A stretch of DNA of 35,976 nucleotides from NCBI GenBank assembly GCA_017431845.1, contig JAFRKG010000013.1, forward strand, positions 1 to 35,976, written 5' to 3'. This document shows positions 1-35,976 of the stretch, in pieces. Source of the stretch: Methanosphaera sp. (lineage in GTDB: Archaea; Methanobacteriota; Methanobacteria; Methanobacteriales; Methanobacteriaceae). Numbering within the stretch: position 1 is the first letter of the stretch; each line of letters starts with the position of its first letter. The notes beneath the pieces are model-generated. The model was not told where the DNA came from and searched no databases. It worked only from the letters and a program-made list of their open reading frames with translations. A program made the translations under genes and the position numbers.

Positions 1-1
1 A

Positions 2-2464
2 TATGTATTATATCATAAATTAAATAAAATAGATAAATATATTAATAATCAAAAAAATAAATTATATAAAGAATTTGAACAAACAAGACAAAATAATCAA
101 TTAAGAGAATTAAGAATTGAATGTATTAATGACAGAAATGTAGTATCAATATTTGAATCATTTTTAACAAGAACATTTCAATGTAAAACAAATGAACTTA
201 CTGAAGATATAATGATTGTGCAAGTTTATTTTTTTCAAGTTGCAGAAGATATTATAAAAAACGGTTTTATATATAATGGACAAAAATATGTATTATTTAG
301 TGCAAGCGCAGGACAAATAAGAACAAAAAAATTTGTAGTAGTAAAAGAAGAAAAATTAAAACAATATGAAAAGACATTGATGTGCGGATTAAGTATTGAA
401 GAAATTAATCGCCGTGGTGGAGTTAATGTAAATAAATTTTTAGCTTATTATGCTTTGGCTAATTCTGCAACAGAGGTTTGGGAAGATTTTAATATTGATA
501 AAGCAATTGTAGTAGATGATTTTGAAACCTTTGTAAATGATGAAGTTGATTATATAGATGATACTGATTATTCTATTACACGACAATACATGGATGTTTT
601 AGTTCCGCATATGGATGGTTGTGGTATTATGTTAGACGATATAACAACTATGGTTAGACTTCCATGGATAAAAGGATTATTAGTAAAATTTGATTTTAGG
701 AAATTTATACAAGAACATTCTTTGAACTCCAATTGTAATTGTTGTGTTATTAAAGATATATATGGTAATACACATGATATTTTTAAAGAAAATATTAAAT
801 ATATATTTACTAAATCACAATTTAAAATGTGGAAATATTATGATTCATGGGAACAATATAAAAGATGGTATAAAGAATATCATTGTACAGCAGGTCGTAT
901 AAATCAAGAAGAAGAATTTATACCAAATGCTCGTATTAATTATCAAATGTTACAGACATTAACTGATATTAAACCAAGAGAAATGCGTTCACTGGCTAAA
1001 CGCACTGTTGAAGAAATAAAAAATGTTGGCGAAGATTATAGAACAACAATGCGTTTGCTTGGAGCGGTAGAAGAGAATATAAGTCCAAGTTATATTCAAA
1101 AAAGCTTAATGTTATATCCCGAGTTAATGCGAGATAAATATAGTAGAGATATTATTAAAGATGTAAAGCGTAGTTTAGTTAAATGGGGTAAGGCTGGTAA
1201 GTTAGCTATTGATGGTAAATATACTTTTCTCGCACCAGACCTTTATGCTTTTTGTGAATGGTTATTTTTAGGAGATAAAAATCCACAAGGATTATTATCA
1301 AAAGGTGAAATTAGCTGTAATTTATATAGAGATGGTGAAGAATTAGATTGTTTACGTTCACCACATTTATATAAAGAACATGCTATTCGTAGAAATGTAC
1401 AAAATGATTTAACAGATAAATGGTTTGATACTAAATGTGTTTATACGAGTTGTCATGATTTGATAAGTAAAATTTTACAATTTGATGTTGATGGAGACAA
1501 AAGTCTTGTAGTCAGAGAAAAACAATTAATTCGTTTGGCTAAACGTAATATGCAAAACATTGTTCCATTATATTATAATATGCGAAAAGCTGAACCATCA
1601 CAAATTAATGGTAATACTTTATTTCATGGTTTGGAATTAGCTTATACTGGTGGTAATATTGGTATAATTAGTAATAATATTTCTAAAGTTTGGAATAGTG
1701 GGAAAATCACAGATAGAGAAATTAATGTTGTTAAATGGTTAACATGTGAAAATAATTTTGTAATTGATTACGATAAAACACTGTATAAAATAAAAAGACC
1801 AAATGATATAGATAAAATAATTAAAAGTTATACAACAGATTTATTGCCGTACTATTTTAAATATGCTAAAGATAAGTCTGAGTATCAAATAACATCGTGG
1901 AAACCTACTGCTGTTAATTATTTAGAAAATATCATCCCTAATATAAGAATTAAATTTAATAAAAATATAGGTAAATTTGATTATCATGTTTTATTACATG
2001 ATAAGAAATATTTGTATAAAGATATATATGAAGATATTGTTACAACATATGATTATTTAAATTCACATAAATATAAATTTTATAAAGTTATTGATGATAA
2101 AGATAATTTAAACACAAAGAAATATGATAGTTATATTTATCAGCAAATAAAAAAGAAATTGTTAGCATTACCTTTTTCTCAAGAAACTATTGTTGATACA
2201 TTAATTTATTTTTTATATGTGCAACGAAAAAATAGTTCAAAAAAAACATTATGGGAATGTTTTGGAAAAGAAATTTATCAAAATATACAACGCAATTCTT
2301 CTACTCTTGGAAGTATATGTCCTATATGTGGAGCAAGGATTGAAGATGTAGATTATGTAGAAAAAAAATATTGTTCTGAAGAATGTGCGCATATTGCTCG
2401 TAAAGAATATAAAAGGATGTTCATGCGTAAGATATATGCTGAACAGAAATCTGGACAGTGTTAA
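2..2464 (+). CDS. YonO/QDE-1-type phage RNA polymerase (5' partial)
   Basis: The reading frame is open from the left edge, so the gene starts outside the window; an ATG at 212 is only internal. The visible part encodes about 820 residues. Key features are FSASAGQIR (from position 296), resembling the Ser-Ala-x-x-R segment of QDE-1/YonO-like polymerases, and DVDGD at 1484-1498, which fits the DxDGD magnesium-binding motif of two-barrel RNA polymerases. A CPICG...C...C zinc-finger-like tail lies at about 2318-2386. In this family, SPbeta YonO and the crAss-like virion polymerase are DNA-dependent RNA polymerases that transcribe phage genes. Its position just before the packaging genes would suit a role in phage transcription, but that is inference. 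The family assignment rests on motif recognition only; an alternative is another large replication protein. Confidence 0.7.
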   Translation, partial: YVLYHKLNKIDKYINNQKNKLYKEFEQTRQNNQLRELRIECINDRNVVSIFESFLTRTFQCKTNELTEDIMIVQVYFFQVAEDIIKNGFIYNGQKYVLFSASAGQIRTKKFVVVKEEKLKQYEKTLMCGLSIEEINRRGGVNVNKFLAYYALANSATEVWEDFNIDKAIVVDDFETFVNDEVDYIDDTDYSITRQYMDVLVPHMDGCGIMLDDITTMVRLPWIKGLLVKFDFRKFIQEHSLNSNCNCCVIKDIYGNTHDIFKENIKYIFTKSQFKMWKYYDSWEQYKRWYKEYHCTAGRINQEEEFIPNARINYQMLQTLTDIKPREMRSLAKRTVEEIKNVGEDYRTTMRLLGAVEENISPSYIQKSLMLYPELMRDKYSRDIIKDVKRSLVKWGKAGKLAIDGKYTFLAPDLYAFCEWLFLGDKNPQGLLSKGEISCNLYRDGEELDCLRSPHLYKEHAIRRNVQNDLTDKWFDTKCVYTSCHDLISKILQFDVDGDKSLVVREKQLIRLAKRNMQNIVPLYYNMRKAEPSQINGNTLFHGLELAYTGGNIGIISNNISKVWNSGKITDREINVVKWLTCENNFVIDYDKTLYKIKRPNDIDKIIKSYTTDLLPYYFKYAKDKSEYQITSWKPTAVNYLENIIPNIRIKFNKNIGKFDYHVLLHDKKYLYKDIYEDIVTTYDYLNSHKYKFYKVIDDKDNLNTKKYDSYIYQQIKKKLLALPFSQETIVDTLIYFLYVQRKNSSKKTLWECFGKEIYQNIQRNSSTLGSICPICGARIEDVDYVEKKYCSEECAHIARKEYKRMFMRKIYAEQKSGQC

Positions 2465-2578
2465 AAATATCACAAACTTTGAAATCATGGTGTTTTATTG
2501 TTTTGTTAATATTAATACAAATATAACAGTTAGGGAAACAAGGATATAAAAGTATATAATGAATGAGAGGAAATAGTA

Positions 2579-2902
2579 ATGCGAAAATTAACAAGAAGTG
2601 AATTAGAACGTTTAGTAGCATTACAGTCTAATAAATATAAAAAAGATGTTAGTATAATTTTAGAAGCTTATTATTCAGTTTTAAAAGAAGCTATTATGAC
2701 TGGATATGAAGTTGGCATTCCTAATATCGGAACTTTTTCTAATACACAAGTTGATGCTAAACCTGCAAGACAAGGCATTAATCCATTTACTAAAGAAAAA
2801 ATGATGCTACCTGCACAGCAAGCATTTAATAAACCTACTTTTAGATTTCGTCCTGCTATTAAAGCAGAAATGAAAGAAGAAACTTTGGGTAGGGTATTCT
2901 AA
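2579..2902 (+). CDS. HU/IHF-family DNA-binding protein
   Basis: The 107-residue product has the HU/IHF layout: an N-terminal helical part, then a beta segment with IPNIGTF, then GINPFTKEK, matching the GRNPxTGE signature of the HU beta arm, and a closing FRFRPAIK that resembles the F+xxxxLK end of HU. It is expected to bind and bend DNA as a dimer. The start ATG follows GAGAGGAAATAG. The stop overlaps the next gene's start by one base (TAATG), implying translational coupling with a second HU-like protein. Phage HU homologues often sit near replication or packaging genes; whether this one helps packaging or transcription cannot be told. Confidence 0.85.
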   Translation: MRKLTRSELERLVALQSNKYKKDVSIILEAYYSVLKEAIMTGYEVGIPNIGTFSNTQVDAKPARQGINPFTKEKMMLPAQQAFNKPTFRFRPAIKAEMKEETLGRVF

Positions 2903-3390
2903 TGGGTAAGACTTTAAAACATAAACAGTTTTTACAAATGTGGTACAATAGATGCAACTTCCAAAATAAATTTGTCGAAAGTCATATGGAAGAAATCTAT
3001 AATGGTTTATTAGATACAATTAGAGAAGAAGTTAGATATAATGGTTCTGTAAGATTAAAAAATATTGGAAAGTTTTATTTATTAGAAACTGGAGGCTACG
3101 AAAGGCGAGGGCGAGATGGACTAATGTATTTCGTCCCTATTCATTATGCTCCTAAATTTACAGCTAGTCAAAATTTTAAAGATTATGTAAATGATGCTAT
3201 TGTAAGTAAAGAGGGGCGTAGAAATAAAAAACGTGGAACTCTTACTGCACTTGAACAAGAATTAGAAGAACGTGATGCAGAAAAGAGCAAAACAGATATT
3301 AGGAGAATGTTAGAAAGAAAACGAGATACTGGCGAAAACATTAAAGAGATTGTCAAGGATACTCGTATGCAAATTAAAAGGAGAACATAG
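2902..3390 (+). CDS. Second, divergent HU-like DNA-binding protein
   Basis: This 162-residue protein is translationally coupled to the upstream HU gene. Residues about 1-100 look HU-like: a helical start, then VRLKNIGKFYLLETGG in the position of the HU GIGTF strand, an ERRG turn where the DNA-binding arm would begin, and FVPIHYAPKFTAS before a final short helix (NFKDYVND). A charged, Lys/Arg/Glu-rich extension of about 60 residues follows, probably a helix. The pair may form a heterodimer like IHF, which is inference from adjacency. Divergence in the arm region makes the family call less firm than for its neighbour. Confidence 0.6.
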   Translation: MGKTLKHKQFLQMWYNRCNFQNKFVESHMEEIYNGLLDTIREEVRYNGSVRLKNIGKFYLLETGGYERRGRDGLMYFVPIHYAPKFTASQNFKDYVNDAIVSKEGRRNKKRGTLTALEQELEERDAEKSKTDIRRMLERKRDTGENIKEIVKDTRMQIKRRT

Positions 3391-3392
3391 TT

Positions 3393-4556
3393 ATGCCCAA
3401 GTCATATGAAGATGAACTTCAGCTTTTAATTGATAAGGTTGAAGGGGTTGATGATAGGAGTTGGGAAGAGATGGTGGATGAGCTTGATATATCCGTACAT
3501 CCCGATTCTTTAAGAAAATCTTTTAATGGGGGACGGTATAGTGGATATGCAGTTGCGAAGCATTATCAAGAAAAATTTCAAAATGATTACTGTTCTCAAG
3601 AAGAATTAGATAGATTAGAAACTTTAAAAAAGGAAGTATATAAAGAAAAGATTAAATATCAAGATGCTCGTAGAGAATATCGAAAAGAATTGATGGCAGA
3701 AGCAAGATATGAAAATCTTGTAGATGTATTAAAATCTGCATTACAAAATCTTGATGAGTTGCCAATATATAAATATGGCGAACGTGTTGAAAAGAAAAAT
3801 AATTCAAAGAGTGCTATTGTAATGTTATCAGATTGGCATGTTGGTAGTTTAATAGATACTCAATTTAATTGTTATTCTGTTGAGATTGCTCACGAACGTA
3901 TGGAACAACTATTAAATAAATTAAAAAAATATATACTTAATTATAATATTACAGATTTGGCAATCGAGATAAATGGTGATATGTCGCATGGAATTATTAA
4001 TGTAAGTAATAGAATACAATCTGAAGAAGATGCGGTTTCACAAATTGTTATTGTGTCAAATATGTTAGCGTATTTTATTAATGAATTAAAACCTTATGTA
4101 CGTAGTATAAAAGTAATTACTACATTGGGTAATCATGGTAGACTTATTCCAAATAAAAAAGAATCTATTAATAAAGAAAATATGGAAATGTTAATTCCAG
4201 AATTTCTTAAATTAAAATTAGATAAAGATATAACTATTACAACATCTGGTGGTTTAGATTTTGTTAAATATACATTTAATAATAAAATTATTTGTTTGGC
4301 TCATGGACAACATGATAAGGTAAATCAAGTTATAGAAGATTTTAGTAAAATATATAAATGCGTTCCAGATGAAATACATTTAGGACATACACATGCGCAT
4401 AAAGATATAAACGAATCAAATATATATGTAACTGTTAATGGTAGTCTTTGTGGCAGTGATGAATATGCTTTAAATCTTAGAGCAGTAACTAAGCCAAGCC
4501 AAACATTAATTATATACGATGAAGATAGATGTGTAATAGAAATAATTGTTGATTAA
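3393..4556 (+). CDS. Calcineurin-like metallophosphoesterase
   Basis: The 387-residue protein carries the metallophosphoesterase motifs in order: SDWHVG (about residue 145, D-x-H), NGDMSHG (about 193, GD), LGNHGR (about 246, GNH), LAHGQHD (about 303) and LGHTHAH (about 330, GHxH). These coordinate the di-metal centre. Residues about 1-130 are a charged, helix-rich N-terminal region with SLRKSFNGGRYSGYAVAKHYQEK, whose middle resembles a helix-turn-helix, followed by a likely coiled coil. The length resembles phage DNA-repair-nuclease-like phosphoesterases. Substrate cannot be told; a nuclease or nucleotide role in phage DNA metabolism is likely. The start is ATG three bases after the HU-like gene, with AAAAGGAGA upstream; a terminator follows the stop. 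Confidence 0.85.
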   Translation: MPKSYEDELQLLIDKVEGVDDRSWEEMVDELDISVHPDSLRKSFNGGRYSGYAVAKHYQEKFQNDYCSQEELDRLETLKKEVYKEKIKYQDARREYRKELMAEARYENLVDVLKSALQNLDELPIYKYGERVEKKNNSKSAIVMLSDWHVGSLIDTQFNCYSVEIAHERMEQLLNKLKKYILNYNITDLAIEINGDMSHGIINVSNRIQSEEDAVSQIVIVSNMLAYFINELKPYVRSIKVITTLGNHGRLIPNKKESINKENMEMLIPEFLKLKLDKDITITTSGGLDFVKYTFNNKIICLAHGQHDKVNQVIEDFSKIYKCVPDEIHLGHTHAHKDINESNIYVTVNGSLCGSDEYALNLRAVTKPSQTLIIYDEDRCVIEIIVD

Positions 4557-4559
4557 AAT

Positions 4560-4585
4560 AGATAGTCTATATGGCTATCTTTTTT
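4560..4585 (+). terminator. Rho-independent terminator
   Basis: AGATAG and CTATCT form a 6-bp stem around a 9-base loop, followed by a run of six T. It lies directly after the metallophosphoesterase stop and separates the HU/phosphoesterase group from the packaging genes. Confidence 0.65.
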
Positions 4586-4613
4586 ATTGCTTAGAATAAA
4601 AGGAGATGGTTAT

Positions 4614-5522
4614 ATGCCAAAAAAAGGTGCAACTATAAAACCTATAGAAAGTTTTTGTATAGGTTGTGGCAGAATGTATCCAATAGAAGATTTTTATAAA
4701 TCTCCAAATCCTAGACATGCTAATGGCGTACAACCATATTGTAGAGAATGCAGTAATAAAATTGCACAAGATTATTTAAAAAAATATCGCAATATGGAAG
4801 CGGCTATATTTTATACTTGTGCAGATATGGGTGTGCCATTTGTAAGAAAGCTATATAATATGTATATGACCAATATCAAAGATTATAAAACTAAAAGTTA
4901 TTGGGGTAATTATACAAGATGTTTTCAAGCTAATAAGACTAAGGCTGAAAAAGAAGCGTGGACTGGTTTTGATGGTACAGATGTAGACTTTAAAGATATA
5001 GCTTCTATTCAAAAGTCTGAGAAAGCTATTGAAGAAGAACAAGAAGAATTACGCTATAGATGGGGTGAAGATAAAGATACTACACAATTACAGTATCTTG
5101 AAAGTCGATGGGCTTCTTATGTTAAAAATAAAGAATTAGATGTTGCTCAAGAACAATTATATAGAAATTTATGTCTTGCTGAACTTGATATTTGGGAAGG
5201 TAATGATGTTGATAAAGCTATGAAACGTCAGATAGATATGATGAAGGCTTTGGGTATAGATAAGTTTGAAGTTGAGCGACAAAAGACTGATGTTGAAAAA
5301 ATGATTGAATATGATATTTGGCTAATGGAAAATGAAGAACCTGCTGAATATTATAAAGATAAAAATATGTATAAAGATTTTAGAGGTATTCATGCTGGAT
5401 GGATAAGGGAAATTAAGCGTCCACTTCTTAATCTTATAACTGGGTCTAAAGATTATAATATTGAGAAAGAAGACACAGAAGATTGGGTTGAGGATAATAA
5501 GGACATATTGAATGACGAATGA
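4614..5522 (+). CDS. Zinc-finger protein in the small-terminase position
   Basis: The ATG at 4614 is chosen because AAAAGGAGAT sits 6 to 7 bases upstream; an earlier in-frame TTG at 4587 lies within the terminator tail. The 302-residue product begins with a Cys4 zinc knuckle (CIGCG at about residue 15, CREC at about 43), followed by a helical, very charged region with Glu/Lys-rich stretches and likely coiled coil. The last 11 bases overlap the large terminase gene (ATGACGAATGA), as is common for the two terminase subunits. It may therefore recognise phage DNA as the small terminase. No canonical small-terminase helix-turn-helix is obvious, so the role is inferred mainly from position. Confidence 0.5.
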   Translation: MPKKGATIKPIESFCIGCGRMYPIEDFYKSPNPRHANGVQPYCRECSNKIAQDYLKKYRNMEAAIFYTCADMGVPFVRKLYNMYMTNIKDYKTKSYWGNYTRCFQANKTKAEKEAWTGFDGTDVDFKDIASIQKSEKAIEEEQEELRYRWGEDKDTTQLQYLESRWASYVKNKELDVAQEQLYRNLCLAELDIWEGNDVDKAMKRQIDMMKALGIDKFEVERQKTDVEKMIEYDIWLMENEEPAEYYKDKNMYKDFRGIHAGWIREIKRPLLNLITGSKDYNIEKEDTEDWVEDNKDILNDE

Positions 5523-6108
5523 CCGTAAAGACTTAAATAAAGTTATTCGTATGAAGCGTGAAACCGATAAATCTATTAAGCCTAAATTAACAGAAGAAGA
5601 GCGTAAAACCCAAATAAAAAAATGGACAACATTTTATAGACGTAATATTGATATATATGCCGAAGATAAATTAAGAATAAAATTAAGACCGTTTCAACGT
5701 ATTATGCTTTATATGATGGGCATAAGTCAAGTTTGGTTTGGTATATGTAGCAGGGCAAGTTCTAAGAGTTTTATTGTAGCTCTTTATTGTATTTGTGTTT
5801 GTTTATTAAAACCATATACTGAAGCTGTTATCACGGCATCCACTCTTGAGCAGGGTCGTAAAATGGTTGAACATAAAATTAAAAATGAACTTATTAAAAA
5901 GTTATCACCTGTATTAAAATATATGTATGAAAATGGTATGATAACTATTAAATCTTCTAAAGATGAAGTTGAAGTTAATTTCTTTAATGGTAGTTCTATT
6001 AAAGTATTACCACCTGTTGATTCATCAAGAGGTTCAAGAGCTACATTACTTGTATATGAAGAATGTAGATTACTTAAAAAAGGTGATGTAGATAGTATTT
6101 TTGAGTGA
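5512..6108 (+). CDS. terL: Large terminase, exon 1 (ATPase domain)
   Basis: This is the N-terminal ATPase half of the packaging motor. It has LRPFQRIMLYMMG (adenine-binding region), CSRASSKSF at about residue 78 (the deviant Walker A of large terminases) and LLVYEECRL at about 179 (Walker B with catalytic Glu). The frame closes at TGA 6106-6108, just after DSIFE. The protein resumes at 7342 with NITPMLHPRQP, after a group I intron. Translation would start at ATG 5512, inside the end of the upstream gene. The exact end of the exon is unresolved: the frame permits a junction after 6102, but the P1 helix expected from the sister intron lies near 6117-6140, past the TGA. Confidence 0.88.
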   Translation: MTNDRKDLNKVIRMKRETDKSIKPKLTEEERKTQIKKWTTFYRRNIDIYAEDKLRIKLRPFQRIMLYMMGISQVWFGICSRASSKSFIVALYCICVCLLKPYTEAVITASTLEQGRKMVEHKIKNELIKKLSPVLKYMYENGMITIKSSKDEVEVNFFNGSSIKVLPPVDSSRGSRATLLVYEECRLLKKGDVDSIFE

Positions 6109-7341
6109 GTAGGCTCTGCATACCAAGTGATTGGTATGTACTTCAAGTTAATTGCTGGTAAATCCTAAAGCTTGTATGCCTAAACAGTAATTGGAAACGA
6201 TAAGCTGAATGGTTGTGAAAAACAGAAAAAAGATACAAGATGAATATAAGGTTAAATCCTAAGTGTTTAATAACAATGGAAGTTCAGCAGGGAAAGTCCT
6301 AAGTATTATTTATAATATATGGAAGACCTTCAACGACTATCCGATTGAGTCGGAGTACATTGCAAGCTAATGGCAATGGAAAAATTTGATTTCTTTTATT
6401 ATATATTAGTGAATTAAAAAAATGATAGTAAGTAAAACAACATTATTAAAATGGAATAACGCTAATAAGAAACGATATGTGGATTTAGGATATCGTTTTA
6501 CACAATATGGTGATGAATTTGAAGTTGATATAAATGATTTATCAAAATCTTGTACTGCAATAATAACAGTAAGATGTGATTTTTGTGGTAAAGAGTATAC
6601 AAAAACATATAAAGAATGGCGTAGCAGACATGATAAAGATGATACAATAGATGCTTGTTCTTCTTATAAATGTCGAAGTTTAAAAACACAACAAACTAAT
6701 ATAAAAAAATATGGGTGCAATTGTGTTTTTAAAAATGAAGATATTAAACAAAAGATTAAAAAGTCTATGATGGATATATATGGTGTAGAATATACTATAC
6801 AATGTCCTGTGAGTAAACAAAAATATCATAATACTATGCGCAAAAAATATGGTGTAGATTGGTATTCTCAAACTGATGAGTTTAGTAATAAGTATTGGCA
6901 AACAAGATTAGCCAATGGTCATTATCCAACATCTAAAGTTGAAAGAATAATGTGCGATATGTTAATATCTTTATATGGTAATAATGCACATCCATCATAT
7001 ATATACGATAGGATTTGTATGGATTGTATGATAGATGTCAATGGTTGCAAGATTGACATTGAATATGATGGTCAGTATTGGCATAAAAATAGAAAAAAGC
7101 AAGATGCTAATAGAGATGCGTTTGTATATCAAGAAGGATTTAAGATTATTCGTATAAAAGGAAATTATGAAGCACCAACCATAGAAGAATTACAAGAAGC
7201 TATTTATTATTTGTGTACTACAGATAATAAATATTGTGAAATTATAAAAGATATAGAATAAAAGAAAAACATATAGTCTGGTCTTATATGAAAATATAAG
7301 CAGTTCATAAGAGAACGGTATAAGCGTTGCGACCTTATACG
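6103..7341 (+). mobile_element. Group I intron in the large terminase gene
   Basis: The non-coding part (6103-6421 and 7262-7341) shows a group I core: CAGCAGGGAAAGTCCTAAG at about 6283-6301, the P7 strand AACGACTATCC at 6332-6342 and its partner ATATAGTCT at 7271-7279. It aligns closely with the capsid-gene intron along most of its length, including AACAGTAATTGGAAACGATAAGCTG. The 3' end has a GTATAAG/CTTATAC hairpin followed by G7341, the likely terminal guanosine. The endonuclease ORF lies between the two P7 strands. The 3' splice site is well supported by the sister intron. The 5' splice site is uncertain (6103 to 6124). Confidence 0.85.
6422..7261 (+). CDS. Intron-encoded Vsr/EDxHD-like homing endonuclease
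   Basis: The 279-residue product has an N-terminal zinc-finger-like module (CDFCGKEYTK...C...C), a middle with NIKKYG, DIYGVEYT and KKYGVDW repeats typical of the DNA-binding spacer of such enzymes, and a C-terminal nuclease core with KIDIEYDGQYWHK, then D-x-x-R and FKIIRIKG. The E-Y-D-G-x-x-W-H pattern followed by an Ile-Arg-Ile strand resembles the Vsr-fold EDxHD homing endonucleases such as I-Bth0305I. It should cut intronless terminase genes and drive homing. It is a paralogue of the endonuclease in the capsid intron (both share WNN, DLGYR, YDGxYWHKN and more). No strong ribosome site precedes the ATG. Confidence 0.8.
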   Translation: MIVSKTTLLKWNNANKKRYVDLGYRFTQYGDEFEVDINDLSKSCTAIITVRCDFCGKEYTKTYKEWRSRHDKDDTIDACSSYKCRSLKTQQTNIKKYGCNCVFKNEDIKQKIKKSMMDIYGVEYTIQCPVSKQKYHNTMRKKYGVDWYSQTDEFSNKYWQTRLANGHYPTSKVERIMCDMLISLYGNNAHPSYIYDRICMDCMIDVNGCKIDIEYDGQYWHKNRKKQDANRDAFVYQEGFKIIRIKGNYEAPTIEELQEAIYYLCTTDNKYCEIIKDIE

Positions 7342-8604
7342 AACATAACACCAATGCTTCATCCTCGTCAGCCTATATATCTTCAGAAAGAAGAATATTC
7401 AGAAGATAGTACATATTATGAAGAGGGTATATCTATATATATAACGTCCGCACGTTATAAGGCTGAGTGGTATTACAGATTGTTTAAAAGAGTTGTAGAA
7501 GAATCTTTTTTGAACAAAAATGTTCCATATAATTTCTTTGCGGCTGATATATATACAAGTCTTAAATATGGATTAAAAACCATGGGGGAGTGGCAAAAAA
7601 TCCAGAAGACTACATCTGAAGCAGATATTCGAATGGAATATCTTAATGAAGCTTTAGGTGAAGCAGAAAATGCATATTTTCCATTAGAGTTATTACGTAA
7701 ATGTCAAAAGATGCATAAAGCTTTTAGACCACCTACAGAAACAGAATTTATTAATGGTATTAAGATGCAAAATAGAGATAAAAAATCTAATGAAATTAGA
7801 CTTATTGTAATTGACTTTGCGTTTTCTAATACTGTAAATAAATATGAGCCAAACGATAATACTGTTATAGAATGTCAAAGTGGTTTCTATGATAAAGGTG
7901 AAATGATTCGTAATTTAGATTATCTTGAAACTTTAAGTGGTGGAGAATCTGAATTAACACAACGTAGAATAAGAGAGTTATTTTATGATTATCAAGCTGA
8001 TTATATTGTTTTTGACTTACGTTCAGGTGGAGAAGATAGATATACCGCATTAACAAAACCATATATACATCCTACAAGGGATAATAATATATGGGATAGT
8101 AGTGGATTTACTGTCGTTACAGATAATAAACTTCATTTTTTAACGGAAGCCAAGATTAATGATTTAGTTTCAAGAACTGTTGACCCAAAAGCAAAACCTG
8201 TTATGGTTCCAGTTCAAGGTTCTTTGGAATTTAATGATAAAATGTGGAGAGCATTGCGGTTATCTATGGTTGATAATAAATTACGCTTACTAATAGATGA
8301 TGTTTCTTTTGATACTGAATTAGTAAAACGCAAAGATTATATTAAGATGACAAGTACAGAACGTATGAGAGAAAAATTACCATTCACTCAAACGGAATTT
8401 TTAGTGCAAGAAGCTATCTCTCTGCGGCAAGAAGTGCGTGAAGGTAAAATAAAGTTAAAAGAACCACGTTCGTTTACCAAAGACCGTATTGTTGCTTTGG
8501 CATATGGAAATATGTTTTTTAATATATTAGAAAATAAATTATCGAAACAAGACCAAGTAGAAGAATTTGATGAAGATGCTTGGAAGAATATAATGTTAGT
8601 TTAA
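7342..8604 (+). CDS. terL: Large terminase, exon 2 (nuclease domain)
   Basis: Exon 2 continues the terminase with NITPMLHPRQP and encodes 420 residues. The RNase H-like nuclease domain is marked by LIVIDFAFSN (about 7801) with the first catalytic Asp and by DYIVFDLRSGGEDRY (about 8005), which fits the second acidic site. It cuts concatemeric DNA during packaging. The reading frame extends back to a TTG at 7327, but those 15 bases form part of the intron's 3' hairpin and are not expected in the protein. With exon 1 the product would be about 617 residues, a usual size. The stop lies 20 bases before the portal start. Confidence 0.88.
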   Translation, partial: NITPMLHPRQPIYLQKEEYSEDSTYYEEGISIYITSARYKAEWYYRLFKRVVEESFLNKNVPYNFFAADIYTSLKYGLKTMGEWQKIQKTTSEADIRMEYLNEALGEAENAYFPLELLRKCQKMHKAFRPPTETEFINGIKMQNRDKKSNEIRLIVIDFAFSNTVNKYEPNDNTVIECQSGFYDKGEMIRNLDYLETLSGGESELTQRRIRELFYDYQADYIVFDLRSGGEDRYTALTKPYIHPTRDNNIWDSSGFTVVTDNKLHFLTEAKINDLVSRTVDPKAKPVMVPVQGSLEFNDKMWRALRLSMVDNKLRLLIDDVSFDTELVKRKDYIKMTSTERMREKLPFTQTEFLVQEAISLRQEVREGKIKLKEPRSFTKDRIVALAYGNMFFNILENKLSKQDQVEEFDEDAWKNIMLV

Positions 8605-8624
8605 AGAAAGGGGGTATAATAAGG

Positions 8625-10298
8625 TTGGCAAATGATTTTCATGAGATGCTTTCTGCTGAACAAGCAGAATGGTTAAAAGAAGTTGCGGTTGCGTTTAGTG
8701 ATACATTGTTAAATGTAAATAATATGTTTACCCCTTCTCTGTTAAATCAAAATTTAATTAATCTTAATAATAACCCTAAAACTCCGACTTATGATGCTTT
8801 AGTAAAAGCATTAGGAAATGCAAAAAATAATGCTAAAGAACTTAGGAATTATCAAGAGTGGATGGAGTTGGCAGAGATAACATTCAAAAGATTGCTTGAA
8901 TATTATGCCAATATATTATCTTTTGATTTATCTTATACATGTGTTAATGTTAAAAATAAAAGTGAGTTTGGTACTCCTAAATATAAAAAAGATAAACAAA
9001 AGGTTGAAGAATTTTTAACTCATTTTAATTATAAGAAAGAGTTTTTAAAAGTTGTGCGTCAAATGATGCGTAGTGAAACAGCTTTTTATTGGTTACGAAA
9101 TAATAATGACGTAAACGACCCACAATATACATTACAATTAATGCCGCAAGAATATTGTTTAATTACTGGTGCATGGGAAAAAGGATATTTATATGACTTT
9201 GATATGAATTATTTTTTACAACCAGGTGTAGACATAGATGGTTTTGACCCAGTGTTTAAAGAATTTATGGCCAGAATGTATAGTGGCAACGGAGTTTATT
9301 ATAATTATAATCCAACTAATAAATTAGATAAGCGTACTGGTATGTTTGCTTATTGGACACAGACAAGTCCTATATATGAACATAATGGTTTGCCTAGTGG
9401 TGCATGGGTATTTAAGTTAGATGATTCTACATTTAATGATGTGCCATTTTTAGCATCGCTTATGCGTGATGTTATTATGAATATACCGACAAGAAAACTC
9501 CAATATGATAAAGATGCGTTGGGTGCATACGCATATCTTATTGGAGAAATAAAAATGCTTAAATCTAATGAATCAAACGCTACTGCTTTTGACCCTGTTA
9601 GACTTGGTACACTTTTACAAATTGTCAAAAATGCAATTGGTAAACATGTTGTGGTTGGAGCGATGCCATCAGAAGAAACTAAGTTTTATCAATATAAAGA
9701 CGAGAATACTTCTATGGCTGAAAGTCAATATAAAACTACTTTAGCAACTGGTGCTGGGGCAAGTAGAATTTTATATTCTTCTGATAAAATGTCTCAAGAA
9801 GAAATTAGAAATGCTATACTTGCAGATTATAATGTAATGCGTAAAGTCTATACACAGTTTAATAATTTTTTAGATTTTTATGTAAATAGATTAACAAAGC
9901 ATTATAAATTTAAATTTGCATTTGATGGTAGTGTTTATGGTTTCGAAAGAGAGTGGCGTAAAGAAGGAATTATGAAGCTTGCTCAAACTGGTATTGTATT
10001 AAATGATACCGCATTTGCAAGTGCTTTTGGATATGACCCAGTGATGTTTAGTCATATGTTATTGGAGAGCAGTGCTGATGATTCTTGGATGAAGAATTGT
10101 TCTTCATTACAGTCTATATTTACTACTCCTGGTGTGGCTGGTGGTATTAATGGTGGTTCTAATGAAAATAATCAAGGTGGTAATTCATCAAATTATAATC
10201 AAGAAGGAACAAATTATATACATACTGGAAGACCAGGCAGACCACGTAAAGCTGATAGTTCTACAAATAGTAGTGATTATGATACATCGGGGGCATAG
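8625..10298 (+). CDS. Portal protein
   Basis: The protein follows the terminase and precedes the protease-scaffold, the standard portal position. The TTG at 8625 is preferred: AAAGGGGG lies about 10 bases upstream, while an earlier in-frame TTG (8580) is buried in the terminase end. The 557-residue product has a helical N-terminus, a mixed core (TLQLMPQEYCLITG, SGAWVFKLDDSTFNDVPF, resembling portal wing segments), a long helical stretch with SASRILYS-like GASRILYSS, and a low-complexity Asn/Gly/Ser-rich C-terminal tail with GRPGRPRK, an AT-hook-like motif. Portals form the dodecameric DNA channel at one capsid vertex. The family call is by context and overall pattern. Confidence 0.78.
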   Translation: MANDFHEMLSAEQAEWLKEVAVAFSDTLLNVNNMFTPSLLNQNLINLNNNPKTPTYDALVKALGNAKNNAKELRNYQEWMELAEITFKRLLEYYANILSFDLSYTCVNVKNKSEFGTPKYKKDKQKVEEFLTHFNYKKEFLKVVRQMMRSETAFYWLRNNNDVNDPQYTLQLMPQEYCLITGAWEKGYLYDFDMNYFLQPGVDIDGFDPVFKEFMARMYSGNGVYYNYNPTNKLDKRTGMFAYWTQTSPIYEHNGLPSGAWVFKLDDSTFNDVPFLASLMRDVIMNIPTRKLQYDKDALGAYAYLIGEIKMLKSNESNATAFDPVRLGTLLQIVKNAIGKHVVVGAMPSEETKFYQYKDENTSMAESQYKTTLATGAGASRILYSSDKMSQEEIRNAILADYNVMRKVYTQFNNFLDFYVNRLTKHYKFKFAFDGSVYGFEREWRKEGIMKLAQTGIVLNDTAFASAFGYDPVMFSHMLLESSADDSWMKNCSSLQSIFTTPGVAGGINGGSNENNQGGNSSNYNQEGTNYIHTGRPGRPRKADSSTNSSDYDTSGA

Positions 10299-10307
10299 GT
10301 GATAAAA

Positions 10308-10541
10308 ATGTTATTAAGACAAAAACCTATGTGTAGTAAACTTTATATAGCAGTTAAGGATGCTGAAATAAATGATTATTTACAGATGGTTGGGTTTATT
10401 CCAAAATATTACGATAATTATATTTATTATTATAAGAAAAGTCATTTATTAGAACATCTTATTAACGCTTGTAATGAATTAAAAAAACAGAAAAGAGGTG
10501 AGCGGTTTTGGCAATTTATAAAATGTCAGATGGCGCACTGA
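10308..10541 (+). CDS. Small hypothetical protein
   Basis: A 77-residue basic protein lies between portal and protease-scaffold. AGGTGAT just before ATG 10308 decides this start; a GTG at 10299 abuts the portal stop. The sequence (KLYIAVKDAEINDYLQMVGF...YYKKSHLLEHLINACNEL) predicts two helices around a short Tyr-rich strand. Its end overlaps the next gene by 34 bases, suggesting coupling. I do not recognise the family. Confidence 0.65.
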   Translation: MLLRQKPMCSKLYIAVKDAEINDYLQMVGFIPKYYDNYIYYYKKSHLLEHLINACNELKKQKRGERFWQFIKCQMAH

Positions 10542-12256
10542 TGACCATTAATATGGAGAACTATTCTGAAGATGAATTTATTGTTGGTGCTGTAGATTTT
10601 CTTGGCACGAATGCTAATACTCATAAAATTGATATTTCAGAAGAAGTCTTTAAGCAATGTGCTTCCACCGTATTAGGTAAATTTTTAGTAGCTAAAGTTG
10701 CTTATGGAGATGCAAGTGGACATGCGGCAGACGAAGTTATAGTTGGTTATTTTCCACGAGAGCAAGAAGTAAGATACATAAGAAATCGTCAAGGATTTTT
10801 GCGTGGAGTTGCCGATGCGGTAATTTCAAAACAGTATGCTTCAGATTTTTGTAATATATTTACACAAGCAAATAATACAAGGTCTGTTAGTGTAGAAATG
10901 GGTGTAGAAGAAGAACCAAATGATAATGGGACTACTGCTAAACGTTTTAATATTATGGGTGTAACCGTATTAGGTATGTCTGTAAGACCGTCATCTCCTG
11001 GCTCTACTATTAATATAAAAAGATTCGAAGATACATCAGTGCAATCTGATTGTGAGAAATATTATAAATCTGTATGGCAAAAGCTTGCAGAACGTGAACA
11101 AATTATACAATTTGAAAATAAGTCTTATTCTATTAATACTACAGAATTAAAAGAAACTTCATGGGGCGATGTTGATAAAACGGAGCTTAGAAATAAAATT
11201 ATGGAAGCTTCTAATCGTTCTGAACTTGTTGATAAGGTATATTTAAAAGTTGAAGATGGTTGGGAAGATGCACCATCTGAAAAATTAAAATATCCTGTCA
11301 TGGAATTAATAGATAATACTTTTTATTATAATAGATTTGCATTGGCTAGTGCTTTGGCTTATGCAAAACAACATAATGAAACTGATGTGGTTTCTAAAGT
11401 TGAAAAGCTTTATAAGAAATTTAAATTGGCAGAAGAAGGTGAGGAAGAAAATATGTCTGTAAAATTTGAGATTGAAGGCAGAGAAGCATGGGGCGACATT
11501 ATTGCCAAAGTGCAAGAGCATGAAGGTAAAGATGCTTATGTAGATTCTGTTGAGAAAGACCATATTATCTTCACTATTGATGATGTTCGTTATCGTGTCG
11601 ATGCTGAAGTAGAAGTTGACGATGATGATAAACATGTTGAGGCTGATATTTATTGGGATACAAAAAAGGAAGATAAAGTACAAGCCGAAGCAGAAGACGA
11701 TGATAAAGCAGAAGATGCGTCCAAAGAAGATGAAACTTCTAAGGAAGATGACGAAAAAGATGCCAAAGACATGGAAGATAATGTTGATGGCAGTGAAGAT
11801 GATGCTAACAAAGAAGAGTGTTCAGATGAAGAAATGGGCGAAGATGAAGAAAAATGTCCAGAGTGTGACAAAGATACTAATGAGTGTGAATGCTCTGAAG
11901 AAGAAATGGCAAAGAAAGATGAGAAAATCAGCGAACTCGAAAATATTATAATGGAAAAAGACGCAGAGATTGCTGAACTTAAAAAGTATAAAGAAGATAA
12001 AGAAAACGCTGAAAGAGATTTTGCGGTGCAACAGACACTTGAAGAACTTAGAGAGTGTGTTGATAGTGAAACTCTTGAAAGCTTAAAAGAAGAAGGTCTT
12101 GCTTGCAAGCTTTCTGATATTGATGGATGGAAAAATAAAGCCAAGGCTCTTGCATTTGATAATGGTTCAAGAAAAGAAATGTCTGCAAGTATTTGGTCTA
12201 TGGCTATTCCTAAACCTATTGCAAAAGAGTCCACAAGCAAGTGGGATTCAATATAA
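10508..12256 (+). CDS. Prohead protease-scaffold fusion
   Basis: The 582-residue product is read as a head-maturation protease joined to a scaffold. The N-terminal about 200 residues form a compact mixed domain (VVDFLG-like AVDFLGTN, ASTVLGKFLVAKV, FLRGVADAVISKQYASDF, SVEMGVEEE, MGVTVLGMSVRPSSPGS) resembling phage prohead protease-like regions. The middle (about 215-310) contains a Ser/Leu/Lys-rich helical part. The C-terminal about 200 residues are extremely acidic (runs of Asp/Glu), with a CPEC...CEC cluster and a coiled coil (ISELENIIMEKDAEIAELKKY), as in scaffolds. The TTG at 10508 is preferred because AGAGGTGAG lies 8 bases upstream. A likely internal scaffold start lies at 11453. Confidence 0.65.
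   Translation: MAIYKMSDGALMTINMENYSEDEFIVGAVDFLGTNANTHKIDISEEVFKQCASTVLGKFLVAKVAYGDASGHAADEVIVGYFPREQEVRYIRNRQGFLRGVADAVISKQYASDFCNIFTQANNTRSVSVEMGVEEEPNDNGTTAKRFNIMGVTVLGMSVRPSSPGSTINIKRFEDTSVQSDCEKYYKSVWQKLAEREQIIQFENKSYSINTTELKETSWGDVDKTELRNKIMEASNRSELVDKVYLKVEDGWEDAPSEKLKYPVMELIDNTFYYNRFALASALAYAKQHNETDVVSKVEKLYKKFKLAEEGEEENMSVKFEIEGREAWGDIIAKVQEHEGKDAYVDSVEKDHIIFTIDDVRYRVDAEVEVDDDDKHVEADIYWDTKKEDKVQAEAEDDDKAEDASKEDETSKEDDEKDAKDMEDNVDGSEDDANKEECSDEEMGEDEEKCPECDKDTNECECSEEEMAKKDEKISELENIIMEKDAEIAELKKYKEDKENAERDFAVQQTLEELRECVDSETLESLKEEGLACKLSDIDGWKNKAKALAFDNGSRKEMSASIWSMAIPKPIAKESTSKWDSI
11436..11455 (+). promoter_or_regulatory. Internal ribosome site and ATG for a scaffold-only product
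   Basis: AAGGTGAGGAAG followed by ATG at 11453 lies in frame within the protease-scaffold gene. It would give a 267-residue acidic, coiled-coil protein (MSVKFEIEG...) sharing the C-terminus of the fusion, like lambda Nu3 inside gene C. Note that the same bases also encode EEGEEEN, so Glu codons alone could create a purine-rich tract. Confidence 0.45.
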
Positions 12257-12286
12257 TTAAATAATAATATAAAGGAGATAAAAGAA

Positions 12287-12844
12287 ATGGCAAATGTACT
12301 TGTTCAAACTCGTGTAATGGCAGAGAATGTTGATGCCCTGAACAGAGTAGGTGTATATGCAACTGCCGATGTAGATAATGGTACTGCTCTTGTTTGTGGC
12401 GTACAGAGCACAGATGCTAAACAGAAGCATATATTTAGTGTAACTCCTGCTTCTGGCGTAGCAAAAAATTTATGGCTTGCTTATTCTCCAGAGGTTATTT
12501 CTACAATGGATGGTTCTCTTGAATTTAGAGGACTTGATGTAGACCCTAGAGATTTTACAAACGTTAAGGGTAGACCTTTTGATATGTTCAAGCCTGTTGC
12601 TGGCGTTGACCTGATTCAGGTTACTGCTGAATTTTTCGCTGATGGTTACGACCCAGATAGCGTTAGTGGTGCTACTTATGTAGAAATTCAAGCTGATGGT
12701 TCATTTAAGGCTGTGGCTTCTGCTACTGCTAATTTCGCTGGACTTCAGTTCAAGATTTTTGCAAAAGAGCCTATTATTATTGCTAATGGTGCAATCGGCG
12801 GAGAAGCTGTTGATGCTTGGATTCTTGAATGCACCAATAACTAA
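12287..12844 (+). CDS. Capsid decoration or head-stabilising protein
   Basis: The 185-residue product lies between scaffold and major capsid protein and has its own strong site (AAAGGAGATAAAAGAA-ATG). It is rich in beta-forming, Ala/Val/Asp segments, has no membrane segment and is acidic. Codon use is that of a highly expressed gene (GGC, CTG, CTT and C-ending codons), unlike the TTA-rich neighbours and like the capsid protein. Position and codon use make a decoration or cement protein likely. The family itself is not recognised. Confidence 0.55.
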   Translation: MANVLVQTRVMAENVDALNRVGVYATADVDNGTALVCGVQSTDAKQKHIFSVTPASGVAKNLWLAYSPEVISTMDGSLEFRGLDVDPRDFTNVKGRPFDMFKPVAGVDLIQVTAEFFADGYDPDSVSGATYVEIQADGSFKAVASATANFAGLQFKIFAKEPIIIANGAIGGEAVDAWILECTNN

Positions 12845-12885
12845 TTTTTGGTGTTATTAAAAATATAATAAAGGAGATTAAGAAA

Positions 12886-13328
12886 ATGGCAAAACTTCCT
12901 ATGAATGTAGTGAACTTTGCGGCTCAGACAGATGCAGATAGCAAACTGGTATATGAATTATTCCAAGATTATTTCTGCCACTATATGGATGAGACACAAA
13001 AGAGAAATATTGGTGCATATGATGCTTCTCGTACACTCGCTGAGAAGGAAAGTAAGATGCACACTCAGCTTCTGTCTGAAGTTCAGAAGCTTACAGGTGT
13101 AGAGATAAATGCCGACAATGCTAGAAGAATGGCAAAGAACCCTATGGTAACATGGGCTACATTTGCTGTTGTTGAAGCAATGATTGATGCGGTTCTTCCT
13201 CTTACACTTATTAACTCTATTGGTACTTATACCGAAATGAGAAATATTGGATTTGGTGATTCTGCTTCATTTGAGATTGCTCCAAGAAGTCTGATGACTG
13301 TATCACAGGGTAATTACGCCCTCTATAT
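12886..13328 (+). CDS. Major capsid protein, exon 1
   Basis: Exon 1 encodes the first 147 codons plus two bases (ending ALYI). The site AAAGGAGATTAAGAAA precedes the ATG. The protein continues at 14569 with RYRANAQRTSFVQKQF. Joining 13328 to 14569 gives an ATA codon and a 378-residue protein. The frame in the genome otherwise runs seven bases further to TAA 13333-13335. The sequence LMTVSQGN...LYIRYRANAQRTSF and its position after scaffold and decoration genes suit an HK97-fold capsid protein. Codon use is that of a highly expressed gene (CTG, CTT, AAG). The intron lies in the central part of the gene. Confidence 0.85.
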
Positions 13329-13608
13329 TAGGTAACTAGTATAGACTTCATGTTAAATGCTTTTAATCCCTAAAGCCTATATACCTAAACAGTAATTGGA
13401 AACGATAAGCTGTATGGTTGTGAAAACAGAAAAAAGTTATAGGATAATCATAAGGTTAAATCCTAAGTGATTGTAAATGGGTGTTTAGCAGGGAAAGTCC
13501 TAAGTACGTAAGTATATGGAAGACCCCCAACGACTATCCCCTTGTGGGGGAGTAGGACACAAGCTAATGGTGTTCGAAAAATATGGCTCTTAAATATTTA
13601 ATAAAAAC

Positions 13609-13637
13609 TTGACAAAATAAAATAAATATAGTATAAT
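13609..13637 (+). promoter_or_regulatory. Sigma-A promoter inside the capsid intron
   Basis: TTGACA at 13609-13614 and TATAAT at about 13632-13637 are both perfect consensus hexamers, about 17 bases apart. The predicted start (about 13644) lies only about 13 bases before the endonuclease ATG, with GGGAG between them. The endonuclease can thus be transcribed by host polymerase, independently of capsid transcription. Confidence 0.8.
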
Positions 13638-13656
13638 ACATTTGGGAGAATATATT

Positions 13657-14490
13657 ATGCTTAAAGAAAATCAAAAAATTAAAATAAAATGGAATAATCA
13701 TAGTAAACAACATTATATTGATTTAGGATATAGATATACTAAATGTCGTGATAAATTTATTGTAAATGCCGAAGATTTGTCACATGGTAGTAAAGCTAAA
13801 GTTATAGTTGTTTGTGATTATTGTGGAAAAGAAATAGAAGTTGCATATAAAGATTATCTTCGTAGACATGATGATAAGTTAGGTGATTGTTGTTTTGATT
13901 GCTGTCAAATTAAAAGAGAAGCGTCAAATTTGAAAAATTTTGGCGTTCGTAATTTAGCACAATCTAAAGAAATTATGGATAAAATTCAATCAACTAATTT
14001 ACAAAAATATGGAAATATTTGCTCTGCTCAAGGAGAAGAAGTTAAAGAAAAAATAAAACAGACTAATCGTAATAAATATGGATATGATTGGTCTGCACAA
14101 TCTCCAAAAGTTATTGCAAAAATTAGACAATCTTTATATCAAAATGGTTCTACGCCTACATCTAAAATGGAATTATATATATGTCAGATGTTAGTTGATA
14201 TATATGGAAAAGAAAATTGTTATCCTAGTTATCCATTTAATCAGATAACGATGGATTGTTTGCTCACCATCAATGATTGCAAGATTGATGTTGAATATGA
14301 TGGTTGGTATTGGCATAAAAACAAACAAGAAGCTGATAGACGTAGGAATTATTATCTTTTTAAAAATGGTTATAAAGTTTTACGTATTAAAAGCAACCAT
14401 CAATTACCAACCGAAGAACAACTACAAAATGCTATTGATTATTTAGTCAAGGATAATCATAGTTATGCAGAAATATTATTAGATATTTAA
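13657..14490 (+). CDS. Intron-encoded Vsr/EDxHD-like homing endonuclease
   Basis: This is a paralogue of the terminase-intron enzyme. It has the zinc-finger-like CDYCGKEIEV...C...CC module (about residues 50-90), repeats of N-x-x-K-Y-G (NLKNFGVRN, NLQKYGNIC, NRNKYGYDW) and a nuclease core KIDVEYDGWYWHK followed by ADRRRNYY and YKVLRIKS. ATG 13657 is chosen because GGGAGAA lies about 8 bases upstream; an upstream in-frame TTG at 13642 would fall before or at the predicted transcript start. Homing into the capsid gene is the expected role. The C-terminal core resembles I-Bth0305I-type enzymes by motif only. Confidence 0.82.
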   Translation: MLKENQKIKIKWNNHSKQHYIDLGYRYTKCRDKFIVNAEDLSHGSKAKVIVVCDYCGKEIEVAYKDYLRRHDDKLGDCCFDCCQIKREASNLKNFGVRNLAQSKEIMDKIQSTNLQKYGNICSAQGEEVKEKIKQTNRNKYGYDWSAQSPKVIAKIRQSLYQNGSTPTSKMELYICQMLVDIYGKENCYPSYPFNQITMDCLLTINDCKIDVEYDGWYWHKNKQEADRRRNYYLFKNGYKVLRIKSNHQLPTEEQLQNAIDYLVKDNHSYAEILLDI

Positions 14491-14568
14491 GATGAAGATA
14501 TAGTCTCGTCTTATATGAAAGTATAAGAAGTTCATAAAAGAACTGCATAGATGTTGCGAATCTATGTG

Positions 14569-15262
14569 AAGATATCGTGCAAATGCTCAACGTACAAGTT
14601 TTGTACAGAAGCAATTTAAGACAACTAAGACTCTTGTTCCTGTTAACCATGTTATCACAACACAGGTTTCAATGTACAAGGTTCTTGCAGGTCTTGAATC
14701 ACTTGCTGAATTTGTAAGAAAAGCTGTTGTTTCTATTGAAACAGAAATGACTAAGGATGCTTACAATGCAATGAGAGCAGGATTGACTGCGGTTACTATG
14801 CCTGCTAATCTTAAGGTTACTGGTTATAGTCAAGCTGACCTTCTGAAGATTTGTGAGAGAGTTACTGCATACAATGGTGGAGCAAAGGCTATCATCATTG
14901 GTACTGCAAGTGCTATTGCTAACATTTTACCAAACGGCGCAAGCGGGTGGAGAATACTTACAGAGGGAGACAACATGGGTATCCATCTGATTAAGAACTT
15001 TTTTGATTACGACATCATGGTTCTTCCGCAGGTGGCTACTGGTGATTATGCTACATTTGATATGGCTCTGAATGATAATGAAGTCTATATCATTTCACCG
15101 TCTAGTGATAAATTGGTTAAGGGTGTACTTGAAGGTAGTGACCTTACAAATTCCAATGACTATTACGATAATGCAAATCTGACAAGCGATGCTACAATCA
15201 ATAAGAGATGGATATTTGAATTCCTTTCAAATGCTGTAGCTGGTTGTGTACAGTTCTCGTAA
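14569..15262 (+). CDS. Major capsid protein, exon 2
   Basis: Exon 2 begins with A (completing ATA) and AGATATCGTGCAAATGCT (RYRANA). It encodes the remaining 231 residues. FVQKQFKTTKTLVPVNHVITTQ, a helix, and the C-terminal FDYDIMVLPQVATGDYATFDMALNDNEVYIISP are consistent with the capsid P and A domains. A gene caller without splicing would start at ATG 14672 and lose about 34 residues. Terminator-like hairpin DNA follows 18 bases after the stop. Confidence 0.85.
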
Positions 15263-15280
15263 TTTATATAGAATATTCTT

Positions 15281-15308
15281 GGGGCAATCTTTTAGGTTGC
15301 CCCATTGT
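15281..15308 (+). terminator. Terminator-like hairpin after the capsid gene
   Basis: GGGGCAATC and GGTTGCCCC form a 9-bp stem (one U-G pair) around TTTTA, followed by ATTGTT. The U-tract is weak, so it may act as a partial terminator or RNA 3' stabiliser for the abundant capsid message. Confidence 0.6.
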
Positions 15309-15334
15309 TATAATGGAATGAAAGGATAATAAAT

Positions 15335-15973
15335 ATGGCAAATACTAAAAAGACAGCATCTGATAATGCTACAGAAAAAAAGAATACTACAACAATTAAA
15401 AAATTAGAAGCACAGTTAGAAGAACAGCGTAAGCAAATTGAAATGCTAATGAATGCATTACAAAATAATGTTGCTGTAAATAATAATAGTAATATTAATG
15501 ATGATATAAGTGCTGATGAAGAAATTCTTGTTATTAGTTTAACACCTAATAAATTAAATCTTGTTGGGGATGGTGGAACAGTTTTATTTTCATTTGATGA
15601 AATGTATGAAGAGCAATTTATAGATTATGCATCTTTGAAAGAAATTGTAAGACTTAACAGAGATATGGCAAGAAATGGTAGATTTTATATCTTAGATGAA
15701 CGTGTTGTTAACAAATTAAGGTTGAAGAATAATTATAAAAGTGTTTTAAATCCAGAACAGTTAAAAAAGATATTATCTGTTGATGTTAATAAGGCGATTG
15801 AACTTTATAAGATGGCTAATGATGTGCAACAAAGAACTATTATTGAATTAGTCAAACAATCAAAGTTTAAAGGAGATACTATAGATTATAATCTGCTTGG
15901 AGAACTTAGTAATCTTAGTGGCATTAATTTGATTGAAATTGAAGATGCTACACAAATAGATGTTACAAAATAA
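15335..15973 (+). CDS. Hypothetical head protein with coiled coil
   Basis: The 212-residue product has a Lys/Thr/Asn-rich N-terminus, a coiled coil at about residues 22-50 (IKKLEAQLEEQRKQIEMLMNAL, first part), an Asn-rich linker, then a folded part with LTPNKLNLVGDGGTVLFSFDEMY and a helical C-terminus. GAAAGGATAAT precedes the ATG. It sits directly after the capsid gene and before the connector genes, so a head-vertex, decoration or connector role is plausible. I do not recognise a family. Confidence 0.6.
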   Translation: MANTKKTASDNATEKKNTTTIKKLEAQLEEQRKQIEMLMNALQNNVAVNNNSNINDDISADEEILVISLTPNKLNLVGDGGTVLFSFDEMYEEQFIDYASLKEIVRLNRDMARNGRFYILDERVVNKLRLKNNYKSVLNPEQLKKILSVDVNKAIELYKMANDVQQRTIIELVKQSKFKGDTIDYNLLGELSNLSGINLIEIEDATQIDVTK

Positions 15974-15990
15974 AATAAAGGGGGTATGTT

Positions 15991-16437
15991 ATGGCAACCT
16001 CACTTGACTCCGTTATTGATATGGCATTAATTATAATTAGAGATTATAAATTAGATGCTTTATATGAATCAGATGCAGAATCTTTTCAGACAGTATTAGA
16101 GGGATATATGTTAAAAGGTTTACCAAAATTTGAAGTAAGCTGTATGAAAACATTAAATTATAATACTGATACAAAAGAATTTGATGAAGATTTAACTAGT
16201 GTAGAAATTGATATTATTAGTGATTGGACTGTAATTATGTGGTATACAGACCAAATTAATGATGTCTTAGAATTTAAAGAACCGTTAAGAGATGTAGATT
16301 TTAATCGTTTGGCAACGGGGCAAAATCTTAAACCAAGACAAGCCTATCTTGAAGAGTTAAGGCGTAAGGCAAAACAGGATGCTACTAATTATCAATTTCA
16401 ATATTTAACTAATTTGCCATACTTTAACGGTAATTAA
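15991..16437 (+). CDS. Head-tail connector-like protein
   Basis: The 148-residue protein is mostly helical (DSVIDMALIIIRDYKLDAL, LEGYMLKGLPKFEVSC) and lies in the position of gp6-type adaptor proteins that bind beneath the portal. AAAGGGGGTATGTT lies before the ATG. The assignment rests on position, size and helix content, not on a specific motif. Confidence 0.5.
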   Translation: MATSLDSVIDMALIIIRDYKLDALYESDAESFQTVLEGYMLKGLPKFEVSCMKTLNYNTDTKEFDEDLTSVEIDIISDWTVIMWYTDQINDVLEFKEPLRDVDFNRLATGQNLKPRQAYLEELRRKAKQDATNYQFQYLTNLPYFNGN

Positions 16438-16452
16438 ATAAGGAGTAAAAGG

Positions 16453-16713
16453 ATGGCAAACAATAAACAAAAAATTGCAAATAAGGTTTTTAAGGTTTTG
16501 CCGATGTATGAAGAAGGTTATGATTGTTATTATAAATACTTAACCAGAATTATTATAGAATTACAAGGGGAAGACCCAACAGAACCTTTAACAAATGCTA
16601 TAATTGCACTCAAAGGATTAAAGGCTGTAGGTAAAGATGTCGAACACGATGAGGTTCGCCGTATTATAATGAGACACACAAGTAAATTAAGCGATAAAGA
16701 AATAAGTGAATAA
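16453..16713 (+). CDS. Small hypothetical head-tail region protein
   Basis: An 86-residue basic, helical protein (KVFKVLPMYEEGYDCYYKYLTRIIIELQ begins with a short linker; later LKGLKAVGKDVEHDEVRRIIMRHT). TAAGGAGTAAAAGG precedes the ATG. It is between two connector-type genes and likely takes part in joining head and tail. No family recognised. Confidence 0.55.
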   Translation: MANNKQKIANKVFKVLPMYEEGYDCYYKYLTRIIIELQGEDPTEPLTNAIIALKGLKAVGKDVEHDEVRRIIMRHTSKLSDKEISE

Positions 16714-16728
16714 TACAGGAGGTGGCGT

Positions 16729-17730
16729 ATGCTATATTATACAGCAAAACAAAGAATATTGCCATCTTCTCCGAATAATTATTATCGTGAACAAATGCAG
16801 GCGTTAATTAATTCTCAATGGGATAATACTACTATGTTACAAACTATTGATGAAGAATATCCGTTTGCTAGTTTTGAATTCAGAGAAGTAGAAGTTCGTA
16901 TGATTCATGCTTTGGATAAGTCTACAAGACAGAAACAAGGTGATGATTTTAGAGAACTTATCTTTCAAGATATTGATTACACGGTTAATTTAGGTGCTTA
17001 TTATAAGTTTAGTAATGCTTATTGGCTTGCTATTAACTTAGATGAATTAAATAGAACCACGAAAAATGTTATTGTACGCAGATGTAATAATGTTTTAAAG
17101 TGGAAAGATTATGATGGAACTATTTATGAATATCCGTGTGTTTTAGAATATGATGCAACTGCGGCAAGTCCAAGAGTAGACAATAACATTATTACGCCGA
17201 ACAATCGTGTAAGAGTTATTGTGCAAGCAAACAACGATACGCTTTCATTAGTTGTCAATAAACGTTTTCTTTTTGGTGGAAGACCATTTAAGATTATTGG
17301 TTACAATAATTATATGATTGACGAGATTAATGGAAAGCAGTCGATTCTATATATACAAACACAGTTAGATGAGATATCTCCATATGATGATTTTGTAAAC
17401 AATATTGCGTATAATACTAATGTTGAAAATGAAATAGAACAACCATCTGAACCGTTAAATGGTATTATTGTTGAACCTACATTTGATTTTATTAGACAAA
17501 ATTATACTATGAATTTTACTGCCAATTTATACATAGATAATATTAAACAATCAGATATAGTTGAAGCAATAACTTCTGGGGCACCAGAATGGGGCTATGA
17601 ATTTAAGTCATTGGGTAATAATACGTTTAGTTTATTATGTAAAAAAATGACGCAAGTACCATTGCAAATTACTTTTACATGCGGAGATATTACAGATTCC
17701 ATAATGGTTGATTTAAAGTCAATATTTTAA
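16729..17730 (+). CDS. Head-closure/connector protein with C-terminal beta domain
   Basis: The 333-residue protein has CAGGAGGTGGCG before its ATG. The N-terminal two-thirds is beta-rich with FGGRPFKIIGYNNYMIDEINGK, which looks like the head-closure (SPP1 gp16-like) type of fold in phages of this kind. Residues about 245-333 (GIIVEPTFDFIRQNYTM..., FSLLCKKMTQVPLQITFTCG) form a separate Ig-like beta-sandwich. An Asn/Glu/Pro-rich linker (ENEIEQPSEPLN) joins them. The role as a neck protein is inferred. Confidence 0.55.
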   Translation: MLYYTAKQRILPSSPNNYYREQMQALINSQWDNTTMLQTIDEEYPFASFEFREVEVRMIHALDKSTRQKQGDDFRELIFQDIDYTVNLGAYYKFSNAYWLAINLDELNRTTKNVIVRRCNNVLKWKDYDGTIYEYPCVLEYDATAASPRVDNNIITPNNRVRVIVQANNDTLSLVVNKRFLFGGRPFKIIGYNNYMIDEINGKQSILYIQTQLDEISPYDDFVNNIAYNTNVENEIEQPSEPLNGIIVEPTFDFIRQNYTMNFTANLYIDNIKQSDIVEAITSGAPEWGYEFKSLGNNTFSLLCKKMTQVPLQITFTCGDITDSIMVDLKSIF

Positions 17731-17742
17731 TAGGTGAATATT

Positions 17743-18315
17743 ATGGCTATGTATAATGATTTTTTATCTATGCCTTATATTCCTTATCGTATTATAGAAT
17801 ATTTGGCATATAATAATGAGAATTTATGGAAGATATTAAAATATAATACTTATGATTGTTTATCCCAAGAAGATTTAACATTTGAGGAAAAGATGAGTTT
17901 GATTTGGTCACATGAATCAAATCAAGAAGATTATCGTATATTTTTTACTGCGTTAGTAGAAAATATGATACCCACATCAGAAACAATGTTAAAGATATAT
18001 AAAGATGTTACAATTCCTAGAAGTCGTGTTAATGCAATTGCTGGATATGAATTTGATATTTTATATGGTGGCAAAATATCTTTGATTGAATATAATGGCG
18101 TTCCTTGTAATAGGGGTGATGTGTGTGAGGCGGAGATATTATCAACATTAAATGGCATAGAAATTGGGGGTGTTGGTAGACTAGAGTTTAATACTCAGAA
18201 AATCAGTGCTTCAAGGTCTGCATTAAATATTGGTGATAATAAAAATTTTACTGGTACTAGTTTATTACTTGCGGTAGATATCAGTGATATTGGAGATGAT
18301 GAATCTTGCATATAA
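17743..18315 (+). CDS. Neck / tail-completion-like protein
   Basis: ATG 17743 is chosen because AATAGGTGAA lies 6 bases upstream; a GTG at 17734 overlaps that site. The 190-residue product has a helical N-terminus (YRIIEYLAYNNENLWKIL, EEKMSLIW) and a beta-rich C-terminus (GYEFDILYGGKISLIEYNG, VGRLEFNT). It resembles tail-terminator or neck proteins by size, order and content. The last 10 bases overlap the next gene. Not firmly recognised. Confidence 0.5.
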   Translation: MAMYNDFLSMPYIPYRIIEYLAYNNENLWKILKYNTYDCLSQEDLTFEEKMSLIWSHESNQEDYRIFFTALVENMIPTSETMLKIYKDVTIPRSRVNAIAGYEFDILYGGKISLIEYNGVPCNRGDVCEAEILSTLNGIEIGGVGRLEFNTQKISASRSALNIGDNKNFTGTSLLLAVDISDIGDDESCI

Positions 18316-19088
18316 GCGAAGATGAATTATTGCAGAAATATTTACCGTTTGATAAAAGTGTGCCGTATAAAGATTTATTAATTTCGCCAATACGATTAAA
18401 GGATATATATGATGTACAAGAAATTCTAAATATATTACAGATTGATAAGAATAATTTAGGACAAATAGAGTTTATATCTATGTCTAAATTACGTTTTATA
18501 TTAGCTGTAATATCTAATGAAGTAAAATTTCAGCAAGAATTATATACGTTGTTATATAAATCTTTATCAATACCAGACGATGATATTATTAATGTATATG
18601 TTAATGATGATACGGAATATCTGATTATAGGCGGAAAAACATATGATTATGATATTATTGATGAAGACTCTGCTATAAAAATTACAGCAGAAGATTTTGA
18701 TGAAATTGTACGAATTATATTATATCAAAATATTGTTGATTATAGTGATAAATATGTTGACCCAGATGTAAAAAAAGCATATGAAGAATATCAACGATTA
18801 AAAAATAAAAATGCTATAAAAGTACCTATTGAACATAAAATTAATTGTGTTCAATTAAAAACAGGAATGACAAGGGAAACAATCGGAAATTTAACAATAA
18901 GAAATTTTATTCAACTATTTGATATATTAGTTGATGAGAGTGATTATGCGGCGGCAAGAACCGCAGAGTTTAATGGTGTAAAATTTAAAACACCGATTGA
19001 ACATTGGGCATATAAAACTCGTAAAGATAAATACGCCGAAGCATTTTGTGATGCTGATGCTTTTATAGATAAGGTACAAAGCGTATAA
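18306..19088 (+). CDS. Hypothetical tail-region protein
   Basis: The likely start is TTG 18306, overlapping the upstream stop, with TGGAGATG 8 to 10 bases upstream. The 260-residue product is acidic and mixed helix/beta (SKLRFILAVISNEVKFQQELYTLLY, first part helical; EYLIIGGKTYDYDII), with a helical C-terminus. The location, right before the tail tube gene, suits a tail-terminator or neck protein. I do not recognise a family. Confidence 0.5.
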   Translation: MHISEDELLQKYLPFDKSVPYKDLLISPIRLKDIYDVQEILNILQIDKNNLGQIEFISMSKLRFILAVISNEVKFQQELYTLLYKSLSIPDDDIINVYVNDDTEYLIIGGKTYDYDIIDEDSAIKITAEDFDEIVRIILYQNIVDYSDKYVDPDVKKAYEEYQRLKNKNAIKVPIEHKINCVQLKTGMTRETIGNLTIRNFIQLFDILVDESDYAAARTAEFNGVKFKTPIEHWAYKTRKDKYAEAFCDADAFIDKVQSV

Positions 19089-19120
19089 GTTAAATATATA
19101 AAGTAAAGGAGATAATTATT

Positions 19121-20197
19121 ATGAAAGCTTTTTTAGCTAATGTAATGGATGCTTATGTGTATTCAGGCGACCAACTTCTGTTTACATCAAAGGCTCTGAC
19201 TGATTCAAGTATCTCTATTGGAATTACAGCAGAAGAAGTTCGTGGTGGTAAGGGAAACAAGTTAATTGGTAGATATTTCCACGATTCAAGCTTCGGACTT
19301 GAACTCCAAGATGCTTTATTTGAATTAGGCTATATTGCGCATAATGTAGGTTCTCAAGTAGTTTCTGGCACAAATGGTGCTCTTACAGAAGAGCAGGTTG
19401 TTGCTAGTGGTGCTGGAGCACTTTCTGTAAGTGGTACTCCTTATGACTTCCTTTCACTTGGCACTATTGGTTGGGTTGCAGTCCCAGGTAGTGATGCATG
19501 GAGTACATTTACATTTAATGGACAAAGCGCAACTGGTGTTACTCTTGCAGATGGTTCATCTCTGATTGAGGGAGATACATATTGTGTTAAGTATATGGCA
19601 GAAGCCGCCTGTGACGAAGTAATAATTAGTGCTGATTTCGTACCTGATGAAGTAAGCGTTGTTCTTAAGGGCGACCTTTATAAAGCTTCAAGAGGTAATG
19701 ATATTTCTACATCTTCAGTGATTGGACACATTGAAGTAGATGTGCCGAGATTCCAACTTGAAGGGTCTATGGATATAACTCTCTCCAGTTCAGGTGCGGC
19801 TCAGATTCCGTTCTCTGGACAAGCTCTTGCTACTTCTGATGCAAGTGCAGGATGTGAAGGTGGTGGATATTATGCTGTTATTAAGAAGTTTGAGACAAGT
19901 GCTAATTGGTACGACAGTCTTGTAGCATTTGCTCTTGAAGGTTCTGATAGTATTTCAGTTTCTACTGGTGCGACCAAGAAGCTTAATATTTATGGTATTT
20001 ATGCTAATGGTTCTGCTAAGTTAATTAATAGTTCCAATCTTAAGTTTACAACTTCAGGAAGTATTGGTACTATTACAGATGGAGTATTAACTGCGGCTAA
20101 TAGTGCTGGTACTGGTACTATTACTGTAGAATGCAGTGGCACAACTAATCCGAAACCATCAGTACAGCTTGTAATTAATGTGGCTGTAACGGCTTAA
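19121..20197 (+). CDS. Major tail tube protein with Ig-like C-terminus
   Basis: The 358-residue protein has AAAGGAGATAATTATT before the ATG and codon use of a strongly expressed gene. It opens with a beta-rich tube-like region (LTDSSISIGITAEEVRGGKGNKLI, DSSFGLELQDALFELGYIA), the pattern of Firmicute phage tube proteins. A second domain spans about residues 110-270. The C-terminal about 85 residues (SISVSTGATKKLNIYGIYANG... FTTSGSIGTITDGVLTAA... GTGTITVEC) are a bacterial Ig-like (Big_2-type) domain, likely displayed on the tail surface. A terminator follows, as expected for an abundantly made virion protein. Confidence 0.75.
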   Translation: MKAFLANVMDAYVYSGDQLLFTSKALTDSSISIGITAEEVRGGKGNKLIGRYFHDSSFGLELQDALFELGYIAHNVGSQVVSGTNGALTEEQVVASGAGALSVSGTPYDFLSLGTIGWVAVPGSDAWSTFTFNGQSATGVTLADGSSLIEGDTYCVKYMAEAACDEVIISADFVPDEVSVVLKGDLYKASRGNDISTSSVIGHIEVDVPRFQLEGSMDITLSSSGAAQIPFSGQALATSDASAGCEGGGYYAVIKKFETSANWYDSLVAFALEGSDSISVSTGATKKLNIYGIYANGSAKLINSSNLKFTTSGSIGTITDGVLTAANSAGTGTITVECSGTTNPKPSVQLVINVAVTA

Positions 20198-20213
20198 TTA
20201 AATATAAAAGAAA

Positions 20214-20250
20214 GGGGAGAATTATGATTAATATTCTCCCCATTTTTTTA
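20214..20250 (+). terminator. Rho-independent terminator after the tube gene
   Basis: GGGGAGAAT and ATTCTCCCC form a perfect 9-bp stem with a 10-base loop, followed by A and seven T. It closes the tube-gene transcript and sits immediately before the small ORF/MazF-like pair. Confidence 0.88.
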
Positions 20251-20264
20251 TTGGAGAATGTATA

Positions 20265-20435
20265 ATGAAAAGTATAAATTGTCCATATGGAGAAATAATG
20301 AAACAAGGTTCACGGTCATGGATTCAATGTAGTAAAACTAATATGTCATGTATGTTTCAAAGATATTGTACATATAAAAAATCTGTAGTTTTTTCTACGC
20401 AAGCAAGTGGATGTAAATTGAGAAATGATGAATAA
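20265..20435 (+). CDS. Small Cys-rich protein upstream of the MazF-like gene
   Basis: This 56-residue ORF has TTGGAGAATG upstream with good spacing. It contains five cysteines (CPYG, WIQCSK, SCMF, RYCTY, SGCKL) and several Lys, suggesting a small zinc-binding fold. Its end overlaps the following MazF-like gene by 11 bases, the arrangement of coupled toxin-antitoxin pairs, so it is an antitoxin candidate. It does not look like MazE and could equally be a small regulatory or zinc-ribbon protein. It is the only gene between a strong terminator and the toxin-like gene. Confidence 0.6.
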   Translation: MKSINCPYGEIMKQGSRSWIQCSKTNMSCMFQRYCTYKKSVVFSTQASGCKLRNDE

Positions 20436-20784
20436 AAACGGAAGAGTATGTTTTCAATGGAGTGTATATTTAATTGACCTTGGCGAAAGTGGTAATAATA
20501 TACAAGAAGGATTAAGACCTTGTATATGTGTATCTAATGATATTAATAATACTTGGTCTAACAATGTACAGTTTATTCCATTGACTACACAACATAAAAA
20601 TAACTTGCCCACACATTATGTTTTAAGAAGAAATAATTATCCTTTTTTAAAAGAAGATAGCACTGTGTTAGCGGAGCAATTAAATATATGTTCGATTGAA
20701 AATGTTGTTCGTTTTTTAGGGCGAGTTAATAAAGAAGATATTGAAAATATTAAAGAATGTATTAGATTACAATTTGATTTATAA
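20425..20784 (+). CDS. MazF/PemK-like endoribonuclease
   Basis: The 119-residue product follows the MazF/PemK pattern: WSVYLIDLGES start, EGLRPCICVSND (the GxxRPxxVxSND-like segment), VQFIPLTTQ (VxPxTS/T segment), LPTHYVLR and LKEDSTVLAEQLN (the DSxxxxxQ signature), ending in a helix. MazF-type enzymes cut mRNA at short motifs; catalytic residues are usually an Arg and a Thr/Ser, here R of LRP and T of LTT. Start could be either of two adjacent ATGs (20425, 20428). Its location inside the tail genes, behind a terminator, marks it as a cargo gene. Possible roles are host takeover or defence against other phages; these are inference. Confidence 0.82.
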   Translation: MMNKNGRVCFQWSVYLIDLGESGNNIQEGLRPCICVSNDINNTWSNNVQFIPLTTQHKNNLPTHYVLRRNNYPFLKEDSTVLAEQLNICSIENVVRFLGRVNKEDIENIKECIRLQFDL

Positions 20785-20807
20785 TTCTCTGAAAGGAGAG
20801 ATGAAAT

Positions 20808-21347
20808 ATGGCAATTGCGAAATGTGGTGGACTTATTCTTGATGGGTCTACTTTAAAGATGGTAAATGGAATTGTTACTGTTTTGAGTGGTAGCCCGACA
20901 TCTAGTGTTGTTGCAAATTGTGGCGGTATTTTATTTGATGCTACATATTTTAAAAAAATTGGTAATGTTATTACCGATAAGAATGCAACAAGTGTATCTG
21001 TAGTTATGGTCGCTGATTGTGGTGGATTAATGCTTGATGCGGCTCATTTTGATGTGGTAAATGGTGAACTTACATTTGATAAACTTGATAGTGATGCAGA
21101 TATTACTAAATTTGTAGTTGCAAATGTTGAAGCTACAATTAGCGGTACAACTATTACTGTTGAAGTACCAAACGGTACAGATGTAACTAAATTAAAACCA
21201 ACTATTACCATTAGTAAGGATGCTACTGTTTCACCAGTAAGTGGTGCTGAAACAGACTTTACCAACCCAGTTAGTTATGTTGTAACTGCTGAAGATGGTA
21301 TAACAAAGAAAACTTATACTGTAACAATTACTGTTGCTGAAGCGTAA
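20808..21347 (+). CDS. Minor tail protein with three CGG repeats
   Basis: The 179-residue product has three imperfect N-terminal repeats: KCGGLILDGSTLKMVNG, NCGGILFDATYFKKIGN and DCGGLMLDAAHFDVVNG (around residues 5, 37 and 69). The C-terminal half (about 95-179) resembles a DUF5018-type/Ig-like beta domain, with ATISGTTITVEVPNGTDVT and a KKTYTVTITVAEA end. GAAAGGAGAGATGAAAT precedes the ATG. The repeats could form a small beta-array. A tail-surface role fits its position but is not proven. Confidence 0.6.
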   Translation: MAIAKCGGLILDGSTLKMVNGIVTVLSGSPTSSVVANCGGILFDATYFKKIGNVITDKNATSVSVVMVADCGGLMLDAAHFDVVNGELTFDKLDSDADITKFVVANVEATISGTTITVEVPNGTDVTKLKPTITISKDATVSPVSGAETDFTNPVSYVVTAEDGITKKTYTVTITVAEA

Positions 21348-21355
21348 TGAATATA

Positions 21356-21383
21356 ATGTGGGTGGGATTATTCTCGCCCACAT
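21356..21383 (+). terminator. Terminator-like hairpin
   Basis: The bases can form a 12-bp stem (A56-T83 through A67-T72 by last two digits, with two G-U pairs) and a TTAT loop. There is no T-run (ACATAAGG follows), so it may instead stabilise the upstream message. Confidence 0.5.
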
Positions 21384-21406
21384 AAGGAATTAAAAGGAGA
21401 TATATT

Positions 21407-21865
21407 ATGTTGAATTTAACATATGATAAAAAAGTACATATTGAAAAGTGGAACATTGATGTTATTCCATATCTTACTATAGATGAAATGACTAATATTA
21501 TTAATGACCTTTTAAATTGCAATAATGGTTTAGAGCGCGATTTAAGATTGATTGCTGATATTCTTGTAGCATGTACAGATTTATATAATGATAAAGAAGA
21601 TGTGCATTATACATATGAGGATATTTTATATTCTGGATTATGGTATGACATTCTTGATGCTTGTCCAATTCTTAGAAGTAATATAGATACTATTTACAGA
21701 GAAGTTGGTGATACATTAAGTTTAAATAGGTCATTAATGTATCTTATTGATTCTGCTACACATATAGTTGAAAGTGTTGATGTTGAAAAACTTGATTTAA
21801 GTAAGCTTGATGTAAAGAGTATAAATCAAATTATTAAAAACATAGTTAAAAAGATTGGAGAATAA
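21407..21865 (+). CDS. Tail-assembly chaperone-position protein
   Basis: The 152-residue acidic, helical protein has AAAAGGAGATATATT before its ATG. Content (EMTNIINDLLNCNNGLERDLRLIADILVAC) and the site between tail tube and tape measure match the slot of gpG-like tail-assembly chaperones. No convincing slippery heptamer joins it to the next ORF, which starts two bases after the stop. Function is inferred from position. Confidence 0.5.
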   Translation: MLNLTYDKKVHIEKWNIDVIPYLTIDEMTNIINDLLNCNNGLERDLRLIADILVACTDLYNDKEDVHYTYEDILYSGLWYDILDACPILRSNIDTIYREVGDTLSLNRSLMYLIDSATHIVESVDVEKLDLSKLDVKSINQIIKNIVKKIGE

Positions 21866-21867
21866 TT

Positions 21868-22386
21868 ATGGCTCCTGTTGCAAGTAATGATGCAGAACTT
21901 GCCGCTATATTAGCACCGCCTGTTATGCAGGGGTTGCAAATTGTAGGTGATATGTTTATTAGTCCTATGGCTGAGATAGAAATTTCAAGTCGTGTTGGTC
22001 GTGGTAGCCAATATGTTGCCAATCAAGGCGGTAGTTTATCAAGAGCGTGGACTACCAAGACAAGTATTGGTGGCGGTTTTAATTTAGGTATTATGGAATT
22101 TTATTTTGATAAAGGTAAAGTTTCACATGTAGCATCAACTGGTCAACATGTAACTCCGCAATGGATAAATGATGGACATGGTGGAGTTTATGAAAACTAT
22201 GATTTTGAGACTGCTGATAATATTGCGGCAATTGTCGATTTAGGTGGCGGTGGATTTAAACTGGGTCCAGAGAACCCTACTTTTCAAGCAACTCACTTTT
22301 GGGATGCAATGTTGAGTAGATATCGTTCAAGTGAACGAAGATGGATAACTGCTGGATTAAGGTCTGCTGGATTACCTGTCATGTAA
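21868..22386 (+). CDS. Hypothetical tail protein
   Basis: The 172-residue product is Gly-rich with SSRVGRGSQYVANQGGSL, GGGFNLGIMEFYFDKG, GGGGFKLG and an ending with FWDAMLSRYRSSERRW and GLRSAGLPV. GGAGAATAATT precedes the ATG, coupling it to the upstream gene. It lies in the tail module before a RuvC-like gene and the tape measure. I do not recognise it; a minor tail or capping protein is plausible. Confidence 0.5.
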   Translation: MAPVASNDAELAAILAPPVMQGLQIVGDMFISPMAEIEISSRVGRGSQYVANQGGSLSRAWTTKTSIGGGFNLGIMEFYFDKGKVSHVASTGQHVTPQWINDGHGGVYENYDFETADNIAAIVDLGGGGFKLGPENPTFQATHFWDAMLSRYRSSERRWITAGLRSAGLPVM

Positions 22387-22398
22387 GGAAGGAATAAA

Positions 22399-22905
22399 AT
22401 GATAAGAATGGGATTAGATGGCTCAACCAAATGTTCTGGTTGGTGCATATTTGATGATGATAAATTACTTTATCATGGAAAAATTATTGCTGATAAAAAT
22501 TTAGAATGGAGAGAACGTGTTGTTTATATGATGAATCAAATCGCTGTATTAATTAAGGAATATAAAGTTGAAGAACTTTGCGTAGAACTTCCTGTTAAAA
22601 CTATAGCGAATGTAAATACATTAGAACAATTGTTCTCATTACATGGAGCAATTTTAGGTGTGGCATCTGCATTACATATTAAATTTACGCCAGTTAATGT
22701 AAATACTTGGCGTAAAGAATTAGGTTTATTAACTGATATACCAAAAGATACTAAGGATAAAAGAAGTATTTTAAAAGAACGCAGTGTTAATTTGGCTAAT
22801 GAACTTTATGATTTAAATTTAGTTTGGAAGTCTAAGGCTTCTAAAGATAATGATGATGATATATCTGATGCTATTTTAATTGCTCATACTGTTATACATA
22901 AATAA
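22399..22905 (+). CDS. RuvC-like Holliday-junction resolvase
   Basis: The 168-residue product has the RuvC/RNase H-fold active-site pattern: MGLDGSTKCSGW (first Asp, about residue 7), LCVELP (Glu, about 63), and a terminal DDDISDAILIA (last acidic residues, about 150). VNVNTWRKELGL suits a RuvC-like middle. Such enzymes in phages resolve branched DNA before packaging. Odd is its place within the tail module, between a tail gene and the tape measure. AAGGAAGGAATAAA precedes the ATG. Confidence 0.85.
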   Translation: MIRMGLDGSTKCSGWCIFDDDKLLYHGKIIADKNLEWRERVVYMMNQIAVLIKEYKVEELCVELPVKTIANVNTLEQLFSLHGAILGVASALHIKFTPVNVNTWRKELGLLTDIPKDTKDKRSILKERSVNLANELYDLNLVWKSKASKDNDDDISDAILIAHTVIHK

Positions 22906-22929
22906 TAATATAAGAAAGGTGAGGTTTGT

Positions 22930-23274
22930 ATGGCAGGAAATTATAAAATTAAGATTGAGCCTATACTAAATACTGCTTCACTTAATAAGCAATTAAATCA
23001 AACCAAACAACTTAAGCTTTCTGGTGCTGGAAGGGCGGCAGGAGATTCTTATGGTAGTGGGTTTGCAAGAGCCTTAAAGGAAAGATTTAAATACTCTATA
23101 GCCAACGCATTGATTTATGGTACGCAAAATGCCATAAAAGATATGGTAGCTAATGTTAGAGAATTAGATGCGGCTCAAACTGAATTAAAGAAAGTAACTG
23201 ATTTATCTGGTAAGTCTTTAAAAGATTTTACTAATCAGGCATATGAAGTTGGAAGTCGAGTTGCAAAGACGGGC
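22930..23274 (+). CDS. Tape measure protein, exon 1
   Basis: Exon 1 encodes the first 115 residues, ending VAKTG. The site AGAAAGGTGAGG lies before the ATG. IKIEPILNTASLNKQLNQTKQLKL and RELDAAQTELKKVTDLSG are typical tape-measure starts. In the genome the frame runs a few codons more to TAA 23287-23289. Joined to exon 2 at 24829 it reads VAKTGTEIVQASTEFAKMG, a smooth tape-measure sequence. The 5' junction with C at its end is unusual for a group I intron. Confidence 0.82.
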
Positions 23275-23442
23275 AAAGTATGTGCCTAAATGTATAGTAA
23301 TATGCATTGAAATACAACCCTAAACCCAGTAAATCCTAAAGCTATTATAACTACAACATAGTCATGAAATAAAGACAAGTGTGAATGTGGGAAACTATAA
23401 AAATATAATAGATGATATATGATAGAAATATCTAAGTGTTGC

Positions 23443-23471
23443 TTGACATATTATGTTTATTATGATATAAT
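23443..23471 (+). promoter_or_regulatory. Sigma-A promoter inside the tape-measure intron
   Basis: TTGACA (23443-23448) and TATAAT (23466-23471) are exact consensus and 17 bases apart. Transcripts would start near 23478, leaving a leader of about 220 bases, including the P7 region, before the endonuclease ATG at 23698. Confidence 0.75.
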
Positions 23472-23697
23472 TATGTTGGGAAAATGGATGTTTGGGTGCA
23501 AAGCTTTGAATAGAAGTGTGTCAAGAGACTATCCCATAGGTGACGTTAATCACAATAGGAGTAGGGCTTAAGCAAGTGGGTGAAATTCCCTTAAATCGAA
23601 ATGGGTTGCCCCTAACATGTAATGATGAGGGTGAAGAAATAGTCCGTACTCATTTGTAATGAATGAGAAATAATTTTGTTAATATAAAGGGAATAAA

Positions 23698-24801
23698 ATG
23701 AATTATAATGAAGTATATCAAAGATTCAAAGAAAAAGGATTAATATTATTAGATAAACAGTATATCAGAAATGATGTTAGTATGAAATGTATGGATAAAG
23801 ATGGATATTTATTTTCAATTAGTTTGAATAATTTAGATAAATTTAAATTAAATAAAATTGCTGATAATAGAAATCCGTATGTATTATATAATATTCAAAG
23901 ATATATTGATTTAAACACCGATGGTGCAACTGTTTTAAATACGGAGTGGCACAGTGCGAAAAAGGATAAGGTAAAATTACAATGTAATAATTGTAAGAAT
24001 ATTTTTGAATTAACATGGGCATATATTCATCGTAGAAATATGGTAACATGTCCTTTTTGTGCTAAAAAGAATGGTTCTCTAAAAAGATTAAATATAATAG
24101 AAGTTAAACAAAGACTTAATAGTTATGGTTTAAAATTGTTAGATAATTGTTATATATCTAATAATTCAAAATTATTATGTGAAGATAATGATGGATACTT
24201 AGTATATATTAAAATAATGAATTTAGGTAAAAAACCTTATAGGTTTTCTACAAAATTTAATAAAGAAAATTATATATATAATGTTAATCATTATTTTGAG
24301 TTACATAATATTAATTGTAAGGCTTTATATTTGAATGGGGAAAAACAAGGTGAAGCAGATGTAATTATTTGTCAATGTGAATGTGGTAATGAATTTCATA
24401 CCACATTAGATAGTATCAAACAGGGACAATATAGATGTCAATGTTGTTCAAAGCATATTTCTAAAGCAGAATATAAAATGATACAGTGGTTAAATGAACA
24501 TCAAATTCAATATATTCATCAATATAAAACAGAACAATGTAAAATAAAACGTTGTTTACCATTTGATTTTTATATTCCTAATTTAAATTTAATTATAGAA
24601 ATAGATGGAGAACAACATAAAAAACCAACTCCATTTGGTGGAGATTGGGATAATGCTTATATTGCATATAAACACACTGTTAAATCTGATGATATTAAAA
24701 ATAAGTATTGCGAAGAAAATAATATTAAATTAATCCGATTGGAATCTAAATTGTTTCGTAATAATCAATATAAAGAAATTTTAACAAAATTATTTTATTA
24801 G
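23698..24801 (+). CDS. Intron-encoded EDxHD-like homing endonuclease
   Basis: The 367-residue product has two internal repeats (QRFKEKGLILLDKQYI and QRLNSYGLKLLDNCYI, each followed by DGYL), two zinc-ribbon-like units (CNNC...CPFC and CQCECG...CQCC), and a C-terminal nuclease with PFDFYIPNLNLIIEIDGEQHKK, then D-x-x-K and IKLIRLE. The I-E-x-DG-x-x-H pattern marks a PD-(D/E)XK/EDxHD fold. TATAAAGGGAATAAA precedes the ATG. It is not a close relative of the other two intron enzymes beyond the nuclease core. Homing at the tape-measure gene is the expected role. Confidence 0.8.
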   Translation: MNYNEVYQRFKEKGLILLDKQYIRNDVSMKCMDKDGYLFSISLNNLDKFKLNKIADNRNPYVLYNIQRYIDLNTDGATVLNTEWHSAKKDKVKLQCNNCKNIFELTWAYIHRRNMVTCPFCAKKNGSLKRLNIIEVKQRLNSYGLKLLDNCYISNNSKLLCEDNDGYLVYIKIMNLGKKPYRFSTKFNKENYIYNVNHYFELHNINCKALYLNGEKQGEADVIICQCECGNEFHTTLDSIKQGQYRCQCCSKHISKAEYKMIQWLNEHQIQYIHQYKTEQCKIKRCLPFDFYIPNLNLIIEIDGEQHKKPTPFGGDWDNAYIAYKHTVKSDDIKNKYCEENNIKLIRLESKLFRNNQYKEILTKLFY

Positions 24802-24828
24802 AGTAGCGACCTAATAAAAGTATTATAG

Positions 24829-27800
24829 ACAGAAATTGTACAAGCATCTACGGAATTCGCTAAAATGGGTAAGGATAATAAAACTGCCTTACAATTATCT
24901 GAACTTGCAAGTCGTTTTCAGAACATTGCTGATACCGAAATAGATGCGGCAACTGCGGCTAAATTTATAAATTCTCAATTAAAAGCATTCGGTGATACAT
25001 CGAGTTTGAAAAAGTTTACTACTGATTTCGGCAAAGCTGAACATGTTATTGATGCAACCAATGAGGTTGCGAATAATTTTGCTGTTGGTACAAATGATTT
25101 ACAGAACGCTTTAACTAAAGCAGGTTCTGCTATGTCTGTAGCAGGTAACTCATTTGAGCAAACTATAGGTATGGTTACAGCAGGTACCGAAATCATGGTT
25201 GGTCAACCTGCAAAAGTTGGTCGTGGTCTTAGAAGTATTGCAATTAATATTTCAAAACTTGCCCAAGAAAGTGCGACTTTTGAAGCCGCTAATGGTAAGG
25301 TAAATATTGAATTACAAAAATCTAATGGTGAAATGCGTTCTACGTATGATGTCATGAATGACCTTGGTAAAGTTTGGAACGATTTGAATGAAACAGAACA
25401 AACAGCTATTGCGACTACACTTGCAGGAAAAACTCAATTTGAAGTATTTGCCAATGTAATGAAGAACTGGGAGAGTGCTACTAATGCAACTAAAACAGCT
25501 ATGGATGCTCAAGGTTCTTCTGTAAGAGAAAATGAAAAATATCTTGATTCTATAGAAGGAAAACTTCAAGCTTTCCAATCTGCTTGGGAACAACTTTCAT
25601 ATCACTTAGTTAACAGTGATATGATAAAAAGTGTAATAGATTTTGGTACACAAATTATTACTGTAATAGATAATGTTGTCCAAAAGATTGGTGCATTACC
25701 AACATTAATTGGATTAATTGGTACTGCTATTGGCGGTCTTAAACTGCTTAAGGTTGCTGAAGGATTTTTAGGAATTGGTAAGGCGGCTGAAGAAGCGGCT
25801 GAAGGTGTTGAAGCTATTGCTGACGCTTCGGCGGCAACTAGCGGTACAAAAGGATTGGGTGGTCTTAAAAATATTATTGGATTTTTAACTAATCCTATGG
25901 TGCTTGGTGGTTTGGCGGCTTTAGCGGCAACTATTGCGGCTATTGAATTTGATAAATATTTTAGTTTTGATAGTTCAATTAAAAGATTAGATGAATATAG
26001 TAGTAAACTTCAAACTGTTACAGATGAAATAGAAGCATTAAAGAAAAAGCGTGATTCTGATGAAGGATTAACTAATGCTGAAAAAACACATCTTGCAGTT
26101 CTTGAAGCAGAAGAACGTTCATTAGAAAGACAAATTGCATTAGAAAAACAAAGAGTTCAAAACGCTTTTAAAAAAGATGTATCAACTAATCAAGGTAAGA
26201 AATATCAAGAACGAACTGGCCCAACACAATTGCTTGACTATCAAGATTCAAGAAAAAAAGAGTTAGACCTTGATAAACAAATTGTTGATGTTGAAAATCG
26301 AATTGCCGATGCTAGAAAGAAGGCACAATATTATCGTATGACAGGAGATGACCAAGGTGTGTCTACTTGGGAAGCACAAGCTCAAGCATATGAAAAACAG
26401 CTTGAGAAACTTGGTCAAAAGTATACAGAGTTAGATGCTGATGCGGCAGAGGCGGCAAGTAATCTTGCGGCTTATTGGGAAGAAGTTTCTGCCAATGTTG
26501 ACTATGATTCTTTAGGTAAGGTTGAAAAAGAAAAATTTGACGAAATACATAAAGCATTTTTAGAAAGTCAAATTGATGCGTCCAATCTTAAAGATAGCTA
26601 TACTGATGTTGCCGATGTACTTAATAGTGCAATGGATTCGTTGGGACATGATAATCTGAATTTGTTTGATAATATAGATATATCATCTATTCAAACTGTT
26701 GAAGATGCGGTTAATGCTATCAAAGAACAAATTGAGGGTCTTGATGATGATGCTGAAATAACATTTAGTGTTAAAGGTGAAAATGGCGATATTGAAGAAA
26801 TCACTAAAAAGGTTTCTGAAATTACTGATGAAGATATTGAAGCTATGGTTCATTTTAACGCTGAAGGTGTTGGTGAAGTTGAAGCAGAAGCTGATAATGT
26901 GGCTAGAACGAGAGATTCTGTTGTCCAAGTTGCACAAGAAGGAGCACAGTCTGTTTCTGGTGTAATTGATGATGCCGCTAAAGACAGAGATTCTAATATT
27001 GATGTTAGTCAATCTGGCGCTTCAACAGCTAAAAGTGAAATTGATAGTGCGGCTAAAAATAGAACTACCGTAATTAGTGTTATAGCAAGTGGTATTTCTG
27101 CTGTTAAAAATGCTTTAGCTGGTATCGGTCATGCCAGTGGTAAACGAAAAGGCGAAGAAGGTGGACTTGCTTGGCTTGGTGATGAAGGTTCAAGTAAAAG
27201 TCCTAAACCTGAGCTTGTAGTATCTGAAGATGGTACAGCTTATCTTGCAGGTACAACAGGTTGGGAATTACATAGTCTTAAAGATTCTGATACAGTTTAC
27301 TCTTATTCTGACACTAAAAAACTTTTAGGTAATAGACAATCTTTTATTGGTGCTGTTGGTGAAATTCCACGTTATAAAAAAGGTAAAAAGAAAACCAAGA
27401 AGCAAAAGAAACGTGAACAATTTGATAAGAAATTAGATAAACTTAAACATAAACAAAAAGTTAACCATTGGACTGATGAGAAGTTCCAGTCTGAATATTC
27501 TAAACTTTATAAAAAATATAAAAAATGGTTAAGCAAAGACCAAAAGTGGGAGCGTTCAGAATCAAGAGAAGATTACGAAAATGAAAGAGATAAGGAAAAG
27601 TTTGAAAAGTTAGCAAATGATATTTTATCTTATGACGATTTAAAGAACTTTAAAACTAAGGTAAATGCTAATAAGAATTTATCTGCTGACGAAAAGGCTG
27701 AACTTATTCAAGATGCTGGTAATAAATATTATTCTAATGAATTTGATAGGCGATTAGGTAATCTTGGTGTTCGTGGTGCTGATAGTTCTGAAGGTGCTGG

Positions 27801-28956
27801 AGTAAGACTGGCTAATTATTTAGCCGATGTTAAAAAGAATAAATATTTAAGTGTTGCGGAGAAAGAAGAATATGCTCGTAAGGGTTATGAAGCTGTTGCT
27901 AAATATAATCTTAAAGAATATAAGAATGGTGTTAAAACTCGTGAAGAGACATTAAAGAGTATTAAAGATTATTATAATGAAGTTGGTAAATATGATGAGA
28001 CATATTATGAAATGCTTGATGAGCTTCGTGAAGCTGATAAAGATAAAGAAATTGAACGACTTCAAAAATTGCAACAATATCATGACGATAGGCTTTCTTT
28101 AGCACAAAAATATATACAAAAAGAATTAAATGTTGTTCAGAAACAAATAGATGCAGAGCAAGAAGAAGCAGATACATTAGAAAGATTAAATGAGTTAGAA
28201 CAAGAAGTAGCTAAAGCTAAGTCAAGTAAAGTTAGGATTTATCGTGAGGGTATTGGTTTTGTTTATGAACGTAATACTGAAGCGATAGAAAAAGCCGAAA
28301 AAGCTCTTAATGATTATCAAAGAAGTTTGAATAAGAGTCCATTAGAAGCTTATGCTGACCAATTACAAAGTATTCTTGATTTATTTGATGAATTAAAAGA
28401 TGAGTCTGAAATCAAAGAGCTTGAACTTTCTACTAATGTTGGTAGTTTAGCACAATTACTTGGCGGGAACTTTGGTACAAATACTAATTTGTGGTCAAAG
28501 TGGATTTCTAATGAAATGGCTAATAGTGCAGGTTATGGAGATTTAGTAGACAAACTTGGAGATGTTGCGACATCACAAATTACATCGTGGTTAACTACGG
28601 CTGACCATACGCAGGTTAGTCAATCTCTGATTAATAGTTATCTCAATAAACATAAATTTGCTAGTGGTACATTAAGTGCAAGTGGTGGTTTAAGTTTACT
28701 TGGTGAGCATGGCGCAGAGCTTGCGTGGCTCAACAAGGGAGATAGTGTTTATTCTAATGCTATTTCTCGTAATCTTATGGAGTGGGGTAAATATAGTCCT
28801 GCTCAAGTAGCACGTTCAATGCATAAATCTGATTCTGCTCAAGTCTTTAATTTTGATAAGATTGTTTTACCTAATGTTCGTAATGCGGAAGAATTCTATA
28901 AAGAATTACAAAGTCTTCCAAATAAAATATTACAACAATCTACTAGAAGAGCATAA
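24829..28956 (+). CDS. Tape measure protein, exon 2
   Basis: Exon 2 adds 1375 residues, for a total of about 1490. It starts TEIVQASTEFAKMG and contains the conserved TMP core (LQLSELASRFQN, LTKAGSAMSVAGNSFEQTIGMVTAG, GRGLRSIAINISKL, IATTLAGKTQFEVFANVM). Two hydrophobic stretches follow (LPTLIGLIGTAIGGLKLL and MVLGGLAALAATIAAI), then long coiled-coil regions, a Lys-rich patch (about 27380-27440) and a helical end. Tape measures set tail length and leave via the tail tip; the hydrophobic segments may insert in the host membrane. Unspliced prediction would start at ATG 24865. A terminator follows. Confidence 0.9.
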   Translation, partial: TEIVQASTEFAKMGKDNKTALQLSELASRFQNIADTEIDAATAAKFINSQLKAFGDTSSLKKFTTDFGKAEHVIDATNEVANNFAVGTNDLQNALTKAGSAMSVAGNSFEQTIGMVTAGTEIMVGQPAKVGRGLRSIAINISKLAQESATFEAANGKVNIELQKSNGEMRSTYDVMNDLGKVWNDLNETEQTAIATTLAGKTQFEVFANVMKNWESATNATKTAMDAQGSSVRENEKYLDSIEGKLQAFQSAWEQLSYHLVNSDMIKSVIDFGTQIITVIDNVVQKIGALPTLIGLIGTAIGGLKLLKVAEGFLGIGKAAEEAAEGVEAIADASAATSGTKGLGGLKNIIGFLTNPMVLGGLAALAATIAAIEFDKYFSFDSSIKRLDEYSSKLQTVTDEIEALKKKRDSDEGLTNAEKTHLAVLEAEERSLERQIALEKQRVQNAFKKDVSTNQGKKYQERTGPTQLLDYQDSRKKELDLDKQIVDVENRIADARKKAQYYRMTGDDQGVSTWEAQAQAYEKQLEKLGQKYTELDADAAEAASNLAAYWEEVSANVDYDSLGKVEKEKFDEIHKAFLESQIDASNLKDSYTDVADVLNSAMDSLGHDNLNLFDNIDISSIQTVEDAVNAIKEQIEGLDDDAEITFSVKGENGDIEEITKKVSEITDEDIEAMVHFNAEGVGEVEAEADNVARTRDSVVQVAQEGAQSVSGVIDDAAKDRDSNIDVSQSGASTAKSEIDSAAKNRTTVISVIASGISAVKNALAGIGHASGKRKGEEGGLAWLGDEGSSKSPKPELVVSEDGTAYLAGTTGWELHSLKDSDTVYSYSDTKKLLGNRQSFIGAVGEIPRYKKGKKKTKKQKKREQFDKKLDKLKHKQKVNHWTDEKFQSEYSKLYKKYKKWLSKDQKWERSESREDYENERDKEKFEKLANDILSYDDLKNFKTKVNANKNLSADEKAELIQDAGNKYYSNEFDRRLGNLGVRGADSSEGAGVRLANYLADVKKNKYLSVAEKEEYARKGYEAVAKYNLKEYKNGVKTREETLKSIKDYYNEVGKYDETYYEMLDELREADKDKEIERLQKLQQYHDDRLSLAQKYIQKELNVVQKQIDAEQEEADTLERLNELEQEVAKAKSSKVRIYREGIGFVYERNTEAIEKAEKALNDYQRSLNKSPLEAYADQLQSILDLFDELKDESEIKELELSTNVGSLAQLLGGNFGTNTNLWSKWISNEMANSAGYGDLVDKLGDVATSQITSWLTTADHTQVSQSLINSYLNKHKFASGTLSASGGLSLLGEHGAELAWLNKGDSVYSNAISRNLMEWGKYSPAQVARSMHKSDSAQVFNFDKIVLPNVRNAEEFYKELQSLPNKILQQSTRRA

Positions 28957-28968
28957 ATATATATAATG

Positions 28969-29005
28969 ATACACGAGGGATATCATATGTCTCTCGTGTA
29001 TTTTA
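28969..29005 (+). terminator. Terminator after the tape measure gene
   Basis: ATACACGAG and CTCGTGTAT pair, and the inner bases continue the stem, for about 15 bp (some G-U) with a CAT loop. TTTTA follows. It separates tape measure from the lysis/fibre cluster. Confidence 0.8.
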
Positions 29006-29073
29006 TTGCGATAAAATGTGTAAATGGTTTGTATGGCTTTCTCAATAATTAACATAGAAAGGAATAGAAACCA

Positions 29074-29415
29074 ATGGTAATAACTATTGATATTTTATTA
29101 AAAATATGTGTAGGGATATCATCTATAGGTCTTGCATTAGGATATTTGCTTAAGGCGATTAAGGCTCTAAAAAGTCCTGCTGATAATATGACTAAGAAGA
29201 TTGAAAGACATGATGAACTTCTTGAAAATGATAAGGCAAGACTTGATAATTTTGAACATACTATAACTGATATGCGAGAATGTATGATACTGCTTCTCGA
29301 ATCAGAAATGGCGATGTTGGAACATTTAGAAGATGGTAATCATACACATATGTTGAAAGAAAAAAAAGATAATATAGCGAAATATTTATATGAGCATGTA
29401 GGGGGTGCAAAATGA
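29074..29415 (+). CDS. Holin-like / XhlA-type membrane protein
   Basis: The 113-residue product has one N-terminal membrane helix (about residues 3-28: LLKICVGISSIGLALGYLL) and a charged helical rest (MTKKIERHDELLENDKARLDNFEH) that should form a coiled coil. A conserved HLEDGNHTH segment occurs near the end. GAAAGGAATAG precedes the ATG. Such proteins commonly sit next to phage holins and lysins. Whether it is a holin or a holin partner cannot be told. Stop and next start overlap (ATGA). Confidence 0.62.
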   Translation: MVITIDILLKICVGISSIGLALGYLLKAIKALKSPADNMTKKIERHDELLENDKARLDNFEHTITDMRECMILLLESEMAMLEHLEDGNHTHMLKEKKDNIAKYLYEHVGGAK

Positions 29416-29591
29416 AACCTTTGGTTAGGAATGCTTATGAAGCTAAAATGCCATCTTATTATATAGAAGATGAGAATGAATTAACCAATATTCCACAAGA
29501 TGCTCCTGCTGGAACTATTGCTGAATGTAATGCAAGTGGTGGTTTCAAAGTGTTTATGAAAAATCAAGCAGGCGAATGGAATGAATTATAA
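29412..29591 (+). CDS. Small hypothetical protein
   Basis: A 59-residue ORF coupled by ATGA overlap to the upstream gene and preceded by GGGGGTG. It reads MKPLVRNAYEAKMPSYYIED, an acidic centre, and a beta-rich end (GGFKVFMKNQAGEWNEL). The end looks like a small beta-hairpin of the kind found in tail-fibre linker proteins. Coupling and the strong ribosome site support a real gene. No family recognised. Confidence 0.6.
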   Translation: MKPLVRNAYEAKMPSYYIEDENELTNIPQDAPAGTIAECNASGGFKVFMKNQAGEWNEL

Positions 29592-29606
29592 TGGGGGTGT
29601 AAGTTT

Positions 29607-30014
29607 ATGGACATTGTAACTTATGCTTTATTAAAAAAGAAGATAGATGATGTTGTTAGTGGATATGTAACAGATGAAGAAATGGCTGAAGCTATTAGTT
29701 TGGCTGTGCAAAATCTTGTAACAACTGAGCAAATGACTGTTGCTATTGATAATGCTGTTGGTGCTATTATAGCAGGGTTTAGTTATAAAGGAACTGTAGC
29801 AACTATAAGTGCATTACCGTCAAGTGGTAATACAAAAGGTGATTGTTATACTGTAGATGAAAATCTTGGTACATATGTATGGGATGGTAATAAATGGTTT
29901 GAATATAATGTTAATCTTGATTTGATTTTACAATCTGGCACAGAAGAAACTGCTAAATATCATTTAGGATTTTATATTGATTCTGATGGTGATGTAGCAC
30001 AAATTGATAATTAA
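29607..30014 (+). CDS. Fibre- or tip-associated protein
   Basis: The 135-residue product has helical N-terminus (LLKKKIDDVVSGYVTDEEMAEAI, first part), then a small beta domain GFSYKGTVATISALPSSGNTKGDCYTV...YVWDGNKWFEYN, a fold often seen in phage fibre and baseplate proteins. It ends KYHLGFYIDSDGDVAQID, nearly the same as the end of the fibre protein at 33793-34542. GGGGGTGTAAGTTT precedes the ATG. It probably belongs to the tail tip or fibre. Confidence 0.6.
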   Translation: MDIVTYALLKKKIDDVVSGYVTDEEMAEAISLAVQNLVTTEQMTVAIDNAVGAIIAGFSYKGTVATISALPSSGNTKGDCYTVDENLGTYVWDGNKWFEYNVNLDLILQSGTEETAKYHLGFYIDSDGDVAQIDN

Positions 30015-30045
30015 TATTTTATAAAAAGAAAGAGGTGTTAAAGAT

Positions 30046-30402
30046 ATGGATAAAGGTACGAAAATTAGAACTGCTTTAAGAATTGCTGTGTCTTTAAATA
30101 CTGCTATCTATGCTGTATCTGCGGCTGTAGGTGCTTTAGGTTTTTCTTGGCTTACTTTAGCTTGGGCTGTATTTACTGTAATAAGTGATTTTGCTGTATC
30201 TGCATTAACAACTTATTATAATCAAAATTATACAGAAGAGGCTTGTATTGGTACTGGCATAACAAGACAACTTAAAGCCGAGAAAAATTCTGATTATGCT
30301 GGAGAATATTTTTATTCTGAAGAACCAAGCAATGAATCAGAAGAAGTTGTAGATGATATATTCGAAGAAGAACAAGGAACAGAGGAAGAAGAAAATGAAT
30401 AG
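30046..30402 (+). CDS. phiLC3-family holin
   Basis: The 118-residue product has two hydrophobic segments: about residues 10-31 (LRIAVSLNTAIYAVSAAVGALG) in two parts and about 34-55 (LTLAWAVFTVISDFAVSALT). YYNQNYTEEACIGTG follows, matching the W/YYxNxxTEAA-type motif of phiLC3 holins. The C-terminus is very acidic (Glu-rich). Holins open the membrane to let endolysin out. AAAGAGGTGTTAAAG precedes the ATG. The end overlaps the lysin gene by 8 bases. Confidence 0.83.
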   Translation: MDKGTKIRTALRIAVSLNTAIYAVSAAVGALGFSWLTLAWAVFTVISDFAVSALTTYYNQNYTEEACIGTGITRQLKAEKNSDYAGEYFYSEEPSNESEEVVDDIFEEEQGTEEEENE

Positions 30403-31201
30403 TAAGATATATAGACAAGCTGATTCAAGATGGGGAAGCTTGCCATATCCTACTAAAAGATATTCTTTTGCAGGAAATGGGTGTGGCTGTTGTGCGTGTA
30501 CTCATGTTATTATTGAATTAGAAAAATATAAAAATTATACACCTGCAAATGTAAGACCATATATGGTTGGTCAAGGATTTGCCACATATGGTAATGGTAC
30601 TACTTGGGCAGGAATTACAAAAACTTTGCAACATTATGGATTTGATGTTATTAATCATGCCACAATGAATAGTCTTTGGGAAACTCTTGAAAAAAGAAAA
30701 CACAAGCTTGGAGTCATCTTATTTAGAGGTGGTTCAAGAGGTGGTGTTACCTGGACTAGTGGTGGACATTATGTGGCTTTTACTGATTATAAAAAGGTTG
30801 GGAATAAACATTATTTGTATTGTAAAGATAGTGGTGGTAGACATCATGATGGTTGGTATTGTTATGAAACCACTATGAAAGGTTTAATTCCACAAGTATG
30901 GTCTGCTAATGCATCTGAAGATAAGTTTATTGGTGTTGATGTTGAGGCTAAACTTTATGATGGGAAATACCCTACAGAAACTATAAGTACCAAAACTGGT
31001 ACAAAAATCAATATTAAGAGATGGCAAAATTTCTTAAATTGGTGGGGGAATTATAATCTTGATATAGATGGTGCTTTTGGTATTTGTACAAAGTCTGCTA
31101 CATTAGATTTCCAAAGAATTTATAATTTATCTCAAGATGGTATTGCTGGCCCAAAGACTATTGCCAAGGCAAAATCTGTTGGTAAATCAGAGAAACATTA
31201 A
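30395..31201 (+). CDS. C39-like cysteine peptidase endolysin with PG-binding domain
   Basis: ATG 30395 is chosen because GAGGAAGAAGAAA lies upstream and because earlier in-frame starts lie deep within the holin gene. The 268-residue protein has a C39-like peptidase domain: QADSRWGSLPYP, then NGCGCC (Cys30 as likely nucleophile), TWAGITKTL, SGGHYVAFTDY (His) and CKDSGG (Asp). A C-terminal PG-binding domain follows (RWQNFLNWWG, DIDGAFG, TLDFQR, DGIAGPKT). It should cleave peptide bridges in the host cell wall. It is coupled to the holin and sits before a second lysin. Confidence 0.85.
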   Translation: MNSKIYRQADSRWGSLPYPTKRYSFAGNGCGCCACTHVIIELEKYKNYTPANVRPYMVGQGFATYGNGTTWAGITKTLQHYGFDVINHATMNSLWETLEKRKHKLGVILFRGGSRGGVTWTSGGHYVAFTDYKKVGNKHYLYCKDSGGRHHDGWYCYETTMKGLIPQVWSANASEDKFIGVDVEAKLYDGKYPTETISTKTGTKINIKRWQNFLNWWGNYNLDIDGAFGICTKSATLDFQRIYNLSQDGIAGPKTIAKAKSVGKSEKH

Positions 31202-31212
31202 GGGGTGATGTT

Positions 31213-33735
31213 ATGAGTAAATATACAGGAAGTTTTCCTAATATAAAAACATCATATACTCGTGCTGATGTTATAGCCGATATGAATGCATGGGCAAGAA
31301 AAATTGCGTCCGATAATAGATATCATTATAATTTATGGAATCAAAGTAATGCACAATCTCATAAATGTCCGATTTGCAGTAAGCTTGATTATAATAAAGA
31401 TAGTAAACATTTTGGATGGAATTGCATTGGTTTTGGTGCGGCTGTATGGCATCATGGTGGAGCGTTAGGAAATATTTGTAATTGTCATTGGATATCTGGC
31501 CCACATGGTACTGGTGAGTATTTACTTGAAGCTAAGACAGATGCAGATGCATTAAAACTTGCTAAAAAATATACAGGCATTAAAGATATTACAATAATTA
31601 GAAATAAGAATAATATTCCAAAAAGTCAATGGAAAGCTGGAGATATATGCTTGAAGTTTTCTGGTAATACGTTTGAGCATGTATTCTATTACCCAGGTGG
31701 TACTACTGTTATTGATAGTACAAGAATCTATAATGACCAAAGTAAGTGGACAAAAGATGTAATTGCCAATCAGATTAAAGAACGTTCATATAAAAGTTAT
31801 ACGGCTAAAGTTATCATTCGTTATAATGGTAATGGTACTAAATATCGTAATTATATTAAAATGGGCGATAGTGGTTCTGAAGTTAAGAAATTACAACAAT
31901 TTCTTAATTGGGCTATGGATTCTAAATTAGTAGTCGATGGTGATTTTGGAGCAAAAACTGATACTGCTGTTAGAGCGTTTCAGACAAAGTGTAAGATTAC
32001 CGTTGATGGTTTATTTGGAACTGGTTCTTTAACTGCCGCAAAAGCATTTGATAAAGTTACACCTACATCAAGCGCAACTAAAGCTGTTAAAACTAAATGG
32101 AAAGGTATAGATATTTCAGCATGGCAAGATAAAATTAGTATAACTAATTTTAAGAAGGCTAAAGCAAGTGGTATTGATTATGTAATTCTTAGATTAGGAT
32201 ATACTGGTAGTTCTTCAAAGAAGCCCACTATTGATAGTGTATTTGAGCATAATTATGCTAATGCTATTTCTGCTGGATTGTCAGTTGGTGTGTATTATTA
32301 TTCTCTTGCTACAACTACAGCAAAAGCACAAACTGAAGCTGAATTTGTAATTAAATATCTTAAAGGCAAGAAGATTACATATCCTGTTTATATAGATATG
32401 GAAGATAATACATATCAAAGCAAATGTTCTAAATCAACATTAGCTTCTGTATGTAATGCATTTTGTAAATCTATTAAAAATGCTGGATATATTCCAGGTG
32501 TTTATGCAAGTTTATATTGGTTTAATAATAAGATTGGAAATATTACGGCTGAACATACTAAATGGGTTGCTCAGTATTATAAGAAATGTGAATATAAAGG
32601 CGCATATGATATGTGGCAATATAGTTCATCTGAAGCTGTAAGTGGTATTGCAAGTAAGACAGATGTAAGTTGGTGTTATAAAGATTTTAATGCTATACAA
32701 ATAGATTATGTTGTACAACCAGACGAGAATAATGTGGTTGATGTAGATTATGTGGTAGTAAATACGAAATCTATCGAAGAACTTGCCAAAGAAGTTATTA
32801 ATGGTAAATGGGGAACTGGTGATGATAGAAAAAAGAGATTAACTAAAGCTGGATATGATTATGATAAAGTTCAAGCAAAGGTTAATGAAATTCTTAAATC
32901 GCAAAATAATATAACAAAGAAAACATATAGTGGCACATTGCCTACATTAACACTAAAGAAAAGCAATGCCGAAGTAATTAATGATGCTGTCGCTTTTGGT
33001 ATATGGATTGCAGGAGATAATAGCTTCCATTATGGTTATACCAATAAATCTAAGACGATTAATGCTCATCATAATGGATGTTATTTCTGTAATACAAATA
33101 CTGATAAAGGTGGACGTTCTAAGAAGGGTATTGTAGATTATAAGAAAACATATTGTTGCAATCCATTTGTACATGCTTGTTGGGCGCATGGTGGTTGTGT
33201 TCCTAAAGCTTTAGAGATTTGCCAGAAGGGTAGTTCTTGGGATTTTAATAAAGGTCATGGATATGATAAATCTTCATTGTTTACTAATCTTGGACATCCT
33301 GCTAAATCTAAATTAAAGAAGGGCGATGTGCTTTGTCGTGATACACATGTTGCGCTTTATATTGGCAATGGTAAAATTGTTGAAGCAGGTAGTGGAGATG
33401 ATAATAAAAAGGGTTCAACTAAATGGAATAATTCTATTAGAGTCAGAACATTAACTGATGATAATTATAAGAAGTTCCCAAGGGTTCATAGGTTTAACTC
33501 ATCTGTAAAAACTACTGTTATATTAAGACATGGTGAAGTAAGTGACAGAGTTAGACAATGGCAAGCTTTTCTTAATTGGTATTATGATGGACAACTTGGT
33601 AATTTAGATAGATATTTTGGTGATAATACATTAAAATGGACTAAGAAATTCCAAGAAGAAGTTATGGGTAAAGGGCAAGGCGATGGTCTTGTCGGAGAAA
33701 AAACTTTAGCGGCGGCTAAAACTGTTAAAAAATAA
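31213..33735 (+). CDS. Six-part modular lysin (two Cys peptidase-like domains, GH25, CW_7, two PG-binding)
   Basis: The 840-residue enzyme contains, in order: a cysteine peptidase-like domain (about 1-195; HKCPIC, WNCIGFG, CNCHW, HVFYYPGG); a PG-binding domain (215-275; KMGDSGSEVKKLQQFLN, VDGDFG); a GH25 lysozyme (about 295-490; GIDISAWQ, YIDMEDN with the catalytic D-x-E); a CW_7-like segment (about 519-559; LAKEVINGKWGTGDDRKKRL); a second cysteine peptidase-like domain (about 575-758; NGCYFC, YCCNPFVHACW, DTHVALYIGNG); and a final PG-binding domain (about 768-838). It should cut both glycan and peptide bonds. AAGGGGTGATGTT lies before the ATG. The two peptidase-like parts share the T-L-P or F-P start and the HKCPIC/HNGCYFC pattern, so they look like diverged copies. 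Confidence 0.85.
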   Translation: MSKYTGSFPNIKTSYTRADVIADMNAWARKIASDNRYHYNLWNQSNAQSHKCPICSKLDYNKDSKHFGWNCIGFGAAVWHHGGALGNICNCHWISGPHGTGEYLLEAKTDADALKLAKKYTGIKDITIIRNKNNIPKSQWKAGDICLKFSGNTFEHVFYYPGGTTVIDSTRIYNDQSKWTKDVIANQIKERSYKSYTAKVIIRYNGNGTKYRNYIKMGDSGSEVKKLQQFLNWAMDSKLVVDGDFGAKTDTAVRAFQTKCKITVDGLFGTGSLTAAKAFDKVTPTSSATKAVKTKWKGIDISAWQDKISITNFKKAKASGIDYVILRLGYTGSSSKKPTIDSVFEHNYANAISAGLSVGVYYYSLATTTAKAQTEAEFVIKYLKGKKITYPVYIDMEDNTYQSKCSKSTLASVCNAFCKSIKNAGYIPGVYASLYWFNNKIGNITAEHTKWVAQYYKKCEYKGAYDMWQYSSSEAVSGIASKTDVSWCYKDFNAIQIDYVVQPDENNVVDVDYVVVNTKSIEELAKEVINGKWGTGDDRKKRLTKAGYDYDKVQAKVNEILKSQNNITKKTYSGTLPTLTLKKSNAEVINDAVAFGIWIAGDNSFHYGYTNKSKTINAHHNGCYFCNTNTDKGGRSKKGIVDYKKTYCCNPFVHACWAHGGCVPKALEICQKGSSWDFNKGHGYDKSSLFTNLGHPAKSKLKKGDVLCRDTHVALYIGNGKIVEAGSGDDNKKGSTKWNNSIRVRTLTDDNYKKFPRVHRFNSSVKTTVILRHGEVSDRVRQWQAFLNWYYDGQLGNLDRYFGDNTLKWTKKFQEEVMGKGQGDGLVGEKTLAAAKTVKK

Positions 33736-33740
33736 ATAAT

Positions 33741-33770
33741 ATATTGGGGATATTAATTTATCCCCAATAT
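33741..33770 (+). terminator. Terminator-like hairpin after the lysin
   Basis: A perfect 12-bp inverted repeat (33741-33752 with 33759-33770, core GGGGAT/ATCCCC) surrounds a 6-base loop. No clear T-run follows. It lies just after the lysin stop and before the fibre gene. Confidence 0.65.
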
Positions 33771-33792
33771 CATTAGATAAGGAGTTAATAGA

Positions 33793-34542
33793 ATGTCTAC
33801 AAGAATTATTAATCTTGAACCGATTACCTCTCTGCAAGATGGTGATTATATAGTTGTAGATAATGCAACTAATGGTACTCATAGATATAGTGCTATTAAT
33901 CTTGGTTCAAATGTAGTAGGTAATATTGCCGCAGTGTACAGTTCAAGTGCAAGATATTCTATAGGGCAGTATTGTTTATATAATAATACATTGTATAAAT
34001 GTACAACAACAATATCTACCCCAGAAGCGTGGAATGCGGCACATTGGACACAAGTAACTGTCGGAGAAGTATTATATGATAAAGTAGATAAAGTTTCTGG
34101 CAAGGGACTGTCTACAAATGATTTTACTAATACATATAAAAATAAACTTGATGGTATTGCAAGTGGTGCGCAAGTAAATGTACAGTCAGATTGGAGTGAA
34201 AGTGATACTTCGTCTGACGCATATATTCAAAACAAACCAACAAATGCTACGACATCAGCGGCTGGATTTATGTCAGCAAGTGATAAACAAAAACTTGATG
34301 GTATCGCTACTGGTGCCGAAGTTAATGTTCAGTCTAATTGGAATGAGACTGATAGTTCTAAAGATGATTATATTCAAAATAAACCAACTGCTGATGCTAC
34401 TCTTACTGTAAGTGGTGGATTTGCTGATGCAAAAACTGTTGGTGATATTTTTGAGAATATTAAATCTGGCGAAGAACAATATGCGGATTACCATCTTGGT
34501 TTTTATCTTGATGAAAATGGTGATTTAAATCAAGTTGATTAA
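33793..34542 (+). CDS. Tail-fibre / head-fibre-like protein with two repeats
   Basis: The 249-residue product begins with a small domain (INLEPITSLQDGDYIVVDNATNG), has a carbohydrate-binding-like segment (YSSSARYSIGQYCLYNNTLYKC, W...HW) and then two copies of a repeat carrying LDGIA(S/T)GA(Q/E)VNVQS(D/N)W and YIQNKPT (34141-34242 and 34288-34389). It ends DYHLGFYLDENGDLNQVD, shared with the 29607 gene. AAGGAGTTAATAGA precedes the ATG. The pattern is that of phage fibres and appendage proteins. The receptor cannot be told. Confidence 0.7.
   Translation: MSTRIINLEPITSLQDGDYIVVDNATNGTHRYSAINLGSNVVGNIAAVYSSSARYSIGQYCLYNNTLYKCTTTISTPEAWNAAHWTQVTVGEVLYDKVDKVSGKGLSTNDFTNTYKNKLDGIASGAQVNVQSDWSESDTSSDAYIQNKPTNATTSAAGFMSASDKQKLDGIATGAEVNVQSNWNETDSSKDDYIQNKPTADATLTVSGGFADAKTVGDIFENIKSGEEQYADYHLGFYLDENGDLNQVD
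34141..34389 (+). repeat. Two direct 102-bp coding repeats
   Basis: Repeat units at 34141-34242 and 34288-34389 each encode 34 residues and differ at many third positions and some residues. Both contain LDGIA, VNVQS and YIQNKPT. Because silent changes are many, the duplication is old. Confidence 0.85.
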
Positions 34543-34561
34543 AAATAAAAGGAGAAAATAA

Positions 34562-35776
34562 ATGGGCAAAGTCGGTACAGAAGCGACCTTACTTCAGATT
34601 TATGATAAGGTCAATAACATTGAAGCCTATACAGACATCCTTGCTAATGGGTGGACAACTCATGACTGGCCAGGATTAAAGAGGCTTGTAGAAGATGGCG
34701 TTGCACAGCACGAGTATCCAGTAGGTTCTCGAATCACTGAAACTTGGGCTAAAGATGCAAACACAAATATTTCTGCTCCATGGGATGTAGTACATTATGA
34801 TGAGGGTGGAAATATGTTTTTAAAATGGCATTATGCTATTCCTGACGGAATGCCATTTGATGCTCCAGAAGCTATTTGGTATGCTGATGCTGAAAACCTT
34901 TTAACTGCTGGTACATATAATATTGCTATTGGTTCTGCTTATGGCAATGGTTGGGTTGTTGGACAAGCAATTCAGTTTACACTTACTGAAGACCTTGTTG
35001 AAGGTGACCAGATATTTATTAATTGTGGTACAGACCAAAATGTAAATCCAACTAATAATAGAGCTTGGAATGTTTATGCACAAGGTTCTACTACGTCAAA
35101 ACAAAGTGGTACAACTACTAATGGTACAGATGGTACAAATCTTGGTACTATTGGTAATGTAAGTGCTCAAAGAACCAATGGTTTACTTAATGCTATTTCA
35201 AGAGTTGTATATGGTTCTGGTAGGTGGTCAGAATCTGCTATAAGACAATATCTTAATAGTACGTCTGCGGCTGGTGCTTGGTGGATTCCAAAGAATGGTT
35301 GGGATAGACCTCCTGCACAAGCGGCAACAATGCGTGGATTCCTTGGTGGATGTAGTGAAGACTTCCTTAATATTATTGAAGAAGTTCCTGTAGTAACTGC
35401 ACTTAATACTGTAGAGGGATTCACAAACACAACTGAAACAACATATGATAAGATATTCCTTCCATCACTGCAAGAAATGTATATTAATCCACAACTTGCA
35501 GGAGTTGAGGGAGAAGATTGGGATTACTATAAAGACCTTGCAGAAGAAGCAGGACTTACAGGTAAATTTGCGCAGGGTGGTACATATCCGATACTCATTA
35601 CGTATCAAGCTGGAAGCACCACTTCCCCTGTCGTCGTTTGGTTACGCTCTGCTTATAGAGGTAATGCCTACAGTGCGTGGCTTGTCTACGGCACTGGCTA
35701 CGTCTACTACAGCTACGGCTACGGCGTGTTTAATGCGTATAGGGGTTGCCCCGCCTGCAAAATTTTAGCATCCTAA
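34562..35776 (+). CDS. DGR target protein (DUF6273-like / C-type-lectin-like)
   Basis: The 404-residue protein has AAAAGGAGAAAATAA before its ATG. The N-terminal about 200 residues form a beta-rich linker region (AYTDILANGWTTHDWPGLKRL at the start of it). The C-terminal about 200 residues follow the DUF6273/lectin-like plan: ESAIRQYLNST, GAWWIPKNGWDRPP, GFLGGCSEDFL, DKIFLPSLQEMYI, and VVVWLRSA. The end is a Tyr/Gly tract followed by RGCPACKILAS. The tract is coded mostly by NNC codons (TAC, GGC, GTC, AGC), as expected from adenine mutagenesis of AAC codons. It probably sits at the tip and binds receptors. The hairpin and avd gene downstream support this. Confidence 0.82.
   Translation: MGKVGTEATLLQIYDKVNNIEAYTDILANGWTTHDWPGLKRLVEDGVAQHEYPVGSRITETWAKDANTNISAPWDVVHYDEGGNMFLKWHYAIPDGMPFDAPEAIWYADAENLLTAGTYNIAIGSAYGNGWVVGQAIQFTLTEDLVEGDQIFINCGTDQNVNPTNNRAWNVYAQGSTTSKQSGTTTNGTDGTNLGTIGNVSAQRTNGLLNAISRVVYGSGRWSESAIRQYLNSTSAAGAWWIPKNGWDRPPAQAATMRGFLGGCSEDFLNIIEEVPVVTALNTVEGFTNTTETTYDKIFLPSLQEMYINPQLAGVEGEDWDYYKDLAEEAGLTGKFAQGGTYPILITYQAGSTTSPVVVWLRSAYRGNAYSAWLVYGTGYVYYSYGYGVFNAYRGCPACKILAS
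35651..35740 (+). other. DGR variable repeat (variable codons)
   Basis: Codons from GCT 35651 to TAT 35738 include a dense series of NNC/NNT codons encoding VYGTGYVYYSYGYGVF and surrounding residues. The invariant frame (A-x-R-G-x-A, AW, RGCPAC) matches the start and end of DGR variable repeats of gut phages. GC rises sharply here compared with the gene body. The exact repeat borders need the template repeat, which is outside the window. Confidence 0.72.
35741..35758 (+). other. Candidate IMH (initiation of mutagenic homing) sequence
   Basis: AGGGGTTGCCCCGCCTGC is a GC-rich tract at the 3' end of the variable repeat, in an otherwise AT-rich gene, as at the 3' end of known variable repeats. 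It lies 18 bases before the stop codon. Confidence 0.5.
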
Positions 35777-35797
35777 TCATCTAGGAAATCCAATCAT

Positions 35798-35821
35798 CCC
35801 CACGGCACACCTGCCGTGGGG
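35798..35821 (+). other. DGR-type hairpin/cruciform downstream of the variable repeat
   Basis: CCCCACGGCA and TGCCGTGGGG form a perfect 10-bp GC-rich stem with a 4-base loop (CACC), 21 bases past the target stop. This matches the size (short stem, 4-base loop) and position of the hairpin needed for retrohoming in the Bordetella phage DGR. It could also end transcription, but no T-run follows. Confidence 0.72.
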
Positions 35822-35884
35822 TCTTACAACAGAACAGATAAGTTATCGGAGAATTGGCAGAAAGGAGATAAGTGGTAATAAAGG

Positions 35885-35976
35885 ATGTTACACGAAGGAC
35901 AGTATAAGGAGAATGCATTTACTCCAGTTATTAATGCTATGGAACTTTGTGATTATGTATTTACAATTACAGATAA
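35885..35976 (+). CDS. avd: Avd-like DGR accessory protein (3' partial)
   Basis: The window shows 30 codons of an ORF that begins at ATG 35885 (two in-frame stops sit just upstream). It reads MLHEGQYKENAFTPVINAME, then LCDYVFTITD. The ALELCDYxxxxT-like pattern is typical of Avd and S23-type four-helix-bundle proteins found next to DGR reverse transcriptases in Firmicutes. An AAAGGAGAT sits further upstream than usual (about 17 bases). Avd binds the reverse transcriptase and is needed for mutagenic homing. The call is limited by the short visible length. Confidence 0.62.
   Translation, partial: MLHEGQYKENAFTPVINAMELCDYVFTITD

What the first reader, a model, noticed from the sequence alone, without database searches (positions are those of the whole stretch)
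34562..35976. Diversity-generating retroelement: target gene, variable tract, IMH-like site, perfect hairpin and avd start
The end of the 34562-35776 gene has a Tyr/Gly tract from mostly NNC codons, ending in RGCPACKI. A GC-rich IMH-like tract and a perfect 10-bp stem with 4-base loop follow, then an Avd-like start. Each part is known from DGRs; together they predict that this phage diversifies a receptor-binding protein. The template repeat and reverse transcriptase are expected just outside the window.
Basis: partly seen in the sequence, partly recalled or inferred. Interest (0 to 1): 0.75.

Follow-up and report, generated by a model that had tools for sequence, protein, structure and literature searches.

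The report
Phage tail-gene diversifier; sister's template split
The end of this phage contig holds part of a targeted-mutation system that rewrites the tip of a probable tail protein, and in a related phage the template of that system is interrupted by what looks like a self-splicing intron, so its RNA would have to be spliced before it could be copied whole.

Summary
Window 34562-35976 is the left part of a diversity-generating retroelement (DGR): a DUF6273 target gene with a variable repeat (VR) at its 3' end, an IMH-like GC tract, a perfect 10-bp hairpin with a 4-nt loop, and the first 30 codons of avd. The contig ends there; my searches of its bin found no template repeat (TR) or reverse transcriptase (RT) for it. 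Relatives supply the rest. Three public contigs ~96% identical to the window are 99.9% identical to each other; in two of the three pairs every difference lies in the VR. A fourth (79% DNA identity) carries VR-hairpin-avd-TR-RT, with 13 of 13 TR/VR mismatches at template A. The surprise is there: its TR is cut in two by a 251-nt insert at T|...G|, with a P1/P10 guide and a P3-P7-P8-P9 core homologous to phage group I introns. The 15 other related RT loci gave no match to the intron model. The likely reading is that this template RNA must self-splice before full-length mutagenic copying, as in the artificial td-intron experiment (recalled). Splicing is inferred, not shown. Whether the window's own TR carries the intron is unknown.

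The parts
34562..35776 (+). DGR target gene (404 aa; DUF6273, C-terminal variable region)
   Evidence: PF19789 DUF6273, E 8.7e-16, residues 217-381; orthologues 95, 80 and 97% identical in L007, L012, L009
35628..35763 (+). variable repeat (VR) including the IMH-like GC tract at its 3' end (limits approximate)
   Evidence: aligned to the relative's TR: 20 of 41 template-A sites changed against 8 of 85 non-A sites, Fisher p 1.7e-6; NNC codons 22 of 43
35741..35763 (+). IMH-like tract AGGGGTTGCCCCGCCTGCAAAAT
   Evidence: exact match in L011 (contig of L007) and L012 (contig of L018); the TR counterpart in L018 differs at two template adenines
35798..35821 (+). 10-bp perfect hairpin/cruciform, loop CACC
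   Evidence: same sequence in L007 and L023; stems of other sequence with loop CACC/CACT in L024 and L031-L033
35885..35976 (+). 5' end of avd (30 codons, cut by the contig end)
   Evidence: 86.7% identity over 30 aa to the complete Avd of L018, which matches phrog_3206

Best explanation
The window carries the target half of a phage DGR. The TR transcript is reverse transcribed by the DGR RT with Avd; adenines of the template are misread; the cDNA replaces the VR at the 3' end of a DUF6273, probably receptor-binding, gene, helped by the GC-rich IMH tract and the downstream hairpin. In the sister phage L018 the TR is interrupted by a 251-nt group I intron. The most likely working of that cassette is: transcription, self-splicing at GCGU|GGAAUG, a contiguous TR RNA, mutagenic cDNA, an intron-free VR. 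Shown from sequence: the parts, A-specific TR/VR differences, VR variation among near-identical phages, homology of the insert to phage group I introns, its paired core. Inferred: RT and Avd activity, splicing, that splicing precedes copying, and receptor binding. For the window's own phage the TR and RT are inferred from relatives.
For: DGR: DUF6273 target; Avd; RT phrog_1423 E 7e-63, PF00078 E 3e-14; TR/VR mismatches 13 of 13 at A, chance 7e-8; L007 vs L008: all 7 differences in 5949 nt lie in the VR; L009 vs L008: all 3 in 5939; the 8 VR positions face template A. Intron: T before the 5' site, G at the 3' end; the guide UUCU-GCGC pairs 8 of 8 with GGAA and GCGU, reached by 15 of 5000 base shuffles; a model built from the insert alone hits the capsid-gene intron of L053 (E 4e-12) and gives 74 matches at E<=1 in 42 of 80 further loci and 40 more in a search of 51 others; helix covariation 0.687 vs 0.161 shuffled and 0.06-0.09 slid; P3 partner in 17 of 39 vs mean 3.3, maximum 8, in 300 swaps; RF00028 rings on stretches of L099 and L112, below its cut-off. 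The same site is uninterrupted in L024, the nearest RT relative.
Against: The window's own TR and RT are unseen. The TR insert itself gives no Rfam match at E<=10. No splicing data. In L018 the 5' half of the VR shows fewer changes (2 of 14 A) than the 3' half (11 of 26; counts, p 0.09), the direction expected if unspliced template only rewrites the 3' half; one of the two (GTCTAC) is shared by L007-L009. The split TR rests on one contig. The RT has GSQMVQ where most DGR RTs have GxxxSQ. R2 found no intron in the bin or in 151 genomes of the host phylum.
Confidence: 0.82

Rival explanations
1. Ordinary DGR in the window's phage, while the intron in L018's TR is a recent, crippling insertion: that DGR is now dead, or only the 3' half of its VR is still rewritten from truncated cDNA.
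For: Only 2 of 14 template-A sites changed in the 5' half against 11 of 26 in the 3' half, one of the two shared by the three sister phages; interrupted TR in one of the 16 RT loci.
Against: No non-A substitution within the 126 compared bases, and RT and avd are open; the insert keeps its guide and core pairs, as a splicing intron would; the half-to-half difference is not significant (p 0.09).
Confidence: 0.2
2. The insert is not a group I intron but some other structured element in the TR.
For: Neither the insert (E<=10) nor the L053 relative (E<=5) gives an RF00028 match; folding the insert with its flanks is only weakly better than shuffles (z -1.75).
Against: Homologues show strong covariation of P7, P8, P9 and two 3' hairpins, the P3 pseudoknot and RF00028 matches in L099 and L112; the L053 member sits in a capsid gene with a weak LAGLIDADG match inside it (E 0.0018, below cut-off).
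Confidence: 0.05
3. The split TR is a metagenome assembly artefact.
For: One contig; TR and VR are repeats, where assemblies break.
Against: The junctions sit exactly at a group I splice site, the two halves match the VR without loss or gain of a base, and the insert has phage homologues of its own.
Confidence: 0.04
4. The window tract is only a degenerate or inactive DGR remnant.
For: The bin lacks the TR and RT.
Against: The contig end can explain that; sister phages differ almost only in the VR.
Confidence: 0.05

Closest known systems
Bordetella phage BPP-1 DGR (mtd, avd, TR, brt)
   Same: order target-avd-TR-spacer-RT, A-specific mutagenesis, GC-rich IMH, hairpin after the VR (PMC3240598 and PMC12875486, passages seen)
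   Different: hairpin loop CACC/CACT instead of the published GRNA; the window's hairpin starts 41 nt after the VR end used, published 4-34 nt; RT motif GSQMVQ; TR split by an intron in the sister phage
DUF6273 DGR targets of gut phages (tentaclins; Faecalibacterium prophages)
   Same: VR lies in a DUF6273 domain, C-type-lectin-like in tentaclins (PMC10743442 and PMC11792537, passages seen)
   Different: here DUF6273 is C-terminal, in tentaclins N-terminal and followed by a fibronectin-type domain, for which Pfam reported no match here
Artificial td group I intron in the BPP-1 TR (Guo et al. 2008, recalled, not seen)
   Same: a self-splicing intron inside the TR that would be lost on passage through RNA
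   Different: here it is natural, another intron, and splicing is untested
Phage group I introns (Rfam RF00028)
   Same: P1/P10 guide, P3-P7 pseudoknot, P8, P9, U...G boundaries; relatives in a capsid gene (L053) and a DGR target gene (L211)
   Different: sits in a non-coding reverse-transcription template; no ORF of 80 aa or more was listed on its own strand inside it; the family is missed or scored below cut-off by Rfam

Membership tests
Diversity-generating retroelement | VR at the 3' end of a target gene | tested here: met
Diversity-generating retroelement | TR with differences limited to template A | tested here: met
   met in the relative L018, 13 of 13; not visible for the window's own phage
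Diversity-generating retroelement | RT beside the TR | tested here: met
   in relative L018; not found in the window or its bin
Diversity-generating retroelement | GxxxSQ motif in the RT | tested here: not met
   GSQM[VI]Q in 11 of 12 aligned RTs incl. L023, GSPINQ in L035; common but not universal (PMC12386605 passage names GxxxSP in epsilon crAss-like phages), so membership is kept
Diversity-generating retroelement | Avd or another accessory gene | tested here: met
Diversity-generating retroelement | hairpin/cruciform 3' of the VR (known for many, not all) | tested here: met
   window; found in 8 of 18 loci by the strict perfect-stem rule
Diversity-generating retroelement | ongoing VR diversification | tested here: met
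   for sister phages L007/L008/L009; not testable for the window alone
Group I intron (TR insert of L018) | exon 1 ends in U, intron ends in G | tested here: met
   GCGT|AAG...TTG|GGAATG
Group I intron (TR insert of L018) | P1/P10 guide | tested here: met
   8 of 8 pairs; 15 of 5000 base shuffles reach it
Group I intron (TR insert of L018) | P3-P7 pseudoknot core with P8 | tested here: met
   covariation counted on an alignment fitted to the structure
Group I intron (TR insert of L018) | Rfam RF00028 match of the insert itself | tested here: not met
   none at E<=10; three stretches of L099 and L112 match at 23.8-30.1 bits, below the 50-bit cut-off
Group I intron (TR insert of L018) | self-splicing | not testable with these tools
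   needs RNA

The most novel reading that the evidence does not exclude
In this phage lineage, possibly including the window's own phage, a group I ribozyme sits inside the DGR template, so that mutagenic retrohoming depends on RNA splicing: the intron gates or times diversification, is purged from the VR at every homing event, and is sheltered in the TR, which is never a target.
Probability: 0.25. Interest if true: 0.82.

Novelty: new variant of a known kind. Interest (0 to 1): 0.58.

Why it matters
The window itself adds a member to a known kind: a phage DGR with a DUF6273 target, whose near-identical sister phages differ almost only in the VR. The split template in the related phage is an arrangement that my literature searches did not turn up (open-access papers only). 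If it splices, it is the natural counterpart of the laboratory td-intron experiment (recalled): a DGR whose template must pass through spliced RNA, so that intron loss between TR and VR can be read in nature. It also suggests that DGR finders which need one contiguous TR, or a GxxxSQ motif in the RT, could miss such cassettes (inference).

Tried and rejected
Own bin: no TR, avd remainder or matching RT; five RVT_1 hits, one of them (L006) in another DGR on contig C3. Viral contigs with the TR of the window's own species: none found. L007-L009 end in or just after the VR; the 86-kb sister record has no RVT_1 match and its far end no RT among the ORFs listed. In the host's family 1 of 138 genomes has an RT relative at E<=1e-20, 31% identical. 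Rfam gave no group I match for the insert, the L018 stretch or the window. The first core pattern gave 23 stretches; by eye only L053 and L060 (the contig of L018) looked like introns, the rest like chance matches; not all 23 were run through R1. Introns inside other TRs: two scans gave 92 and 66 stretches. With R1: of the first, the 80 listed loci gave L211 and the 11 unlisted loci (L273-L283) gave L281, a 100% identical stretch of the same phage as L211; of the second 66, L060 (L018's contig) and L311. L211's intron lies upstream of its VR in the target gene, not in its TR. L311 was not examined further. R2 over 151 genomes of the host's phylum found nothing at E<=1e-4, with stricter filters and no positive control. 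The MAFFT pairing of the insert with L053 was misaligned and replaced by the model alignment. The AlphaFold model of the target was too poor to use (mean pLDDT 33). Folding the TR-RT spacer was no better than shuffles (z -0.04). In one search the TR/VR register was off by one; one search corrects it, and only the IGS, codon, Fisher and half-bias p lines are used (the counts 2/14 and 11/26 were typed in there and are confirmed). The three extra half-counts printed for L024, L029 and L034 used a wrong split point and are not used. In one search I entered 44 of the 74 matches plus L018 (45 of 75); 39 were distinct; misses include introns whose P3 lies beyond an ORF, L053 among them. Literature: of the papers listed I looked at passages of seven only; the rest I saw as listings.

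Full report
What is in the window. The window is one whole contig (G000:C116, 35976 bp) of a 2.48-Mb bin with 203 contigs. Profile matches name phage genes on it: portal, tape measure, endolysin and exonuclease (ten proteins given). Gene 34562-35776 encodes 404 aa with DUF6273 at residues 217-381 (E 8.7e-16). Its 3' end is rich in NNC codons (22 of 43 against 32 of 356 before it, p 1.6e-10). An IMH-like GC tract (35741-35763), a perfect 10-bp hairpin with a 4-nt loop (35798-35821) and the first 30 codons of an avd gene follow (35885-35976; 86.7% identity to a complete Avd). The contig ends there.

The rest of the cassette was not found in the host bin. DNA, pattern and RT searches of the bin gave no matching TR, avd remainder or RT. 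The bin does hold another DGR on contig C3 (L006; TR at 849, VR at 610, RT 1162-2364; 23 differences, 16 at A).

Sister phages show that the VR varies. Three public viral contigs (L007, L008, L009; about 96% identical to the window) are 99.9% identical to one another. L007 and L008 differ at 7 of 5949 positions and L009 and L008 at 3 of 5939, all of them in the VR; L007 and L009 differ at 7 of 7124, 3 in the VR and 4 elsewhere. The eight distinct VR positions all face template adenines of the L018 TR. All three contigs stop in or shortly after the VR.

A full cassette in a relative. L012/L018/L023 (IMGVR_UViG_3300031993_000505; 78.6% DNA identity to the window over 1545 aligned positions covering the target gene and avd start) has, in order: target gene, the identical hairpin, avd (phrog_3206, E 3e-9), TR, and an RT of 358 aa (phrog_1423, E 7e-63; PF00078, E 3e-14). 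Within 126 compared bases 13 of 13 TR/VR differences are at template A (40 A in 126; chance 7e-8). Two further, non-A differences lie just past the repeat. The window's VR against this TR: 20 of 41 A sites changed and 8 of 85 others, p 1.7e-6; I take the others to reflect the distance between the phages.

The template is split. In L018 the TR is in two pieces, 786-839 and 1091-1162, with 251 nt between them (840-1090). Compared with the VR the pieces meet without loss or gain of a base, at GCGT|GGAATG. Of the 16 RT loci examined this is the only interrupted TR; in the other 15 the comparable stretch is contiguous (in L025, L027, L036 and L037 it came as two overlapping pieces because TR and VR differ by a few bases in length; L027 and L028 are only partly seen, because the sequence starts in the VR; L031 and L032 print the same TR and VR, with 7 of 10 differences at A). 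L024, the nearest RT (67%), has the same GCGTGGAATGTCAAC site uninterrupted. That script's scoring favours differences at A, so its counts lean that way. R1 (below) found no copy at E<=10 in L024-L039 or the window.

The insert is a group I intron by comparative evidence. Exon 1 ends in T and the insert ends in G. The stretch UUCU-GCGC near its 5' end pairs 8 of 8 with GGAA (P10) and GCGU (P1); 15 of 5000 base shuffles of its first 60 nt do as well. A covariance model built only from its 3' domain (R1; P7, P8, P9 and two further hairpins) hits L053 at E 4e-12. There the match lies beside a capsid gene (Phage_capsid_2, E 1e-8) with an ORF before it that matches LAGLIDADG_1 weakly (E 0.0018, below its cut-off; NCBIfam none). 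L053 had been fetched by a 17-base pattern from the same core, so the E-value is not wholly independent. R1 over the 80 listed loci gives 74 matches at E<=1, 71 of them below 0.01, in 42 loci. Over the 40 unlisted loci plus 11 others it gives 40 matches, 38 below 0.01. Several lie far from the pattern that fetched the locus (L099: pattern at 574-590, matches also at 1466, 2129 and 2371). On the 74 (64 distinct rows) 97.1% of cells pair, with 466 double changes against 123 in shuffles; slid controls pair 34-41%. The alignment was fitted to the structure and leans towards it. The P3 strand, which the model does not contain, was tested apart: a full 7-pair partner 60-115 nt upstream in 17 of 39 distinct introns, against a mean of 3.3 and a maximum of 8 in 300 swaps (45 of 75 available entries given). 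L018 has UCUAUUC/GAAUAGA; in L053, read by eye, it is UCUACUC/GAGUAGA, across the ORF. RF00028 matches two stretches of L099 and one of L112 below its cut-off, but not the TR insert.

How it most likely works. By the BPP-1 model (PMC3240598 and PMC12875486, passages) the RT-Avd complex copies TR RNA from the spacer side, misreads A, and the cDNA replaces the VR with help of the IMH and the hairpin. In the L018 phage a full-length unspliced template would carry 251 foreign bases; the VR has none. Splicing of the TR RNA before or during copying explains this. The rival is that the intron is recent and the DGR is crippled, or only its 3' half is still copied: the 5' half of that VR has 2 of 14 A sites changed, the 3' half 11 of 26 (p 0.09), and one of the two 5' changes is shared by the sister phages. 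I put splicing-dependent copying in L018 at about 0.75 and the crippled reading at about 0.2.

Compared with what is known. DUF6273 targets of DGRs are described (PMC10743442, PMC11792537; passages), as is the hairpin (PMC3240598: 7-10-bp stems, GRNA loops, 4-34 nt distance). Here the loop is CACC or CACT, with stems of other sequence in L024 and L031-L033, and the window's hairpin starts 41 nt after the VR end used there; 10 of the 18 loci checked showed no perfect stem by that rule. The RT motif GSQM[VI]Q replaces GxxxSQ in 11 of 12 aligned RTs. A natural intron in a TR did not turn up in the literature searches (open-access PubMed Central only, mostly seen as listings). Passages of PMC12386605, PMC8144416 and PMC3521204 do not mention an interrupted TR. 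The 2008 td-intron experiment is recalled, not seen.

Limits. The window's own TR and RT are unseen; the split TR is one contig; nothing here measures RNA. The host group and the phage's full genome were not determined.

Noticed in passing
L006 (G000:C3), VR from 610, TR from 849, RT 1162-2364: A second, different DGR in the same bin; 23 TR/VR differences, 16 at template A.
   Followed up: partly
L211 (IMGVR_UViG_3300023371_001461), about 2554-3509; identical stretch in L281 (3300024272_002425): A member of the same intron family (R1 E 4e-13) with an ORF inside appears to interrupt the DUF6273 target gene of another DGR phage, whose TR (from 8431) is whole, with 13 of 13 differences at A.
   Followed up: partly
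L099, 474-2487: Five R1 matches in about 2 kb on one phage contig, four of them at E<=1e-6: probably a gene cut by several small group I introns.
   Followed up: no
L038, 3001-4831: A Clostridia MAG contig with two target-gene copies whose VRs both match one TR.
   Followed up: no
L024, L031-L033 after the VR: Hairpin loop CACC/CACT kept while the stem sequence changes: a loop different from the published GRNA.
   Followed up: partly
window 31213-33735: Large lysin-like protein with GH25, CW_7, peptidoglycan-binding and NlpC/P60 domains.
   Followed up: no
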